A stretch of 64,000 bases of DNA from Nitrospira sp. (lineage in GTDB: Bacteria > Nitrospirota > Nitrospiria > Nitrospirales > Nitrospiraceae): contig CP126122.1 in assembly GCA_030123565.1 (NCBI GenBank), forward strand, positions 1,995,001-2,059,000. The letters are read 5' to 3'. Below the pieces are notes generated by a model. The model was given only the letters and a program-made list of their open reading frames with translations. It was not told the DNA's origin and ran no database searches. The translations under genes were made by a program, and so were the position numbers. Shown here one piece after another: positions 1 to 64,000 of the stretch (the stretch's first letter is position 1; each line of letters begins with the position of its first letter).

Positions 1-362
1 GCCAGCTTCGCCGCCAGAATCGCCACGTTGATCGGGTTATGCACGAGGGGACGGCCCAGACGACCGGCCAGCACGCGGACCAACAGGTCATCATTCCGTT
101 GCATCCGGCTGCCGATGTCCGCAGCAAGCTGCGTCAATCGATCAATCGGCAAGGCGGCGTGGGAACGGACGGCCTCTATCAGATGCTGCAGCTCCTGTTC
201 GGCTCCGGAATAAAATTCCTCCACGGCATCGCCGTTCGCGACGACCGGCTTTGCGCCGGCCGTGCTGGAACGCTGGACCCCACCGCCCCCAGCCAGACGA
301 GTGGCGTCCGGAGCCCGGTTTCCCTTGGATTGCTCATGTACGAGATCGGATAACCGCGTCAC
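1..362 (-). CDS. HD-domain-like protein, 3' end cut by window edge
   Basis: This open frame reads leftward off the window, so only about the first 120 residues are visible. I place the start at a GTG at 362 because AGGAG lies seven bases upstream. The N-terminus is polar and Gly/Ala-rich. The end of the visible part (NPINVAILAAKLA) resembles the first helix of HD-GYP or HD phosphohydrolase domains, where a His-Asn/Ser-x-NVA motif is usual. The HD metal-binding residues lie outside the window, so the family call is an inference. The gene starts 28 bases after the stop of the upstream RHH-like gene, which suggests co-transcription. Confidence 0.5.
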   Translation of the reverse strand, partial: MTRLSDLVHEQSKGNRAPDATRLAGGGGVQRSSTAGAKPVVANGDAVEEFYSGAEQELQHLIEAVRSHAALPIDRLTQLAADIGSRMQRNDDLLVRVLAGRLGRPLVHNPINVAILAAKL

Positions 363-390
363 GAGTTGCTCCTGGCGATACGGCGGGCCG

Positions 391-600
391 TCAGAACCGG
401 CCCTTGACCGTTGCCTTACCCTGTCCATTGCGATGGCTGCTGCCGTTCTCATGGAGCGGCCTGAACTCCGGTTTCTGAAGTTCACGCTCGAGGACCGCGC
501 GGATAAAGCCGCTGGTCGTATAGCCCTGTTGCTTCAGGCTATCGAGCTGGATCTTCAATTCCTCCGGCAACTGGATCACGATGCGAATGAGTTTAGGCAT
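391..600 (-). CDS. small ribbon-helix-helix-like protein
   Basis: This is a 69-residue protein. Residues 1-45 look like a MetJ/Arc-type fold: a short beta strand (LIRIVIQLPEEL), then a helix, a GYTTSGFIRAVLER turn-helix and a basic, disordered tail. Such proteins usually bind DNA as dimers and regulate their own promoters or act as antitoxins. No toxin partner is recognisable, because the next gene downstream looks HD-like. The 205-base gap upstream to comEC would carry its promoter. The function is inferred from fold resemblance only. Confidence 0.55.
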   Translation of the reverse strand: MPKLIRIVIQLPEELKIQLDSLKQQGYTTSGFIRAVLERELQKPEFRPLHENGSSHRNGQGKATVKGRF

Positions 601-805
601 GATTCCACTCGTCGTTAATCAAAATTGACCCGATTGTGTGTGATGCTTGCATGTGCTATGCCTTGCTAGCACTTTGTGAATACAGAGTAATATTGACGGC
701 TTATGCTGTGGTTCTCCGGCAAATGACGGCAAAATTGACAACTTGCGGCAGCCGGAGACGAGTTATGTACAGGCACGTAACGGTCACACTGTCGGAGGGG
801 CCTGG

Positions 806-3337
806 CTATCGCCAATTCCAGCGGCGCCACAGGCGGGTGAGGTTCTCCAGTTCGGCGGACCGTATGTTCGACGAGGAGAGGGCCGACTGCAGGATCCATT
901 CACTGGTTGTATGGACCGAGAGGTTCTGTTGCCGCAGGTCGAGATCCACCCAGACGGCTCCGTCTCGATCGGTTCTCAGCACCTCCACCCCCGCTGCTCG
1001 ATAGGCTGCCAGGACTTCGGGAGCTGGATGGCCATAGGGGTTGCGTCGACCGGCCGACAGCACTGCAAGGTTCGGTGTGATCGTACTCAGCCATGTCGGC
1101 TCCAACGAACTCTTCGCCCCATGGTGCGGAACCTTCAGCAGCGTAATGTGGCCGAGAATCCCCGACCTGGTCAGACGGGCCAAGGCCTCCCGTTCAATGT
1201 CCCCCGTAAACAACATGCGTCGGTCGCCGCAGGTGAGTTCGGTGACGACCGACAAATTGTTGAGCGACTCGCTTTTTCGCCCGGACGAAGGTTCGTGGCG
1301 TAACGGGGGATTCAGCACCGCCATACGACAAGCCCCCGCTGCTGCGATCAATTGTCCTTCCGCCGCTACCTTCGGCTGAAGGGGCTGTTGGGCAAGGACC
1401 GCTTCAATCTTGCGCCAAAACTCTTCCCGACGGGTTACGCCGTTGGTCCAGAAATTCTCGATAGAGAAATGGGCCAGGATCCAGGCCAACCCTCCGGCAT
1501 GGTCCAGTTGCGGATGGGTGGCGATGACATGGTTGACCCTTCGAATCCCCCGATTCCAGAGAAAGGGAGCCACCACACCCCGCCCCATATCGAAACGCTC
1601 ATAGGTCGCCCCCCCGTCAATGAGCACCACCGCTCCTGTGGGCAATTCGATGACGGCGCTGTCCCCCTGTCCCACATCGAGAAAGGTCACTCGCACCTGC
1701 CCGTCCCTACTGAATGGACGCGGAGACCACAACCACCAAGTGACGATGCAGAGGATGCCCATCACCATGGCGCCCCTCACCAACGGAGCAGCATGGGCAG
1801 ACCGACCGGCCAGCAATCCCCACCCCAGCAAGTAGAAGAGCAGCATCATGGGAAGGCTCGGTGCCGCCACGAACCATTCTGCACCGGGCAAGCCCGCCAG
1901 CAGATGAATCGCGGAAATCAGCGCCTCTCCCAGCACGTCGATCAAGCCGGAACCAGGAAGTGCGTGGCTGTGCGTTGCAATGACCCAGGCGGCAGATACC
2001 AGATCCAGAGGAAGCAAGATAAACCCGACGAACGGCACCACCAGAAGGTTGGCGAAGAGGCCCAACCACGACACTTGATTGAAGTAGAACGCGACCAGGG
2101 GCAAGGTCGCCAACGTCACCAAAGCAGTGACTCGAACGGACTCCCGCAGCCAATAGAGCGCCCGCTTGGCGGCGGACGACTGGGGCTCCGGCGACCCGTC
2201 CCTCTGTGCCTCTGGCTGGATCGCCAAGGCCAGGACCAGCACCGAGACGTACGAGAGTTGAAAGGAAATGTCGTACAGCGCCGGAGGATGGACCAACAGC
2301 GTCAGACCGGCGGCGGCCGCAAGGGCATGGAGCATATAGTGCGGAGACCCCAGCCACAATGCCCACAAGCCGACGACGATCATGATCGACGAACGGATCG
2401 TCGCGGTTTCCGCTCCGGCCAGCAAGGTGTAGGCCGCCACCGGACCGAGCGTCGCAAGGGCTGCCAGTCTACTGGCCGTCAGCCATCGCGAGAGGCTCAA
2501 CAGCAGCAGGGAAGGAAGAAGCAGGCATGTCCTTCTGATCAGTGCGAACGACAACAGCGCGATGAGACCGAGGTGTGAGCCGGAAACGGAGAGAATATGC
2601 ACCGTGCCGGTCGTCATGAACCACTCGCGGACCTCCGGCGCGAGGTAGCCCTGCTCGCCGATGGTCAGGCTAAGAAACAGACCACGGCTTGGCTGAGCGA
2701 GCGATTGGGCGGCCGATCTGACCAGGGCGCGCCAGTTCTCGATCATGGACGCAAAGCCGTGAACAGTCAGACCCGGCTCAGGCTCCAGCACCTGGACGGC
2801 ACCGGCTCCGGACACTGATCCCACGGCATCGACACCCTGTGCATCCAGGTAGGCCGCATAGTCGAATCCTCTGGGATTCAGCGTGCCCAAGGGAGGGTGC
2901 ACATGCATACCGGTGCTGATCCGCATGCCGCGATGGAGATCGCGGTCCGGATCCCTCCAGGTGAGGCGCAGGTGAAACGGCAGCATCTGTGCCGGCTCGT
3001 CGATGGCCGTGACCTGCACAATGGCGGTCAATCGCTCCGGTGCGTGGCGGACTGCCTCGACAATCGTTCCGTCAACCCTGGCGGGAAGTGCGCCGGTCGT
3101 CTCCGGCACCGGTACGTGAGGAGTGAACCAGGCGAACAAAACCCAATAGAGACATCCGGCGAGCAGGCAGGCCAGGAGGCTCAGAGCCTGCCGGGACGAC
3201 AGGACTGCGCGCAGCTCCAGCAATGTGAGGATGCCGCAGACAACCGTCAACAGGAAGGCGACGCCGAGCGGGAAATAGGCGAGGTAGGAACCGAGGACGA
3301 GCCCGAACACGAAGGTGATGGTGAGGGAGGGCAACAT
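806..3337 (-). CDS. comEC: ComEC/Rec2 family DNA-uptake channel protein
   Basis: An 843-residue inner-membrane protein with the full ComEC layout. Several hydrophobic helices lead (residues 1-60), followed by an OB-like soluble region and the competence membrane domain (about 220-510, including the conserved LSVSGSHLGLIALL stretch). A C-terminal metallo-beta-lactamase domain follows (about 545-810, DVGQGDSAVIELP then ATHPQLDHAGGL). ComEC carries single-stranded DNA across the inner membrane during natural transformation, and the lactamase domain is proposed to degrade the second strand. The third His of the HxHxDH motif is replaced in ATHPQLDH, as in many ComECs. It is the last gene of the long minus-strand series, 26 bases after glmM. 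Confidence 0.93.
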   Translation of the reverse strand: MLPSLTITFVFGLVLGSYLAYFPLGVAFLLTVVCGILTLLELRAVLSSRQALSLLACLLAGCLYWVLFAWFTPHVPVPETTGALPARVDGTIVEAVRHAPERLTAIVQVTAIDEPAQMLPFHLRLTWRDPDRDLHRGMRISTGMHVHPPLGTLNPRGFDYAAYLDAQGVDAVGSVSGAGAVQVLEPEPGLTVHGFASMIENWRALVRSAAQSLAQPSRGLFLSLTIGEQGYLAPEVREWFMTTGTVHILSVSGSHLGLIALLSFALIRRTCLLLPSLLLLSLSRWLTASRLAALATLGPVAAYTLLAGAETATIRSSIMIVVGLWALWLGSPHYMLHALAAAAGLTLLVHPPALYDISFQLSYVSVLVLALAIQPEAQRDGSPEPQSSAAKRALYWLRESVRVTALVTLATLPLVAFYFNQVSWLGLFANLLVVPFVGFILLPLDLVSAAWVIATHSHALPGSGLIDVLGEALISAIHLLAGLPGAEWFVAAPSLPMMLLFYLLGWGLLAGRSAHAAPLVRGAMVMGILCIVTWWLWSPRPFSRDGQVRVTFLDVGQGDSAVIELPTGAVVLIDGGATYERFDMGRGVVAPFLWNRGIRRVNHVIATHPQLDHAGGLAWILAHFSIENFWTNGVTRREEFWRKIEAVLAQQPLQPKVAAEGQLIAAAGACRMAVLNPPLRHEPSSGRKSESLNNLSVVTELTCGDRRMLFTGDIEREALARLTRSGILGHITLLKVPHHGAKSSLEPTWLSTITPNLAVLSAGRRNPYGHPAPEVLAAYRAAGVEVLRTDRDGAVWVDLDLRQQNLSVHTTSEWILQSALSSSNIRSAELENLTRLWRRWNWR

Positions 3338-3363
3338 CCGGCGCCTGCGGCAGGAGCCCGGCG

Positions 3364-4713
3364 CTACCCGATGCGGGCGCGAACGATCTCGGCGAGGTGA
3401 TCCGCCACTTCACGGATCGTGGCATCACGTTCGCCTTCGACCATAATTCGAAGTAAGGATTCGGTGCCGGAATAACGCACCAACACGCGGCCGCTGCCGT
3501 TGAGCGTCATCTCCGCCCTCTTGATCGCCTGCTGAATGTCGGGAATTTGATCCAGGTCTGGTTTGTGTTTCACCCGTACGTTCAAGAGGACCTGGGGAAC
3601 CGCGGTCATCGCCTTCGCAAGTTCGGAGAGGGGCTTGCCGGTGCGCTTGATGAGCGAGAGGATCTGCAGGGAGGAAATCAATCCGTCACCCGTGGTGTTA
3701 TGGTCGAGGAAGATGAAGTGACCGGACTGCTCTCCGCCGAAGTTGAATCCGTCGGCGAGCATGCGTTCCAGCAAGTACCGGTCCCCCACCGGTGTGCGCA
3801 GCAATCGAACGCCGGCCTTATTCATGGCGAGTTCCAACCCGAAGTTGCTCATGACGGTGCCCACGACGGTCTTCTTCGCCAACTGGCCTTGAGCCTGGAG
3901 GTCAAGACCCAGCGCCGCCATGACATGGTCGCCGTCGACGATCTTGCCCTGCTCGCACACGAAAATGGCGCGATCGGCGTCACCGTCCAGCGCCACGCCG
4001 AGGTCGGCTCCGTACCGATGGACCGCCTCCTGCAATCGCTCCGGATGCACGGCCCCGCACCCGTCGTTGATGTTCATGCCGTCGGGCTTGTTGCCGATGA
4101 CTTCTATCACGGCACCGAGTTCACGGAACACGGCCGGCGCCACTTTGTAGGCCGCACCGTTGGCGCAGTCTACGACCAGCTTGATTCCTTGAAAATCGAG
4201 ATCCTTGGGCAGCGAACGTTTGACGAATTCGATGTAGCGTCCCTCGGCATCGTCGATGCGATAGGCCTTTCCGATCGCATCGGCCGTCGGGCGAAGGTGT
4301 TTGATTTCGTCGGAGATGATCAACTGTTCGATGCGGGCCTCGACGTCGTCGGGTAATTTGAATCCCTGGTTGGAAAAAAATTTGATGCCGTTGTCTTGGT
4401 AGGGGTTGTGCGAGGCCGAAATGACGACGCCGGCATCCGCCCTCAAGCTGCGCGTCAGGAACGCAATGGCCGGGGTCGGCATGGGGCCGACCAGCAACAC
4501 ATCCACGCCCATGGAACAGATGCCCGAGATCAAGGCCGACTCCAGCATGTAGCCCGATAGGCGCGTGTCCTTGCCGATGACGACCTGGTGCCGGCCGGCG
4601 CGCCGCATGAAAATATGGGCGGCGGCGCGTCCCAGCTGCATCGCCGTTTCGCTGGTCATCGGTTCGAGGTTCGCCACGCCGCGCACGCCGTCCGTTCCGA
4701 ATAATTTACGCAT
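3364..4713 (-). CDS. glmM: phosphoglucosamine mutase
   Basis: Interconverts glucosamine-6-phosphate and glucosamine-1-phosphate on the way to UDP-GlcNAc for peptidoglycan and LPS. The protein has 449 residues, normal for GlmM. The start is the ATG at 4713, since the family begins [12 protein letters not shown]; a longer frame to 4800 has no family support. The active-site phosphoserine loop reads [14 protein letters not shown], the metal loop DGDADR and the sugar-binding loop GGEQSGH. The start overlaps the end of folP by eight bases, which suggests translational coupling; folP-glmM is a common bacterial order. Confidence 0.96.
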
Positions 4714-5737
4714 GAGACTCCTCTGGACCTGAACGGGAATGGCGGGCGATGGTTGACACGACGGTAATCGTGTCCCGCATGGCTCGGACGTCGTGCACAC
4801 GAATGATATGGGCCCCTTTGAGCACCGCAGCCGCCACCGCGCCTGCGGTGCCGTAGCCCCGTTCGTGAACCGGCTGCCCTGTCAGGCGACCGATGAACTG
4901 TTTGCGGGACAATCCGGCGAGCACCGGATAACCGAGACGGGTCAACATATCGAATTCAGCGAGCAGTTGAAGATTATGCTCTTGGAGCTTACCAAAACCG
5001 AAGCCCGGGTCAAGAATGATCTGACTTGGCCGGATGCCATGACCAAGCGCGACCTGGATTCGTTCGCGGAGGAACAGGGAGACTTCATCAACGACGTTCC
5101 GATACCGAGGCGATTGTTGCATGGTCTGCGGCGTTCCCTGCATGTGCATGAGGACCACGGCGGCGCCGGTTTCCGCCACCAGTGATGCCATGAGCGGATC
5201 GCCGCGCAACGCGCTGATGTCGTTGACGATGGTCACACCGGCCTGAATGGCCCGGCGGGCGACGGCCGCTTTGGTCGTATCGACCGAAATGGGGATCGAG
5301 ACAGCCCCGCGGACCGCCTCCAGCACCGGAATGAGGCGCCGAAGTTCTTCGGATTCGTCGATTGGTTGTGCGCCGGGCCGGGAAGACTCGGCACCGACGT
5401 CGATGATATCGGCCCCTTCTTCCTGCATTTGCTTGGCACGACTCAGGGCTTGGTCGACCGTGACATAGGCTCCGCCGTCTGAAAAGGAATCAGGAGTGAC
5501 GTTCAAAATGCCCATCACCAACGGACCAGATTCCAGGTGGAAAGTCTGTGGTCCCGCCGTCAAAACAAGAGGTCTGGAGGAGGTCACGGTGACGCCGGTC
5601 AAGAGCAGGTCCTCGGTGACGAAGGTCCGAAACAGGCCATCAGAAAACGAAGTGAATCGAATACGGTAGGAAAAATGAATCGACGAGTGACCGGGGAGTG
5701 TTTTCTCCACCCCCGGGATGGAGTGCAAACCGAGCAC
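4706..5737 (-). CDS. folP: dihydropteroate synthase
   Basis: Condenses p-aminobenzoate with dihydropterin pyrophosphate in folate synthesis. The TIM-barrel signatures are [15 protein letters not shown], the [11 protein letters not shown] loop, [10 protein letters not shown], and the [10 protein letters not shown] and GLSRKQFIG loops. The GTG at 5737 gives 343 residues, longer than the usual 270-300, and the first 45 residues do not look like the family. A TTG at 5602 with GAGGA upstream would give 298 residues and is a plausible true start. The stop overlaps the glmM start. Confidence 0.93.
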
Positions 5738-5789
5738 TCTCTCACAGGGGCAATTTCAGGTTGCCCCTGCGAAGACAACCATACATGGC

Positions 5790-7604
5790 TTAGGCGGGAA
5801 CCGTCTGCGACGAAGACCCTTGAATGAGGATCTGATCGATCTCCAACGCGTCGAGTACTTCCTTCTCCAACAGCGCCTCGGCAAGGGCCTTGAGGCTCGC
5901 CATGTTGTCGGTCAGGATACGCTTGGCACGCTCGTAATTTTCCGTGACCAGACGCTTGATCTCGTGATCGATTTCCAGCGCGACCTGCTCGCTGAAGTCA
6001 CGCTTCGTGGCAATCTCTCGGCCGAGGAAAATTTCCTCTTCCTTCCTCCCGAACGTCAGGGGTCCCAACTTTTCACTCATGCCCCACTCGCACACCATTT
6101 TTCTGGCGAGGTCCGTGGCCCGCTCCAAGTCATTTCCCGCTCCGGTCGTCACGCTGTGCAGGACCAGCTCTTCAGCCACCCGCCCGCCCATGAGGATCGC
6201 GAGGTTGTTGTAGAGAAAGTCCTTCGAGTAATTGTGCCGATCGTCCGTCGGGAGCTGCATGGTCACACCGAGCGCTCGTCCACGGGGAATGATCGTCACC
6301 TTGTGGACCGGATCCGTTCCGGGCAGGAGTTTCGCCATGAGCGCATGGCCGGCTTCATGGTAGGCCGTCGTACGTTTCTCTTCGTCGCTGAGCACCATGC
6401 TCTTGCGTTCGGCTCCCATCAATACCTTGTCTTTCGCCATTTCAAAGTCGATCAGCTCGACCTCTTTCTTATTCTGGCGGGCCGCCCAGAGCGCCGCTTC
6501 ATTCACCAGATTTTCGAGGTCGGCTCCGGAGAAACCAGGCGTACCGCGCGCGATCTTTTCGAGTTCGACGTCGGAAGCCAAGGGCACTTTCTTGGTGTGG
6601 ACCTTGAGAATCTCCGAACGGCCCCGCAAATCAGGGCGGTTCACCACCACTTGACGGTCGAAGCGGCCAGGCCGTAGCAAAGCCGGATCAAGGACGTCAG
6701 GTCGATTGGTGGCCGCGATCAAAATCACGCCTTCGGTCGTATCGAACCCGTCCATCTCGACCAGCAGTTGGTTCAGCGTCTGTTCACGTTCATCGTGCCC
6801 TCCGCCGAGGCCGGCGCCGCGGAGACGGCCGACGGCATCGATTTCGTCGATGAAGATAATGCAAGGCGCGTGTTTTTTCCCCTGCTCGAACAGGTCTCGC
6901 ACCCTGGATGCGCCCACGCCGACGAACATTTCGACAAAGTCCGATCCGCTGATGCTGAAGAACGGGACCCCCGCCTCCCCTGCAATGGCCTTGGCCAACA
7001 GGGTCTTGCCGGTGCCGGGAGGACCGACGATGAGCACCCCCTTGGGAATGCGTCCACCGAGCTTTTGAAATTTTCTCGGGTCTTTCAAAAACTCTATGAT
7101 TTCAAGGACCTCTTCCTTGGCCTCTTCGATGCCGGCGACATCCGAGAAGGTGACCTTCTTACGCTCTTCGGTCAGCATCCTGGCTCGGCTCTTTCCAAAC
7201 GACAGGGCCTTGTTCCCACCGATCTGCATCTGGCGCATGAGGAAGAACCAGAGGCCGAGGAAGAGAATGAACGGCCCCCAAGTCACCAGGAACGTGATGT
7301 ACCACGGGCTCTCGTCGGGCGGGCGGGCTTCGATCTGGACATCCTTCTCGCGCAATTGCTTGACCAATTCCGGATATTCGGCCGTATAGGTACGTATCCG
7401 GCTTTGGTCTTTCAAAATGGCGCTGATATGGTTGGCCTTGATCGTGACCTTCATGACCTCGCCCTTGTCCAGCTTGGCCATAAAATCGCTGAATATCACT
7501 TCATCTTCCGGCGCGTGGGTCGGGACACTAAAGAGGTTGAACAGCAATATCATGAACAGGCCGACCACGACCCAGAACAACAGATTCTTTACACGTGAAT
7601 TCAT
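5790..7604 (-). CDS. ftsH: ATP-dependent zinc metalloprotease FtsH
   Basis: A membrane-anchored AAA+ protease that removes damaged or unassembled membrane proteins and some regulators. It has 604 residues. A transmembrane helix sits near residues 8-25, a small periplasmic domain follows, and a second helix lies near 105-125. The AAA module has Walker A GPPGTGKT (about 193), Walker [10 protein letters not shown] and the second region of homology [20 protein letters not shown]. The zinc site is HEAGH near residue 416. It lies between hpt and folP, the widespread tilS-hpt-ftsH-folP order. The carboxy end is short and Ser/Gln-rich. Confidence 0.97.
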
Positions 7605-7692
7605 CCACCTCTCCTTTGAGGCTTGTAGGCAGACTGCGAACGGCTATAACCCTGGAGGATGTTACCATAGGTCCAGCGGGGGGAACAACCTC

Positions 7693-8253
7693 TCAAGCAG
7701 ACTCCTGTTCCATTTCATCTGATTCATCGGCTTGATCGAGCGCAGCCAGGTAAGGAAGATTGCGATACTTCTGCCGGTAATCGAGACCGTACCCGACCAC
7801 GAACTTGTTCGGGATCTTGAACCCCACGTACTCCAGATTCACGTCGACGGTCCGGCGGTCCGGCTTGCTCAGGAGTGTGCAGACCTTCAAAGAGCGGGGT
7901 TTCCGCCTGGAAAGCGTCTTGATCAGGTAACTGATGGTGAGGCCCGAATCGACGATGTCCTCCACCAGCAAGACATCCTTGCCTGCGACAGGCTCCGTAA
8001 GGTCCGACACCAGCTTGACCTTGCCGGAGCTTTTATGACCGGTGCCATAACTCGTGACGACGATAAACTCTACCCGCATCGGGATCCGGATCGCGCGGGC
8101 CAGGTCGGCATAGAAGGCATAGGCCCCTTTGAGCACGCCGACCAGGACCAGATCTTTTCCCGCATAGTCGGAGGCGATCTGCCTGCCGAGTTCACGGATT
8201 CGAGTCCGCATCTGTTCTTGCGTCACGATGGGACGACCAAAAATGCGTTCCAT
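7693..8253 (-). CDS. hpt: hypoxanthine phosphoribosyltransferase
   Basis: Salvages hypoxanthine or guanine to IMP or GMP using PRPP. The protein has 186 residues, normal for the family. The PRPP-binding loop is VLLVEDIVDSGLT, and the earlier flexible-loop motif appears as VTSYGTGHKSSGKV. The start lies only two bases after the tilS stop, so the two are almost certainly translated from one message, as in many bacteria. The carboxy terminus is acidic, with a run of Asp/Glu after the last strand. Confidence 0.94.
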   Translation of the reverse strand: MERIFGRPIVTQEQMRTRIRELGRQIASDYAGKDLVLVGVLKGAYAFYADLARAIRIPMRVEFIVVTSYGTGHKSSGKVKLVSDLTEPVAGKDVLLVEDIVDSGLTISYLIKTLSRRKPRSLKVCTLLSKPDRRTVDVNLEYVGFKIPNKFVVGYGLDYRQKYRNLPYLAALDQADESDEMEQESA

Positions 8254-8255
8254 TC

Positions 8256-9746
8256 CTACAGGGCTCCTTTCCGGTGAGGAGGCTGCGTCACACGGGCCAG
8301 GATGAACCGGGTCGTCGAGGTGGTGGCGGCGAACCGTTCATCGGCTCGTTGCCCGACGACCCAGGCAATCGCGTCGCGCGACAACAGCAGCGGCACCCGT
8401 TCTCGCACAGACCGGCCCAGTTTCGCATCTGTGAAGTAATCTTGCAATTTCTTTCGCCGCCCCTCCATGCCGACGGGGCAAAACCAATCTCCCGGGCACC
8501 ACGTTCGAACCTGCAAGGGCAGCGTCAATTGCTCGGCATCGAAAAGGGCGACGGCAGGAGATTTTCTCGCCAGGAGGACCGTTCCCCTCTCACGGGTCAC
8601 CCTCTGGAGGTGGATCAGTTCCCCGGTCAAAGGCCAGGAAGCAGTCCATGGAAGGGAGGAGACCGTCAGGTCGTCGCAGGAGAGACGAGATGCCGCGCCT
8701 TCCGATCCATTGGCTACATCTGCGGAGCCGCAGAGGGGAGACGCAGTCGTCAACCTCAGCCGATCCTGCTCACAAGCGATCGTCACGGCCCCCACCTTCC
8801 AGATCATTCCCGACCGTGGAGAAGCCAGGGACGTCACCAAGGACAGCAGCAGGTCGCTGCGCGGCACGGTGAACGACGACAGCGCATGGACAGCCTGCCT
8901 GAGCAGCCGGCGTTGCAACGCGGCCGGTTGTTTGAGCAACGATGAGCGATCGAGCACCATGGTCGTCCGGTCTCGAGCCAGCATGATCCTCGTCAGGCGA
9001 TGCCTCGCCAGCGCCTCCAGCACCAGGTCGTCGTCGCGTAGGAGATCGGCCTGACGCGCCAGCATCCGGGTCACGGCAGGAGCCAGGGATTGCATGACCG
9101 GAAGCAGTTCCTGTCTGACGCGATTGCGAAGGTAGATGGGTTTGGCATTGCTGGAGTCGATGCGGTACGACAACCCCATCGCCGCCAGATAGGCCAGAAT
9201 GTCTTGACGCGCGATACTGAGCAACGGCCGCACGAACAGGCGCTCCCGCATGTGCGGCATGCCGGCCAAGCCCCGTACCCCGGCGCCTCGTAACAGCCGC
9301 AGCAACACGGTTTCGGCCTGATCGTCCGCCGTGTGCCCGAGCGCTACCCGTTCCGCACCGAGTTCAGCAGCCAGCCGGCGAAACAACCGGTAGCGGGAGC
9401 CCCGGGCACGTGCCTGAAGTGAGCTGGATGCGTCGACTCCGTTTCGAGCAGTGGAGAGCGGCTTGACCAGGCAAGGGATGTTCCATCGGCGACAGAGCGC
9501 AGTCACGAACGAGGCATCGCCGTCGGACTCGGCGCCACGCAGGCCATAGTGACAATGCACCACCGTCAACGAGAGATTCCACGCCGGAGCAAGATCGCGC
9601 AGAATCGAGAGCAGGGCCACGGAGTCCGGCCCGCCGGAGACCGCCACCAGTACCGTTTGGCCCGCTTGCAACAGTCCTCGCGCACGAATGACATTGGCAA
9701 CCTGCTGATGGAGCGGGTGGTGGGAACCTGTCGAAGAACCGGGCAT
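8256..9746 (-). CDS. tilS: tRNA(Ile)-lysidine synthetase
   Basis: Modifies the wobble cytidine of the tRNA-Ile CAU anticodon to lysidine, so that AUA is read as isoleucine. The protein has 496 residues. The N-terminal N-type ATP pyrophosphatase domain shows the P-loop AVSGGPDSVALL (about residue 32) and a later LGHTADDQAETVLLRLLRG motif. The TilS substrate-binding and C-terminal domains follow, including KLQDYFTDAKLGRSVRERVPLL near the end. Seven bases separate it from ribF upstream and two from hpt downstream. Confidence 0.94.
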   Translation of the reverse strand: MPGSSTGSHHPLHQQVANVIRARGLLQAGQTVLVAVSGGPDSVALLSILRDLAPAWNLSLTVVHCHYGLRGAESDGDASFVTALCRRWNIPCLVKPLSTARNGVDASSSLQARARGSRYRLFRRLAAELGAERVALGHTADDQAETVLLRLLRGAGVRGLAGMPHMRERLFVRPLLSIARQDILAYLAAMGLSYRIDSSNAKPIYLRNRVRQELLPVMQSLAPAVTRMLARQADLLRDDDLVLEALARHRLTRIMLARDRTTMVLDRSSLLKQPAALQRRLLRQAVHALSSFTVPRSDLLLSLVTSLASPRSGMIWKVGAVTIACEQDRLRLTTASPLCGSADVANGSEGAASRLSCDDLTVSSLPWTASWPLTGELIHLQRVTRERGTVLLARKSPAVALFDAEQLTLPLQVRTWCPGDWFCPVGMEGRRKKLQDYFTDAKLGRSVRERVPLLLSRDAIAWVVGQRADERFAATTSTTRFILARVTQPPHRKGAL

Positions 9747-9752
9747 CGCTCG

Positions 9753-10730
9753 TCACCGCGGCAGCGTGGCCGAGAGGGGGCTGTGCGCCGCCTCGCGAAG
9801 TTGGGCACGAGCCGCGTCCACATCCAGCGCGATCTGGCGGGCCAGCTCGTCTGCCGAGGCAAAGACCCTATCCTCACGGACAAAACCGATGAGCTGCACC
9901 TGAATCGATTCGCCGTAGAGATCGAGCCGCTCGTCGAGGATCGACACTTCCAACAAACGCTCGCCCGCGCCGAACGTCGGCCTGCTGCCGATGTAGACCA
10001 CAGAATCCAAGCCTGTACTTGCACCCTTCCACAGAGTCTGTGCGGCATAGACACCGTCCGGTGGAATCACGCGGCCAGTCGGAAGACGAAGATTGGCGGT
10101 CGGCCAACCGAGTTCGGTCCCACGCTTGGCCCCCGGAATGACGGTCCCGCCGATGCTGTAGGGTCGTCCAAGAAAGCGGCGGGCCTTCTGCAAATCGCCG
10201 GCCTGGACCATCTGACGGATGCGCGTGGAACTCACCACCTCGCCCTCGATGGTCAAGGGCGACATGGGATGGACGCGGAACCCGAGTCTGCCGCCGAATT
10301 CGACCAGATCCGCAATACGGCCGGTACGGCCCTTGCCGAACGCAAAGTGCTCCCCGACGAATAATTCCCGCGCGCCGATGCCGTCGTACAGCACCTGTGT
10401 CGCGAACTGTGCCGGGCTCAACCCGGCGAAGGCCGGAGTAAACTCCAGGAAGACCACTTCGTCGATCCCGGCCGCTTCGAAGCGGGCCAGCTTCTCTTCC
10501 GGCGTCGTCAGAAACTGGAGGTTGACCTGCGGAGCGAGGATCTTGACGGGATGCGGATCGAAGGTCAGGACCAGCGCCGTTCCGGCTTCCCGGCGGGCGG
10601 TCTCCACCACCAGGTTCAACAGCGCCCGATGGCCTTGGTGGTGCCCGTCGAAATTACCGATGGTCACGACCGCGTAGGGTCTGGGCGTCGTCGAGGTGAG
10701 ACCACGAGAGATCTTCATGCGTCGCGTCAC
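9753..10730 (-). CDS. ribF: bifunctional riboflavin kinase / FAD synthetase
   Basis: Phosphorylates riboflavin to FMN and adenylylates FMN to FAD. The 325-residue protein has the usual two domains. The N-terminal nucleotidyltransferase part opens with [14 protein letters not shown] and contains the SSTRIRQ loop near residue 190. The C-terminal flavokinase part begins around [20 protein letters not shown]. The ATG overlaps the hemB stop by four bases (ATGA), which shows tight coupling to the haem gene upstream. Confidence 0.95.
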
Positions 10731-11698
10731 TGCAGAAGCGCGGCGGCCTCTTTGGCAAAATAGGTGAGGATCATGTCAGCCCCGGCCCGCTTGATCGACA
10801 GGAGCGATTCCAGCATGGCGCGGCGCTCGTCCAACCAGCCTGCCTGGGCGGCCGCCTTGATCATGCTGTATTCTCCGCTCACCTGGTAGGCGGCGATCGG
10901 CAGGAGGGTCCGTTCGCGTGCGGCACTGATCACATCCAAGTACGGCAGGCCCGGTTTCACCATGATGATGTCGGCCCCCTCCTCAATGTCCAGCTCAATT
11001 TCCCGCAAGGCTTCGCGCCTGTTGGCCGGGTCCATCTGGTAGGACTGCCGATCACCGAATTGGGGGCTGGAGTCGGCCGCATCGCGAAAGGGCGCGTAAA
11101 AACACGAGGCGAATTTCGCCGCATAGGCCATGATGGGGATGTCGACGAATCCGGCCCGATCCAACTCGTCGCGGATCGCGGCCACCCGTCCGTCCATCAT
11201 GTCGGAGGGCGCGACCATGTCGGCTCCCGCCTGGACATGGGTCTTCGCCATGGCCCGGAGACAATCCAGCGTCTCATCGTTGAGGATCTTGCCCTGCCGG
11301 ACGATGCCGCAATGGCCGTGACTCGTATACTCATCGATGCAGACATCGGTGATGAGCACGAGGTCCGACACCTCCTTTTTGAGGGTGCGGAGGGCGCGTT
11401 GCACGATCCCCTCCGGATCGTACCCGGAACTCCCGCGCTCGTCTTTCCGATCCGGAATTCCGAAGAGGATCATGGCCGGAATGCCCAGCGCCTTCACGTC
11501 GAGCGCTTCCTTCACCAGTACATCGATGGACAGCCGCGATTGCCCAGGCATGGAGACGATCGGCTCCCGGCGCCCCTGGCCTTCGGTGACGAAAACCGGA
11601 TAGATGAAGTCGTTCGGCGTCAGGCCCGTTTCGCGAACCATCCGCCGCAGCGGTTCCTTTTCACGCAGACGGCGCAGGCGCTGAATCGGAAAGGCCAT
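10727..11698 (-). CDS. hemB: delta-aminolevulinic acid dehydratase (porphobilinogen synthase)
   Basis: Joins two 5-aminolevulinate molecules to porphobilinogen. The protein has 323 residues with both Schiff-base lysines visible, in [15 protein letters not shown] and [10 protein letters not shown]. The metal-site segment reads [14 protein letters not shown]. The usual zinc-type enzyme has three cysteines here ([11 protein letters not shown]), but the middle one is Asp in this protein, so the catalytic metal may not be plain zinc. It is transcribed between the CBS-pair gene and ribF. Confidence 0.95.
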
Positions 11699-11705
11699 GG
11701 TCCGC

Positions 11706-12098
11706 TCACTTTCTCGGCAGGTTGGTCAGGAAAACCACCAGGTCGCGGACCGAAATCATGCCGACGAGGTGGCCGTCTTTCGTCACCCCGAGATGACGCA
11801 GGTGGGTCTGCGCCATCAAGTCGTTGGCGTCCAGCAGCGTCTTGTGTTCCTCGATCGTGACGAGCGGCGCGGACATGATTTGCTCCACGGTCGTCTTGGT
11901 CGTGTCGGCCCCGGTGGCGACGACGCGGCGCACCATGTCCGTGTCCGTGATGATGCCGATCACGTCTTTGCCGTTCGTGACGAACAGGCTGCCGATATTG
12001 CGGTCGCGCATGAGGCGCCCCGCCGTGCGCACATCCATATCACGCTCGACGGTGATGAACTTGTCCTTCGGAACCATGAATGACTTGACTGGAACCAT
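11706..12098 (-). CDS. CBS-domain pair protein inside the haem cluster
   Basis: A 130-residue protein made of two CBS motifs and nothing else. Each repeat carries the typical pattern of a strand, a conserved hydrophobic core and a [14 protein letters not shown] or [12 protein letters not shown] ending. Stand-alone CBS pairs bind adenosine nucleotides and usually sense energy state. The gene sits between hemB and cobA-hemD with short gaps. A regulatory role in tetrapyrrole synthesis is therefore possible but unproved. A clear paralog lies at 35058-35492. Confidence 0.85.
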
Positions 12099-12143
12099 GT
12101 ACTCCTCCCCTCTTGCTGGTGACTGAGTTCAAGATCTTCGATG

Positions 12144-13709
12144 TCATCGACTCGCCGCCGAGACAGGCCGGCGTTCGGCCCGACCCGCAACATGTCGCAC
12201 GATGGCCTCTGCCAGGGCAGGGACCGTATTCTGCGCCGCGATCACATGCACGCTGAGACCGACTTCACGGACGGTGGCCGCGGTAATGGGACCGATACAG
12301 GCGACGGTCGCCTCCCCGACCAGCCGCTGCAGGTCCTCCCGCGTCGAAAACAGCTCGGCGAAATTCCGTACCGTCGACGAGCTGGTAAACGAGAGCACAT
12401 CGATCGCATGGGCGCGGAGCTGCTCGGTGAGGTGATCGATCGCCACGGCGGGACGTATCGTCCGGTAGACCGGTACGACATCCACTTCGGCGCCCTGTTT
12501 GCGCAGCTGATCAGGCAGGATCTCCCGCGCCACCAAGGCCCGCGGAATCAACACTCGCGCCCCATGCATCTGCCGGACGGCCAAGGCGTCCAGCATCCCT
12601 TCCGCCTGGTACTGTTCCGGGATCAGATCGGCGCGCAGACCATAGGCCGCCAAGGCTTCCGCGGTGCGTGGCCCGATGCAGGCAATTGTCAGGCCGGCCA
12701 GGGCACGCACGTCGCGCCCTGTATCCAACAGACGGGTCATGAAGGGGGCGATCCCGTTCACACTCGTGAAGATCAACCAGTTGTAGGTTGCCAGCCGGCC
12801 CAGCGCTCGATCAAGCGGACCCCAGTCCTCCGGAGGGACGATCTCGATGGTCGGGCATTCCACCGCTTCTCCGCCGGAGGCCGCAATCAAGTCGGAAAAC
12901 TCCAGTGCCTGCGCCTTCGGTCGCGTCACCAGGATACGTGTTCCGAACAGGGGTCTGCGTTCGAACCAATTCAGCTGCGGCCTGAGACGGACCACCTCTC
13001 CGATCACAATGACGGTGGGCGGTTCCATGTGGGCCGCCGCGGCCTTCTCCACGATATCGTCCAACGTCCCCACGATGGTCTGTTGCGACGTGCGCGTGCC
13101 CCAACGAATGACCGCTGCGGGGGTCGTCCCTGCCTTCCCTTCGGCCCGCAGACATTGGACGATCTTCGGCAGATTCGTCATACCCATGAGAAACACCAGC
13201 GTGCCGTGCGCGGTGGCCAAGCGCGGCCACTCGATGCCGCTGCGATCTTTTGTGGGATCTTCGTGGCCCGTGACGAAGGTGACTGTGGAGGCCAAGGTGC
13301 GATGGGTGACGGGAATGCCCGCATAGGCCGGCGCCGCCACGGCGGCCGTGACTCCCGGCACGACCTCGAACTCCAGGCCTGCAGCCGCAACGGCCTCGGC
13401 CTCTTCTCCACCTCGTCCGAACACGAACGGATCGCCGCCCTTCAGCCGGACCACGGTCTTTCCCGCCCGGGCATGGTCGATCAACAGACGATTGATCTCC
13501 AATTGGTCGCGATACTGGCCGCGGCCCCGGCGACCGACATAGAGTCGTTCGGCCTGCCGGGAGACATAACCCAACAACGCCTCATTCGCGAGGTAATCGT
13601 ACAAAACGACATCGGCCTGCTCAAGGCATTCCTTGCCGCGCAACGTCAGCAGCTTGGGATCGCCGGGGCCGGCGCCCACCAGATAAACTTTTCCTTTGCG
13701 CGTCGTCAT
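12144..13709 (-). CDS. cobA-hemD: uroporphyrinogen-III C-methyltransferase / uroporphyrinogen-III synthase fusion
   Basis: A 521-residue fusion of two enzymes acting at the tetrapyrrole branch point. Residues 1 to about 245 are SUMT (CobA), with VYLVGAGPGDPKLLTLRG, the VVRLKGGDPFVFGRGGEE loop and PVTHR. SUMT converts uroporphyrinogen III to precorrin-2. Residues from about 262 on are HemD (RILVTRPKAQALEF, FTSVNGI, FTSSSTVRNF), which cyclises hydroxymethylbilane to uroporphyrinogen III. The fusion could feed siroheme, haem d1 or cobalamin; the precorrin-2 dehydrogenase-like gene at 30394 would be the next step to siroheme. It follows hemC by 11 bases. Confidence 0.93.
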   Translation of the reverse strand: MTTRKGKVYLVGAGPGDPKLLTLRGKECLEQADVVLYDYLANEALLGYVSRQAERLYVGRRGRGQYRDQLEINRLLIDHARAGKTVVRLKGGDPFVFGRGGEEAEAVAAAGLEFEVVPGVTAAVAAPAYAGIPVTHRTLASTVTFVTGHEDPTKDRSGIEWPRLATAHGTLVFLMGMTNLPKIVQCLRAEGKAGTTPAAVIRWGTRTSQQTIVGTLDDIVEKAAAAHMEPPTVIVIGEVVRLRPQLNWFERRPLFGTRILVTRPKAQALEFSDLIAASGGEAVECPTIEIVPPEDWGPLDRALGRLATYNWLIFTSVNGIAPFMTRLLDTGRDVRALAGLTIACIGPRTAEALAAYGLRADLIPEQYQAEGMLDALAVRQMHGARVLIPRALVAREILPDQLRKQGAEVDVVPVYRTIRPAVAIDHLTEQLRAHAIDVLSFTSSSTVRNFAELFSTREDLQRLVGEATVACIGPITAATVREVGLSVHVIAAQNTVPALAEAIVRHVAGRAERRPVSAASR

Positions 13710-13720
13710 GGCGGTCAGGC

Positions 13721-14647
13721 CTATCCGTAGATCTCCTTCAGGATCACGTCGCCTCCGTCGGCCAGCAACAACTCCGCAAGCCTGGTTCCCAGATGCTGCG
13801 CCTCGGTCGCCGCGCCTTGAATCTGATGACGAATGACCCGTCGGCCGTCCACGCTGGCCACCAGGCCGTCAAGCGTCAAGGTCTCCCCGTCGAGCACGGC
13901 ATGGGCGGCGATGGGAACTTGGCATCCCCCTTCCAGGCGGTGGAGCAATGCCCGTTCCGCCGTGACGGTGATGCGGGTGGGACGATGTTCGAAGCGGCTC
14001 AGGAGGTCGCGCACGAACGGATCGTCGCCGCGCGCTTCAATACCGAGGGCCCCTTGAGCGATGGCCGGCAGGCTGAGGTGCACCGGCAGACATTCCGTAA
14101 TCTCTTGTTCCCATCCGAGCCGCTTGAGCCCGGCTGCGGCCAGAATGACGGCTTCGTACAGTCCCTCGCGGAGTTTCCTCAACCGTGTATCCAGATTGCC
14201 CCGCAATATCTCGATCGTAAAATCGGGACGATGATGCAGGAGTTGAGCCTGTCTGCGCAAACTGCTGGTGCCGATCCGCGCGCCCTGTTTCAATTGATCC
14301 AAGCGGCACCCGTCGCGCGTGATCAGGGCATCGCGTGGATCTTCGCGCGGAGGAATGCACAGGATTTCCAGTCCTGCCGGTAATGTGGTCGGCACATCCT
14401 TCATGCTGTGGACAGCCAGATCGATGTCTTTGCTCAGCAGCGCGTCCTCGATCTCTTTCACGAACAGGCCCTTCCCGCCGATCTTTGCCAGGGGGACGTC
14501 CAGAATCTTGTCGCCCGAGGTTTGAATGCGTTTCAACGTGATCGTGAGGCCCGGTGCCAATTCCTGGAGGCGCGCCTGGACCCACTGGCTTTGTTGCACG
14601 GCCAACTTGCTGCCGCGGGTACCGAGGATGAGGGTCGGACGATTCAT
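13721..14647 (-). CDS. hemC: hydroxymethylbilane synthase (porphobilinogen deaminase)
   Basis: Polymerises four porphobilinogens to hydroxymethylbilane. The core begins LILGTRGSKLAVQQSQWV and contains the HSMKDVPT active-site loop. The cysteine that carries the dipyrromethane cofactor is in LEGGCQVPIAAHA. I use the ATG at 14647 (308 residues) because family members start only a few residues before GTRGS. An in-frame GTG at 14692 would add 15 residues without a clear ribosome-binding site. It lies between hemA and cobA-hemD. Confidence 0.94.
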   Translation of the reverse strand: MNRPTLILGTRGSKLAVQQSQWVQARLQELAPGLTITLKRIQTSGDKILDVPLAKIGGKGLFVKEIEDALLSKDIDLAVHSMKDVPTTLPAGLEILCIPPREDPRDALITRDGCRLDQLKQGARIGTSSLRRQAQLLHHRPDFTIEILRGNLDTRLRKLREGLYEAVILAAAGLKRLGWEQEITECLPVHLSLPAIAQGALGIEARGDDPFVRDLLSRFEHRPTRITVTAERALLHRLEGGCQVPIAAHAVLDGETLTLDGLVASVDGRRVIRHQIQGAATEAQHLGTRLAELLLADGGDVILKEIYG

Positions 14648-14736
14648 CGGTGACCACGATGCGTTGGATGGGGCACTGATCGCCGATCCCACGTACTGGA
14701 GGTGTTACTCATACATGCTCCGTCCGGCCGGTCCCA

Positions 14737-16143
14737 TTAACTGACACGCCGGCTTTGCCCCTTCGTTGTTTTTTGTGCGATTGGTATTTCAGGAAGTCGC
14801 TCGATCCCATTACTTGAGGCAGTCCTTTCCTGCTCATCCGGGCCGATTGTCTGTCCCGCGCTGTATCCGGCCGGTGCGTCTTCCAGATTGAAGAATCGGC
14901 GCGCCGCATCCACATAGGCCGTCCCGCTGGAAGAGGAGGCCTCCGCTTTCAGCGTCACCATCGTGCCATGGACCATTTTATTGATGATGGCAGAGGCCAT
15001 CGCCTCCACGGCGGCTCGATCTTCGGACGACAAATGCGCCAGCCGCGCCATGATCTTGTCCACTTCACGCCGTTTGATGTCTTCCATTCGATTCCGCAGC
15101 GCCACGATCGTCGGCGTCACCTCCAACGATTGCAGCCACTGCCCCAGCACCGCGACCTCTTCGACCACCATCTGTTCGGCTTTCGCCGCTTCGCGCAACC
15201 GGTCTTCACGGTTTTGCTCCACGCGCATATGCAGGTCGTCGATATCGAACAGAAAGGCGTCGTCGATCGGCCGAACTGCGGGATCGATATTCCGCGGCAC
15301 CGAGATATCGATCAGGAACATGGGACGATTCATCCGCTGTCTCATCGCTCGCTGCACGTCGTCGGCACTGACCAGGTAGTGTGAAGCCCCGGTGGACACC
15401 AACACGATGTCGGCCCCGGCCAATTCCGCCTTATAGTCGTCGAACGGCACGGCGGTGCCGTTGAACCGCTGGGCCAATTCCAACCCATGCTGGAAATTGC
15501 GGGTGGTGATCCGCACCTGGCGCACGCCGTTGGCGATCAGGTGGCGAGCCGCCAGTTTGGCCATTTCGCCCGCCCCGATCAACAACACCGTTTTCTCGCT
15601 CAGGTTCGAGAAGATTTTTTTCGCCAATTCGACCGCCGCATAACTCACCGACACGGCCGTCTCTGCGATCTTGGTTTCGGTGCGCACGCGTTTCGCCACC
15701 GAAATGGCTTTCTTCACGATCTTATTCAGCAGCAGGCCGGACGCCTTATGGGTCAACGCCACTTCGAACGCATCCTTGAGCTGGCCGAGAATTTGAGATT
15801 CGCCGACGATCATCGAGTCCAAGCTGGAGGCGACACGGAACAGATGCCCGATGGCGCGGTCGCCGGCATGCCAGTAGAGATGGGGAGTCAGATGTTCGGA
15901 AGAGAGGGAGAGGTGGGTGTCGGCCAGGAATTCCTGCACCCGTCCGTACCCGCTTTCCAGATCCTCGACGACGGCGTACACTTCCACGCGGTTGCACGTG
16001 GAGAGCAACAGACCTTCGCGGACACCCGAGTAGGAACAGAGCCGGCTGAGCGCTTCCCTGAGGCGGCTTTCGGGAACGGCGAGTTTTTCCCGAATCTCGA
16101 CCGGCGCGGTCTTATGGCTCAACCCGACGACGATGACATGCAT
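14737..16143 (-). CDS. hemA: glutamyl-tRNA reductase
   Basis: The first committed enzyme of the C5 pathway: it reduces glutamyl-tRNA-Glu to glutamate-1-semialdehyde with NADPH. It has 468 residues. The N-terminus MHVIVVGLSHKTAPVEIRE and the catalytic Cys50 in LLSTCNRVEVYA are diagnostic. The NADPH domain has VLLIGAGEMAKLAARHL, and the C-terminal dimerisation helices end near residue 410. A polar tail of about 50 residues follows that is longer than in most homologs. The start is one base after the stop of the membrane protein upstream. Confidence 0.96.
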   Translation of the reverse strand: MHVIVVGLSHKTAPVEIREKLAVPESRLREALSRLCSYSGVREGLLLSTCNRVEVYAVVEDLESGYGRVQEFLADTHLSLSSEHLTPHLYWHAGDRAIGHLFRVASSLDSMIVGESQILGQLKDAFEVALTHKASGLLLNKIVKKAISVAKRVRTETKIAETAVSVSYAAVELAKKIFSNLSEKTVLLIGAGEMAKLAARHLIANGVRQVRITTRNFQHGLELAQRFNGTAVPFDDYKAELAGADIVLVSTGASHYLVSADDVQRAMRQRMNRPMFLIDISVPRNIDPAVRPIDDAFLFDIDDLHMRVEQNREDRLREAAKAEQMVVEEVAVLGQWLQSLEVTPTIVALRNRMEDIKRREVDKIMARLAHLSSEDRAAVEAMASAIINKMVHGTMVTLKAEASSSSGTAYVDAARRFFNLEDAPAGYSAGQTIGPDEQERTASSNGIERLPEIPIAQKTTKGQSRRVS

Positions 16144-16144
16144 G

Positions 16145-16951
16145 TCAGGACACCGACCCGTGACTTTTCAAGACGACTCCGATCAGGGTCAGGATCACGC
16201 CGGCGAATCCGATGATCGTCAGATAAGCGGCTCGTTTGGCCCGCCATCCGATGGTGAGACGGCCGACCAGCACCGCGAAATAGAAGCCCCACGTCACCAT
16301 GGCCCACGTCTGCTCGGGATTCCAGTTCACGTAGGTCCCGCGGACGATTTCAGCGGAAAAGGCGCCGCTGATGATCCCCAGGGTCAGTAACGGAAAGCCC
16401 ATGACGATGGACTGTTGGTTCAGGTGATCGAGGTAGTCGAGTGCCGGCAGCTTGGCATAGAGGACATTGAAACGCTTGGACTTGAGAAGACCGTCTTGAA
16501 TGAGATACATCACTCCCGCGACGAAGGCGACGGCAAACCCCACTGTGCCCAGCATACTGAGGGTGACGTGGACCCAGAGGGTCTTGAAGACGGGCTGGAG
16601 GCTGGCTGCTTCTTCGGACCGAAAGGCGGCGGCGGTCACCAACGACACGAGCGCGAGCGGCACGATGAACGAGCCGAGGACATGGAGCTGCCGGCGAAAT
16701 TCGACCGCCAGGAAGACCAGAATGAGCATCCAGGAGAAAAACGAGAGGGCTTCGTGAAAGGTGGGAAGTTGCGTCTGGCCGGCGCCTGCCATTCTGGCCA
16801 CCAGCGCCACGGTGTGGGTGGCGAATCCGATGGCGGTGATTCCGAGCGACACTTTTGACAGGGTTTCCGCCCGCCTGAGCAGATAGGCCAGATAGCAGAC
16901 GGTGCTCGCGAAATACAACGCCATCGTAAGCATGAAGAAGACCGCAGACAT
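16145..16951 (-). CDS. cytochrome c assembly protein, CcsA/HemX type
   Basis: A 268-residue polytopic membrane protein with about eight hydrophobic segments. It has the core of the CcmC/CcsA family: a tryptophan-rich haem-handling stretch appears as YVNWNPEQTWAMVTWGFYF, with His residues in neighbouring loops. Such proteins present haem for cytochrome c maturation. HemX-type members sit next to hemA and may regulate glutamyl-tRNA reductase, which is the arrangement here. The gene is first in the long minus-strand series. Whether it assembles cytochromes or modulates HemA cannot be settled from sequence. Confidence 0.85.
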   Translation of the reverse strand: MSAVFFMLTMALYFASTVCYLAYLLRRAETLSKVSLGITAIGFATHTVALVARMAGAGQTQLPTFHEALSFFSWMLILVFLAVEFRRQLHVLGSFIVPLALVSLVTAAAFRSEEAASLQPVFKTLWVHVTLSMLGTVGFAVAFVAGVMYLIQDGLLKSKRFNVLYAKLPALDYLDHLNQQSIVMGFPLLTLGIISGAFSAEIVRGTYVNWNPEQTWAMVTWGFYFAVLVGRLTIGWRAKRAAYLTIIGFAGVILTLIGVVLKSHGSVS

Positions 16952-17013
16952 CCCGCCCTATCCTCGCAACATTTCAAAGCAAAGCCGGATTTTTGGAACT
17001 GGAAATTATATCG

Positions 17014-17763
17014 ATGCGGCAAGAACGGAGTCAAGGAAAGCGCGCTCGGTCGAGGCACCAGGTCGGGACATTGTTCATCGTCGGGGTGCCGATCGGACAT
17101 CCCGACGATGTGACCATCCGAGCCCTCGACACGTTTCGGAAGGTCGGTCTGATCGCAACGAAGAGTCCACGTGCAACTCAGGCGCTGCTGATGCATCACG
17201 GCATCGACGCTGTCCTAACCACCTATGATCGAGACAACGCGGTCGAAAAAGCTCCCCTCCTGCTGGACCGATTGAAACAGGGAACCGCTGTTGCGTTGGT
17301 TTCGGATTGCGGCATGCCGGTCGTCTACGACCCTGGTCGATTGCTCATCACGACGGCGTCCGAAGCCGGCATCCCTATCGAAATCATTCCTGGACCTTCG
17401 GCCGTTGTGACCGCCGCTGCTGTAGCCGGCCTGGATGGCAATGCCTTCGTCTTCGAAGGGCGCTGGGCCGGCGGCGCAGGACAGATCACGCAGCGGCTCC
17501 GATCGTTGCAATCGGAATCCCGCACGATGATCTTCTTTCCACCGGCCCAGACCCTGCGACGGATCTTGAGGCTCATCTCGGACATCCTGGGCAATCGGCG
17601 GATCATCATGGCGATCAACTTGACGCAAAAAACCCAGCACATCGTGAGGGGACGGGTGCGTGAATTACTCACCGGCCATCCGTTCCAGGATGAAACGGCC
17701 CAGGTGACGTTGATTGTGGAGGGGAAGAAACCGACCAGGAAAGGTTTGCCGAAGAAGGGGTGA
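17014..17763 (+). CDS. divergent RsmI-like tetrapyrrole-methylase-fold protein
   Basis: A 249-residue protein with the SAM-dependent methyltransferase fold of RsmI, the enzyme that 2'-O-methylates C1402 of 16S rRNA. Recognisable pieces are GTLFIVGVPIGHPDDVTIRA, PGPSAVVTAAAVAGL and the closing QVTLIVEGKK. Two family motifs are altered. The usual EDTRxT is KSPRAT, and SDAGTPxISDPG is SDCGMPVVYDPG. It may be a paralog with another substrate. An upstream TTG at 16993 is also in frame; the ATG at 17014 follows a GGAA-type site. It is divergent from the cytochrome assembly gene. Confidence 0.75.
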   Translation: MRQERSQGKRARSRHQVGTLFIVGVPIGHPDDVTIRALDTFRKVGLIATKSPRATQALLMHHGIDAVLTTYDRDNAVEKAPLLLDRLKQGTAVALVSDCGMPVVYDPGRLLITTASEAGIPIEIIPGPSAVVTAAAVAGLDGNAFVFEGRWAGGAGQITQRLRSLQSESRTMIFFPPAQTLRRILRLISDILGNRRIIMAINLTQKTQHIVRGRVRELLTGHPFQDETAQVTLIVEGKKPTRKGLPKKG

Positions 17764-17768
17764 CAGGT

Positions 17769-18029
17769 CTACTCGTCGAGGCGTTTTCGGATCATGACAC
17801 GGTACGATTGCTCGGCTCGCTCTTGAGACAGAACATCGTGGCCGTCATCGCTGACGCTGCGAGGGACGTTACGAATGGGATCGCCGTCGTCGAGGTGGAC
17901 CAAGAGCAACTGCCCGGCCGTCATGGTTTCGAGTTTCAGCTTGGTCTTGACGAAATTATAGGGGCAAATCACCCCGCGGAGATCCAACTCTTCATCAGGA
18001 TGTAGGAGATTCAGAGGGGCTTCAGACAT
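17769..18029 (-). CDS. TusA-family sulfurtransferase-like protein
   Basis: An 86-residue protein of the SirA/TusA fold (beta-alpha-beta-alpha-beta-beta). The signature ELDLRGVICPYNFVKTKLKL holds the single sulfur-carrying cysteine in a CPYN context instead of the commoner CPxP. Members move persulfide sulfur to tRNA, molybdenum cofactor or dissimilatory sulfur enzymes. The start at 18029 is the ATG just before the conserved region; an open frame further upstream runs through the terminator of the next gene and is not credible. It converges with the RsmI-like gene, stop to stop with five bases between. Confidence 0.85.
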   Translation of the reverse strand: MSEAPLNLLHPDEELDLRGVICPYNFVKTKLKLETMTAGQLLLVHLDDGDPIRNVPRSVSDDGHDVLSQERAEQSYRVMIRKRLDE

Positions 18030-18119
18030 AGGGATTCGCTTCGAATGGTCATTGCCGATGATTGATGGTAACAAGGGAACGATTGTCTTGCAACGGGCGG
18101 CCGGAAACCGGGCCGAGAA

Positions 18120-18154
18120 AATAAAAGCGGGGTGCTTCTTCCGAAGCACCCCGC
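18120..18154 (-). terminator. rho-independent terminator of the secreted-protein gene
   Basis: A perfect 12-bp stem (18127-18138 with 18143-18154) around a TTCC loop. On the minus strand it is followed by a T-rich tract (18120-18126). It lies 35 bases after the stop of the gene at 18189-18971 and before the TusA-like gene, so it separates the two units. Confidence 0.9.
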
Positions 18155-18188
18155 TTGAAAAGCCGGGCACTTGATGATGACCTAGACC

Positions 18189-18971
18189 TTAGTTGCTCAA
18201 GCCCTTCTGCAAATTCGGCTTGGCAGTATCGGTTCCATAATCCGACTTGTTCTGCACTTTGGTTTCAGGAGCCACAGTCTGATAGCCCCATCCCGGCTGG
18301 GGTTCACAATTCCAGCAGGGCGCAGTTCCAGTGAATTCACCCACGGTCGTGGTGACCACGCCGGAAGTGATCGTCCCAGGGAACACACCGCCGACCAGCC
18401 CGCCGGTGACGGTACCAGAATTGGTTTCAATTCCGCGCTCCGTCGATGGGCTAGGCCGCTGTCCCAAACCACCGAATCCCGCCAACTTCTCATTGCCGCG
18501 GAACAGGTAGACTTCGCGCACCAACTTACGGCCCGATCCGTAGACGCCCTGATCCGCTCTCTCGTTGGGCGCTTCAACCACTTGCACGGAGATATCGTCA
18601 CCGTTGTTCAGTGCCTTGATTTGATCCATATTGGTTTTGTCATCGAAATAGACCGTCAATGACGACATCGCACCGGTTCCTGCACGCCCCTCATCGTGTG
18701 AACTACCACCGGTCTCCAAATGCATTTTGTGACCGGGAACATCGACGGCGAGCACGCGACCGAACACGGTTTCCGGCTGGCCAAGCCGATCAAGAAATGC
18801 GTTCCTGTCAAACGCCTGCGTGCGGCCCGAATTTCCGGAGACATCGCCCACTCCGGCTCCGACACCGAACCCCGATCCTGACGAGGACTGCGGCAAACGC
18901 TCTTGAGCGCCTGCAACACCCACGGAGCCGACAAAAAGCACCGCAGCTCCAAGTGCCAACACGTTACGCAT
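18189..18971 (-). CDS. secreted protein of unknown function
   Basis: A 260-residue protein with an evident signal peptide (about residues 1-22, cleavage after AGA before QERL). The mature part starts with a Gly/Ser-rich linker. A compact region (about 60-170) follows with alternating strands, such as TVFGRVLAVDVPGHKMHLET and SLTVYFDDKTNMDQIKAL, which looks like a small beta-barrel. A low-complexity tail rich in Gly, Thr and Val ends it, with one CWNC motif. I do not recognise the family. It is a single-gene unit with its own terminator; the 250 bases upstream hold its promoter and lead to the tRNA. Confidence 0.75.
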   Translation of the reverse strand: MRNVLALGAAVLFVGSVGVAGAQERLPQSSSGSGFGVGAGVGDVSGNSGRTQAFDRNAFLDRLGQPETVFGRVLAVDVPGHKMHLETGGSSHDEGRAGTGAMSSLTVYFDDKTNMDQIKALNNGDDISVQVVEAPNERADQGVYGSGRKLVREVYLFRGNEKLAGFGGLGQRPSPSTERGIETNSGTVTGGLVGGVFPGTITSGVVTTTVGEFTGTAPCWNCEPQPGWGYQTVAPETKVQNKSDYGTDTAKPNLQKGLSN

Positions 18972-19225
18972 GTGCTGCCTCCTTAGTGAGTTGTAAGTGA
19001 TAAGAGAGTGATGATGGACGGCAATAAACTACCCTGACCATAAAATAGTCCTAGACAAATTCGGGCGCACTATAGGCCAACACCCACATCATGTCAAGAG
19101 GTTTTCAGAGGTCCCATCCATTATATAGTGGCGCACATCAAACCCTGCCCCTTGACGGTCACACCCTTTTCGATCCATCCGACAGGGGAAGCTTTTCACG
19201 ACCCCCATCTATCGCCAACGAACCA

Positions 19226-19312
19226 TGGTGCCCAGAGGGAGGGTCGAACTCCCACTCTCTTGCGAGAACCGGATTTTGAGTCCGGCGCGTCTGCCAGTTC
19301 CGCCATCCGGGC
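19226..19312 (-). tRNA. tRNA-Leu (anticodon CAA)
   Basis: Read on the minus strand, the 87-base sequence folds as a class II tRNA. The acceptor stem is GCCCGGA with TCTGGGC, allowing one G-T pair. The anticodon arm is CCGGA-CTCAAAA-TCCGG, giving anticodon CAA. A long variable arm and the T-arm GTTCGACCC follow. The 3' CCA is encoded. It reads UUG codons. Confidence 0.96.
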
Positions 19313-19481
19313 ACATGCGATAGAGCTATCTACACCCAATTACCTGAGGGGAGGCTTTTCTAACACGAACCTACGAACCCGTCAATCGGGGAACCGGCAC
19401 TCTTTTTTCTTAAAAAATCCGATGCTAGAATGGGTTATTCTTTCAATCCTGAAAAACCGGATACGAATTACGGAGGCAACC

Positions 19482-19763
19482 ATGGCAGAGGTGCAGTGTG
19501 TCACTTGCGGGCAGACGGGCGAAGCAATTACCGATATGCTGTTTCTGGGAAAGCTTGAGGCTGAGATCAAGGCAAAGGTCTGCCGGCCCTGTTGGAAAAA
19601 ATGGGAAGGCATGCGCGTGATGGTCATCAATGAATACCAGGTGAACCTGGGAGACGAGAGCGGCCGGGAACTCGTCAAGAAGCAAATGAAGGCCTTTCTC
19701 AAGCTGGGTGAACAAACCGACACATCCAAACTGGATCAAAACTTTCGGCCGGCCGGCGCCTGA
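19482..19763 (+). CDS. Fe(2+)-trafficking protein (YggX) family with added zinc-finger cysteines
   Basis: A 93-residue protein. The middle (WKKWEGMRVMVINEYQVNLG, then QMKAFL) matches the YggX/iron-trafficking family, which protects iron-sulfur clusters from oxidation. Unlike enterobacterial YggX, it has two CxxC pairs at the front (CVTC and CRPC), likely to form a zinc or iron site. GGAGG at 19472 sets the ATG at 19482; the longer open frame upstream runs through the tRNA and is spurious. Monocistronic as far as can be seen. Confidence 0.85.
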   Translation: MAEVQCVTCGQTGEAITDMLFLGKLEAEIKAKVCRPCWKKWEGMRVMVINEYQVNLGDESGRELVKKQMKAFLKLGEQTDTSKLDQNFRPAGA

Positions 19764-19976
19764 AGTCGCAACGAGAGAGAATAGTAGCGAGACAGAGCCT
19801 CGCCCCAGCGGTCTGCCTCGCAGCTTCTCCAGTCAGAATTGGTCGGCGGCGGACGGAATCCAGACAGGCTGATGACGCTGCCGACGCAAACCTTGCCTGC
19901 TTCTCCTAAATGAGCCGTTTGAGCCGTTGCGGGCCCGAATTCATTGACACTCTGATTTCGGAAGTGCTAGATTGCC

Positions 19977-20477
19977 GTGTTGCCGAGATTTTTAGCCGAG
20001 ATCGAGAAGGACATTCCCGCCGTGATCACACAAATGCGGGTGAAGGGGTTGATCTTCGACCCCTATAATAACGCCTACATCGTGGTGTTGCGCGACGAAG
20101 ATAATTCGGACATGCTCCCGATTTGGGTGGGAAAATCAGAAGCCAGCGCCATCGGTCTGGCCATGGAGAGCGTCACCGCGCCTCGGCCCATGACGCACGA
20201 CTTGATGAAATCGTTCCTGGAAACATTCGACGCCAAGATCATCAGCGTGGTCATTACGGACTTGAACGAGAACACGTATTTCGCCAAGATTCACCTGATG
20301 TACGAAGACTCGGAATATACGGTCGATTCTCGCCCCAGCGATGCCATTGCACTGGCGCTTCGAACCAACGCACCGATCTTTGCCAGCGAGAAAGTCATCA
20401 AAAAACAGTCTTCGGAAGAACTCGAACAGTGGCTTGAGAACCTCAAACCGGAAGATTTCGGCAAGCTGGATACCTAG
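19977..20477 (+). CDS. bifunctional nuclease family protein (DUF151), copy 1
   Basis: This 166-residue protein has the DUF151 core: DMLPIWVGKSEASAIGLAME, PRPMTHDLMKSF and the late [19 protein letters not shown]. Characterised members have DNase and RNase activity, and a plant homolog acts in defence; the bacterial role is unclear. The start is uncertain: GTG at 19977, GTG at 20022 (AGAAGG upstream) and ATG at 20034 are all in frame, and the conserved part begins at MRVKGLIFDP. A paralog follows two bases after the stop. Confidence 0.88.
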   Translation: MLPRFLAEIEKDIPAVITQMRVKGLIFDPYNNAYIVVLRDEDNSDMLPIWVGKSEASAIGLAMESVTAPRPMTHDLMKSFLETFDAKIISVVITDLNENTYFAKIHLMYEDSEYTVDSRPSDAIALALRTNAPIFASEKVIKKQSSEELEQWLENLKPEDFGKLDT

Positions 20478-20479
20478 CC

Positions 20480-20974
20480 ATGGAATCAGCCGCTCAGAAC
20501 CAATCGAACCAATCATCTGAACTCGTGGCCTTGACCGTCAAGCAGGTATTGGATGACGGCAATACCGATACCCGCATCGTCGTGCTGAAAAGCGCTGACG
20601 CGAGCGTGACGCTGCCGATCTGGGTCGGGTCTGCCGAGGGGAATGCGATCCGCCTCGCGATGGAACAGGTCGTAACACCCCGTCCGATGAGCCACGACCT
20701 CATTCGGAGTTTTGCGGACCACCTCGGCGTCCGGATTGAGAGGGTCGTGATTACGGATGTGAAGAGCAGCACCTACTATGCAAGCCTGTCGTTCGCGTCG
20801 AAGGGAGTGCATCGGACGTTGGATGCCAGGCCGAGCGACGCCATCGCCCTCGCCTTGCGTGCAGGCTGCCCGATCTACGCCACACAAGATGTGCTGAATC
20901 GACGCACTGCGATTCATTTGGATGCCTGGATCAACAAACTCGACACAAAAAATATCGAACCTCAACAAGCGTGA
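20480..20974 (+). CDS. bifunctional nuclease family protein (DUF151), copy 2
   Basis: A 164-residue paralog of the preceding gene, starting two bases after its stop. Shared motifs are [32 protein letters not shown] and [19 protein letters not shown]. The two copies are clearly divergent, so the duplication is old. The N-terminal 15 residues are Gln/Asn/Ser-rich and probably disordered. rplM begins 50 bases downstream, so the nuclease pair and the ribosomal protein genes may share a transcript. Confidence 0.9.
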
Positions 20975-21024
20975 GGCGTGACGCCTCGCATGAGAAGCCT
21001 GTCGCTCAGGAGCAGATGGAGACC

Positions 21025-21456
21025 ATGACAAAAACGTATCTCGAAAAACCGGCTGATGTGAAACGGAAATGGTTCCTGGTGGATGCCGAGGGAAAGACGC
21101 TCGGCCGCCTTGCGGCAAAAGTCGCGACCTTGCTCCGCGGCAAACATAAAGCCACGTTCACGCCCCATGTCGATACTGGGGATCACGTGGTCATCGTGAA
21201 TGCGGAGAAGGTCCGCCTAACCGGCAACAAGATGGAAACCAAAACCTATTCCTATCACACCGGATATCCAGGTGGATTGAAAACGCTCACGGCCGAACAT
21301 GTCCACCAGAAACAACCGACGGAACTTTTGACAAGAGCCATCAAGGGCATGTTGCCCAAAACCCCGCTCGGAAATCACATGGCCAAGAAATTGCGCGTTT
21401 ACGCGGGCCCGACCCATCCGCACCAGGCGCAACAGCTGGAATCACTCTCACTGTGA
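21025..21456 (+). CDS. rplM: 50S ribosomal protein L13
   Basis: A 143-residue L13 with the typical core [38 protein letters not shown], YYxHTGYPGG-type loop ([12 protein letters not shown]), [20 protein letters not shown]. The open frame extends to 20971, but L13 homologs start close to the TKTYLEKP region, so I use the ATG at 21025 with GGAG just upstream; the ATG at 21016 is possible. It is co-directional with rpsI, 42 bases downstream, as in nearly all bacteria. Confidence 0.95.
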
Positions 21457-21498
21457 CCATTATTGTTCTGATTCGATTTGTGAAGGAGGCCGCCTGAT

Positions 21499-21891
21499 AT
21501 GGCAGCATTGACGCAGTATGCAACCGGGAAGAGAAAGAGCGCGATCGCTCGCGCATGGGTAACCGCCGCTGCAGGTGACATCGTCGTGAACGAAAAGCCG
21601 TTGGAAAAGGCGTTTCCGCGCATGACGCTGCGGAATGTGATTCAATTTCCGTTTGAGCTGGCTGGTGTCACCGGCAAGTATTCGGTACGGGCCACCGTGT
21701 ATGGCGGAGGACCTGCGGGCCAAGCCGGAGCCTTGCGGCATGCGATCTCAAAGGCGCTGGTGGTCATGAGCGCGGCGTTCCGAAGCCCCCTCAAGAAAGA
21801 AGGCCTCCTGACCCGCGACTCGCGCGTGAAAGAGCGTAAGAAGTACGGCCAGAAGGGCGCCAGAAAGCGGTTCCAATACTCGAAGCGTTAA
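21499..21891 (+). CDS. rpsI: 30S ribosomal protein S9
   Basis: A 130-residue S9. It shows YATGKRKSAIARAWV at the front, YGGGPAGQAGALRHAISKAL in the middle and the invariant basic tail GARKRFQYSKR, which reaches into the P site. A strong AAGGAGG lies upstream of the ATG at 21499. A terminator follows 29 bases after the stop. Confidence 0.97.
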   Translation: MAALTQYATGKRKSAIARAWVTAAAGDIVVNEKPLEKAFPRMTLRNVIQFPFELAGVTGKYSVRATVYGGGPAGQAGALRHAISKALVVMSAAFRSPLKKEGLLTRDSRVKERKKYGQKGARKRFQYSKR

Positions 21892-21920
21892 CAGAAACCT
21901 GGAGCGACATGGTTCAAGAA

Positions 21921-21949
21921 GGGAAGGCTCCGGAGCCTTCCCTTTTTTT
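21921..21949 (+). terminator. rho-independent terminator after rpsI
   Basis: GGGAAGGCTCC and its exact complement form an uninterrupted 22-base palindrome (21921-21942), followed at once by seven T residues. It ends the rplM-rpsI transcript before argC. Confidence 0.93.
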
Positions 21950-22004
21950 ATGGGCAAGACGAACGAACCGGACGACGGTTCACGATGGTGCCGGGAGGCC
22001 TGAC

Positions 22005-23078
22005 ATGACATCGGTACGAGTGGCGGTGGCCGGTGCCAGCGGCTATACAGGAGCCGAATTGCTTCGGCTGCTTTCACAACACCCGAAAGTCGCCGTGACT
22101 GCCGTGACCTCCGAAAAATCGGCCGGCGCGGCGGTCTCTTCCGTCTATCCCCATTTGCAGGGCATCGTGCCACTGACCTTCGAAGCCCTGGCACCGGAAG
22201 CCTTGGCGGAGCGGGCCGATATTCTCTTTCTCGCCCTCCCCCACACCAAATCCATGGGGCCTGTGGCGAGTTGCCTGAAGGCCGGCAAACGGGTCATCGA
22301 TCTCAGTGCGGACTTCAGACTCAAGGACCCTCGCACCTACGAAACCTGGTACCAGACCCCGCATGCGCATCCCGATCTGATCGGAAACGCCGTCTATGGC
22401 TTGCCGGAACTGCATCGATCCTCCATCGCACAGGCCCGCCTGGTGGCTTCGCCCGGCTGCTATCCGACCGCCGCCATTTTGCAATTGGCGCCGCTGGTCG
22501 CCCACGGTCTGATTGTGTCCGATACCATCGTGATCGATGCCAAGTCCGGCGTGTCAGGCGCCGGGAGAAGTCCCGCGCTCCCCTACCACTTTCCGGAAGC
22601 GCACGAATCGTTGGAGCCCTATAAGATCGGGCAACATCGACACATCCCGGAAATCGAACAGGAACTTTCCGTACTGGCGAGCAAGCAGGGGCACGTCACC
22701 GGCGCCCCCGGTACAGCCGTGACGGTCGCCTTCACACCGCACCTGGTTCCCATGAATCGAGGGATCTTGAGTACCGCCTACGCGCGGATGAAGGGCAAAC
22801 TCGATGTCGCCGAATTGCGAGCGCTCTATCGCGATTTCTACAAGGGCGAGCGTTTTGTGCGGTTGCTGGAGAGCGCGATGCCGAATCCGCGACATGTGCG
22901 GGGCGCCAACTACTGCGATCTCGCAGTCCATGCCGATACACGGGCCGGCTGGGTCGTCACCGTCTCGGCCCTCGACAATTTGATCAAGGGAGCGGCGGGG
23001 CAAGCCATTCAGGCCATGAACCTCATGCTCGGGTATCCGGAAGAGACGGGCTTGACGGCGCCCGGCGTCTATCCTTAG
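22005..23078 (+). CDS. argC: N-acetyl-gamma-glutamyl-phosphate reductase
   Basis: Third step of arginine synthesis: NADPH reduction of N-acetylglutamyl phosphate to the semialdehyde. The protein has 357 residues. The dinucleotide fold opens VRVAVAGASGYTGAELLRLL, and the catalytic cysteine sits in VASPGCYPTAAILQL. The later HRHIPEIEQEL and FTPHLVPMNRGI motifs bind substrate. The start at 22005 follows GGGAGG; the longer open frame crosses the rpsI terminator. argJ follows 59 bases downstream. Confidence 0.96.
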   Translation: MTSVRVAVAGASGYTGAELLRLLSQHPKVAVTAVTSEKSAGAAVSSVYPHLQGIVPLTFEALAPEALAERADILFLALPHTKSMGPVASCLKAGKRVIDLSADFRLKDPRTYETWYQTPHAHPDLIGNAVYGLPELHRSSIAQARLVASPGCYPTAAILQLAPLVAHGLIVSDTIVIDAKSGVSGAGRSPALPYHFPEAHESLEPYKIGQHRHIPEIEQELSVLASKQGHVTGAPGTAVTVAFTPHLVPMNRGILSTAYARMKGKLDVAELRALYRDFYKGERFVRLLESAMPNPRHVRGANYCDLAVHADTRAGWVVTVSALDNLIKGAAGQAIQAMNLMLGYPEETGLTAPGVYP

Positions 23079-23137
23079 CCGCTACGCTGGTTGAGCGGAT
23101 TCACCACGATCGATTCCTCCAACATACAGGATGGCCT

Positions 23138-24343
23138 ATGAAGACTATTTCCGGGGGCGTCACCGCTCCTCTGGGGTTTCTGGCTGCCGGGGTCTACGCC
23201 GGGATCAAGAAAAAGAACCAACTCGATTTGGCGCTGCTCCTGTCTGAGCGAGCAGGCCCAGTCGCCGGGGTCTTCACGACCAATCAGATCGTGGCGGCGC
23301 CGGTCATCCTCGATCGCCTGCATCTCAAGAAGGGCGTCGGCCGAGCCATCCTGGTCAACAGCGGCAACGCCAACGCCTGCACAGGACCGGAGGGAATGGG
23401 GGCAGCCAAGGACATGGCCCAACTGGTGGCGACGGCCCTGCAATGCCCTCCCCACAGCGTCTTCATCGGCTCGACCGGAGTGATCGGCCAACCGCTCCCG
23501 ATCGCCCGTATCAAGGACGCCGTGCCTGATCTCTTGGCCCGGGTCACTCGCCGGGGCGGCAGTAAGGCGGCACGGGCCATCATGACCACCGATCTGAAGC
23601 CCAAAGAAACGGCCGTACGAGCCAGACTGGGAGGCCGTATGGTAACTGTGGGTGGAATGGCCAAGGGGTCCGGCATGATCCACCCCAACATGGCGACCAT
23701 GTTGGCCTACCTCACGACGGATGCGGCCATCAATCGACGCGCGCTTCAAGCGGCGCTGCGCCGGGCCGTCGATCAGTCGTTCAACTGTATCACCGTCGAC
23801 GGCGATACGAGTACGAACGACACCGTCTTGTGCCTTGCCAACGGCATGGCAGACAATCGAAAGATCCTGCTCGACTCGGTGGACTTCGAGAAATTCTGTG
23901 CCATGCTCGAGACGGTCTGCCGGACGCTGGCATTGAAAATTTGTTGGGACGGCGAAGGGGTCACGAAAGTCGTGAGGGTCGAGGTCAGAGGGGCCAAGAC
24001 CGCCAAAGCGGCGAGGCAGGTGGCGCAAACGATCGCAACTTCCAATCTGGTGAAGACGGCGCTTTTCGGCGGTGACGCCAACTGGGGCCGCGTGATGGCG
24101 GCGCTCGGGCGCGCGGGAGTGGCCATCGATCCAACCAGCGTGAGTCTTCAATTCGGGGATGTCCCGATGGTGCGGAAGGGACAAGGTCTCGGGCAGGCCG
24201 CCGAACGGCGGCTGACCAAAGTCTTTCAAGCACGGGAATTTACGATTCTGGTCGATCTCGGCCAAGGCAAGGCTTGCGCCCACATGTGGACCACGGACCT
24301 CTCCTACGAATACGTCCGCATCAACGCCAGTTACCGATCGTGA
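23138..24343 (+). CDS. argJ: bifunctional ornithine acetyltransferase / N-acetylglutamate synthase
   Basis: Recycles the acetyl group from N-acetylornithine to glutamate. The 401-residue precursor is expected to cleave itself into two chains at the conserved Ala-Thr/Thr-Met-Leu site, seen here as GMIHPNMATMLAYLTTDAAI (cleavage before the Thr of MATM). The end carries the conserved SYEYVRINASYRS. With argC it forms a short arginine unit. Whether it accepts acetyl-CoA (bifunctional) or only acetylornithine is not decidable here. Confidence 0.95.
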   Translation: MKTISGGVTAPLGFLAAGVYAGIKKKNQLDLALLLSERAGPVAGVFTTNQIVAAPVILDRLHLKKGVGRAILVNSGNANACTGPEGMGAAKDMAQLVATALQCPPHSVFIGSTGVIGQPLPIARIKDAVPDLLARVTRRGGSKAARAIMTTDLKPKETAVRARLGGRMVTVGGMAKGSGMIHPNMATMLAYLTTDAAINRRALQAALRRAVDQSFNCITVDGDTSTNDTVLCLANGMADNRKILLDSVDFEKFCAMLETVCRTLALKICWDGEGVTKVVRVEVRGAKTAKAARQVAQTIATSNLVKTALFGGDANWGRVMAALGRAGVAIDPTSVSLQFGDVPMVRKGQGLGQAAERRLTKVFQAREFTILVDLGQGKACAHMWTTDLSYEYVRINASYRS

Positions 24344-24575
24344 GGGTCCTCGTGACCGGTTGCAATGCAGAGGGGATTATGCTAGCGTTCGTGCGTTTCC
24401 GCCGATGAACGGTCCGTCCCACCGTTCACGGATCGACGCATCAAAAATCAGGGACATCTTATTCAAATCCACACCGGCGTGATGCGCACGCTGCGCAGCC
24501 TGAGAATAAGGGGGAGGTCCCCCTCGCCGTCGGCATTGGCCGGGCGCTCTGCAGGCTTCGGAGGGAGGTGAAGGT

Positions 24576-25346
24576 ATGGGAGTCGTGGCGATTAAAGAAT
24601 TGTTGGAAGCCGGTGTCCATTTCGGACACCAGACGAACCGTTGGAATCCGAAGATGAAGCGATTCCTGTTCGGCGAGCGGAACGGCGTCTACATCATCGA
24701 CCTGCAACAGACGGTCGAGCGCCTGGAACAGGCCTATGCCTTCGCGCGCGACACCGTGGCGGCCGGTGACTCCGTCTTGTTCGTCGGAACGAAGCGCCAG
24801 GCAGCGGAGATTTTGGAAGAAGAGGCCAAACGAGCCAACCAGTTCTTCATCAACCAGCGGTGGCTGGGCGGCATGTTGACCAACTTCCAGACCATCCGCC
24901 GCAGCATCGACAAAATGAAAAAGATGGAAGCGACCCTCGCGGATCCGACTCATCAGGGCCACACCAAAAAAGAGCTCGGACAGATGCAGAAGGAAGTCGT
25001 CAAACTCCAGAAGAACCTGTCGGGCATCCGCAACATGCGCGCCTTGCCCGGCGCGGTATTCGTGCTCGACACCCGCATCGAACACATTGCGGTCCTCGAG
25101 GCCAGCCGGTTGGAGATTCCGGTCATCGCCATTGTGGATTCGAATTGCGATCCGGACCATATCCAGTTTCCGATTCCCGGCAACGACGATGCGATTCGCT
25201 CCATCAAGCTGATTATTTCAAAAATCGCGGACGCGTGCCTCGAAGGCGCGCACCTTCGCGCACAACAGGAAGAGACAGAATTCGCAGCAGCGCCGGCCGG
25301 CGGCGGCAAACCGGCGGCGAACCTGGCCGGTGTCTCGGCCTTGTAA
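24576..25346 (+). CDS. rpsB: 30S ribosomal protein S2
   Basis: A 256-residue S2 with [50 protein letters not shown] and the [13 protein letters not shown] motif. The tail is Ala/Gly-rich. GGAGGGAGGTGAAGGT precedes the ATG. The 232-base leader between argJ and rpsB contains a short G-run/C-run hairpin (near 24508-24523) and could hold an autoregulatory site, but I see no certain promoter. It heads the rpsB-tsf-pyrH-frr block. Confidence 0.97.
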
Positions 25347-25404
25347 ACGCCGCGTTTCGCACGATAACGACGGTATTGTTCTACTCGACCCAACTGAGGA
25401 GCCC

Positions 25405-26001
25405 ATGGCAAGTCTGAGTGACCTCGTCAAAGAATTACGCGAAAAAACCGGGGCCGGGATTCTGGATTGCCAGAAAGCCTTGTCCGAGAACGGCAACAGC
25501 ATCGAGAAGGCGATCGACTATCTCCGGCAAAAGGGACTGGCCGCCGCCCAGAAAAAGGCCGGCCGTGAAACCAACCAGGGATTGGTCCATGCCTATATCC
25601 ACGCCGGAGGAAAGATCGGGGTCCTCATCGAGGTCAACTGTGAAACCGACTTCGTGGCGCGGAACGACGACTTCAAAACGTTTGTGAACGACTTGGCGCT
25701 GCAAGTAGCGGCATCCAGCCCCTCCTATGTCAGACGGGAAGAGATTCCCGCCGATGTCGTGACGAAAGAGCGGAGCATCTACGAAGGACAGGCGAAAGAA
25801 ATGGGCAAGCCGCCTGCCGCCTGGCCGAAAATCATCGAGGGCAAGCTCGAAAAGTTCTTCCAAGAGAATTGCCTGCTCGAGCAATCCTTCGTCAAGGACC
25901 CGTCCGTGACGGTCAAAGATCTGTTGGCGCAACAAATCGCCAAGATCGGCGAGAACATGAACATCCGACGGTTCACCCGTTACCAGCTAGGCCAAGCATG
26001 A
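25405..26001 (+). CDS. tsf: translation elongation factor Ts, short form
   Basis: The nucleotide exchange factor for EF-Tu. It has 198 residues, the short form seen in Thermus and several phyla, lacking part of the core duplicated in E. coli (283 residues). The N-terminal UBA-like domain has [20 protein letters not shown], and the core begins [23 protein letters not shown] upstream sets the ATG at 25405; the frame to 25330 overlaps rpsB and is spurious. The stop overlaps the pyrH start (ATGA). Confidence 0.95.
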
Positions 26002-26723
26002 GCTCTGCCCGATACCGCCGCATCCTGCTGAAAGTCAGCGGAGAAATGTTGGCCGGTGAACAGGGCTACGGCATTCAACCCTCGATTCTCGAAGGACTGG
26101 CGGACGAAATCGCCGACGTCGTGGCGATGGACGTCGAAGTGGCCGTCGTCATCGGCGGCGGCAATATCTTCCGCGGCCTGGCGGCCAGTGCGCGGGGCAT
26201 GGAGCGGGCTTCGGCCGACTACATGGGGATGTTGGCGACCGTACTGAATGCCCTCGCCCTCCAGAATGCGTTGGAAAGCAAGGGGGTCACGACCCGCGTC
26301 CAATCGGCGATTGAAATGAGACAGCTGGCGGAAGGCTATATCAGGCGCCGCGCCATCCGGCATCTTGAAAAGAAGCGGGTGGTGATTTTTGCCGGCGGCA
26401 CCGGCAATCCCTACTTCTCCACCGACACGGCCGCGTCATTGCGGGCCATGGAAATCGGCGCGCAGGTCATCATGAAGGGCACCAAGGTCGACGGGATTTA
26501 CGACAGTGATCCGGTTAAGAATCCCCAGGCCAAGAAGTACTCGGAGATTCCGTTTCTCTCGATTCTCAACCAGAACCTGAAGGTGATGGACTCAACGGCG
26601 ATCAGCCTCTGCATGGACAACCGTCTGCCGTTGATCGTCTTCAACTTGAAAGAAAAGGGGAACTTCAAGCGGGTCGTGCAGGGTGATCCCATCGGCACCC
26701 TGGTCACCATAGGCAGCCGGTAA
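25998..26723 (+). CDS. pyrH: UMP kinase
   Basis: Phosphorylates UMP to UDP and is the bacterial hexameric amino-acid-kinase type. It has 241 residues, with [23 protein letters not shown], the [16 protein letters not shown] helix and [16 protein letters not shown]. The ATG overlaps the tsf stop by four bases. frr follows after 12 bases with AAGGAGA. This order is conserved across bacteria. Confidence 0.96.
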
Positions 26724-26735
26724 GGAGAAGGTCGG

Positions 26736-27296
26736 ATGACGGCGCAAGAGGTCAAACATAAAGTCACCGAGAAAATGGACCATGCGATCGAGCATTTGAA
26801 GCGGGATCTGGCCGGGCTCCGCACCGGTCGCGCATCCGTGGCGCTCCTCGACGGCATCAAGGTCGATTACTACGGCACGCTGACACCGCTGAAACAGATT
26901 GCGAATATCGCCACACCCGAAGCGCGGCTCCTTACGATTCAGCCCTGGGAACAGAATCTCATCAGGGAAATCGAAAAGGCGATCCAAACTTCGGACCTCG
27001 GCTTGACCCCGTCGAACGACGGCAAGTTGATCCGTATTCCCCTCCCCCCGTTGACCGAAGAACGCCGCAAAGAACTCATCAAGGTGTGCAAGAAACACGG
27101 TGAAGAAATGAAGGTGCAGATTCGCGGCTTTCGCCGGGACGGCAATGAAGAACTCAAGAAACTGCAGAAGGACGCGAAATTGACCGAAGACGAACTGCGC
27201 AAGTCGGAAGCCGAGATTCAGAAACTGACCGACCAGTACGTGCAGAAGATCGACGACGTGATGAAGAAGAAAGAAAGCGAAATTCTCGAAGTCTAA
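26736..27296 (+). CDS. frr: ribosome recycling factor
   Basis: Splits the post-termination ribosome together with EF-G. The 186-residue protein shows the long-helix and hinge layout of the family: LRTGRASVALLDGIKVDYYG, IATPEARLLTIQPWEQ and LTEERRKELIKVCKKHGEE. The carboxy end is a lysine-rich helix. It is the last of the rpsB-tsf-pyrH-frr block; alr starts 27 bases later. Confidence 0.97.
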   Translation: MTAQEVKHKVTEKMDHAIEHLKRDLAGLRTGRASVALLDGIKVDYYGTLTPLKQIANIATPEARLLTIQPWEQNLIREIEKAIQTSDLGLTPSNDGKLIRIPLPPLTEERRKELIKVCKKHGEEMKVQIRGFRRDGNEELKKLQKDAKLTEDELRKSEAEIQKLTDQYVQKIDDVMKKKESEILEV

Positions 27297-27322
27297 GGTC
27301 TTATTCCGCCGCGACGAACCGC

Positions 27323-28486
27323 GTGCACAACCCCGCGCATTGTCCCCCAACCTCCCTGTCGATCGACCTGGCCGCCCTCGCACAGAACCTCGCCCATGTG
27401 CGGCGCCTTGCCCCGCGCTGCGAAGTCCTGGCCGTGGTGAAAGCCAACGCCTATGGGCACGGCGCCGTCGAGATCACACGTGCGCTTCAGCGCCTGGCGG
27501 TGCGCCGGTTCGGCGTCGCTACGACGGAGGAGGGTATCGCGCTCCGTGAAGGAGGCATTCAGGAAGCCATCCTCGTCATGGGTGCGACGGTCCCGGCACA
27601 GTTCCCGGACCTGGTGGCCCACAAGTTGACACCGGTCCTCTATCGGGCGGACATGGTGCAAACCCTTGCTGCCGCCGTCCCGCCCGGAGCCGCTCCCTAC
27701 CCTGTGCATGTCAAAATTGAGACCGGCATGGGCCGCCTGGGCCTGTCTCCCGAGGAGATACCCGATCTTCTCAACCTGCGGGCCTTCGGGACGAGCCTCT
27801 ATCCGGAAGGGCTCATGACCCATCTGGCCGATGCCGACAATCACGAGACCTTGCACACCGAGGCGCAGCTCGCTCGCTTCCGACAGACCATCGAGGCAGT
27901 ACAACGGCGAGGACTCACCTTCCCGCTGGTACACGCGGCCAACAGCGCAGCCATCATCAAATATCCCGCGACCCACTATTCCCTCGTCCGTCCCGGCCTC
28001 ATGCTCTATGGATACCATACCTTGGCCAAGGAGGAATCGGCGCCGGAACTGCAGCCGATCCTCACCTGGAAATCGACCGTCGCCCACCTTCGGACCATTC
28101 AGCCTGGTGACGGCGTCAGCTACAACCGTACATTCGTCGCCTCGCGCCTCTCCCGCATCGCGGTACTGCCGGTCGGATATGCGGACGGATACAGCCGTCT
28201 CCTCTCGAACCGTGGAGTGGTCTTGATCGGCGGCAGACGAGCGCGGGTGGTCGGTCGTGTCTGCATGGACATGACCATGGTCGATGTGACCGATGTCCCG
28301 GGCATAGAGATCGGACATGAAGCCATCTTGATCGGGCGGCAGGGGCAGGAACAGATCACGGCGGCCGACCTGGCCGCTTGGCAACAGACAATTCCCTATG
28401 AAGTGCTCTGTGCCATCGGGCCCCGTGTACCACGCCGATACGACCTTCCTCCGGCCGAGCACACAAGTCCATCACGTAAGCCGTGA
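27323..28486 (+). CDS. alr: alanine racemase
   Basis: PLP enzyme that makes D-alanine for peptidoglycan. The 387-residue protein has the PLP lysine motif AVVKANAYGHGAVEIT near the start. The catalytic tyrosine region of the C-terminal beta domain appears as VSYNRTFVA and the conserved VGRVCMDMTMVDVT. Translation begins at a GTG at 27323 without a strong ribosome-binding site. The close spacing to frr suggests read-through. Confidence 0.94.
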   Translation: MHNPAHCPPTSLSIDLAALAQNLAHVRRLAPRCEVLAVVKANAYGHGAVEITRALQRLAVRRFGVATTEEGIALREGGIQEAILVMGATVPAQFPDLVAHKLTPVLYRADMVQTLAAAVPPGAAPYPVHVKIETGMGRLGLSPEEIPDLLNLRAFGTSLYPEGLMTHLADADNHETLHTEAQLARFRQTIEAVQRRGLTFPLVHAANSAAIIKYPATHYSLVRPGLMLYGYHTLAKEESAPELQPILTWKSTVAHLRTIQPGDGVSYNRTFVASRLSRIAVLPVGYADGYSRLLSNRGVVLIGGRRARVVGRVCMDMTMVDVTDVPGIEIGHEAILIGRQGQEQITAADLAAWQQTIPYEVLCAIGPRVPRRYDLPPAEHTSPSRKP

Positions 28487-28595
28487 GGCGGCCTCCCCTT
28501 GCCTTCCGTAGTCGGTTCCCCCATATTCTTTACAAGATCCTCGTGCTGAGTTCAGATTGCACCTTTCCACCTGACAAATGGAATGAGGAGAAGCA

Positions 28596-30017
28596 ATGGG
28601 TGGATGGCACCGGTTCACTCACACCAATTTGACGTTTCTCTGTGGAATGATCCTGGTTGGTAGTTCCGCAGGCCTCGCAGCAACGGCGGGAAGCGAGGAG
28701 CCGCACAGGGACGGGAACGAAACCTCCGGCATGACCGTCCATGTTCCGATCCCTCTCTCCGCCCTGGCCGACTTCTACGGTGGAGTCCACCAGGCTGTCG
28801 CATCCGCCCGCGCCGAAAGCCGCGAGTGGGTGACCCTGGGCGGGGGCAGCGGATTTCTGAAATATCGCCTCTGGCCGGGAGAACAGGCCGCGACGACATC
28901 GGAAGGTCGCCTGTTCTCTCAGGCGACCTTCCCGTTCGGAGTGGAATATGCAAAACGCATCAACGGCTCACTCACGAAGCTGGCCGATTGTGGTCAGCGC
29001 GATTCGGCGACCGGCAGCGGCCGTTTGTCCGTGAGCCTGGCGACCACGTTCACCCAGGGCCGTGACTATAGCCTGTTGCCGGCGAGCACCGTTACGTCCG
29101 TGGAAGCGAAGCGGTCCTGCCTGCTGTCCGAACAGGGCGTGGATACGGCGCCGCTGATGGTCCAGATCTATCGAAGCGACCTTCAGGGGATGCTGCCTGC
29201 AATGGATCGGAAAGCCGCAGCGCTCGTCCCGTTGAAGCCGACGATCACCCGTGTCTGGAAGGATCTGCAGGATCCGATGCTGCTGGATGAAGAACAGGCC
29301 CTCTGGCTGGCCGTGAACCCTGAAGCCGTGGGTCCCGCCGGGATCGAGGCCCTGTCAGGAACTCCGGCCGCCGCCTTCGGCCTGACGGCCAGACCCTCCG
29401 TCGTGCGGGGTGCGAAACCCGCGTCAGGTCGCCTGCCGCTCCCGGCGTTGCAGGATCGCGTTCACGATGGCGGATTTCATGTCTCCTTCGCCGTGCAGAT
29501 CCCGATCGAAGAGGCCGATCAACGGTTGCGCGAGGCAGTGGTCGGCCAGGAGTGGTCGCTCGGGGTGGGTACGATCAAGATCGTCGGAGCGACGCTCTAT
29601 CCCCTCGGCTCTCAAGTCGGGGTGGAACTGACCCTGCGAGGGCTGCTGCCGTTGACGTTGCGCCTCAAGGGAACGCCGGCCTACGACGAATCGAAGGGAC
29701 AGATTCTGTTTCGAAATTTCGACTATACGATCAAGGAGCGGACGACGGCCACGGACCTGGCGGAAGAATGGCTGCACGAACCCCTGCGGGAGGAATTGGC
29801 GGAAAGGCTCGCGATCCCCATTCGTGAGGAGTTGGACCTGATGCGCAAGGCGCTGGAAAATGGCCTGAACCGCGACCTGACAGGCGGACGCCTGCGCGGC
29901 ACGGTCGAGAACCTCTCACTCGAAGATCTCTCTGTCCAGGCAAACCTTCTGTCGGCGAGGTTCCACACAGACGGAGCCCTGCAGTACGATGTCCGTGCCG
30001 ATGCCGTGGCCCCATAA
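28596..30017 (+). CDS. DUF4403 family exported protein
   Basis: A 473-residue protein with a signal peptide (about residues 1-29). The body matches the uncharacterised DUF4403 family. It has an early IPLSALADF strand, the WKDLQDPMLLDEEQALWLAVNPEAV segment (split by short insertions), a mid-protein AAFGLTARPSVV and a second duplicated half with ISFAVQIPIEEADQRL-like strands. The two halves look like tandem tubular lipid-binding (BPI-like) domains. AGGAGAAGC precedes the ATG. The role is unknown; an envelope lipid-related role is only a fold-based guess. Confidence 0.82.
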   Translation: MGGWHRFTHTNLTFLCGMILVGSSAGLAATAGSEEPHRDGNETSGMTVHVPIPLSALADFYGGVHQAVASARAESREWVTLGGGSGFLKYRLWPGEQAATTSEGRLFSQATFPFGVEYAKRINGSLTKLADCGQRDSATGSGRLSVSLATTFTQGRDYSLLPASTVTSVEAKRSCLLSEQGVDTAPLMVQIYRSDLQGMLPAMDRKAAALVPLKPTITRVWKDLQDPMLLDEEQALWLAVNPEAVGPAGIEALSGTPAAAFGLTARPSVVRGAKPASGRLPLPALQDRVHDGGFHVSFAVQIPIEEADQRLREAVVGQEWSLGVGTIKIVGATLYPLGSQVGVELTLRGLLPLTLRLKGTPAYDESKGQILFRNFDYTIKERTTATDLAEEWLHEPLREELAERLAIPIREELDLMRKALENGLNRDLTGGRLRGTVENLSLEDLSVQANLLSARFHTDGALQYDVRADAVAP

Positions 30018-30027
30018 TCCGGCCGGC

Positions 30028-30336
30028 CTACACCTTCAGCTTTCGCTTCAGCCGCGACTCGACACTTGCAACCTTGCCCTCCAGCCGCCCTTGCTTTCCT
30101 TTCCGATAGTCGATCTTGATACTGCAGGAAATGCGGTTACAGTCCTTGCGCATGCGCGCGTAACATTGCTTGACCACCGCCATGACCTCGTCCCATTCCC
30201 CCTCCAGCACCGTTCCCATCGGGTTCAGCCGGTAGGCCACCCCGCTCCGATCGACGATGTCCAGAGAACGCGCCACATACTTCCCCACACTCTCGCCCTT
30301 CCCCAGCGGCGACATGCTGAATTCCAATAACACCAT
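30028..30336 (-). CDS. MTH1187 (DUF77) family thiamine-binding-like protein
   Basis: A 102-residue ferredoxin-fold protein. Family hallmarks are LLEFSMSPLGKGESVGKYVA at the start, YRLNPMGTVLEGEWDEVMAV in the middle and a conserved RISCSIKIDYRKGK strand near the end. Structures of relatives bind thiamine or HMP, and some members occur in thiamine-related operons. No thiamine gene lies nearby here. AGGAG sits upstream of the ATG. It converges with the DUF4403 gene, with 10 bases between stops. Confidence 0.87.
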   Translation of the reverse strand: MVLLEFSMSPLGKGESVGKYVARSLDIVDRSGVAYRLNPMGTVLEGEWDEVMAVVKQCYARMRKDCNRISCSIKIDYRKGKQGRLEGKVASVESRLKRKLKV

Positions 30337-30393
30337 AATCGGATACTCCTGCTGCTAGCTGATGGCTGAAAGCTTGCGGCGAATGACGGGCTG

Positions 30394-31047
30394 TTAGGAC
30401 CCGCGCTTGTCCCCTGCCGCGACGGCCGCCCGTTGATCGAGCCAGACCTTGGGATACTGGACCTTACCCAAAAGACGAAAGCCGTCCAGTGCCTCACGCA
30501 GGAGCGCGCGGCGTTTTTCCGCGTCCGGTTCGTTGGCCTTGGCCTGTTCGCGAAGCTGCCCGAGCCACTCGACGAAGGAGGCAAACTCACCGTCCAAAAT
30601 TCTCTCCAGGTCTTCCTTCATGAAACCGGACAGCGCCGGCGCCTGGCCGCTCGTGCTGATCGCCAGACGAAGGTGCCCGCAGCTGACGACGGCCGGCATC
30701 ACCACATTCGAGGCGTCGGGCTGGTCGATGGACCAGATCAAGAACTTTTGCTCGCGGGCCAGCCGAATGAGCGAATGGGATAGTTCACGGTCGCCGCGCA
30801 CCGTGTTCAACACCAGAATGACGCTCTCCAGATCGTTCGTGCGAAAATGCCGGCCGCGGTGAATGATCTTCGCCGAGGCCGCCAGTTTGCGGAGCGTTTC
30901 GTTCAAGGTGGGGCTGATGACGGTCACCTTGGCGCCGGCCTCCAACAGCCGTTGGGTCTTCTCAGCCGCCTCCTCGTCGCCGCCGATCACCAAGACCGGC
31001 CACCCACGTACATCGAGTGAAATTTGAAAGCCAGAATTTGCAGGCAT
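30394..31047 (-). CDS. precorrin-2 dehydrogenase / sirohydrochlorin ferrochelatase-like (CysG N-terminal, Met8)
   Basis: A 217-residue NAD-binding protein. It opens FQISLDVRGWPVLVIGGDEE with the Rossmann loop, followed by KTQRLLEAGAKVTVISP. The mid segment NVVMPAVVSCGHLRLAISTSG carries the family's conserved serine and substrate loop. These proteins oxidise precorrin-2 to sirohydrochlorin and may insert iron. Combined with the CobA domain at 12144-13709 this completes a route to siroheme. The C-terminal 60 residues are more divergent. A good GGAGG precedes the ATG. Confidence 0.88.
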   Translation of the reverse strand: MPANSGFQISLDVRGWPVLVIGGDEEAAEKTQRLLEAGAKVTVISPTLNETLRKLAASAKIIHRGRHFRTNDLESVILVLNTVRGDRELSHSLIRLAREQKFLIWSIDQPDASNVVMPAVVSCGHLRLAISTSGQAPALSGFMKEDLERILDGEFASFVEWLGQLREQAKANEPDAEKRRALLREALDGFRLLGKVQYPKVWLDQRAAVAAGDKRGS

Positions 31048-31218
31048 CGTAATCCTCCAACAAGCCGTCCATAACGAAAGGCTGTATCATACAACAGCCG
31101 ATTTCACAGGGTAAACCGGCTTCGCCATTCCCCTTTGCGCCGAGAGCCGGGTATAATGCGCGCGCCGCTTGAAGGGAGGGTCCTCGGCCCTCGCCGTGCG
31201 TCAACAAAGGAGTGTCTT

Positions 31219-31671
31219 GTGGCTGGATATTCAGGACGATCCCTGGGAATGGCCGGCGGGATCATCGGCATTGCGGCGCTGGCCGCCTATTTCGGCGTCG
31301 CCCATATCGGTGAACCGGACCAGGGAGGCGGGTCGATTGCAGGACAGGTGCAGATCGCGCCCAATTTGGCCGACCAGGTCAAACCGACGGACGTGTTGTT
31401 CGTGATCGTGCGGCGCCCGACAGGGCCGCCGCGACCCATCGCCGCGAAGCGGATCGACGCGCCGAAATTTCCGGTGCAGTTCGAAATCACAAATGCGGAC
31501 GTCATGGTGCAAGGCAGCGAACTCAAAGGCATGGTGGATGTGATCGCCCGCCTGGATCGCGACGGCCAGGCCGGCCAGCCGCAACCGGGCGATATGGAAG
31601 GGCGCTACGACAAGAACCCCACCCTTCCAGGCGGGAAGGATGTCAGGATTACGATCGACAAGGTCTATTGA
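31219..31671 (+). CDS. CcmH/CycH C-terminal-like domain protein, membrane anchored
   Basis: A 150-residue protein starting at GTG 31219 behind AAGGAG; the frame open to 31135 lacks a ribosome-binding site. One transmembrane helix near residues 10-28 is followed by a beta-sandwich. It resembles the C-terminal domain of CcmI/CycH cytochrome c biogenesis proteins: GSIAGQVQIAPNLADQVKPT, DVLFVIVRRPTGPPRPIAAK and GQPQPGDMEGRYDKNP. That domain occurs here without the TPR part. It may work with the cytochrome assembly protein at 16145, but this is only inference. Confidence 0.72.
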   Translation: MAGYSGRSLGMAGGIIGIAALAAYFGVAHIGEPDQGGGSIAGQVQIAPNLADQVKPTDVLFVIVRRPTGPPRPIAAKRIDAPKFPVQFEITNADVMVQGSELKGMVDVIARLDRDGQAGQPQPGDMEGRYDKNPTLPGGKDVRITIDKVY

Positions 31672-31673
31672 AG

Positions 31674-31769
31674 GGAATGAGGAATGTGGAGTGAGGAATG
31701 AGAGTTAGGACTGAGGCAATTGAGCAATGAAGAATCGGGCGATTGGATCACGGAACAATTCCTCATTCC
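31674..31769. repeat. intergenic inverted repeat of the GGAATGAGGAAT type
   Basis: GGAATGAGGAAT at 31674-31685 is exactly complementary to the 12 bases at 31758-31769. Further GAGGAATGAG-like units lie between them. It fills the gap between two convergent genes and may act as a bidirectional terminator or a remnant of a short palindromic element. Confidence 0.7.
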
Positions 31770-31779
31770 AAATTTGAGG

Positions 31780-32325
31780 TTAAGTCTCTGCCGGGTCCGC
31801 GTCGAGTTCCAGATTCCAATACAGGTAGTCCCGCCAGCTTTCCGGCGTGTTGCGGATCCCGATGGTAATCGTAACTGTGGGGCTCCAACGGGGCTTCACG
31901 GGCTTCTTGACCAGACGCATATTGGCTTCTTCCGGCGTCCGGCCGCTCTTGCGGTTATTGCAGCGCCAGCAGGCCGTCACGATGTTTTCCCAGGTCTTCC
32001 GCCCGCCCTTCGCGATGGGCACGACATGGTCGAACGTCAATTCTTCGGTCCGGAACTTGTGTTTGCAGTATTGGCAACAATAACCGTCCCGCGTGAAGAT
32101 GTTGATGCGGGAGAACTTCACGGCCCGGTGGCTGTCCTTGAGCTTGACCAGCTTCAAGAGCCGCATCACCGAGGGGAGTTTGATCGAGATGGAAATGCCG
32201 TGGATTTCGCGGTCGTAGACTTCGAGGACTTCGACCTTCCCCTGCCAGAGCAAGGTAATGGCCTTCTGCCAATGCAGGACACGCAGCGGTTCATAGGTGG
32301 AGTTGAGCAAGAGGGTCATTTCCAT
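31780..32325 (-). CDS. HNH endonuclease
   Basis: A 181-residue protein with a complete HNH/McrA-type nuclease motif. A zinc pair CQYC is followed by LTFDHVVPIAKGG, then NIVTACWRCNNRKSGRTP with a second CxxC. The N-terminal half (MTLLLNSTYEPLRVLHWQKA) is conserved in a group of bacterial HNH proteins of unknown biological role, sometimes found next to DNA repair or phage genes. No such partner is seen here. It converges with the CcmH-like gene. Confidence 0.9.
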   Translation of the reverse strand: MEMTLLLNSTYEPLRVLHWQKAITLLWQGKVEVLEVYDREIHGISISIKLPSVMRLLKLVKLKDSHRAVKFSRINIFTRDGYCCQYCKHKFRTEELTFDHVVPIAKGGRKTWENIVTACWRCNNRKSGRTPEEANMRLVKKPVKPRWSPTVTITIGIRNTPESWRDYLYWNLELDADPAET

Positions 32326-32520
32326 GGCAGCTCCGACGGTCTCCTATGAGTGCACTCTATGAAGAATAGCAAAATGACGGCGCGCGGTACCCTTTCCTGA
32401 ATGTATCCAGTAGATCTATGCCATATGTGGCCAATGAAATCAAGCGCTTAGGCCTGAACGCGCAGAATGTTACGTAGTCATAACGCCCACCGTACCTTCT
32501 TGTTACCTGCAAAGGAGCCC

Positions 32521-32847
32521 ATGGATTCACAGGCAACCTATGTCACTGTCGCGCAGGTGGACCAGATTCCGCCCGGCACCTGCCGCACCGTTGAGATTGA
32601 CGGCATCTTTCTCGCGCTTTGCAATGTGAACGGACGCTTTCTGGCCGTCGATAATACCTGTCCCCATGCAGGTGGACCATTGGGCGAAGGCACCATGGAC
32701 GGAGAAGTCGTCGAGTGTCCCTGGCATGGGTGGCGATTCAATGTCCGCACCGGCGAGCGCCCGGAAAATCCAGAGATCCGTGTGCCCTGTGTGGAAGTGC
32801 GGGTGCAGGGCTCCGACGTGCAGGTGAAAGTTCCGCTCACATTGTAG
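32521..32847 (+). CDS. Rieske [2Fe-2S] ferredoxin, nitrite-reductase small-subunit type
   Basis: A 108-residue soluble Rieske protein with both ligand boxes, CPHAGGPLG and CPWHGWRFN. It lacks a membrane anchor. Such proteins pass electrons to dioxygenases or accompany NirD/NirA-type nitrite reductases, but no catalytic partner is adjacent. AAAGGAG sets the ATG at 32521. The stop overlaps the end of the convergent gene at 32837 by 11 bases. Confidence 0.9.
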   Translation: MDSQATYVTVAQVDQIPPGTCRTVEIDGIFLALCNVNGRFLAVDNTCPHAGGPLGEGTMDGEVVECPWHGWRFNVRTGERPENPEIRVPCVEVRVQGSDVQVKVPLTL

Positions 32848-33292
32848 GGGACGGCGAGGGCATATCCGTGGCGGGATTGCGGGGGCGCCCGCTCTCCGGT
32901 CCCTCCGGCATCAGGCCATCGGCCGGCAGCGAAGCGGCATTCACCCGCTTCGACGCCAAATCGACGTGCCAAATGAATTCCCGTTCGAACCACTGCGTCG
33001 TCCCTTGCTCGCGCATATAGATGCGAACCTCGTAGCGCTGGCCCTCCTGCTTGATCACTTGCCACTCTCCCAAACGCAAGCCCAGCTTGCGGGCCTGTTG
33101 AATGCGGACCCGTTCGTTGAACGCTTGAAGAATCGTCGGATAACCCGCAGCCCGATGGGTCTGCACCAATGCCAAGGCCTCGGCCGCTTGCGGATCGAGA
33201 ATCGGATTGAGACTCGGCGGTTTCATCCACCAGTAGACCAGTCCTCCCCCCAGAAGCAGGAGGAAGACCGCGTAATGCAGCACTTTACTCAT
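32837..33292 (-). CDS. membrane-anchored hypothetical protein
   Basis: A 151-residue protein with one N-terminal transmembrane or signal-anchor segment (SKVLHYAVFLLLLGGGLVYWW) and a soluble domain with an ordered alternation of charged and aromatic residues (GEWQVIKQEGQRYEVRIYMRE, REFIWHVDLASKRVNAAS). The start is the ATG at 33292; twelve upstream residues are in frame but unlikely. I do not recognise the family. Its tail overlaps the Rieske gene antiparallel. Confidence 0.75.
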   Translation of the reverse strand: MSKVLHYAVFLLLLGGGLVYWWMKPPSLNPILDPQAAEALALVQTHRAAGYPTILQAFNERVRIQQARKLGLRLGEWQVIKQEGQRYEVRIYMREQGTTQWFEREFIWHVDLASKRVNAASLPADGLMPEGPESGRPRNPATDMPSPSPTM

Positions 33293-33493
33293 CGGTGTGA
33301 ATCCATCCCATAAACCGACCGCAGGCAAAGGAAGTCATCATATGTGGCGCCCGAATTCACTGTCAATCGGAGCGCGCAAGGGAAAGCGCCGAAACCAGCA
33401 ACTCGCGGGAGTCGCTGCGCTTGACAAGGCCGCGCGTCGCTGTGGTACAAGTATCGGTCAACCTACGCGAAACAAACGGAGCATCATTTTTCA

Positions 33494-33943
33494 ATGAAGT
33501 TCTTCTTTTACGCGGACAATTTGAATCCATCACAACTCAAGCGCCGTGCCCCTGAACACAAGTTTCTCTTCACCGCCTATCTCCCCGACCACAGCATTCA
33601 ATTCTGCCGCTGGTCCACGCAGTGGCGCTGCGGCCTGGCGAGTGTCGTCCCATCGCCGGGAGAAAAAGTCTGGGGAGCCGTCTTCGAGATCACCGATGAA
33701 GATCTCAAGCTCCTGGACGAATTCGAAAACGATGTCCCGCAGGGAGCCTACAGGCATCTCCCGGTCACCGTGATCACGGAAGAAGGCGAAAAGATGCTCG
33801 TCACCACCCATGCGGCCAATCCCATCGGGAAGTTCAAGCCGAAGGAACACTATATCGAATGGGTCATGAAGGGCCTGAAACAGTGGAAGTTGCCCGATGA
33901 ATGCATCGAGCAATGGCAGGCCTATAGACCGAAGCAAGCATGA
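33494..33943 (+). CDS. gamma-glutamylcyclotransferase-fold protein
   Basis: A 149-residue protein with the GGCT (BtrG/YtfP-like) fold. It starts FFFYADNLNPSQLKRRAP where family members have YFAYGSNL. The glutamate usually catalytic is preserved in LKLLDEFENDV, and VWGAVFEITDEDL is the conserved central strand. These enzymes remove gamma-glutamyl groups as 5-oxoproline. The substrate is unknown here. An AT-rich leader precedes the ATG without an obvious ribosome-binding site. Confidence 0.84.
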   Translation: MKFFFYADNLNPSQLKRRAPEHKFLFTAYLPDHSIQFCRWSTQWRCGLASVVPSPGEKVWGAVFEITDEDLKLLDEFENDVPQGAYRHLPVTVITEEGEKMLVTTHAANPIGKFKPKEHYIEWVMKGLKQWKLPDECIEQWQAYRPKQA

Positions 33944-34015
33944 AAGCAGTCAGCTTTCAGCAGTGAGCACTCAATCCCCTTCCATCGGAGCTGACGGCTG
34001 ATAGCTGATCGCTCG
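33942..34015. repeat. AGCTGA-type intergenic repeat cluster 1
   Basis: This gap contains GCAGTCAGCTTTCAGCAGTGAGC and later GAGCTGACGGCTGATAGCTGATCGC-like runs (cut here for brevity). They are imperfect palindromic copies of an AGCTGAnGGCTGA unit, and related copies fill the gaps at 34362, 34969, 36576 and about 30356 and 39449. Confidence 0.7.
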
Positions 34016-34034
34016 ATCGAGATAAGGAGACCCC

Positions 34035-34361
34035 ATGTCCAAGCCCAAATATCACATCCTCGTCTGCACCAATGCCCGCCCCCCAGGCCATCCCAAACCG
34101 TCCTGCGGCAACCAGGGATCGGCACAGTTGCTCATGGCCTTCAACATGGGGTTGATGCAGCGCGGGATCATGCCGGGCGAGGTCCTCGTGACGGGGTCAT
34201 CCTGCCTGGGTCCCTGTGAGCAGGGACCGACGGTCGTAGTCTATCCGGAGGGAACTTGGTATTCCAAAGTCACGGAAGCCGATGTCGCCACCATCCTGGA
34301 CGAGCACATCAAGGGCGGCAAACCGGCGGCAAAGCTGAACCCCGACTCAGTCTGGAAATAA
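34035..34361 (+). CDS. thioredoxin-like [2Fe-2S] ferredoxin
   Basis: A 108-residue protein of the Aquifex-type 2Fe-2S ferredoxin fold. The first cysteine motif is HILVCTNARPPGHPKPSCG and the second is GSSCLGPCEQGPTVVVYPEG, giving the four cluster ligands. The fold also occurs as the NuoE C-terminal domain. It may serve as an electron carrier; the neighbours do not specify a partner. ATAAGGAGA precedes the ATG. Confidence 0.9.
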   Translation: MSKPKYHILVCTNARPPGHPKPSCGNQGSAQLLMAFNMGLMQRGIMPGEVLVTGSSCLGPCEQGPTVVVYPEGTWYSKVTEADVATILDEHIKGGKPAAKLNPDSVWK

Positions 34362-34440
34362 GAACAGCAATCAGCCGTCAGTTCTCAGCCATCAGCTTCA
34401 AAAAATGCTGATGGCTGACAGCGGAGCGCTAAAAGCTTCG
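34362..34440. repeat. AGCTGA-type intergenic repeat cluster 2 with perfect hairpin
   Basis: TCAGCCATCAGC (34385-34396) and its exact complement (34407-34418) enclose a 10-base AT-rich loop. Flanking partial copies extend the family seen at 33942, 34969 and 36576. It could act as a terminator for the ferredoxin gene, though there is no T-run. Confidence 0.75.
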
Positions 34441-34449
34441 TGCCAAAAG

Positions 34450-34965
34450 ATGAGCACCATTCCCAGCCATAAAGAACACAAAGCCCACGCCTCCAGATCC
34501 ATCGGCTGCATGGTCATCACCTGCAGCGACACCCGTACGCCAGACAACGATACCAGCGGCCAACTGATCATGAGGCTGCTGAAGGAACAGGGCCATCAGG
34601 TAACGGCCTATCACCTCGTCAAGGACGAGCCTCTGCAGATCAAGGAACGGATTGGGGAGGCACTGCGCACCGAGGGAATTCAAGCCATTATCGTCAACGG
34701 TGGAACGGGGATTTCCCGGCGGGATTCGACGTTTGAAGCAGTCGACGCGATGCTCGAGAAACGTCTCGATGGATTCGGAGAGATCTTTCGCGCGCTCACC
34801 TATCAAGACATCGGTTCGCCGGCCATCATGACCCGCGCGACCGCCGGCATCGTCCACGGGCGAGTCCTCTTCTCCACGCCTGGCTCAGAGAATGCGGTGC
34901 GCCTGGCCATGGAGAAGCTCATCCTTCCTGAACTCGGCCACCTCGTCAAAGAACTCACGAAGTAA
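34450..34965 (+). CDS. moaB: molybdenum cofactor biosynthesis protein MoaB/MogA
   Basis: A 171-residue MogA-like protein: GCMVITCSDTRTPDNDTSG, the nucleotide-binding AIIVNGGTGISRRDSTFEAV and STPGSENAVRLAMEKL. These proteins adenylylate molybdopterin before molybdenum insertion, or are proposed scaffold forms. The ATG at 34450 gives the usual length; an in-frame ATG at 34405 lies in the repeat region and is unlikely. The 30 residues before the core are Lys/His-rich. Confidence 0.92.
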   Translation: MSTIPSHKEHKAHASRSIGCMVITCSDTRTPDNDTSGQLIMRLLKEQGHQVTAYHLVKDEPLQIKERIGEALRTEGIQAIIVNGGTGISRRDSTFEAVDAMLEKRLDGFGEIFRALTYQDIGSPAIMTRATAGIVHGRVLFSTPGSENAVRLAMEKLILPELGHLVKELTK

Positions 34966-34968
34966 GAA

Positions 34969-35056
34969 GCCGTCAGGAATCAGCGTTCAGCCATCAGTCT
35001 GAGGTTCACTGACAACCGAATGCTAAAAGCTGAAGGCTGACCGCTGATAGCTGCTT
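34969..35056. repeat. AGCTGA-type intergenic repeat cluster 3
   Basis: This gap between convergent genes carries partial copies of the same family, among them TTCAGCCATCAG and GCTGAAGGCTGACCGCTGAT. The unit is degenerate, and orientation alternates. Confidence 0.65.
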
Positions 35057-35057
35057 G

Positions 35058-35492
35058 CTAGTCCTGCCCGATCTTCGGTTCAGAGTAGTTGACGTCCGTC
35101 GAAATCTTCGACTGGGCGTACCGCTTGTAAAACAGCAAGAGGTCCCGCACCGACACCACCCCGACGATCGCCCCTGCCTTGGTCACCGCGAGGTGGCGCA
35201 CCCCGAGATCACCCATCATGTCCTGCGCATCGTCCACCGCTTGGCTTCCTTCGATCGTGCAGAGAGGAGACGACATGATCTTTTCGACCGTGAGTTTCGT
35301 CACGTCTTGATTGGTAGCAAGCGCCTTCCGGACCAAGTCGGTATCGGTCACGATGCCGACATGATTTTTCCCCTTCTTGACCAGGAGTGACCCGACCCGC
35401 AGTTCACGCATTTTCTTCGCCGCACTGCGAATGGAGGTCGAAGGGCCGATGCTTTGAGGCTGCTTGTTCATGATCTGCGCAACAGTCGCCAT
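35058..35492 (-). CDS. CBS-domain pair protein, paralog of the haem-cluster copy
   Basis: A 144-residue protein of two CBS motifs: ATVAQIMNKQPQSIGPSTSI leads, VGIVTDTDLVRKALATNQDV ends the first, and GVVSVRDLLLFYKRYA ends the second. Sequence and layout match the protein at 11706-12098, so the two are paralogs. It probably binds adenine nucleotides and regulates an unknown target. AAGGAATGTCAC precedes the ATG at 35492, seven residues into the longest frame. Confidence 0.87.
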   Translation of the reverse strand: MATVAQIMNKQPQSIGPSTSIRSAAKKMRELRVGSLLVKKGKNHVGIVTDTDLVRKALATNQDVTKLTVEKIMSSPLCTIEGSQAVDDAQDMMGDLGVRHLAVTKAGAIVGVVSVRDLLLFYKRYAQSKISTDVNYSEPKIGQD

Positions 35493-35541
35493 GTGACATT
35501 CCTTTCTATCCATTGGAACCGAGAACCGAGTATGAGCCGCT

Positions 35542-36573
35542 CTATGCTACCGTCAAGACGATCTTACCAAAAAACGTCCTCCCTAGGAGATACTCTTGTG
35601 CCGCCTTCGCGTCGGCCAGCGGAAAGGTGCGGTCGATCAACGGTCGCAACTTCCCTTGCCCGACCAACCGGGCGGCCTTGAGCAATTCGCTTTGCGTCCC
35701 CATGTACGAACCCTTGATCGTGAGTTGGCGTGAATAGACGTAGCGGAGATCGAGCTTCACGTCCGCACCGGTCGTGGCTCCGCAGGTAATCAAACGACCA
35801 CCCTTCGCCAACGAGTCCATGCACTGTCCCCACACCTCCGGGCCGATATGTTCGAGCACCACGTCCACACCGCGTCGGTGAGTCAACTCCCGCACCCGCT
35901 GATTCACCTGTTCGCTGGTATGGTTGATCACTTCGTCGGCGCCGAGGGCCCTGGCCCTGGCGATTTTGTCGTCGCTGCCGACCGTGGTCAGTACGCGGGC
36001 GCCGGCCAGTTTGGCCATTTGGATCGCGATGTGCCCCACCCCGCTCCCCGCTCCCATGATCAACACCTCTTCGCCTGGCTGCAGCTCGGCCAACGTATAC
36101 AACATGTGCCAGGCGGTGACGGATACCAGCGGAAATGCTGCGGCCTGCTCGAAGGTCAAGGTGTTTGGAATCGGGAATACGTTTCTGGCCGGAACCTTGA
36201 CGTACTCCGCATACCCTCCCGCGCACATGGCTCCGATCAACCCATAGGAACGGCACATATTGTCGCGACCGGCCAAACACTGTTCACAGCGCCCGCAACC
36301 GATGCCGGGGGACACGAACACGCGCTCCCCCTTCGTGATGCCTTCGACATGAGGGCCGACCTGGTCGACCAGGCCGGCGATGTCCGATCCGGAAATATGC
36401 GGAAGCGGCATCGGATAGGCCGGACTCCCCTGCCGGATCCAGATATCAAGATGGTTCAACGCGCAGGCCTTCACCCGCACGAGCACCTCATCCGGGCCGA
36501 TGGCCGGCATCGGCATCTCTTGGTACTGCAACTTACCAGGCCCGCCATGTTCGTGAAACACCACTGCGTTCAT
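35542..36573 (-). CDS. zinc-type medium-chain alcohol dehydrogenase / quinone oxidoreductase
   Basis: A 343-residue MDR enzyme. It has a GroES-like front (VLVRVKACALNHLDIWIRQG), the structural zinc loop GIGCGRCEQCLAGRDNMC and the Rossmann motif EEVLIMGAGSGVGHIAIQMA. The catalytic zinc position typical of alcohol dehydrogenases is not canonical (NHLDIW instead of CHTD), which resembles the quinone oxidoreductase-like subgroup. NAD(P)H is the expected cofactor. It is flanked by repeat clusters and probably monocistronic. Confidence 0.88.
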   Translation of the reverse strand: MNAVVFHEHGGPGKLQYQEMPMPAIGPDEVLVRVKACALNHLDIWIRQGSPAYPMPLPHISGSDIAGLVDQVGPHVEGITKGERVFVSPGIGCGRCEQCLAGRDNMCRSYGLIGAMCAGGYAEYVKVPARNVFPIPNTLTFEQAAAFPLVSVTAWHMLYTLAELQPGEEVLIMGAGSGVGHIAIQMAKLAGARVLTTVGSDDKIARARALGADEVINHTSEQVNQRVRELTHRRGVDVVLEHIGPEVWGQCMDSLAKGGRLITCGATTGADVKLDLRYVYSRQLTIKGSYMGTQSELLKAARLVGQGKLRPLIDRTFPLADAKAAQEYLLGRTFFGKIVLTVA

Positions 36574-36575
36574 AT

Positions 36576-36640
36576 GCCTCCAAGCTTTCAGCGATCAGCA
36601 GTCAGCCATTCTCTTAAGCTGAGTGCTGACAGCTGACGAC
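36576..36640. repeat. AGCTGA-type intergenic repeat cluster 4
   Basis: The gap holds AAGCTTTCAGCGATCAGCAG and GCTGAGTGCTGACAGCTGAC, further copies of the family at 33942, 34362 and 34969, here between two minus-strand genes. Confidence 0.65.
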
Positions 36641-36647
36641 TTCTTCG

Positions 36648-37577
36648 CTAAAAACTCAGCGTCCCCTCCACCACCATCGTCGCCTGACCGCCGACCGTCA
36701 CGCTTTGAATGACATCGTCATCGGAATCCACCTGAATCAAAATGCGCGAAGGACGGTCGATTTCATAGCCCTGCTCGGCGGTAATCTCGGTCATCGGGCT
36801 GATATCCACGACCCCCTGCTGCACCAGATAGGCGCCCAATGCCCCGCTGGCGCTGCCGGTCGCGGGATCTTCCACGATCCCGATCAAGGGGGCGAACATC
36901 CTCGTATGCACGGTCGAGGATTGTTCGACCGTCATGGTGCTGAACGCCATCATGCCGTTGGCGCCGTAACGCTGGGAGAGTTCCGCAATGGCGGCGACGT
37001 CTGGGACGATCGACCGGACTGCCGTGAGCGTCCGCACCGGAACGATGATGACCGGCAGCCCCGTGGACACCACCTGCACGGGGAAATGGGTCTCCGCGAT
37101 CAACGCCTTGGTAATGCCCAGCGAGCGGGCGATGGAGAACAGCGCTTCCGGTTCGTCGATCACATCGAGAAACTGCGGGCTCGGCTGCGACATCACGACC
37201 CGCTCGATGGCCCCGTTGCGCTTATGAATATCGACGGGAAACAATCCCAAGTTGCATTCCTGGAGCACCCGCGTTACCGGTTCCTTCAAGGCCAGTCGGT
37301 TCAACGTGCCCAGCACGAAAAAGGTGCCGATGATCGGATGCCCGGCGAAGGGAATTTCCTGGGTCGGGGTAAAGATGCGGATCTTGACGACCGCCGCCTT
37401 GTCGGTCGGCGGCAAGACGAAGACGGTTTCCGACAGATTCATTTCGCGGGCGATCTGCTGCAACTCGAGATCGGTCAGCCCATCGGCATCGGGAAACACC
37501 GCCACGGGATTGCCGCCGAACGGTTGGTCGGTGAACACGTCGGCTTGGTAGAACTGCAATCTCCGCTGCTCCGGCAT
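36648..37577 (-). CDS. PhzF family isomerase-like protein
   Basis: A 309-residue protein with the two-lobed PhzF fold. The front reads FYQADVFTDQPFGGNPVAVF, which includes the active-site region, and LSETVFVLPP holds the conserved glutamate. The second lobe carries RMFAPLIGIVEDPATGSASGALGAYLV. The best-known member acts in phenazine synthesis, but most PhzF-like proteins have unknown substrates and no phenazine genes are nearby. AGGAGGTT precedes the ATG. The 194 bases upstream look empty. Confidence 0.92.
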   Translation of the reverse strand: MPEQRRLQFYQADVFTDQPFGGNPVAVFPDADGLTDLELQQIAREMNLSETVFVLPPTDKAAVVKIRIFTPTQEIPFAGHPIIGTFFVLGTLNRLALKEPVTRVLQECNLGLFPVDIHKRNGAIERVVMSQPSPQFLDVIDEPEALFSIARSLGITKALIAETHFPVQVVSTGLPVIIVPVRTLTAVRSIVPDVAAIAELSQRYGANGMMAFSTMTVEQSSTVHTRMFAPLIGIVEDPATGSASGALGAYLVQQGVVDISPMTEITAEQGYEIDRPSRILIQVDSDDDVIQSVTVGGQATMVVEGTLSF

Positions 37578-37771
37578 AACCTCCTCGAGAAAAGTCGGTG
37601 GCGCATGTTGCCCCGACCGGGAAGTTTTTGCAAGGGGGGCACGGCCCTCTCAGTGCTGCGTCGTGGGTGATGGGTGTGAGGGCAAGACTCCGTCTCTCAT
37701 GAAACGTGAAGGGTATCTCGCGAGAAGGACGACGCTGAATGCTTCACGAAATACGGACGGCGAGATGCGCT

Positions 37772-39013
37772 TCAGGCCGGTTTGGGAAGGGCTTCGTAAC
37801 TCTGCATCAAGGGATGCTTGAGGTATTGCTCGACATAGTTCTGTAAGGAGCCGTTGCGATACAACTGCTGGTTCGCGAATCGCGTATCGATCTTGTGCAA
37901 CACCTTCACCCGCACACCGGTCTTCTTGGTGAACTGTTCCAGGGTGACCCCGGTGATGTCAGTATAGGGTCCCCGTCCTGACTGCATGATGCATTTCGGG
38001 ATGTGGAGGACCTTCTCGTTGGTCACACGCCGCGCGATGTCGTCGAAGGTCAAGAGCACCGTGCAGTCGGAATCGCCGCTGAGCAGCGCGTTGGGCACGT
38101 AGAGAAACCGCGCGCGGTTTTTCCGAAACATGGTCATGATTTTGTAGACACTGCCCGCCATGACGACCGTGTCTTTCTTGTCGAGTTCCAGCGAATCGAA
38201 CAGACTGACGATACGGCGGCGGCTCAAGAAAGCCGTAGTATAGGCTTCCGTGTGGATGGTCTGCAGATTCGGCAGTCCCAGATCGTAGATCCGTCTCGCT
38301 TCTTCCGGTAAAAATTTCCGGCCCTGCCGCATGACCGCCGCCGTCTCCTCCTTGAGGCCCCGCACCGGCGTGAGCGTCCCCATCCAGAGTACGCACTTCT
38401 GGTTGACGGCCGAGATGGTCGCCGCGTCCTTGGACATCGTGTGGGCATCGAAGGCATAGAAGTTGGCGGACGAGACGGCGGGGCCGTCCAGGACCTTCAT
38501 GAGGTGTTTCACCGAAGGCGCATGCGGCATCAACCGTTGCCGGTAGTCGCTGAGTGTAATGACCGACAATTCGAAGTTGATGCGGCCGGGGTATTGTGCG
38601 GTCAATTGATGGATCTTGGGCACATGGACGTACCCCACGGTGAAGAACTGGATGTTCTTATCCGTCTCACGAAGAAAGTCCTCCACCCATTCCATCGCCT
38701 TGGGGTGCAGGAAGAGGTCGGTCCATTCCATGAACTCGTTGCCGCCAAGGCACCAGAACTGCGTCGGGTCGGTGGGCTTCTTTTTGATGTAGTCGAGGAT
38801 GAATGTCCAATCCTCGTCGCTGGTCTTCGGCGGATCGAGCGTTTCCCGGTAGGAGTGGTCCAGTTCGTAACAAAATTCGCACTTGACCGGACAATCACGG
38901 CCGAGGCTCAAGGGAATCTTGCCCGCGTCCATTTCGCGAATGAGCACCTGGCGATAATCGGTGCGGTCTTTAAAGATCTGAGGCGGTTGCAGGACAGGAA
39001 GGACGGTGGCCAT
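37772..39013 (-). CDS. radical SAM protein of unknown function
   Basis: A 413-residue protein with the radical SAM cluster motif CPVKCEFC (CxxxCxxC) near residue 40. A GNEFMEW segment follows where many family members have the GGE motif. The middle contains FYAFDAHTM and VNQKCVLWMGTLTPVRG, and the carboxy half has a PDZ-like or DUF512-like feel without clear landmarks. It is the first of three radical SAM genes in this 6-kb stretch. The start overlaps no neighbour; the small J-like gene diverges from it. Confidence 0.82.
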   Translation of the reverse strand: MATVLPVLQPPQIFKDRTDYRQVLIREMDAGKIPLSLGRDCPVKCEFCYELDHSYRETLDPPKTSDEDWTFILDYIKKKPTDPTQFWCLGGNEFMEWTDLFLHPKAMEWVEDFLRETDKNIQFFTVGYVHVPKIHQLTAQYPGRINFELSVITLSDYRQRLMPHAPSVKHLMKVLDGPAVSSANFYAFDAHTMSKDAATISAVNQKCVLWMGTLTPVRGLKEETAAVMRQGRKFLPEEARRIYDLGLPNLQTIHTEAYTTAFLSRRRIVSLFDSLELDKKDTVVMAGSVYKIMTMFRKNRARFLYVPNALLSGDSDCTVLLTFDDIARRVTNEKVLHIPKCIMQSGRGPYTDITGVTLEQFTKKTGVRVKVLHKIDTRFANQQLYRNGSLQNYVEQYLKHPLMQSYEALPKPA

Positions 39014-39213
39014 AGCGCCTCTGAGTGAACGTCTGGCAGAAGTCTACTCCATTGGCAGGATCGAGGTCGAGTCACCCTCCCAGTTCCGTAACCCGCACTC
39101 CTGTTTCGCAAGGCGTCGTTCGCCAAGGCAGGGTGATGAGCCTGGCGGTGCGTCGATGGGCTTCGCCGATATACAATGGAACCGGCAGCCCCGAGAGGCT
39201 GGAGCTTCACCCA

Positions 39214-39468
39214 ATGTCAGACGACATGATCAAAAAGGCCCTGGAACTATTCGAGTTGGCACCGCCCGTCACCCGCGAGCAACTCGATCAACGACGGCAG
39301 AACCTACTCTATACCTGGGACCCGCATCGCTTTGCGAACCACACGAACAATCCGAGGAAATACATGCAGATGGTGAAGAAAGGTGAAGCGATGACGAAGG
39401 AAATTGAAGCGGCTTACGAACTGCTGCTCGGCTGGATGAACGCACAGGCGCTTAAGGCTGATCACTGA
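39214..39468 (+). CDS. small protein with J-domain-like helices
   Basis: An 84-residue, mostly helical protein. Residues 15-75 (VTREQLDQRRQNLLYTWDPH, then KKGEAMTKEIEAAYELLL) follow the helix pattern of a J domain. The hallmark HPD tripeptide is DPH here, so it should not stimulate DnaK in the standard way. GGAG lies 13 bases before the ATG at 39214; the longer frame to 39025 is unlikely. The neighbours are radical SAM genes on the opposite strand. Confidence 0.7.
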   Translation: MSDDMIKKALELFELAPPVTREQLDQRRQNLLYTWDPHRFANHTNNPRKYMQMVKKGEAMTKEIEAAYELLLGWMNAQALKADH

Positions 39469-39521
39469 TAGCCGATGCGGTCAGACGCGCCTGGAGTCGG
39501 TGAGGGAATGGTATCCGATCA

Positions 39522-41468
39522 TCATCCGTTCACGCCGTGGCTGACGACGCGGCTCATCCCTTCCTTCCCATCCTCTCCCTCGCCCATCGCCACCGGCCAC
39601 GTGACCAGCCCGGACACTCCCTCGGCCGCGGCGCCGACCTTCGTGGCAGCATAGATCTGGGGCAGCCGGTTCGTCCCATATTTGGAAATGTACAGGAAGA
39701 CGTGCTCGCGGGCATTCACGCGCACCGCCCAGGGGTGGAAATCGTTCCGGTAAAACTCCTCGCAAAGTTGCATCGCGTCCAGGCAGGAAATCCCTCCGGG
39801 CTCGTTCAGCGTGTAGTAGTAGTCGAGCGGCAGGTCGTACTCTTCCTGCTTGTGGATCGTGATGCCGAACTTCTCGGGATTCCGCACCATGGGGGTGTGA
39901 CGGTAGGCCACGAAATAGAACAGCTCCACCGAATGGATGTTCGGCTGGTTGTCGATGACGAACCGGCGGGTTTCCAACGCTTCATCCCGCGTCTCTCCCG
40001 GAAAGCCGTAGAAGGCCATGACGTGGTTCCAGATGCCGGCCTTGGCCGCCTGACGGAGGTTGTTTTCAATGACGCTCTTCCTCGCATGTTTGTCCATGAG
40101 GTTGAGCACCCGCTCGTTCGCCGACTCCATACCGTAGTAGAGGGTGCAGCAGCCGGACTTGGCGGCCAACTCCCACACCGCGAAATCCTGCAAGGTCTCT
40201 TCGAAACGGATCAACGTCGTCCATTTGATGCCCGTGTTCTGTTCGACCAGTAACTGAGAGACCTTCTTGAAGAGGGCCGGCGGATAGGATTCGTCGGAGA
40301 AGAGAAAATGGCGGCATTGGTATTTGTCCCGCAAGGCCGTGATCTGTTCGACGACGTGAGTCGCCGACATGCCGCGGTACTGATCGAAGTACCCCTGCCC
40401 GTGATCGCAGAAGGTGCAGCGCCCCCAATAGCAGCCGCGGGTGGCCAGATAGGGAATGATGCGTTCGGGCACGAAGTAGTGGTCGAGAGGCAACCCGTCG
40501 AAATCAGGTAGTGGCAGCGCGGTGGTCTTCTCCGTATAGATTTCCTGATTCAGGTGCACGCCTGTTTCGTCCCTATGCATCAGGTTGGGTACGGAGTTCA
40601 TGGTCCGGTTGCCCTCCAAGGCCTCGATCAGCCAGAGCAACGCATGTTCGCCTTCATAGAGAATCGCCGAGTCGAACACCTCGGTGAAGAACCGTTCATG
40701 TTTCGCCCATTCTTCCTGCAGCCGCGTGACGACATTGCCGCCGACGACGACGTGGATGCTGGGGAAGCTCTCCTTGATCATCTTGCAGAAGGTGAGGCCC
40801 GCCATCAGCTGCATCTGGGTGCCGATGGACACACCGATTACGTTCGGCTTCTCCTTGCTGATGCTGGGCAACACGAGTTGATTGCAAATGTCTCGATAGA
40901 CATTGACCTGCTCGTCGTCCAGGCAGGCGAACACTTCCTTCGAGACGCCCGGCCGATAGCCCAGATTGCTCTCCATCGGATAAAACACGAGCGAGGCCGG
41001 GTAATAGGCCGCGGAAATGTACTGCATGACTTCGCGGAAGGTGTTCAGCGCCCACTCCAAGCGGTCGGCGTCGTAGAACAACTCACCCCGCACGATCTGC
41101 TTGGCGCGCTCCGCCCGGTCGGCCAGATCGAAGACATCGACCGGCTCCATCTGCTCCAGACAGGCCTTCTGCCCCTCTTCCTGCTCCGTCAACTCGTGCT
41201 TCGCTTGCAATGTCTTGAGCTGCATGCCCTGGCGGGCCTTGACGAGAATCAAGAAGGAGTCGCTGAAGAAATGGTCGTACATCTCGATATTGATGTCCCG
41301 CTGCACGACTTCATGGCCGGCCTGCCGTAACACGGCGGTGAGCGACGGCAAGGCCAAGTAGGGCGCCGTCGGCACCCATTCGGGCGGAAACAGCAACATC
41401 ACTTTGCAGGGGCGCGTGGCGGTGACGCTTGTCGACGGAGCACCGTTGATTTGGACGAGTTCACTCAT
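39522..41468 (-). CDS. B12-binding domain radical SAM protein, copy 1
   Basis: A 648-residue protein. A cobalamin-binding-like N-terminal domain (VMLLFPPEWVPTAPYLALPS, then VLRQAGHEVVQRDINIEMYD) is followed by a second region, NVIGVSIGTQMQLMAGLTFC and VVVGGNVVTRL. The radical SAM core has CYWGRCTFCDHGQGYF (CxxxCxxC), and an FSDESYPPALF helix comes later. Members modify lipids, tetrapyrroles or peptides by methylation or rearrangement. The substrate is unknown. Its paralog lies directly upstream at 41619-43517. A GC-rich C-terminal tail extends past the usual family end. Confidence 0.9.
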   Translation of the reverse strand: MSELVQINGAPSTSVTATRPCKVMLLFPPEWVPTAPYLALPSLTAVLRQAGHEVVQRDINIEMYDHFFSDSFLILVKARQGMQLKTLQAKHELTEQEEGQKACLEQMEPVDVFDLADRAERAKQIVRGELFYDADRLEWALNTFREVMQYISAAYYPASLVFYPMESNLGYRPGVSKEVFACLDDEQVNVYRDICNQLVLPSISKEKPNVIGVSIGTQMQLMAGLTFCKMIKESFPSIHVVVGGNVVTRLQEEWAKHERFFTEVFDSAILYEGEHALLWLIEALEGNRTMNSVPNLMHRDETGVHLNQEIYTEKTTALPLPDFDGLPLDHYFVPERIIPYLATRGCYWGRCTFCDHGQGYFDQYRGMSATHVVEQITALRDKYQCRHFLFSDESYPPALFKKVSQLLVEQNTGIKWTTLIRFEETLQDFAVWELAAKSGCCTLYYGMESANERVLNLMDKHARKSVIENNLRQAAKAGIWNHVMAFYGFPGETRDEALETRRFVIDNQPNIHSVELFYFVAYRHTPMVRNPEKFGITIHKQEEYDLPLDYYYTLNEPGGISCLDAMQLCEEFYRNDFHPWAVRVNAREHVFLYISKYGTNRLPQIYAATKVGAAAEGVSGLVTWPVAMGEGEDGKEGMSRVVSHGVNG

Positions 41469-41494
41469 AGTCGTAAACCTACGCTCCCATCTTC

Positions 41495-41616
41495 AGCAGG
41501 ATGTTCAAAAAGGATCTCCGGCAAGGCCGCAGTGAGCGAGAGGGTGAGGCGTACTGTGCTTCGTACGTCGAGGCCTTGAGCGATGCGCAGCCGGGGGCCT
41601 TTTTCAACATCCTGCT
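41495..41616. repeat. 122-bp palindromic repeat element (MITE/REP-like)
   Basis: The ends AGCAGGATGTTCAAAAAGG (41495-41513) and the complementary 19 bases ending at 41616 pair with one mismatch. The interior also folds back: CAAGGCCGCAGTGAGCGA faces GAGGCCTTGAGCGATGCG, with GGCGTAC and CGTACGTC near the tip. The whole would make one long hairpin. No ORF is present. It lies between the stop of the upstream paralog (41619) and the start of the downstream one (41468). I recall this AGGATGTTCAAAAAGG type as recurrent in Nitrospira genomes, but could not check. Confidence 0.85.
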
Positions 41617-41618
41617 CA

Positions 41619-43517
41619 TCACATTTTTCCTGCGAGCGAGGGAGGTTCCGTCGCAATCCGAGCCGATCTGAACTGAAGATCCGGCAACTTCTGCAACCCG
41701 AAGCGCGCGATATAGAGAAAGATATATTCGCGGATGAACAGCCGCAGGTCCCAGCCGGGATTGTGATTCCGTTCGAATTCTTCGAACACCCGCTCGGCCT
41801 CCTCGATGCTCAGCCCCTGCTTCACGGTGAAGTAGTAATCGAGCGCCAGGTCCCACTCGGGATTCTTGTAAGCCGTCACGCCGAACTTCTCAGGGTTCTT
41901 CGCCACCGGATTATGCCGGCCGAGATCGAAGGTGCCGAACCCCAGCGAGTGCACATAGTCCTTGTTTGCTTCCAGAAACTCCACCGACGACCAGGCTTCC
42001 TCCCTCGTCTCCCCGGGAAAGCCGAAGAACCCCATGCAGTGGTTCCAGATGCCCGCGTTCGCCGACAGCTGCAAATGCTTCGTGATGACCTCGGTCGTCG
42101 TCGCCTTGTCCATCAGCTTCAGCACCCGCTCGTTCCCCGACTCATAGCCGAAGTGGAGATACTTGCAGCCGGAGTCACGCGCGTCTTGCCAGACCTGATC
42201 TTCCAGCAGACTCTTTTCGAACCGCATGTGCGTCGTCCAGACAATGCCCATGTTGCTGTCGATCAGCCCATGTGCCAGCTTCCGGAACAGCGCCGGCGGG
42301 TACGACTCGTCGGTGAAGTGGAAATGCCGCGCCCCGTACCTGTCGCGCAGATGCCGGATCTCCGCCAGAATGTCCTGAATCTTCTTCGACCGGTAACCGG
42401 CCGTGTAGCCTTCTCCATGGTCACAGAACTCGCAGCGGCCCCAGTAACAACCGCGCGTCGCCAGATAGGGCAAAATCTTTGTCGGCACGAAATACTTCTC
42501 CAGCGGCAGGCCGTCGAAATCCGGCGGCGGCAGCAGGGCCATATCCTCCGCGTAGCTTGTCGGCGACGTATGCACACCGGTCTCGTCCTTATAGATGGTG
42601 TTCGGCACATCGGCCAGACTCCGCTTCGCCCCCACCGCCGACACCAGCTGCACGAAAGCCGTCTCCCCTTCATAGACCACGGCGCTGTCGAAGTATTGGA
42701 ACAGCGGCGACTGCGGCAGCACATCGCGCAGGCGCGTCACCGTATTGCCGCCGATGGTCACATGGATGTGGGGAAACTGCTGTTTGATCAGGGCACAGAA
42801 GGTCATGGTGGAGAACATCTGCTGCTGTAAGACGATCGAGATGCCGATGACGTCAGGCTGTTCCGCCTCGATCGCCGGCTTCACCAGATGCTCGAACACG
42901 TCGCGATAGATATTCACCTGGGTATCGTTCACCGCGTCCATCACTTCGTGTGACACGAAGACTTTATAGGACAGATCCGTCTCCATCGGCGGCATGCAGA
43001 TCCGTGCCGGGGCATAGACCATCGAAATCACCGACGTGACTTCACGGAATACATGAATCGCCCATTCTAATTGATCGATTTCGTAGAAGACTTCCCCGCG
43101 AATGATCGCCTTGGCCTTCTCCGCCTTCTTGATGAGGTCGTCGATCCGTTGGCGCGTCAGGTCGCAGAGCGTGAGCTGGAGATCCTGCTCCCATTCCTCG
43201 AGCTCGCGTTTCTTGGCCAGCTTCCGGAGCCGGTCGAGTTGCTGCGGTACCTTGCGCAGGACCTTCTTCAAAAAGTCCTCGCTGAAGTACCAGTCGTACA
43301 TCTCGAGGTTGATGTCTTTTTGAATGACCTGATGGCCGGCCTGACGGAGGACGGCGGTGAGGGACGGCAGGCTCAAATAGGGTTCAGAAGGGAACCAATC
43401 GGGCGGGAAGATCAGCATGACCTTCATCTTCCGGCCGCTGGTGGCTTCCGAGGCTTGTCGCTGGAGGAGGATCAGTTCTTTGGAGGCCCGTTCACCCTTC
43501 GTATACTCGATGCGCAT
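41619..43517 (-). CDS. B12-binding domain radical SAM protein, copy 2
   Basis: A 632-residue paralog of the preceding gene, with the same layout. The B12 domain reads VMLIFPPDWFPSEPYLSLPS and VIQKDINLEMYDWYFSEDF. A middle region has DVIGISIVLQQQMFSTMTFC and VTIGGNTVTRLRD. The radical SAM motif is CYWGRCEFCDHGEGYT, with FTDESYPPALFRKLAH downstream. The mid-protein linker (about residues 75-130) is charged and helical and longer than in copy 1. GGGAGCC precedes the ATG. Confidence 0.9.
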   Translation of the reverse strand: MRIEYTKGERASKELILLQRQASEATSGRKMKVMLIFPPDWFPSEPYLSLPSLTAVLRQAGHQVIQKDINLEMYDWYFSEDFLKKVLRKVPQQLDRLRKLAKKRELEEWEQDLQLTLCDLTRQRIDDLIKKAEKAKAIIRGEVFYEIDQLEWAIHVFREVTSVISMVYAPARICMPPMETDLSYKVFVSHEVMDAVNDTQVNIYRDVFEHLVKPAIEAEQPDVIGISIVLQQQMFSTMTFCALIKQQFPHIHVTIGGNTVTRLRDVLPQSPLFQYFDSAVVYEGETAFVQLVSAVGAKRSLADVPNTIYKDETGVHTSPTSYAEDMALLPPPDFDGLPLEKYFVPTKILPYLATRGCYWGRCEFCDHGEGYTAGYRSKKIQDILAEIRHLRDRYGARHFHFTDESYPPALFRKLAHGLIDSNMGIVWTTHMRFEKSLLEDQVWQDARDSGCKYLHFGYESGNERVLKLMDKATTTEVITKHLQLSANAGIWNHCMGFFGFPGETREEAWSSVEFLEANKDYVHSLGFGTFDLGRHNPVAKNPEKFGVTAYKNPEWDLALDYYFTVKQGLSIEEAERVFEEFERNHNPGWDLRLFIREYIFLYIARFGLQKLPDLQFRSARIATEPPSLAGKM

Positions 43518-44066
43518 GAAGGCGGCTCCCGTATCGGTCCGGCACTCCGAAACAGTCAGAATGCCAAGGGGTTAGGCTAGGAATGGTGCATTGTAAAGGG
43601 GGGAGAGAATGAGATGCAAGAGTGGGGGGAAGGAACGGCCGGCTGTCCTTCACCGACACTGCCGGCTCACCGTCTCGCCGGCGTGCGCAATCTTGACGCT
43701 CGTTCTTCCTCGCGTCGCGCACCTCGCGGAACGCGCACGGTGAAGCTGTGCTCGTCCGACGCGCGCAGTTGAAGGACAACCCGGCCATTCTCTGATGAAA
43801 GGGATGGACAGCGCAACGCGCAGCCTTTGAAGGCCCTCGTTGGACGCGCGCACGTTGGAAACCAGCCAGGCCGCCCCTCTCAGGCCGCCCCTCTAGGGAT
43901 GGGAAGGAGAAGGAATAAGAAGGAAGCGTCAGGCCGGCCGGGAAAGAATGGCAGAAAAGAAGGCACATGAATATGTGAAGGAATTTGCAGTAGACTCGTC
44001 CGAAATAAATTTCCCCCAGAAAGCTGTCCACGAGTCCATATCCGGGGGAGCAATTCAGGAGTGTAA
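43518..44066. other. 549-base gap with degenerate GC-rich repeats and no convincing gene
   Basis: An open minus-strand frame exists but its composition is not protein-like. Between about 43700 and 43860 three imperfect units of the pattern GACGCGCGCA followed by a TTGAAGG or GTTGG segment occur. CAGGCCGCCCCTCT is repeated exactly in tandem at 43867-43880 and 43881-43894. The last 170 bases are AT-richer and should hold the promoter of the Mrr-type gene. Confidence 0.6.
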
Positions 44067-44987
44067 ATGGCGATCCCCGACTTTCAGACGCTCATGCTGC
44101 CCGTTCTTCGCCAATTAGCTGCCGGTGGTGAACAGGTGCCTTCGTCGATGCGAGCAGCGGTCGCACCTATTTTCAAGCTATCCGAGGAGGAACTTGCTGC
44201 ACTATTGCCCAGCGGGAGGCAGGCCATTTTTACCAACCGCGTTGCCTGGGCATTAGGCTATCTCAAACAAGCAGGCTTAGCAGAGACTCCGCGGCGCGGA
44301 TTGTATCGTGTCACCGAACGTGGAAAGGCAACGCTGGGCGAGCCTATCGAACGTATCGACATCCAGTACTTGATGCGCTTCCCCGAGTTTGTGGCCTTTC
44401 GAACGGCCTCCAACGATGACTCAGAACCAACGCCCTCCATGGCAAAAGTGGCAGTTGAAGGAACACCACTTACTCCTGACGAGCAAATACGGCAAAGATA
44501 CACTCGCCTCCAATCGAGCCTCGCCGCACAGCTTCTCGAACGCGCGCGCCAGGCTTCACCGAAGTTTTTCGAGGAGTTGGTCGTCGAACTGCTGGTCGCG
44601 ATGGGATACGGAGGCTCCCGTGAAGATGCGGCCGCCGTGGTAGGCCAAGGCGGCGACGAGGGGATCGACGGAATAATCAAGGAGGACCGTCTCGGCCTTG
44701 ATACCATATACATTCAGGCTAAACGTTGGAACGATAATGTGGGCCGCCCCGAGATACAACGTTTTGCCGGTGCTCTCCAAGGGCAACGTGCGCGGAAAGG
44801 GGTCTTTCTTACCACTTCAACGTTCACAGCGGACGCCCGCTCATATGCCGCAAGCCTTCAAACAACAATTGTACTTATTGATGGCGCACAGCTCGCCCAG
44901 CTTATGCTGGAATTCGGCATTGGTGTCTCTCAGGCTGGCCTCGTGAAACTTTGGAAGCTTGACGAAGATTACTTCGTAGAGGAATGA
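44067..44987 (+). CDS. mrr: Mrr-type restriction endonuclease
   Basis: A 306-residue protein with the two Mrr domains. The N-terminal winged helix (FQTLMLPVLRQLAAGGEQVP to GLYRVTERGKATL) binds DNA. The C-terminal PD-(D/E)XK nuclease (about 160-280) has FFEELVVELLVAMGYGG, GQGGDEGIDGIIKED and TIYIQAKRWNDNVGRPEIQ, supplying the Asp and Gln-x-Lys catalytic residues. Mrr cuts DNA bearing certain methylated bases and defends against foreign or modified DNA. No methylase or specificity gene lies next to it. Codon use looks a little less GC-rich than its neighbours, which fits acquisition. Confidence 0.93.
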   Translation: MAIPDFQTLMLPVLRQLAAGGEQVPSSMRAAVAPIFKLSEEELAALLPSGRQAIFTNRVAWALGYLKQAGLAETPRRGLYRVTERGKATLGEPIERIDIQYLMRFPEFVAFRTASNDDSEPTPSMAKVAVEGTPLTPDEQIRQRYTRLQSSLAAQLLERARQASPKFFEELVVELLVAMGYGGSREDAAAVVGQGGDEGIDGIIKEDRLGLDTIYIQAKRWNDNVGRPEIQRFAGALQGQRARKGVFLTTSTFTADARSYAASLQTTIVLIDGAQLAQLMLEFGIGVSQAGLVKLWKLDEDYFVEE

Positions 44988-45020
44988 AAGAAGGTGACGC
45001 GCCCATTCACAGCATCTAAG

Positions 45021-45186
45021 GGGCGAGTCCCTCATCGGAGGGGTAGCGTCGCTCGCCGAGAAAACGAAGCTGAATCGGGAAAGTCTGTATCGCATGCTCT
45101 CGGAGCGCGGCAATCCTGAATTTCGAAGCCTCGATACCCTCCTCCATGCATTAGGCTTTCGGCTCGCGGTTGCCGTCAATCGCTAG
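45021..45186 (+). pseudogene. 3' fragment of an addiction-module antidote (HigA-like) gene
   Basis: Starting 33 bases after the mrr stop, the frame reads VASLAEKTKLNRESLYRMLS followed by ERGNPEFRSLDTLLHALG and a stop at 45184. This is the characteristic C-terminal half of the probable-addiction-module antidote family. The N-terminal half and any start codon are missing and no HigB/RelE-type toxin precedes it, so it is a remnant. Confidence 0.75.
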
Positions 45187-45247
45187 GTGCCGATCGCAGG
45201 GCATCTGAATGAACCCCTGTCGCCAACCAAGAATACGCCTAGATGTT

Positions 45248-45267
45248 TGATTGCAAGACCTGACCCT
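45248..45267 (-). repeat. orphan end of a REP-associated transposase element
   Basis: TGATTGCAAGACCTGACCCT matches the right terminal sequence of the complete element at 46764-47665, but no transposase lies to its left. It marks a former insertion. Confidence 0.75.
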
Positions 45268-45358
45268 ATCTTGCTATCTTGCTCCAACCTCTTTTATTCG
45301 ACCCCTAGGTAGTCCTGCGGCGCATTGTACCGGACGAGGATGGGCGTCAAGGCCGCGT

Positions 45359-45490
45359 CTATTGCGAGCCCGCCGCCGTTGGATCGTAACGCTTCTTGGC
45401 TCGTTGTGCGGCGGCTGCCTTCGCCGCCGCCATCGCCTCAGCAGCCTGCTCCGGGGTGGGGGGATCGATGAATTGGTTGTTCCGAAGAAT
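45359..45490 (-). pseudogene. C-terminal gene fragment between transposon ends
   Basis: On the minus strand the frame reads NNQFIDPPTPEQAAEAMAAA followed by KAAAAQRAKKRYDPTAAGSQ and a stop at 45359. Codon use is protein-like. Upstream it enters the transposon end at 45491 and meets a stop, so the rest of the gene is gone. I do not recognise the parent protein. Confidence 0.5.
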
Positions 45491-45620
45491 AAGGGTCAGG
45501 TCTTGCAATCACACATTCGCCTGCTCCGCCTGCTTCAAGCGACGGCTGACCGTAGCAGCATGGACCCCCAACTGGTCTGCAATCTCGGCTCACCGATCCC
45601 CATACTGCCGATAGGCCGTG
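45491..45620 (-). pseudogene. transposase remnant (REP-associated tyrosine transposase 3' end)
   Basis: The 130 bases match the 3' end of the complete transposase at 46781-47617: AGGGTCAGGTCTTGCAAT, then the antisense of AEIADQLGVHAATVSRRLKQ with the AEQANV end. Similarity stops near 45620, where a different sequence (the zeta-toxin-like fragment) begins. Confidence 0.8.
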
Positions 45621-45629
45621 TGAACGCCA

Positions 45630-45950
45630 TCAATCCTGGCTCAACTTGATGGCGGCAGCGACGATCGGCTTGGCCCAGTCCGGTGTGCGCGAGAGGTCCG
45701 GTGGCCCGATAATCTTCGCCTGTTCCATCTGCAGCACTAACCGAGGCAACGGCGCCTTCCCAGAAAGAGGGTCCGCCTCTTCGCTGTTGTCGTGGACCCC
45801 CAAGGCTGTCAGGTGAGGAAGGAGTGTGATGAGGTTGAGGCGACTATGCTCGTACCGTCGGCGAATACCTCCCTCGGGAATGTCGTGGCTTCCACGGCGA
45901 ACCCTCGCCCGCACTCGCGCAGAAGAAACGGTGTCAGGAACCATTCCAGA
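45630..45950 (-). pseudogene. 3' remnant of a zeta-toxin-like ATPase gene
   Basis: The frame from about 45950 to the stop at 45630 reads RVRARVRRGSHDIPEGGIRR, RYEHSRLNLITLLPHLTALG, VHDNSEEADPLSGKAPLPRL and ends KPIVAAAIKLSQD. The order and motifs (GGHDIPE-type loop, RRRY, DNS, PRLVL) match the carboxy half of predicted zeta-toxin/ABC-type ATPases. The P-loop half is absent, so it is not functional. A longer open frame to 46091 is not homologous upstream of about residue 55. Confidence 0.72.
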
Positions 45951-46022
45951 CGTGTGGCGGCCCGTTCCTTGCCTTCCCACCTCTCGCTGCGCTCCATCGC
46001 CCTTGACAGTCGGCCACTTCAC

Positions 46023-46057
46023 ACGTACTATTTGTACAATTCGTACGGTTAGTACGT
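46023..46057 (+). promoter_or_regulatory. operator with four GTAC sites at exact 9-bp spacing
   Basis: GTAC occurs at 46025, 46034, 46043 and 46052, each nine bases apart. The outer parts form the inverted repeat ACGTACT (46023-46029) with AGTACGT (46051-46057), and TTGTACAA inside is itself palindromic. It lies 26 bases before the antitoxin ATG. Phd-type antitoxins bind repeated palindromes in their own promoters, so this is the likely autoregulatory operator. Confidence 0.75.
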
Positions 46058-46082
46058 TGTCGCATACCAGGGGAGCGTGACC

Positions 46083-46337
46083 ATGGGACACCTACCAGTC
46101 AGCAAGGCACGAGAAGGATTCGCGGATACAATCAACCGAGTGGCGTTCGGAAGAGAGCGCGTGGTGGTGAAACGGCGCGGGAAAGAAGTGGCCGCCGTAG
46201 TTCCGATCGATGACTTGCGGCTCTTGGAAGAATTGGAAGACCGGATCGACTTAGCCGATGCGCGCGCCGCCCTGGCAGAAACGAAGAAGAAGGGCGCCAA
46301 GTCACTCGATGTCATTCTGAAGGAGCTCAGCCTCTAA
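46083..46337 (+). CDS. Phd/YefM-type antitoxin
   Basis: An 84-residue protein. The N-terminal half (LPVSKAREGFADTINRVAFG, then RVVVKRRGKEVAAVVPIDDL) is the Phd/YefM DNA-binding fold. The tail (LADARAALAETKKKGAKSLD) is a typical toxin-binding helix. GGGGAG eight bases before ATG 46083 sets the start; a GTG at 46077 is also in frame. The toxin gene follows after nine bases. It is expected to repress its own promoter at the GTAC operator. Confidence 0.92.
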   Translation: MGHLPVSKAREGFADTINRVAFGRERVVVKRRGKEVAAVVPIDDLRLLEELEDRIDLADARAALAETKKKGAKSLDVILKELSL

Positions 46338-46346
46338 ACTTCCTCT

Positions 46347-46604
46347 ATGCCCTTCTCGATTCTCCTCGCCCCTCCTGCCGAACGCCAACTCAAAGCGCTC
46401 AATCAATCGGTTCAAAAACGGATTGTCAAACGGCTCCGCACCTTGCGTAGAAATCCGCGCCCGCAGGGGGTCAAAAAACTCGCCGGTGATGATAATCTCT
46501 ATCGCATACGCGAAGGGGACTATCGAATCATCTACACCATCCAGGACAAGGAGCTGATTGTTCTCGTCGTGAAGATCGGCGACCGCAAAGAGGTTTATCG
46601 GTAA
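46347..46604 (+). CDS. RelE/ParE-type toxin
   Basis: An 85-residue toxin. It has the RelE core: LAPPAERQLKALNQSVQKRI, the short KKLAGDDNLYRIREGDYRII segment and the final strand ELIVLVVKIGDRKEVYR with the Arg/Lys expected for mRNA cleavage. RelE family members cut mRNA in the ribosomal A site. It overlaps nothing and is translated just after the antitoxin, as in relBE/yefM-yoeB pairs. It appears intact. Confidence 0.92.
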   Translation: MPFSILLAPPAERQLKALNQSVQKRIVKRLRTLRRNPRPQGVKKLAGDDNLYRIREGDYRIIYTIQDKELIVLVVKIGDRKEVYR

Positions 46605-46763
46605 CACTCTGTGCCGCTGCCTGTTCATCTTCGGTCATGATAATAAATGTCCGACCAGAACAAGGGACAGGCTACGTTCCTGGTGACTTCCTCGACTTCC
46701 CTACTCCCTTATCATTGATGCTAATCCCAATGTGGCTGCACGGTTCGCTTGCGGATGGTCGTG

Positions 46764-47665
46764 AGGGTCAGGTCTTGTAATCACACATTCGCCTGCTCGG
46801 CCTGCTTCAAGCGACGGCTGACCGTAGCGGCATGGACCCCCAAATGGTCTGCAATCTCGGCGAGCCGATACCCATAGTCCCGATAGGCCCTGTAAATGAG
46901 CTGCGCCGGCTCCCCGTTCCGCTGAAACAGCGCACGCAACGACGGCCGCTGTGCCTGCGTCTGCCGACGGGGAATGTCCCGGATCACTCGATTGGGCTGG
47001 TGTTGCGCCACAAAATCCTCGGAGCCCAGATAAATCTGTCCCGTAAGCTGCTCCCATGGCCGCGGCCCCCCACGCCCCTCGGCCACAAAGCTCCGATAAC
47101 GCTCTCGAGCCGGCCCAACCCGCGCCCCAAATTGCCCAAGAATCCAGTCGGTCGTCAGCCACTCTGGGGCTCTCGTCTCACCGACCGTCTCCCGATAGCT
47201 ACTCCAGACCCACTGCCGGGGATGCGGCACCAGCTTGGCCCGGACCGGATTCAGCACCACATAGCGGCACAGTTCCAGCAGATGCACCTCTTTTTCGACA
47301 AGAATCGCGGTGAAGCGTCCCTGGAAAAGATGCCCGACCCGGTCATGTCGCCGGTTGTACGCCTGCGTATAGCGGCCATTCAACTGGCGCATGCCGAGGG
47401 AGAGATTGGGTTGCGGCGTTTCGATGAGGAGATGATAGTGGTTATCCATCAGGCAATAGGCATGACAGAGCCACCAATATCGATCGACGACGTGGGCGAG
47501 CAGGGACAGAAACTGCGACCGATCGCGGTCGTCCACCACGATGTTCTGCCGGGCATTGCCCCGACTCGTGACATGATAGACGGCACCGGGAAATTCAAGA
47601 CGAAGCGGACGCGCCATGAGAGGGAGTCTATGCCTTCACGATGTGAGATTGCAAGACCTGACCCT
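46764..47665 (-). mobile_element. complete REP-associated tyrosine transposase element (about 900 bp)
   Basis: The element is bounded by AGGGTCAGGTCTTGTAAT at 46764 and the matching complementary sequence ending at 47665 (one or two differences). The transposase gene at 46781-47617 fills it. The same ends occur alone at 45248, 45491 and about 48900, so the family has moved repeatedly in this region. Target duplications are not evident. Confidence 0.85.
46781..47617 (-). CDS. REP-associated tyrosine transposase (Y1 family)
   Basis: A 278-residue single-strand transposase. It opens with the typical RPLRLEFPGAVYHVTSRGNA. The metal-binding HUH is LMDNHYHLLIETP. The nucleophilic tyrosine is probably in MRQLNGRYTQAYNRRH. 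The carboxy end (YRLAEIADHLGVHAATVSRR) is a helix-turn-helix. These enzymes mobilise REP palindromes. The gene is intact, so the element may still be active. The carboxy end reaches the left terminal sequence at 46764. Confidence 0.93.
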   Translation of the reverse strand: MARPLRLEFPGAVYHVTSRGNARQNIVVDDRDRSQFLSLLAHVVDRYWWLCHAYCLMDNHYHLLIETPQPNLSLGMRQLNGRYTQAYNRRHDRVGHLFQGRFTAILVEKEVHLLELCRYVVLNPVRAKLVPHPRQWVWSSYRETVGETRAPEWLTTDWILGQFGARVGPARERYRSFVAEGRGGPRPWEQLTGQIYLGSEDFVAQHQPNRVIRDIPRRQTQAQRPSLRALFQRNGEPAQLIYRAYRDYGYRLAEIADHLGVHAATVSRRLKQAEQANV

Positions 47666-47685
47666 ATTAAACACATGCTGGCCGC

Positions 47686-48783
47686 TCAGGTCGCGGGCGT
47701 GGCCTCGCCGGAGGTGGGGCCCGGCTCGCGCTGAGGTGGTACCCTGTCGCGTCGCGACGGGAGCCCCGGGCACAGGACAAGCTTGCCCTCGAGACCGCCA
47801 GCCTCCAGACGGCGGTGCGCTTCTGCGACTTCATCGAAGGAGATCCGCTCGGCGACGCGCGGCCGGATGGCGCGAGTTGCCAACAGGCCGAAGAGCCGCT
47901 CCAGGTCCTCCCTGAACCAAGCGGGATGTCGCGCTCGCATCACATTGATCGAGTAGACGCAGGTGCGCTTGCCGTCATGCAACCACATCCATAGAGACTG
48001 GAGATACTGGCGCGCCAGCCACATCAAGATGGTGAGCGGGCGACGGTGCGGCTGCACGCCCGCCGTGTAGCCATAGGCGCAGAGGAGGCCGTCGCGCTTG
48101 AGCACCGCGAGCGAACGGCCATAGCCGTCCTTGCCTATGCCGTCGAAGACGACGTCGAACCCTCCGGGCAGGACTTGCGCGAAGTCTTCGCGTTGGTAGT
48201 CGATCGGCGTGGCGCCGAGCTCGCGGATCAGCGCCGTGTGCGCGCCGCGCGCGGTGCCCCACAGCTCCAGGTCGGCCTGCCTGCCGAGCACGAGCAACGC
48301 CTGACCGACAGCACCGGCAGCTCCCTGCACGAGCACGCGCTGTCCTCGCTGCACCCGGACTGCGCGGTGAAGGAGCTGGTATGCGGTCGTCCAACTCAAG
48401 ATCAGCGCGGCCGCCTCCGCCGCGTCGACGCCCGCCGGCACGCGGGTCAGGCGGTCGGTTCGGAGCGTGCGATAGGCGGCGTTCGACCCGAGTACCGTCA
48501 TATCGGCCACGCGGTCGCCAAGCTGAAAGCCGCTCACGCCATCGCCGAGCTGATCGATTTCCCCGACGACGTCATAGCCCAGCACAAATGGCGGCTGGCG
48601 GCCCATCGTTTGCGGGTAGAGGTGGCGCCGGATCACTACGTCGGTGTACTCCACGCCCGAGGCGAGCACGCGGACCCGAACTTCGCCACGGCCAGCCGTC
48701 GGCAGGGAAGCATCCACCACCTCCAGCCCATCGGGACCACCGAAGCGCTTGACTTGAACAACCCGGTTGCGGAGCTCTCTCAT
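47686..48783 (-). CDS. medium-chain dehydrogenase/quinone oxidoreductase-like protein
   Basis: A 365-residue MDR-family protein, without the structural zinc loop. Motifs are VRVRVLASGVEYTDVVIRRH, the GYDVVGEIDQLGDGV loop, the Rossmann stretch QRVLVQGAAGAVGQALLVLG and GGFDVVFDGIG. It prefers NADPH by class. The start is the ATG at 48783; a frame to 48822 exists. The C-terminal 25 residues are Pro/Arg-rich and next to the transposon end. The GC content is clearly higher than in its neighbours, which suggests lateral transfer. Confidence 0.85.
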   Translation of the reverse strand: MRELRNRVVQVKRFGGPDGLEVVDASLPTAGRGEVRVRVLASGVEYTDVVIRRHLYPQTMGRQPPFVLGYDVVGEIDQLGDGVSGFQLGDRVADMTVLGSNAAYRTLRTDRLTRVPAGVDAAEAAALILSWTTAYQLLHRAVRVQRGQRVLVQGAAGAVGQALLVLGRQADLELWGTARGAHTALIRELGATPIDYQREDFAQVLPGGFDVVFDGIGKDGYGRSLAVLKRDGLLCAYGYTAGVQPHRRPLTILMWLARQYLQSLWMWLHDGKRTCVYSINVMRARHPAWFREDLERLFGLLATRAIRPRVAERISFDEVAEAHRRLEAGGLEGKLVLCPGLPSRRDRVPPQREPGPTSGEATPAT

Positions 48784-48899
48784 AGGCGGATTCTCTGAGG
48801 AATAGGAATCCAACCGTATCACGTGTCGCGAGAGGGCTCAATGTGGGGTGTTGGACAAGAAAAGGAGGAAAAGAAAAGAAGGAGGAAACAGAGGAACGC

Positions 48900-48930
48900 A
48901 GGTCAGGCCTTGCAATCACACATTTCGCCG
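48900..48930. repeat. solo transposon-end remnant
   Basis: AGGTCAGGCCTTGCAATC and the following CACATTT match the left end of the REP-associated element (AGGGTCAGGTCTTG...), with two changes. No transposase follows. Confidence 0.7.
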
Positions 48931-48937
48931 CGCGTGA

Positions 48938-49074
48938 CTAGCCTGGCCTCCACATCGCGCCGGGTCTCTTTGGAGCGGCATGGATCTCAATCACTCCCAT
49001 GCGCATGCCGGTCCGCCCTTCATAGTCCAACGCCATGGCCCGGTCGCTCATCGAGTTGTCGCTCGCCCAAGCCG
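48938..49074 (-). pseudogene. possible truncated gene fragment
   Basis: On the minus strand an open frame reads DNSMSDRAMALDYEGRTGMR, MGVIEIHAAPKRPGAMWRPG and stops at 48938. The composition is protein-like but an in-frame stop precedes it after four codons, so it is at best a 3' fragment. The remaining 48784-48899 and 49075-49192 hold only purine-rich sequence and the signal for the next gene. Confidence 0.35.
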
Positions 49075-49192
49075 TTCAGCCTTTCCAGGATTCTCCCGAA
49101 GGGATGGCTATGCCTCCGGATCTGCGATAGACTGCCCTGGATCCCGTTGAAGTCCGATCACCATTCGCCTCACCACCGAAGGGAGTCGTCCC

Positions 49193-49657
49193 ATGACACG
49201 ATGGCTTGTAGTGATTGTCTTGGCCCTGTTGACCGGCGCGCCGGCATTCGCCGACATGGACCTTGAACTTGAAAAACGCGAACAGGCCGCGCGGGACGCA
49301 GCGAAACAGGCTGAGCAGGCGAAGCAGCGAGAAATGCAGCGGTTGAAGAAGGAGGCCGAAGCCAAGGCCAATGCCGCGATGAACGCACACATGATGGACA
49401 CGAAGCGAAAGGCGCTCGGCGCGGCAGCGAGCGGGAAGTCGGATGCCGAGGTGAATCGCCTCTACGACGCCAAGCTGAAGAGCGACATGGAACGCGCCGG
49501 ACAAGCAGCAGAGTCGTCGCGGAATGCGTTGAGCCACGGCCAGGGGGCGGACGCGCTCAAGCAAGTGACCGGAAAATCCTTGAAAGAAATGGAGAACATG
49601 TCCGACGAAGAAGCCGAGGCCTTGATTCGCGACATGGAAAAGACCTACGGAAAATAG
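49193..49657 (+). CDS. exported helical protein of unknown function
   Basis: A 154-residue protein with a signal peptide (about residues 1-20, AFA then DMDLE). The mature chain is almost entirely charged helix: LEKREQAARDAAKQAEQAKQ and the following Arg/Lys/Glu repeats make a coiled coil, and KSLKEMENMSDEEAEALIRD is a separate terminal helix. It is likely periplasmic. I do not recognise the family. It converges with the haem protein gene. Confidence 0.8.
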   Translation: MTRWLVVIVLALLTGAPAFADMDLELEKREQAARDAAKQAEQAKQREMQRLKKEAEAKANAAMNAHMMDTKRKALGAAASGKSDAEVNRLYDAKLKSDMERAGQAAESSRNALSHGQGADALKQVTGKSLKEMENMSDEEAEALIRDMEKTYGK

Positions 49658-49676
49658 TGCGTGTCGAACGGCCCTC

Positions 49677-50303
49677 CTATTGACGAAGCGGAATGGTGAG
49701 CAGAATCCCCCCCATCACGTCCCGCGTCTTGAAATCCTTCTTGGGGCTGTTGGGGTGTGCATTGTGACAACTCACACAGGTCTGAGACACGGCTGTATCC
49801 GGATAGAGCGCTTGGAAGACGGGAGTCCCGCCCTCAGTCGTGACGCCGGTATGGGGACGATCGGGATTCACGAGGATCTCCGTCAAGCCGGTTCGTTCGA
49901 ACTCGGTGGCCGGGCTATTCTTTTTGTTGATCGCCCAGTTGCTGATGAGCCGGAAGCGAAGACCACCCCGATGGTCGGCCACGAGCCGCCCCGACTCCAA
50001 TAGGAACTGGGCCGGGAGAGGAAGCCTTGCGGTCTCTCTCCAGTTTTCCGCGGCAAAGACAATGCCTCGCATCTGCATCCGCTCCACAATGTCGGTATAA
50101 AACGTGCGATCCGCCTGGATCACACGGTGCACATAGTCGGCGACGGTTTCGGCCGGTATGCAGGTGGGCGGATCTGCTTCCTTGCCTGCGGCAGTGAAAA
50201 CCACCTGGGCGAAGAGGCAGGTTGAGACTATTCCAACCGCGAGTCCTGCGAGAAAACCTCTTCCGTTCAGGATGCGTCCGCCATGTTTTTCTCTGCTTGT
50301 CAT
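49677..50303 (-). CDS. Tll0287-like (DUF3365) exported c-type haem protein
   Basis: A 208-residue protein with a signal anchor (about residues 15-35). The body belongs to the Tll0287/DUF3365 sensor fold, with ENWRETARLPLPAQFLLESG and RFRLISNWAINKKNSPATEF. The haem-binding motif CVSCH is in VSQTCVSCHNAHPNSPKKDF, so it carries one c-type haem. The family is thought to sense redox or small ligands in the periplasm. The ATG at 50303 follows AAGGAG; a GTG nine bases upstream is too close to that site. Confidence 0.88.
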   Translation of the reverse strand: MTSREKHGGRILNGRGFLAGLAVGIVSTCLFAQVVFTAAGKEADPPTCIPAETVADYVHRVIQADRTFYTDIVERMQMRGIVFAAENWRETARLPLPAQFLLESGRLVADHRGGLRFRLISNWAINKKNSPATEFERTGLTEILVNPDRPHTGVTTEGGTPVFQALYPDTAVSQTCVSCHNAHPNSPKKDFKTRDVMGGILLTIPLRQ

Positions 50304-50550
50304 GTGGTTCACTCCTTACCCCGATGACAGCTCCCTCCAACCGAGAGGGACACATCGTTCCGGACCTCTTTGCCTTTGACTTAAGAAAAAGCATACGCCG
50401 AAGGCCCTGAGAAATCGAGATGAGCAGACTGCCCTCCGGTCTTCTCTCTCCTCCTCCTCTCCCCTTCCTTGACTGGGTGTGGAGCGGCTCGTATGCTTGA
50501 CTCGTTAGGTCCGTCTCTCTGATCCGGTTGCTGGTGGGAGGGACACCTCG

Positions 50551-51885
50551 ATGGACTTCCCAAGCCGTGGTTCCCGCTCGCGCTTCATACATCTCCTTGT
50601 CGCCACTGCTGCGTTCCTGACCGTCCTGTCAACGGTACCGCCTGCCCTGCGGGCCGAATCGTTCCTGCTGCTCGCCACCTATGATGGTGTGATCACGCCC
50701 GTCGCCGCCGAGTACCTGCACGACGCGCTCTTGTCGGCACAAGAGAGCGGAGCCCTGGCCTTGGTCATCCGCCTCAATACGCCGGGCGGCCTCGACCCTT
50801 CGATGCGGCTCATCATCAAGGACATCACCGGCGCGACCGTTCCCGTGGTGGTGTACGTCTCGCCCCCCAGCGGACGGGCCGCCTCTGCCGGTGTGTTCAT
50901 CACCATGGCAGCGCATGTGGCGGCGATGGCTCCCGGCACGAACATCGGCGCGGCCCATCCGGTCGCCATGGGCGGCGGCGAGATGGATAAGACGATGAAG
51001 GAAAAGGTGGAGAACGATTCCGTGGCCTACCTCAAATCGATCGCCGAGCGGCGGGGACGGAACGTCGCCTGGGCGGAGGATGCCGTGCGCAAAAGCGTGT
51101 CCGTCACGGAACGGGAAGCCCTGAAGCTGAAGATCATCGATCTGGTGGCGGATGACCTGCCGGCATTGTTGAAGCAACTGGACGGCCGCTCGGTTTTGCT
51201 CCCAGCCGGTCCGACGATCTTGCACACGACCGGCGCATCGTTGCGCGAATTCCCGATGGGGCTGCGCCTCGAATTCCTCAAGACCCTCAGCGATCCGAAC
51301 ATCGCCTACCTGCTCATGACGATCGGCACCATCGGCATCATCGCCGAACTCTATAACCCCGGCGCGATTCTACCCGGCGTCGTCGGCGCCATCAGCCTGA
51401 TCCTGGCGTTTTATTCCCTGCAATCGCTGCCGGTGAACTATGCGGGCGTGCTGCTGTTCCTCCTCGGCATCCTCTTCTTCATCTTGGAAGCCACCGTCAC
51501 GAGTTTCGGCTTGCTGGCCATCGGCGGGGTCATTTCGATGCTCCTCGGGTCGGTGATGCTGATCAAGACCGATGTGGAGTTCCTGCAGATTTCCTGGTCG
51601 GTCATCCTGCCGGTGGTCGCACTGACCGCTGCCTTCTCGCTCTTGATCGTCGGGATGGGGGTGAAGGCCATGCGGCGCCCGCCTGTGACCGGCCGCGAGG
51701 AAATGATCGGCCTGGTAGGAATCGTCAAGACGGCGCTGACTCCCTACGGACAACTGGCCGTCCATGGCGAACTCTGGCGGGCGTTCAGCGAGCAGCCGCT
51801 CCAACCGGGCGATGAAGCCGAGATCACCGCCGTGGACGGATTGTGTGTGCATGTGAAGGCCCCCTCCAAGAAGAAAGAGGTTTGA
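50551..51885 (+). CDS. NfeD-family membrane serine protease (ClpP-like plus NfeD)
   Basis: A 444-residue protein. A signal peptide (1-32) precedes a ClpP-class protease domain (about 40-230). The catalytic serine is in [16 protein letters not shown], and the region NIGAAHPV and later segments supply the partner lysine. Several transmembrane helices (about 250-370) follow, and a C-terminal OB-fold NfeD domain (about 385-440). Relatives cleave stomatin tails and act with slipins at the membrane, and the next gene is a slipin. GGGAGGG precedes the ATG. Confidence 0.93.
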
Positions 51886-51886
51886 T

Positions 51887-52666
51887 ATGGATTCCCTCGT
51901 GAGTCCGTTTGCCGTCCTGTTCGTCGCGGTGGTGTTGGTCCTGATGGGGTTCAATGTGCTCCGGGAATATGAGCGAGGCGTGATCTTTCGTTGGGGCCGG
52001 TTGGCCAAGGGACTCATCGGGGGGAATGGCCCCGGCGTCGTGGTCATCATCCCCTTCATCGACAAGCTGGTGCGTGTCAGCCTGCGGACCGTGACGATGG
52101 ATGTGCCCCCGCAGGACGTCATCACCAAGGACAACGTCACCGTCAAGGTGAACGCGGTCATCTACTTCCGCGTCGTGGATCAAGAACGGGCCATCATTCA
52201 AGTCGAAGACTATCTCTACGCCACTTCCATGATGTCGCAGACGACACTCCGCAGCGTGCTGGGGCAGAGTCAGCTCGACGATCTGCTGTCCAAGCGGGAG
52301 CAGATCAATGCCGACCTCCAACGGATCATCGATCAACAGACAGAGCCCTGGGGCGTCAAGGTCACCGCCGTGGAAGTGAAGAACGTGGACCTGCCGCAGG
52401 AAATGCAGCGGGCCATCGCGCGCCAGGCGGAAGCGGAACGCGAGCGCCGCGCCAAGGTCATCCATGCCGAGGGTGAATTCGAAGCGTCCCGACGCCTGGC
52501 CGACGCCGCAGATGTCATCAGCCGCAACCCTGCCGCCCTCCAACTCCGGTACCTGCAAACCCTGGTCGAGATCGCCGCCGAGAAGAACTCGACCACCATC
52601 TTTCCCATCCCCATCGACACCATCGCGCCCTTCTTCAAGCAATGGGGGAAGAGCGGCGAGCCATAA
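51887..52666 (+). CDS. slipin / stomatin-like SPFH protein
   Basis: A 259-residue membrane protein. One N-terminal hairpin or transmembrane segment ([20 protein letters not shown]) leads into the SPFH domain: [35 protein letters not shown] and [18 protein letters not shown] charged helical tail has [20 protein letters not shown]. It starts one base after the NfeD stop, the conserved nfeD-slipin arrangement. The pair controls membrane quality or stress responses in other bacteria. Confidence 0.95.
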
Positions 52667-52872
52667 CGGTCTGCGACGATCCGTCGCCTGCCGCCCGTCA
52701 TCGCATCAATGGTTCGTGATCACTCCCAGTCCTATTCGAGTTGCGGCAGCGCAACAGCCCCGCTCCTGCCTGGAAATGCTTGTCGTTTGAATCAAGAAGT
52801 TGTATGGTGCCTCGGACCGCCGGCGACAAGGTCGGCGCGGGGCATGAATTACCACACACAAGGAGGTTTCTG

Positions 52873-53148
52873 ATGCCGAAACAACCAAGCGGGCGTGGAT
52901 CTGCGAAGATCGGTGCAGCGGCGGGGGCGATCAAGAAGAAATTGAAGGGCGTCAAGATCATCGACTGGCATGAGCTCGGCACCCCGCATCCGGATGTGAT
53001 CTTCGGTACGGTACAGACGGGCTTGTCCAACTTCAAGGCCAATGTCGCCGCACTGACGAAACTGAAGGAGTTGCGCGACCTGAATATTTTGATCCACGGC
53101 ATTCCGCGGCCTGACATCGCCCAGATCAAGTTCACGCTGCGGGGCTAG
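52873..53148 (+). CDS. small protein next to a radical SAM enzyme, function unknown
   Basis: A 91-residue protein with no cysteine. A basic N-terminus (GAIKKKLKG) precedes a conserved-looking core: IIDWHELGTPHPDVIFGTVQ, TGLSNFKANVAALTKLKELR and DLNILIHGIPRPDIAQIKFT. AGGAGG seven bases ahead of ATG 52873 makes translation certain. It ends eight bases before the radical SAM gene at 53157, so the two are probably one unit. It may be an accessory subunit, a substrate protein or a peptide precursor; the size and order suggest a folded domain more than a leader peptide. Confidence 0.72.
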   Translation: MPKQPSGRGSAKIGAAAGAIKKKLKGVKIIDWHELGTPHPDVIFGTVQTGLSNFKANVAALTKLKELRDLNILIHGIPRPDIAQIKFTLRG

Positions 53149-53156
53149 GTCCTTTC

Positions 53157-54224
53157 ATGCAAGGACCGGCCGGACAATACCCCACGTTACAAGTGCACCC
53201 CGGCAGACGTTGCAACCTGCAATGCCTGCATTGCTATTCCGACTCCGGGCCGGCGGTGAGCGAACAATTGGATATCGAGGTGCTGCGTGGGGTCGTGGCC
53301 GATGCGGCAACGATCGGGTACCGAGTCCTGTCCGTGTCGGGCGGAGAGCCGCTGTTGTACCCTGCGCTGGGAGAATTGCTTCACATCTCGCATGCCGCAG
53401 GACTGGCCACCACCGTCACGACGAACGGTATGTTGCTCGATCGACGCCAGTTGGACATTTTAGCGGCTGATTGCGACCTCGTCGCAATCAGCCTGGACGG
53501 TGTGCCGGAGTCGCATGCCTTCATGCGGGATTCCCCTCGCGCATTCGACGACATGTGCTCCCGGTTGGAAGGGTTGCGTTCATCCCGCATTCCGTTCGGC
53601 TTCATCTTCACCCTCACGTTTCATAACGCACACGAGCTGGATTGGGTCGCCCGATTCGCGGTCGAGCAAGGCGCCGCATTGCTGCAACTTCATCCGCTCG
53701 AACCGGTCGGTAGGGCCACGCGCACGCTGAACGGATCGTTGCCGGATGGGGAGGAACATGCGGCGGCCCTGTTCGAAGCCGTTCGGATTCGCGAATTGTA
53801 CCAAGGTGTCATGGATGTGCAGATCGACCTCGCCACGGTCCCGGCACTGCTCGAACATCCCACCCGCGTTTTCGTACGAGAGGCCGCGTTGTGCGGCGAC
53901 CAGACCGTTGCAGACGTCGTCGCTCCCTTGGTCGTGGAAACCAGCGGCCTGGTCTCGCCGCTGCAATACGGATTTCCACGCGCCTGGTCCTGGGGCACCA
54001 TCAAGGACAGGCCGTTGCCGGACTTGGCCGCTTCATGGCTGTCTCGTGACTATGCCGCATTCTTGACGCTGTGCCGTTTCGTCTATGAGCAAGCCGTGGC
54101 CAATGACGATGAACCGGTGTTGAACTGGTACCAGCAGGTCCATGCCGCTGCCGCACGGTTTTCGCCGCAGCAGGTTCGCGACGTGATGATGCAGACCTGT
54201 TTCGGCAAGGGACTCGAGACCTAG
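53157..54224 (+). CDS. radical SAM protein with SPASM-like tail
   Basis: A 355-residue radical SAM enzyme. The cluster motif is CNLQCLHCYSDSGPAV, followed by the GGE motif SVSGGEPLLYPALGELL and TTNGMLLDR. The end part has AALCGDQTVADVVAPLVVET and a late CRFVYEQ and TCFGKGL, which could ligate an auxiliary cluster. Similar proteins modify peptides, tungsten/molybdenum cofactors or haem. The small protein eight bases upstream is its likely partner. There is no PqqD-like gene in view. Confidence 0.85.
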   Translation: MQGPAGQYPTLQVHPGRRCNLQCLHCYSDSGPAVSEQLDIEVLRGVVADAATIGYRVLSVSGGEPLLYPALGELLHISHAAGLATTVTTNGMLLDRRQLDILAADCDLVAISLDGVPESHAFMRDSPRAFDDMCSRLEGLRSSRIPFGFIFTLTFHNAHELDWVARFAVEQGAALLQLHPLEPVGRATRTLNGSLPDGEEHAAALFEAVRIRELYQGVMDVQIDLATVPALLEHPTRVFVREAALCGDQTVADVVAPLVVETSGLVSPLQYGFPRAWSWGTIKDRPLPDLAASWLSRDYAAFLTLCRFVYEQAVANDDEPVLNWYQQVHAAAARFSPQQVRDVMMQTCFGKGLET

Positions 54225-54721
54225 GACTGTGGGACTCACGCTGGTTCACCATCGTTATCAACGTTGCCCCATACACACGACCTTTTTTCCTCGCTCATCA
54301 TTCCATCGCCGCCTTCCGAGCAGTCTCCACGGTTTGCGCCTCGACTCCATTGCGTTCGCCTAGCGGCAAGAACCGGGCCTCTATAATCTCTGTAGGCCCA
54401 GTCTCACAGGCGAACTGCCGGGACGCTGATAGCCTCCCGAGACTCGACTCACTAGTATCCTCTGCGAAGGCAAGCCGTTTTATCTCTCTCCGGCGAGAGT
54501 CATAGAAAGAAGGTTCTGCATGGTATGTCGTTGTATGCCGCACATCGTCCAGACCATCACCGTCTGCTTCTGAATTTCACCTCTCGAACGACATGAGAGC
54601 CATCGACGGTCACTTCGACGACAGTAGGCGTGCTAGGATGGCATATCGCAACCCGATCATCAGGGATGGGCCTTAGGGATGGGCCTTCAGATTCCAAGCG
54701 CGCGCTCTACGAACGAACGCA
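54225..54721. other. 497-base gap, mixed-composition spacer
   Basis: No convincing gene. A minus-strand frame (54298-54543) lacks normal codon bias and a ribosome-binding site. GGGATGGGCCTT is repeated at 54663-54674 and 54676-54687, 13 bases apart, 34 bases before the kinase start, and could be a regulator binding site. Confidence 0.55.
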
Positions 54722-56824
54722 ATGCAGCTGACTCTTGAGAGAAAAACGGAAATCGCCATCGCCCTCATGTTGGTCCTCCTGTTGGCGATCGGCTTCGTGG
54801 CCTACCGCAGCTCGACCGAGTTTATTGCCAGTTCTGCGCAGGTGGTCCACAGCCGGGAGGTTCGAGGAAGTCTTCAGCGCATCCTCTCCCTCGTCGAAGA
54901 AATCGAAACCGGTCAACGTGGGTATATCATCACAGGCGAGAGCTCATTTCTGGAGCCCTATCAGCGAGCCACGGACAAGATCGAAGAGCGGTTGGTGCAT
55001 GTCAAAACCCTCACCACCGATGAGCCTCAACTACAGGCTCAGATTGAGACGCTCATCAGGCTCGTGCAGTCTCGCATCGCCTTCGCCGCAGAATCGATCG
55101 AGTTGCGGCGCTCCCGAGGTTTCGCAGCGGCAAGAGACCTGCTGCTTTCCGGCAAAGGCAAACAAGAAATGGATCAGATCCGCGCGTTGATCATCGAGAT
55201 AAGGGAGGCGGAGAAGATCCAGTTGCAGGAACAGTCCAACCGGACCGGGGCACTCGCCCAATCGACCATTACGGTGGTTGAAGCCGGCAGCGCCCTTGCC
55301 GTCGTGGTCGTGCTCATCATGGGGACGGCCTATCGTTGGGGCCTCACCGCACGCCGCCGGACTGAGCAGGCGTTGCAGGAAAGCCTCGCAAAACAGACGT
55401 TGGTCATGCGTGCCCTGCCGGTGGTGATCTATTCGGCAAAGGCCTCCGAAGATTTCGGTGCGCTCTGGGTAAGTGACAACATTGAACTGGTCAGCGGCTT
55501 CCCCGGCAGTTCATTTTTGAACCAGCTCGGTCTGTGGGCAACCCGCCTCCATCCGGATGACCGTGAGCGGGTCTTGCGGGAATTCGAGAAAATTTCCGAC
55601 GTCGGGGCACTCCATGTCGAGTACCGATGGCAGGTGGCTGATGGAAGCTATCGCTGGTTTCTCGACCGGGCGCTGCTCCAGACGACCTCGGATGGATCGT
55701 CAAAGGAAATCCTTGGACTGTGGCTTGATATTACCGAACGAAAGGCCACGGATGAACGACTCAGAGAGGTGAATGATCGACTAACCGCCCTCGTCCATGC
55801 GTCACCGGTCGGCATCGTGATCCTGGATGCCGAAGGCCTCTGCCGACTCTGGAATCCGGCAGCCGAAAAGATCTATGGTTGGCGAGAGGAGGAGGTCCTG
55901 GGACGCCCGCTTCCGACTGTGGCGCCGGAACAGTCAAACGAGCATCGCTTCTTGCGAGAACGCGTCATGGAAGATAAAGCCTTCACGGATTTGGAAGTGG
56001 TGCGCTATAGGAAGGATGGCACCCCCGTCTATACCAGTCTCTCAACGGCTCCCTTGCGGGCCCCCAATGGTACCATCTGTGGATTGATCGGTCTTATGGT
56101 GGACATGACTCAACGCAAACAAGTCGAGCTCCAACTCAGTCAGTCCCGCGACCAATTGCGGGCCTTGATGACGCGTTTGCATTCGGCTCGGGAAGAGGAA
56201 GGAACACGCATCGCACGAGAAGTCCACGACGAATTGGGGCAAGCCATGACGAGTCTTAAACTCGACCTCTCCTGGGTAGCAAGACGACTGTCGATTCCCG
56301 AGACCGCCGACAGCCGCGCGCAAATGCTGGAACGCATCCAGGGAGCCATGCGGCAATTGGATGGCACCATTCAGTCCGTACGCGCAATTGCGACCGCGTT
56401 GCGGCCGAGCGTGCTGGATGAGCTCGGCCTAGCGGCGGCCCTCGACTGGCAGACGCGTGATTTCGAGAAGCGGACTGGGATACGATGCGAGTGGTCGATG
56501 CCGTCGGTGCCGATTCCAATCGGGCCGGATCAGGCCACTGCCGTCTTTCGGATCTACCAGGAGATCCTTACCAACGTGGTGCGTCATGCTCAGGCCTCCA
56601 CTATCCAAATCCACTTGGACATCTCAGCCAACTGGCTGGTCCTTGAAGTCTCCGACAACGGCCTGGGCATTCCTGCCTCGGCGCTGGCCCACACCAATTC
56701 CTTAGGGCTGCTTGGTATGCGGGAACGGGCGACACAGTGGGGTGGCGATCTCTCGATCCAGGGAACCGATGGCAAAGGAACCACAGTGACGGTGCGGTTG
56801 CCCGTCCTGGGAAGGGCCGCATGA
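54722..56824 (+). CDS. CHASE3-PAS hybrid sensor histidine kinase (HisKA_3 type)
   Basis: A 700-residue kinase. A transmembrane helix (about residues 10-30) leads to a CHASE3 extracytoplasmic domain (about 35-175, with the EIETGQRGYIITGE signature). A second helix (184-205) follows, then two PAS domains (about 225-345 and 355-470) and a HisKA_3 dimerisation domain with His502 in EVHDELGQAM. The HATPase (about 590-700) has NVVRHAQAS, VSDNGLGIP and LGLLGMRERATQWGG. This is the NarX/LiaS-like class that phosphorylates LuxR-type regulators, and such a gene overlaps its end. Confidence 0.94.
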   Translation: MQLTLERKTEIAIALMLVLLLAIGFVAYRSSTEFIASSAQVVHSREVRGSLQRILSLVEEIETGQRGYIITGESSFLEPYQRATDKIEERLVHVKTLTTDEPQLQAQIETLIRLVQSRIAFAAESIELRRSRGFAAARDLLLSGKGKQEMDQIRALIIEIREAEKIQLQEQSNRTGALAQSTITVVEAGSALAVVVVLIMGTAYRWGLTARRRTEQALQESLAKQTLVMRALPVVIYSAKASEDFGALWVSDNIELVSGFPGSSFLNQLGLWATRLHPDDRERVLREFEKISDVGALHVEYRWQVADGSYRWFLDRALLQTTSDGSSKEILGLWLDITERKATDERLREVNDRLTALVHASPVGIVILDAEGLCRLWNPAAEKIYGWREEEVLGRPLPTVAPEQSNEHRFLRERVMEDKAFTDLEVVRYRKDGTPVYTSLSTAPLRAPNGTICGLIGLMVDMTQRKQVELQLSQSRDQLRALMTRLHSAREEEGTRIAREVHDELGQAMTSLKLDLSWVARRLSIPETADSRAQMLERIQGAMRQLDGTIQSVRAIATALRPSVLDELGLAAALDWQTRDFEKRTGIRCEWSMPSVPIPIGPDQATAVFRIYQEILTNVVRHAQASTIQIHLDISANWLVLEVSDNGLGIPASALAHTNSLGLLGMRERATQWGGDLSIQGTDGKGTTVTVRLPVLGRAA

Positions 56825-57456
56825 TACGAATTCTGATCGCCGACGATCATCCCTTTGTGCGGCGAGGGGTGACCCAAGTGTTGACCGACGAATTCCCGGG
56901 CGTCATGATCGGGGAAGCCTCCACCGCCTCGGAACTGCTCGAACAAGCTGGCAAGCACCGATGGAATGTGATCGTGCTGGACCTGACGATGCCCGGCAGA
57001 GGCGGACTTGACGCTCTGCATGAGCTGAAGGCGGGTCACCCTGAGATTCCCGTGCTCGTACTGAGCATGCATCCGGAAGACCAATTCGCGGTGCGGGTTT
57101 TGCGGGCCGGGGCTGCCGGGTATCTGACCAAAGAGAGCATTCCCGAGGAATTGGTTCAGGCGATTCGTAAAATCATGGCCGGCGGAAAGTACATTCGCCC
57201 TTCGGTCGCTGATCTGCTCGCCACGCAACTCCAGCAAGGGGATGCCAACCAGCCCCCGCATACGAAGTTATCCGATCGCGAATTCCAGGTCCTCGGCTTG
57301 ATCGCCCACGGCAAAACGGTCACGAATATCGCCGAGGAACTTTCATTGAGTGTGAAAAGCGTCAGTACCTACCGAGCCCGCATCGTGGAAAAACTGCATC
57401 TCAAATCAACCGCAGACCTCACCCGCTATGCGCTCGAGCACCGTTTGATCGTGTAA
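56821..57456 (+). CDS. LuxR/NarL-family response regulator
   Basis: A 211-residue regulator. The receiver domain has LIADDHPFVRRGV and the phosphorylatable Asp54 in VIVLDLTMPGRGG, with the conserved Lys in GAAGYLTKESI. The C-terminal helix-turn-helix is KLSDREFQVLGLIAHGKTVT and IAEELSLSVKSVSTYRARIV. The ATG at 56821 overlaps the kinase stop (ATGA). An upstream frame into the kinase is spurious. Together they form a complete two-component system. Confidence 0.96.
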   Translation: MIRILIADDHPFVRRGVTQVLTDEFPGVMIGEASTASELLEQAGKHRWNVIVLDLTMPGRGGLDALHELKAGHPEIPVLVLSMHPEDQFAVRVLRAGAAGYLTKESIPEELVQAIRKIMAGGKYIRPSVADLLATQLQQGDANQPPHTKLSDREFQVLGLIAHGKTVTNIAEELSLSVKSVSTYRARIVEKLHLKSTADLTRYALEHRLIV

Positions 57457-57633
57457 GGCCTTCGTTTTCCTCAATATCTCCTCCAGGCTTTCGGCTTCCT
57501 CTACCGCCTGTAGGGAAGATCTCACAGATGCCTCGCGTCACATCCGGCACAGAAATTGAGCCTTGACTGATCCTACGCGGCGCTGCTGTCGTGCCTAATT
57601 GACACAGACGATCAGGACAGAAAGGAGGCTTCA

Positions 57634-58392
57634 ATGATGCCTCAATTCCATCAGCACGCACAGCAAATTGAAATCGAGAATGTATCGCATATCATTCCGG
57701 CGCTCATCGGTGTCACCTTGCTAATGGGGTTGTTCGCCCCTGCAGCTCTGGCCTCGCCGGCTGATTGTCAGACGGTTGACCTGTCCCGCAGCGGTGCCAT
57801 CGGCGGTGCCATCGATGGCATCACAAGGTGGAAGGATACCTCGTTCCCCCTCACCGTAACCGTTCAGCGAGACCTCTTGCCTGCTCTGTTTTTGGAGGCT
57901 GCACCCCTCTTGAGAAGCACCCGTTTCAAACAGGGTATAGGGAGTGGGAATACCTGCTGGAGTCAGTCGTTTCGCAAGAATGCTGTGGGCAATCAAGCCG
58001 TGGTCAGATCTATCGGCAAGGGTTCTTTGAGATCCATCACTCAGGTCATGAGAGTACCGGTGCTCCCCTCCAATGGAAAGAGACAGGTCCTCCAAGCACG
58101 AACAATTCTGCCGGAGATTATCATCACCCCGCGCAATAGAACGTCGAGTATCATCGGGCCGGTTCAGGAAAACGTAAAAACTGATCAGTCCAATATCGCC
58201 AGCCTGAATCAGGTCATGGTCATCAGACCCTCCTCCCCACATGAATCTCTGTCTTTGTTCGAGGGGCGGCAGACCCTTGCCATGGACGCGCTCAAGACCA
58301 GTTTCCAATTACCGGTCAATGAACCCTTGCGCATGAACATGACCACGACGCAGGCCTTACATGGCGGAAATTGTGCAAGCGGGTGTCCATAG
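57634..58392 (+). CDS. exported protein of unknown function
   Basis: A 252-residue protein with an extended N-terminus and a hydrophobic signal-like segment (IIPALIGVTLLMGLFAPAAL, then ALA). The mature part has cysteines (DCQTVD, NTCWSQ, GGNCASGCP), which could form disulfides, and an internal VLPSNGKRQVLQARTILPEI strand cluster. AAAGGAGG precedes the ATG. I do not recognise the family. It lies downstream of the two-component system and could be a target of it, but the 177-base gap shows no clear promoter. Confidence 0.68.
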   Translation: MMPQFHQHAQQIEIENVSHIIPALIGVTLLMGLFAPAALASPADCQTVDLSRSGAIGGAIDGITRWKDTSFPLTVTVQRDLLPALFLEAAPLLRSTRFKQGIGSGNTCWSQSFRKNAVGNQAVVRSIGKGSLRSITQVMRVPVLPSNGKRQVLQARTILPEIIITPRNRTSSIIGPVQENVKTDQSNIASLNQVMVIRPSSPHESLSLFEGRQTLAMDALKTSFQLPVNEPLRMNMTTTQALHGGNCASGCP

Positions 58393-58634
58393 GCGGCCTG
58401 CTCAACAAATCCGTCACGTTGTCTATAGGTACGGTCCGTCATAACTATGCCCCTTGCTTACCATGTAACAGACATACTGTTTCCTCTTCCGCCTGCCTCT
58501 AGACATACTCTCTCTCCGCTGCTCATGTCGGCTGATACCGACAGGTCCGGCAAACATAATCTGACAAGAGATTTGGTCGGTCTCCGATAAGTTCCTCCCG
58601 AGAGAGCGTGTTAAGTGAATCTAAACCGCATACC

Positions 58635-58675
58635 GTGAGGCTCCAGTCTGGTCAGAGCCCAGGTTGGAGCCTCAC
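58635..58675 (+). promoter_or_regulatory. perfect 5' leader hairpin before the small Cys-rich gene
   Basis: GTGAGGCTCCA (58635-58645) pairs exactly with 58665-58675, and an inner CTGG/CCAG pair extends it across a symmetrical GT internal loop. The apex is about seven bases. No T-run follows, so it does not look like a terminator. It ends 21 bases before the ATG at 58697, leaving the AAGGAAGGAG site free. It may be an RNA-stability or ligand-responsive element. Confidence 0.65.
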
Positions 58676-58696
58676 CGGTGAAGGAAGGAGCGCATC

Positions 58697-58927
58697 ATGT
58701 CATGTGTACGCTGTCGAGGGTTCCTGGTCATGGAGACCAGCTGCCGGCTGGACATAAAAGGAAATGAGACGCCGCCGACAGTCCGTTGCGTCAATTGCGG
58801 CTATATCGATAATTCGCTGTTCCGAGTGAATCGTCTCAATTTCCACATGGCCAGAATCCTCGACGACGATACCGGCCTTCGCGCCGCTAGCCCACCAAAG
58901 ACACAGCATCTTGCCCGAGGGTCGTGA
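58697..58927 (+). CDS. small zinc-finger-like protein
   Basis: A 76-residue protein. Four cysteines in two CxxC pairs (CVRC, then CVNC) within residues 3-36 suggest a zinc ribbon: SCVRCRGFLVMETSCRL and VRCVNCGYIDNSLF. The tail is polar. AAGGAAGGAG is upstream. The function is unknown; such small ribbons are often nucleic-acid or protein adaptors. It precedes the guanylyltransferase gene by 70 bases. Confidence 0.72.
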   Translation: MSCVRCRGFLVMETSCRLDIKGNETPPTVRCVNCGYIDNSLFRVNRLNFHMARILDDDTGLRAASPPKTQHLARGS

Positions 58928-58997
58928 CGCCTCGCCCCAGACCCATAATCACCCATCAATCCACACACCGCTCGGCCATCGAAGGGAGACCAAGACT

Positions 58998-59975
58998 ATG
59001 GGCAAGTTGAACTCGAATCTGTGGGGCATTGTTCTCGCCGGTGGAGAGGGTGAGCGGCTGAAAGGGTTCATTCGAGAACGTCTCGGCTCCGACGCGCCGA
59101 AGCAGTTCTGCACCTTCCTGGGCTATCGGACGATGGTTGAAGCGACCTTGAAACGGGCCTCTCTGACCATACCCCATGAACACCTGGTGCTGGTGGGAAC
59201 GGAACACCAGCGACAGCACCTCTTCCGTTCATTGGGTGGTGAAACACCGGGAACGATCCTGCTCCAACCGCGGGGGTGTGATACCGCTCCCGGGATTCTC
59301 CTGCCGCTTCTCCACGTTCTCCATCAAGACCCTCAGGCTACGGTGGTGATACTCCCCTCGGACCAATTTGTCCGCCCCGGACGGAAACTCATGGCCGCAG
59401 TTTCCGACACAGCCGCCCATCTGATGCATGCATCATCCGACAGCCTCGTCCTCCTCGGGACAGAGGCCACCTACCCCGAAACGGATTACGGATGGATTCA
59501 ACCTGGATCCGAAATTGCAGCCGTTGGTAGTCGGAAAATTCATCGTATTGACGGTTTTGTCGAGAAGCCCACCGAAGAACGAGCGGACCGGCTCATGAGG
59601 TGCGGTGGATTGTGGAATACCATGGTCATGGTGGCCCGCGCCGCATCCCTGTGGCGTCTCGTCTTGGACTTCGCACCTGACCTTGCCGCACGCTTCTCCC
59701 GATTACAGGGCGCCATCGGTACCGACCGAGAACAAGACGTGCTGAACAGGGTTTACCAGACGCTACCCCATGCGAACTTCTCCTCCATGGTTCTCGCTCA
59801 TTGTCCTGAACGACTGCTCGTGGTACCCATCAGAAATTTGCTGTGGAGCGATTGGGGAAGAGGTGAGCGCATTGTGGAGACCTTGGAGCGCATCAAGGGA
59901 CCTTCTCTGCTGGCCCCACCGCTGAGAGAGGCCGAGCAGGAGGCGGAACATGCCGCCGTCGCGCTCACAATATAA
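58998..59975 (+). CDS. mannose-1-phosphate guanylyltransferase-like nucleotidyltransferase
   Basis: A 325-residue sugar-nucleotide transferase. The front reads LWGIVLAGGEGERLKGFIRE with the pyrophosphorylase loop and APKQFCTFLG, the family's lysine motif. SDQFVRPGR and the DYGWIQPG loop follow, with GFVEKPTEERA. It matches ManC-type GDP-mannose pyrophosphorylases, shortened at the carboxy end without the phosphomannose isomerase domain. It may serve exopolysaccharide or LPS synthesis. GGGAGACC precedes ATG 58998; a longer frame to 58911 overlaps the small ribbon gene and is unlikely. Confidence 0.9.
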   Translation: MGKLNSNLWGIVLAGGEGERLKGFIRERLGSDAPKQFCTFLGYRTMVEATLKRASLTIPHEHLVLVGTEHQRQHLFRSLGGETPGTILLQPRGCDTAPGILLPLLHVLHQDPQATVVILPSDQFVRPGRKLMAAVSDTAAHLMHASSDSLVLLGTEATYPETDYGWIQPGSEIAAVGSRKIHRIDGFVEKPTEERADRLMRCGGLWNTMVMVARAASLWRLVLDFAPDLAARFSRLQGAIGTDREQDVLNRVYQTLPHANFSSMVLAHCPERLLVVPIRNLLWSDWGRGERIVETLERIKGPSLLAPPLREAEQEAEHAAVALTI

Positions 59976-59992
59976 ATATAAAGGAGCGCCTC

Positions 59993-60373
59993 GTGGCCGG
60001 GGGTAAGAGACGAGTCTTGGTGGTAGAAGATGATCATCAGGCCAGAGACCTGCTCGCCCTAATCCTCGAAGACGCTGGTTATCGAGTCCATGCCGTCGGC
60101 AATCCCGTCGAGGCGTTAGAGCAGATGAAGCGGAGTCAGTTCGAGGTGGTCGTCATCGACTATCACATGCCTCGGCTCAACGGGTTGGAGTTCATGACGA
60201 TCAGTCACATCGTATGGCCCCAGACGCCAGTCGTCTTAGTCTCGGGCGATCAGCCGGAACTGTCGAATCTCGTGGTGCTTCGAGGAGCCTGTGCGTGGAT
60301 TCCCAAACCGTATGACCGTGCGCTGCTGCTTAGGACAATTCATGCGGCCGCTCAGCAGTCTATGGAAGACTGA
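59993..60373 (+). CDS. stand-alone response-regulator receiver
   Basis: A 126-residue receiver domain with no output part. It has VLVVEDDHQARDLLALIL, the phospho-acceptor Asp56 in VVVIDYHMPRLNG, the Thr/Ser switch in PVVLVSGDQPE and the conserved lysine in AWIPKPYDRA. Such receivers act in phosphorelays or on protein partners. Translation starts at a GTG behind AAAGGAG, 17 bases after the guanylyltransferase. No kinase is adjacent, though the two-component pair lies 3 kb upstream. Confidence 0.93.
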   Translation: MAGGKRRVLVVEDDHQARDLLALILEDAGYRVHAVGNPVEALEQMKRSQFEVVVIDYHMPRLNGLEFMTISHIVWPQTPVVLVSGDQPELSNLVVLRGACAWIPKPYDRALLLRTIHAAAQQSMED

Positions 60374-60667
60374 GTTCTCCGCAGACACCGCGTAGTATCA
60401 CCGGTTCAATATTTCTGCATTTGCCGCACGCGTCGCCCACAATCATTTCCTACGATAAGAATACATATATTTCGCAAAGTTTTTTCACGAAAGGCTTGCC
60501 TGATTTCTCCCATTGTGGGATAAGCGCGGCGAACCTCTTCGTTGCCCGCGAGGACCGTATCTCGTTTTCGAATTGCCCCCTGTGACGCTTCACGAGATAC
60601 GAGCGACGAACGACGAGGTCACATGAATTGATTACGCTCGGTATGGCGAACGGACTGGGAGCACAGC

Positions 60668-63600
60668 ATGGCGCAAAAAAAATCGGGCAAGGTGAGTTGG
60701 TCGACGACGGAGGGATGGGACGTTCGTGCCGTGGAACAGCCTCGCGGAGGGCGCCGAGCGGCGGCGGAAGCGCCGGACAAGTTTCTGGTTGATCTCACCA
60801 CGACCAAGCGCTGGCAAGTCGAACAGACCCTCGATGCCATACCGAAGGCCAGACGGGGCGAGGCGGCTCCTGCTCCCCTGACCTTGGATGTCGAGGGCGA
60901 CCAGGCCGACATCTATGTCGTCATGACGCGCTATGCTTCCGGCGCCATTCGGTTTCACCTGCCGACGGAACCGGCTCGTCGCGGGACGAGACACAGCGCT
61001 CGAAGGATCTTTCGGTTTTCGATTCCCGTGCCTGCCGCTCCGATCGCCGGCGAAGGTGCACGACGGGGGTTCATCAGCGCCGCCATCAAGACCGTCGTCT
61101 TGAAGATCGCGGGCAAGGTGGCCGATTTCGCGATCTCGAAGCTTGCGTTGCTCTGGGAAACCGCGACCTGGAAACTGAAAGGACGCAGCGAGGGTTGGCT
61201 CTCCGTGACCGCCGACGGCCTCGAAGGGGAAGAGGCCCTGCCTGCCGCCGACCTGCAGACGCTGAGTCAATCCGGGCGGAATCTGCTCTTTCTCCACGGC
61301 ACCTTCTCCAGCACGCAAGGAGCCTTTCACGGTCTGGCGCGCACCCAAGGCGGCAACGGCAAGACCTTCTTCGAGGACCTGCAGGATATTTACGGCAACC
61401 GCATCTATGGCTTCGACCACTTCACCGTCAGCCGCACGCCGGAAGAGAACGTCCGCATGTTGCTCAAGGCCCTGCCCGATCGCCCCACCACCTTCGACGT
61501 CATCACCCATTCGCGTGGAGGCTTGGTCCTGCGGCATTTGGTCGAGCGGCGCGATTTGTTTCCAGGCCTGGCGGACCGGTTCACCCTCGGCCGTGCCGTG
61601 CTCGTGGCGAGCCCGAACGAAGGCACACCCCTCGCTTCACCGGACCATGTGACCCACTACACGAACTGGCTGTCGAATGTGCTGGAACTGTTCCCCGACA
61701 ATCCCTTCACGACCGGCATCGAATTCGTCAGCGAGGCCCTGTCCTGGATCGCCCGTCGCATCGTCGGCGGACTGCCGGGACTCGCCTCCATGGATAACAA
61801 GGGGGAGATCATTCGAGCCCTGCAGGCCGCGCCTGGCCCGCCGAATCAAGCTTACTCGGCCCTGGTCGCGAACTTCGAACCGGACGCGACGGTCCTGCAG
61901 CGGATCATCGATGCAGGAGCGGATGTATTTTTCGCGACGGCCAACGATTTCGTCGTCCCGACCGAAGGCGGCTGGCGGGTGGATATGGGAAGCGGCGGCG
62001 CGGCCGCGATCACGGGGGACCGGGTCGGCTGTTTCGGGCTGGGCGGAAATCTGCCCCAGCAACAGGCGGTGAACCATGTGAACTTCTTCGAAGATCCCGG
62101 CACGGTGGACTTTCTCGTCCGCGCCCTGCGCGGGCAAGCTCAGCCGGCGCAGCCCATCGATGTCGATCACGACCTCCCGTCCGGCCGGCGACGAGGCACG
62201 GCCCATACGGAGGAGAGGCCGGCTGCTGCTCCGGCGGAGCGTGAAGGACAGGCCCGGACCGTTCCGATGCTGCAGGTCGCTCCGGCTGCCCGACCCCTTC
62301 CGGCCGTCGCCTCACTCACTCCCAGTCCGGAACCGGACGAGGTGTTTCAGATCGCCCTGCTCGATTCAGGCCGAAAGGACAACAAGGTTGCGCAACTCAT
62401 CGCCACGTTCCGAAACGCGCGCGTGATGGAGACGATCCACACAAGACCCCAAAAGACGACGGCCAAGGGAACAGGCCGCTCCGCAGGCGCCAAGCAACAG
62501 ACCCAGTGGGACGACCTCGACGCCGCGCAGGAACACATCCAGGGTTACATCGACGGTGATCCCAAGTTTCCAGCATTGCCGGGGGAGCGCGACCTGCAAC
62601 AATTGGGCGGCGCGCTCTTCAAGGCCCTGTTCCCCGGACAGGTGCGCCGGCTCTACGATGCCGCGCGGTCTGAGCAGCTGGGGCAACGGCTCAATCTGAT
62701 CTTCACCTCCGACAACGATTGGTTCGCCAGGCAAGCCTGGGAGTTCATCTATGATCCCGACCGCAAAACGTTCCTCGCCCTCGAAGAAGTGAATTTCACG
62801 CGCAACGTCCTCACCGCCGTTCCCGCCGAACGTATTCCGACCCGAGGCGGCGCCATGCGTATCCTGGTGGTCGTCGCCCAGCCGTTGGGGCTGGGCAAGC
62901 TTTCGGTGGAGGAGGAAGCCGATGTCATCCGCAGCGGATTCCGCCGCCTGCTCGACGCAGGTCTGGCGGAAGTCGACCTGTTGCTCGATGCCACGCCCGA
63001 ACTGCTGCATCGCACCCTCGAAGCGGCCGGCGCGCCGCTCGACATTCTGCACTTCATCGGCCACGGTGAATACCGAGAGGGAACCGACTCCGGGTACCTC
63101 GTCTTTGAAAATCCGGACGGCGGGGTGCAGGAACTGGATTCATCGACGCTTCGCCAGATCGTCTGCCGCCGAGGCATCCGCCTGGTTTGCCTGAACGCCT
63201 GCGAGACAGGGCGCGGAGGGCGCGAAGATTTCAGCCGCGGGGTGGCTCAAGCCTTGATTGCCGGCGGGGTCCCGGCCGTCGTCGCCAACCAATATCCGGT
63301 GTTGGATGTGTCGGCGACATCCTTTTCACGCCACTTCTATTGGGCTTTGGCCATGGGGCAGTCCATCGGCGATGCGGCGCGCGAGGCGCGGGTGGCGGTC
63401 AACTACTCGATCTCGGGAGAGGCCATCGATTGGGCGGTCCCGGTCGTCTTTGCGCGGAATCCGGCCCAACGGCTCTGTGTGCCGCGCCCTGCGGCGGACT
63501 ACGAACGGACACGCAACGCCACGGTTCGCCGGCGCCGGCGCGCGCTGCAGGACCGGATCAAGATCGGCATGTGGAACGCGCACCGCATGATTCCCCACCT

Positions 63601-64000
63601 GCCGGAGATTTGCGATCGCCTGACACTGGTGCAGGACGTCTATGCATTCGAAACGGTGTCGTTCCCGGCGCCGATCGGCACCTGGCGGCGCGAGAGGGAT
63701 ACAGAGCAGGCGTTTGTGATGGCTGAAACACTCTATGACCGGTTGAAAACCAAACCGAAGGAGTTGGGTGTGGATCGGCTCGTCTGCATGATCAACTTTC
63801 CGCTCAAGAGCAAGGAAACGACGGATCTGTATTTTTGGCGGCGGGACGCACTTTTCGTGGCCTCGACGTTCGGGGTCCTGGAACAGTTGAACGAAAAAGA
63901 ATTCACCGTTGAACGGATGATGGCTCACCTGGCCGCCGCCGTCGTGGCTGACCTCACGCCCCATCGACGCGGTGTCGGCCCGGCCGATTGCCCCTTCTTC
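60668..64000 (+). CDS. lipase-like hydrolase fused to a CHAT caspase-like protease, 3' end cut by window edge
   Basis: The frame is open for at least 1111 codons to the window end without a stop. GGGAG precedes the ATG. Residues 1-180 are a basic N-terminal region with beta strands. Around 205-440 lies an alpha/beta hydrolase: LLFLHGTFSS starts it (about 206), and the nucleophile Ser282 sits in THSRGG. A linker of low-complexity Pro/Ala (about 480-560) follows. A CHAT domain spans about 640-960, with His799 in DILHFIGHGE and Cys845 in LNACETG. The carboxy part (about 990-1111, VLEQLNEKEFTVERMMAHLA) is unassigned. CHAT proteases are often effectors that cleave proteins after activation. Confidence 0.9.
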   Translation, partial: MAQKKSGKVSWSTTEGWDVRAVEQPRGGRRAAAEAPDKFLVDLTTTKRWQVEQTLDAIPKARRGEAAPAPLTLDVEGDQADIYVVMTRYASGAIRFHLPTEPARRGTRHSARRIFRFSIPVPAAPIAGEGARRGFISAAIKTVVLKIAGKVADFAISKLALLWETATWKLKGRSEGWLSVTADGLEGEEALPAADLQTLSQSGRNLLFLHGTFSSTQGAFHGLARTQGGNGKTFFEDLQDIYGNRIYGFDHFTVSRTPEENVRMLLKALPDRPTTFDVITHSRGGLVLRHLVERRDLFPGLADRFTLGRAVLVASPNEGTPLASPDHVTHYTNWLSNVLELFPDNPFTTGIEFVSEALSWIARRIVGGLPGLASMDNKGEIIRALQAAPGPPNQAYSALVANFEPDATVLQRIIDAGADVFFATANDFVVPTEGGWRVDMGSGGAAAITGDRVGCFGLGGNLPQQQAVNHVNFFEDPGTVDFLVRALRGQAQPAQPIDVDHDLPSGRRRGTAHTEERPAAAPAEREGQARTVPMLQVAPAARPLPAVASLTPSPEPDEVFQIALLDSGRKDNKVAQLIATFRNARVMETIHTRPQKTTAKGTGRSAGAKQQTQWDDLDAAQEHIQGYIDGDPKFPALPGERDLQQLGGALFKALFPGQVRRLYDAARSEQLGQRLNLIFTSDNDWFARQAWEFIYDPDRKTFLALEEVNFTRNVLTAVPAERIPTRGGAMRILVVVAQPLGLGKLSVEEEADVIRSGFRRLLDAGLAEVDLLLDATPELLHRTLEAAGAPLDILHFIGHGEYREGTDSGYLVFENPDGGVQELDSSTLRQIVCRRGIRLVCLNACETGRGGREDFSRGVAQALIAGGVPAVVANQYPVLDVSATSFSRHFYWALAMGQSIGDAAREARVAVNYSISGEAIDWAVPVVFARNPAQRLCVPRPAADYERTRNATVRRRRRALQDRIKIGMWNAHRMIPHLPEICDRLTLVQDVYAFETVSFPAPIGTWRRERDTEQAFVMAETLYDRLKTKPKELGVDRLVCMINFPLKSKETTDLYFWRRDALFVASTFGVLEQLNEKEFTVERMMAHLAAAVVADLTPHRRGVGPADCPFF

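Follow-up and report, generated by a model that had tools for sequence, protein, structure and literature searches.

The window analyzed here, a 64,000-nt stretch of the Nitrospira sp. contig CP126122.1, contains two adjacent genes, one for a 91-residue protein and one for a radical SAM (rSAM) enzyme, that by sequence comparison constitute a real, co-inherited modification-type pair. The pair appears to be of an uncatalogued rSAM maturase-substrate kind, outside any named class. Maturase and substrate would probably make up a system of just these two genes: the enzyme would dock onto an RGSxKL element of its small partner and modify the GxP turn or turns of the latter. The features of the locus, in window coordinates, are as follows.

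52860-52866, + strand: Shine-Dalgarno sequence AAGGAGG of the small gene (from the sequence; also in other Nitrospira copies)
52873-53148, + strand: small protein, 91 aa, proposed substrate (ORF, leave-Nitrospirota-out profile, dN/dS)
52894-52911, + strand: RGSAKI (residues 8-13), the RGSxKL element of the N-terminus, proposed to serve in recognition (motif counts, alignments)
52978-52995, + strand: GTPHPD, the first GxPxPD motif, residues 36-41, predicted turn of beta-hairpin 1 (alignment, AlphaFold2)
53098-53115, + strand: GIPRPD, the second GxPxPD motif, residues 76-81, predicted turn of beta-hairpin 2 (alignment, AlphaFold2)
53137-53145, + strand: C-terminal LRG of the small protein (one of the recurrent -[R/G]G ends of the family)
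53157-54224, + strand: rSAM enzyme of 355 aa, the proposed maturase (Pfam, AlphaFold2, fold matches)
53211-53234, + strand: CxxxCxxC (CNLQCLHC, residues 19-26), site of the SAM-binding [4Fe-4S] cluster (Cys in 35/35 aligned sequences)
53862-54074, + strand: C-terminal SPASM-like region (residues 236-306), in which auxiliary-cluster Cys are not conserved (Cys columns in 35 sequences)

The excellent ribosome-binding site and the eight-base gap reported in the first-pass annotation were both confirmed: AAGGAGG lies six bases from the ATG of the small gene, the stop codon of which (53146-53148) is separated by 8 nt from the rSAM ORF, and both the Shine-Dalgarno sequence and the tight spacing of the two genes are kept in other Nitrospira copies. 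The pair is preceded by NfeD and SPFH/Band 7 genes and followed by genes for a CHASE3-PAS histidine kinase and a LuxR-type response regulator. G141, the closest relative, is the only other copy in this context. The rest of the Nitrospirota copies have different surroundings, and no flanking gene that was tested accompanies the pair. An IS200-like (Y1) transposase gene of the REP-associated type is located about 5 kb upstream (46781-47617, - strand). The hairpin GGTCCTT-TCATGC-AAGGACC at 53148-53167, with the rSAM start codon inside its loop, was rejected as a meaningful element, its folding energy being ordinary (z=-0.99) and its conservation stopping at G141. No riboswitch or other Rfam RNA was found at the locus.

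The genus of the window is represented by 29 genomes, 11 of which carry the small protein and 12 the rSAM. All 11 genomes with the small protein have the rSAM adjacent to it and its CxxxCxxC intact. In the twelfth rSAM genome, G258, the small gene is gone together with the rSAM N-terminus, including CxxxCxxC; the residual rSAM (L041:8000-9660) contains two internal stops, and the loss abuts a histidine-kinase-like stretch. Judging from these remnants, both members of the pair were lost together in G258. A member of another family of the same order (G264) has the pair as well, its rSAM being about 80% and its small protein about 70% identical. Thus, in a search of homologs for co-occurrence, as proposed in the first-pass annotation, the two genes were neighbors in all other Nitrospirota genomes that have an intact rSAM of the family. 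In Nitrospira, purifying selection acts strongly on both genes: the median pairwise dN/dS is 0.035 (small gene) and 0.065 (rSAM gene), with a maximum over the two of 0.16 (55 pairs each), and the Nitrospira small protein is strongly conserved over its entire length.

Scanning of the rSAM alignment against 84,980 species genomes identified relatives in Acidobacteria, Actinobacteria, Cyanobacteria, Proteobacteria, Planctomycetes, and Chlorobi (taxon names as in the records, mostly of metagenome-assembled genomes), and searches around some of these relatives brought in further members, mainly from the family to which a Rubrivivax genome belongs. The relatives are 28-96% identical to the window enzyme, and a small ORF is located directly upstream of the rSAM in about 36 of the 37 intact ones, covering at least seven phyla including Nitrospirota. 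The exception is L056 (Rubrivivax), in which the rSAM is present and no small partner was found by tblastn in the locus or by profile search of the genome; the assignment of the partner in L088, where the GxP motif is loose, is weak. The family is rare and patchy in the sampled groups, with 2/243, 9/250, 1/95, 1/246, 1/76, and 3/260 genomes, counts that include the center genome of each search and, among the three of the last group, one representative of a sister clade (L108). The two genes move jointly between unrelated gene contexts: no gene besides the pair is common to the loci, and no peptidase, transporter, RRE, protease, or exporter is shared by them. The distances between the small proteins correlate with those between the rSAM enzymes (Mantel r=0.89 overall and 0.65 when only 13 distant members are compared, p=0.0002). 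The suggestion that a small protein beside an rSAM enzyme makes a peptide-modification-type pair is supported by this co-inheritance across phyla. Chance adjacency was ruled out by the whole-genome profile search, the leave-out profile, and the motif counts given below, as well as by the distance correlation.

The small protein gave no match on plasmids or phages, and viral contigs held nothing relevant to the pair. Plasmid carriage was considered for the rSAM and rejected, since the sole plasmid match (31%) belongs to the sister clade, which has its own, different small protein. This clade comprises L108, from an Acidobacteriaceae-family genome, and L109:5563-7089, from the Mycolicibacterium plasmid pCBMA213_1; its enzymes keep extra cysteines, its upstream small protein is FTVNIEPASLKKIVESGRLTEF..., and this is apparently another uncatalogued pair.

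When a leave-out profile made of nine non-Nitrospirota partners was run on all six-frame ORFs of the window, the small ORF of the pair scored E=1.1e-11 and the runner-up 2.6. The family profile A5 yielded at most one match per genome over 26 whole genomes, each beside the rSAM, and also recovered five 'type B' partners (Rubrivivax family) that are outside the profile (E from 5e-5 to 1e-3). On these profile matches, the small proteins are one family with common ancestry. The family is uncatalogued as far as the databases go: the small protein matches no Pfam or NCBIfam family, which includes no match to PqqD/RRE models there, and has no meaningful sequence match in PDB. The possibility that it belongs to an already characterized unrelated family, named at the outset as a potential refutation, thus found no support.

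Most partners are proteins of 90-140 residues with an N-terminal R-G-S-x-K-L element followed by one or two [W/F]-x-x-G-[I/T/Q]-P-x-P-D motifs. Among 18 distant partners, GS..[LM] is present in 15 vs. a shuffle mean of 1.1, [FWIL]x(0-2)G[ITQVKLM]P in 17 vs. 2.5, and both together in 15 vs. 0.15; the motifs were read off the same sequences, which makes this comparison descriptive and not independent, the leave-out profile being the cleaner test. RGSxKL is the most conserved feature of the small proteins across phyla, being absent from the partners in L080, L088, and L107. At the opposite end, 8 of 20 partners terminate in RG or GG, often as -[LVI][R/G]G, and such ends also follow the divergent tails of the type-B partners. 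Conserved residues at the C-terminus, for which a search had been recommended, were found in part: the -[R/G]G end recurs, but of all core-like signals the GxPxPD turn motif is the strongest. In the Gemmataceae partner (L053:1142-1594), RGSEKL is preceded by a Tat-like N-terminus (SRREAAQWLAAGGVAAGVLGVAGAAGAQ); if the start codon is right, the folded, modified protein would seem to be exported.

In two cyanobacteria and one proteobacterium (L050, L057, and L080), the partner is a peptide of 69-89 residues, the leader of which terminates in GG and the core of which contains FPVGIPVG repeats, RGIPAD, or PFPYGIPAD; the cyanobacterial peptide of L050 is PFPVGIPVGVPV...PFPVGIPVGIPVGI. The GG leader is confined to these three partners. 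In L050, from a Chroococcidiopsidaceae cyanobacterium, the pair is adjoined by a Nif11-leader precursor (Pfam Nif11 E=1.7e-8) carrying PLYG and PMYG motifs and by a second rSAM, and this region (L050:11187-12900) is likely a spliceotide-type locus.

The existence of GG-leader relatives, the usual RiPP layout of an rSAM with a small ORF, and the recurrent C-terminal -[R/G]G would fit a classical secreted RiPP throughout the family, in which case the Nitrospira protein would be a long leader with a cleaved and exported C-terminal core. We consider this improbable for the Nitrospira protein, as it has no GG leader cleavage site and is under strong purifying selection instead of having a variable core, no protease or exporter is common to the loci, and the motif-bearing hairpins are spread in the AlphaFold2 model over the whole folded domain.

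This domain was modeled with a mean pLDDT of 80 and consists of a helix (residues 9-23), two strands (27-35 and 42-50), a second helix (54-62), and two more strands (67-75 and 82-90). The Nitrospira small protein thus looks like a stable alpha-beta-beta-alpha-beta-beta domain, and GTPHPD (36-41) and GIPRPD (76-81) are predicted to form the turns of its two beta-hairpins. The description of the small protein as lacking Cys and looking folded holds in both respects, with neither Cys nor Tyr in the 91-aa translation and a fold predicted by AlphaFold2. The fold search with this model retrieved no structural relative, only the common alpha-beta-beta-alpha-beta-beta arrangement. The same arrangement occurs in the circularly permuted ferredoxin-like periplasmic domains of GspL and PilO, the match to PilO having a Z near the level of unrelated folds (Z 8.7, rmsd 3.8 over 89, 12% identity); this likeness is one of arrangement only and implies no functional link.

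A folded small protein could also be a partner subunit or chaperone, i.e., a scaffold presenting some other substrate or a stabilizer of the enzyme, the true substrate being encoded elsewhere. The predicted fold, the strong whole-length conservation in Nitrospira, and the single copy beside the enzyme wherever the small protein is found agree with such a role, whereas the short leader-plus-core peptides with repeated or single GIP in L050, L057, and L080 are unlikely folded subunits, no third common gene was found as a candidate substrate, and the cross-phylum constraint peaks at turn residues with no obvious interface. We therefore regard a subunit as rather unlikely, and favor a substrate because the folded partners share the N-terminal element and the GxP motif with the leader-plus-core peptides. 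The earlier suggestion of 'a partner subunit or non-leader substrate' is retained here for the folded substrate and loses weight for the subunit, and 'non-leader' was half right, as RGSxKL would probably play the leader role.

The enzyme of the pair has the Pfam Radical_SAM domain (E=6.8e-20) and was modeled with high confidence (AlphaFold2 pLDDT 92.7, pTM 0.90). Peptide or protein maturases predominate among its nearest solved folds, namely SkfB (Z 26.0, rmsd 3.7 over 274, 19% identity), SuiB (Z 24.2, rmsd 3.2 over 291), and anSME (Z 21.9, rmsd 4.0 over 298), with BlsE also among them (Z 23.2, rmsd 3.5 over 280). In the AlphaFold2 model, residues 1-339 align to SkfB and 9-335 to SuiB, which corresponds to a SPASM-like C-terminal fold, and the sequence pattern of the tail, G-x-V-x-P...LGN...L..W, is SPASM-like too. 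The SPASM-like tail noticed in the first-pass annotation is therefore supported by fold and pattern, but not by the cluster-binding cysteines, which are unconserved. Only CxxxCxxC is invariant among the 35 aligned rSAM sequences; Cys at columns 236 and 241 is kept only in the sister clade L108/L109, Cys at column 246 occurs only in this clade, in L107, and in the Nitrospirota clade with L048, and Cys306 is present in 27 of the 35 sequences. The sister clade keeps all three of the cysteines at 236, 241, and 246, of which the family has lost at least two. We infer that the window rSAM family has a SPASM-like scaffold without auxiliary clusters.

All NCBIfam equivalogs matched by the rSAM score far below their cut-offs and cover the core only, the best being NirJ2 (92.4 bits vs. 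a cut-off of 500) and NirJ (85.4 vs. 515); the viperin model NF038283 reaches 59 bits vs. 180 and covers residues 14-118. A defense role, examined with PADLOC, was rejected, as it produced only generic rSAM-core matches to viperin models. These best NCBIfam matches, the pVip models matching the rSAM core, and the place of BlsE among the top folds could point to a small-molecule or cofactor enzyme (NirJ/heme-d1-, BlsE- or viperin-like) that shares an operon with an unrelated small protein. Such an assignment is very improbable: the NirJ2 and viperin scores are as low as stated and confined to the core, and the persistence of the pair across phyla and contexts, with co-varying distances, is not expected of an unrelated neighbor, so that co-inheritance largely refutes it.

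For the maturase-substrate system, we infer that the small protein is the substrate, the turn the modified site, and RGSxKL the docking element. The rSAM enzyme (53157-54224) would recognize its small partner (52873-53148) mainly via the N-terminal RGSxKL element, and the 5'-deoxyadenosyl radical generated at the single [4Fe-4S] cluster would then modify one or both G-[I/T/Q]-P-x-P-D turns. The Nitrospira product would probably be a stable, folded, modified protein, and that of the cyanobacterial relatives would be a classical leader-cleaved RiPP. A C-H change at Gly, Pro, or the residue that separates them, requiring no auxiliary electron acceptor, e.g., Calpha epimerization, is a candidate chemistry that we hold possible rather than probable, and we lean weakly toward it over an oxidative thioether or C-C crosslink. 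Oxidative crosslinks are weakly disfavored because the auxiliary clusters are missing, and epimerization is only a lean because Cys306, a possible hydrogen donor in most members, is absent in others. Several observations speak against this system: the predicted folded domain is unusual for an rSAM substrate; the loci, unlike most RiPP clusters, share no peptidase, transporter, or RRE; and L056 has no recognizable small partner anywhere in its genome, the L088 motif is loose, and three partners are missing RGSxKL. A wider proposal, that the family represents a new class of rSAM post-translational modification, with auxiliary-cluster-free SPASM-like enzymes modifying the G-[I/T/Q]-P-x-P-D hairpin turns of a small folded protein as well as leader-type RiPP precursors in cyanobacteria, appears plausible, and we place it slightly short of probable.

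No description of the family was found in Pfam, NCBIfam, or the open literature searched, and subscription surveys of rSAM enzymes and small ORFs could hold it as an unnamed cluster; work on rSAM/small-ORF co-occurrence (SPECO) is cited in PMC11002830. The pair defines an uncatalogued putative enzyme-substrate family that crosses phyla with a minimal two-gene layout. The range of this family, which around a single conserved motif includes both short leader/core peptides and folded domains, could show how peptide-modifying enzymes reach folded proteins, and its enzymes could show what a SPASM-type maturase does after the loss of its auxiliary clusters. A new modification class, if true, would link RiPP biosynthesis and the maturation of functional proteins in one enzyme family.

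Several known systems resemble the window pair in part. BlsE, DesII, and viperin also function without auxiliary clusters, being single-cluster rSAM enzymes with a fold related to that of the window enzyme; unlike the latter, they lack a small protein partner, and their substrates are small molecules or nucleotides. The epipeptide epimerase EpeE/YydG (Z 20.8, rmsd 4.5 over 287 to the rSAM model) has the same two-gene core layout of a small substrate and an rSAM. EpeE relies on a donor Cys, whereas the window family has no invariant Cys outside CxxxCxxC, and the titles of the EpeE structure entries indicate more than one [4Fe-4S] cluster, unlike the single one proposed for the window enzyme. 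Spliceotides are known from PlpX, with excision of Xaa-Tyr-Gly (PMC11002830). In contrast to these, the window small protein contains no XYG motif, having no Tyr, and no RRE gene is adjacent to it. There is also a likeness in architecture to SkfB, SuiB, CteB, PqqE, and ChlB, each of which combines, as here, an rSAM core and a SPASM-like C-terminal domain with a neighboring small ORF, in the window that of the proposed substrate. The window enzyme differs from these SPASM/twitch RiPP maturases in its unconserved auxiliary-cluster Cys and in scoring far below every NCBIfam maturase cut-off; their substrates are short leader-plus-core peptides, whereas the partners in the window family are mostly proteins of the larger size given above.
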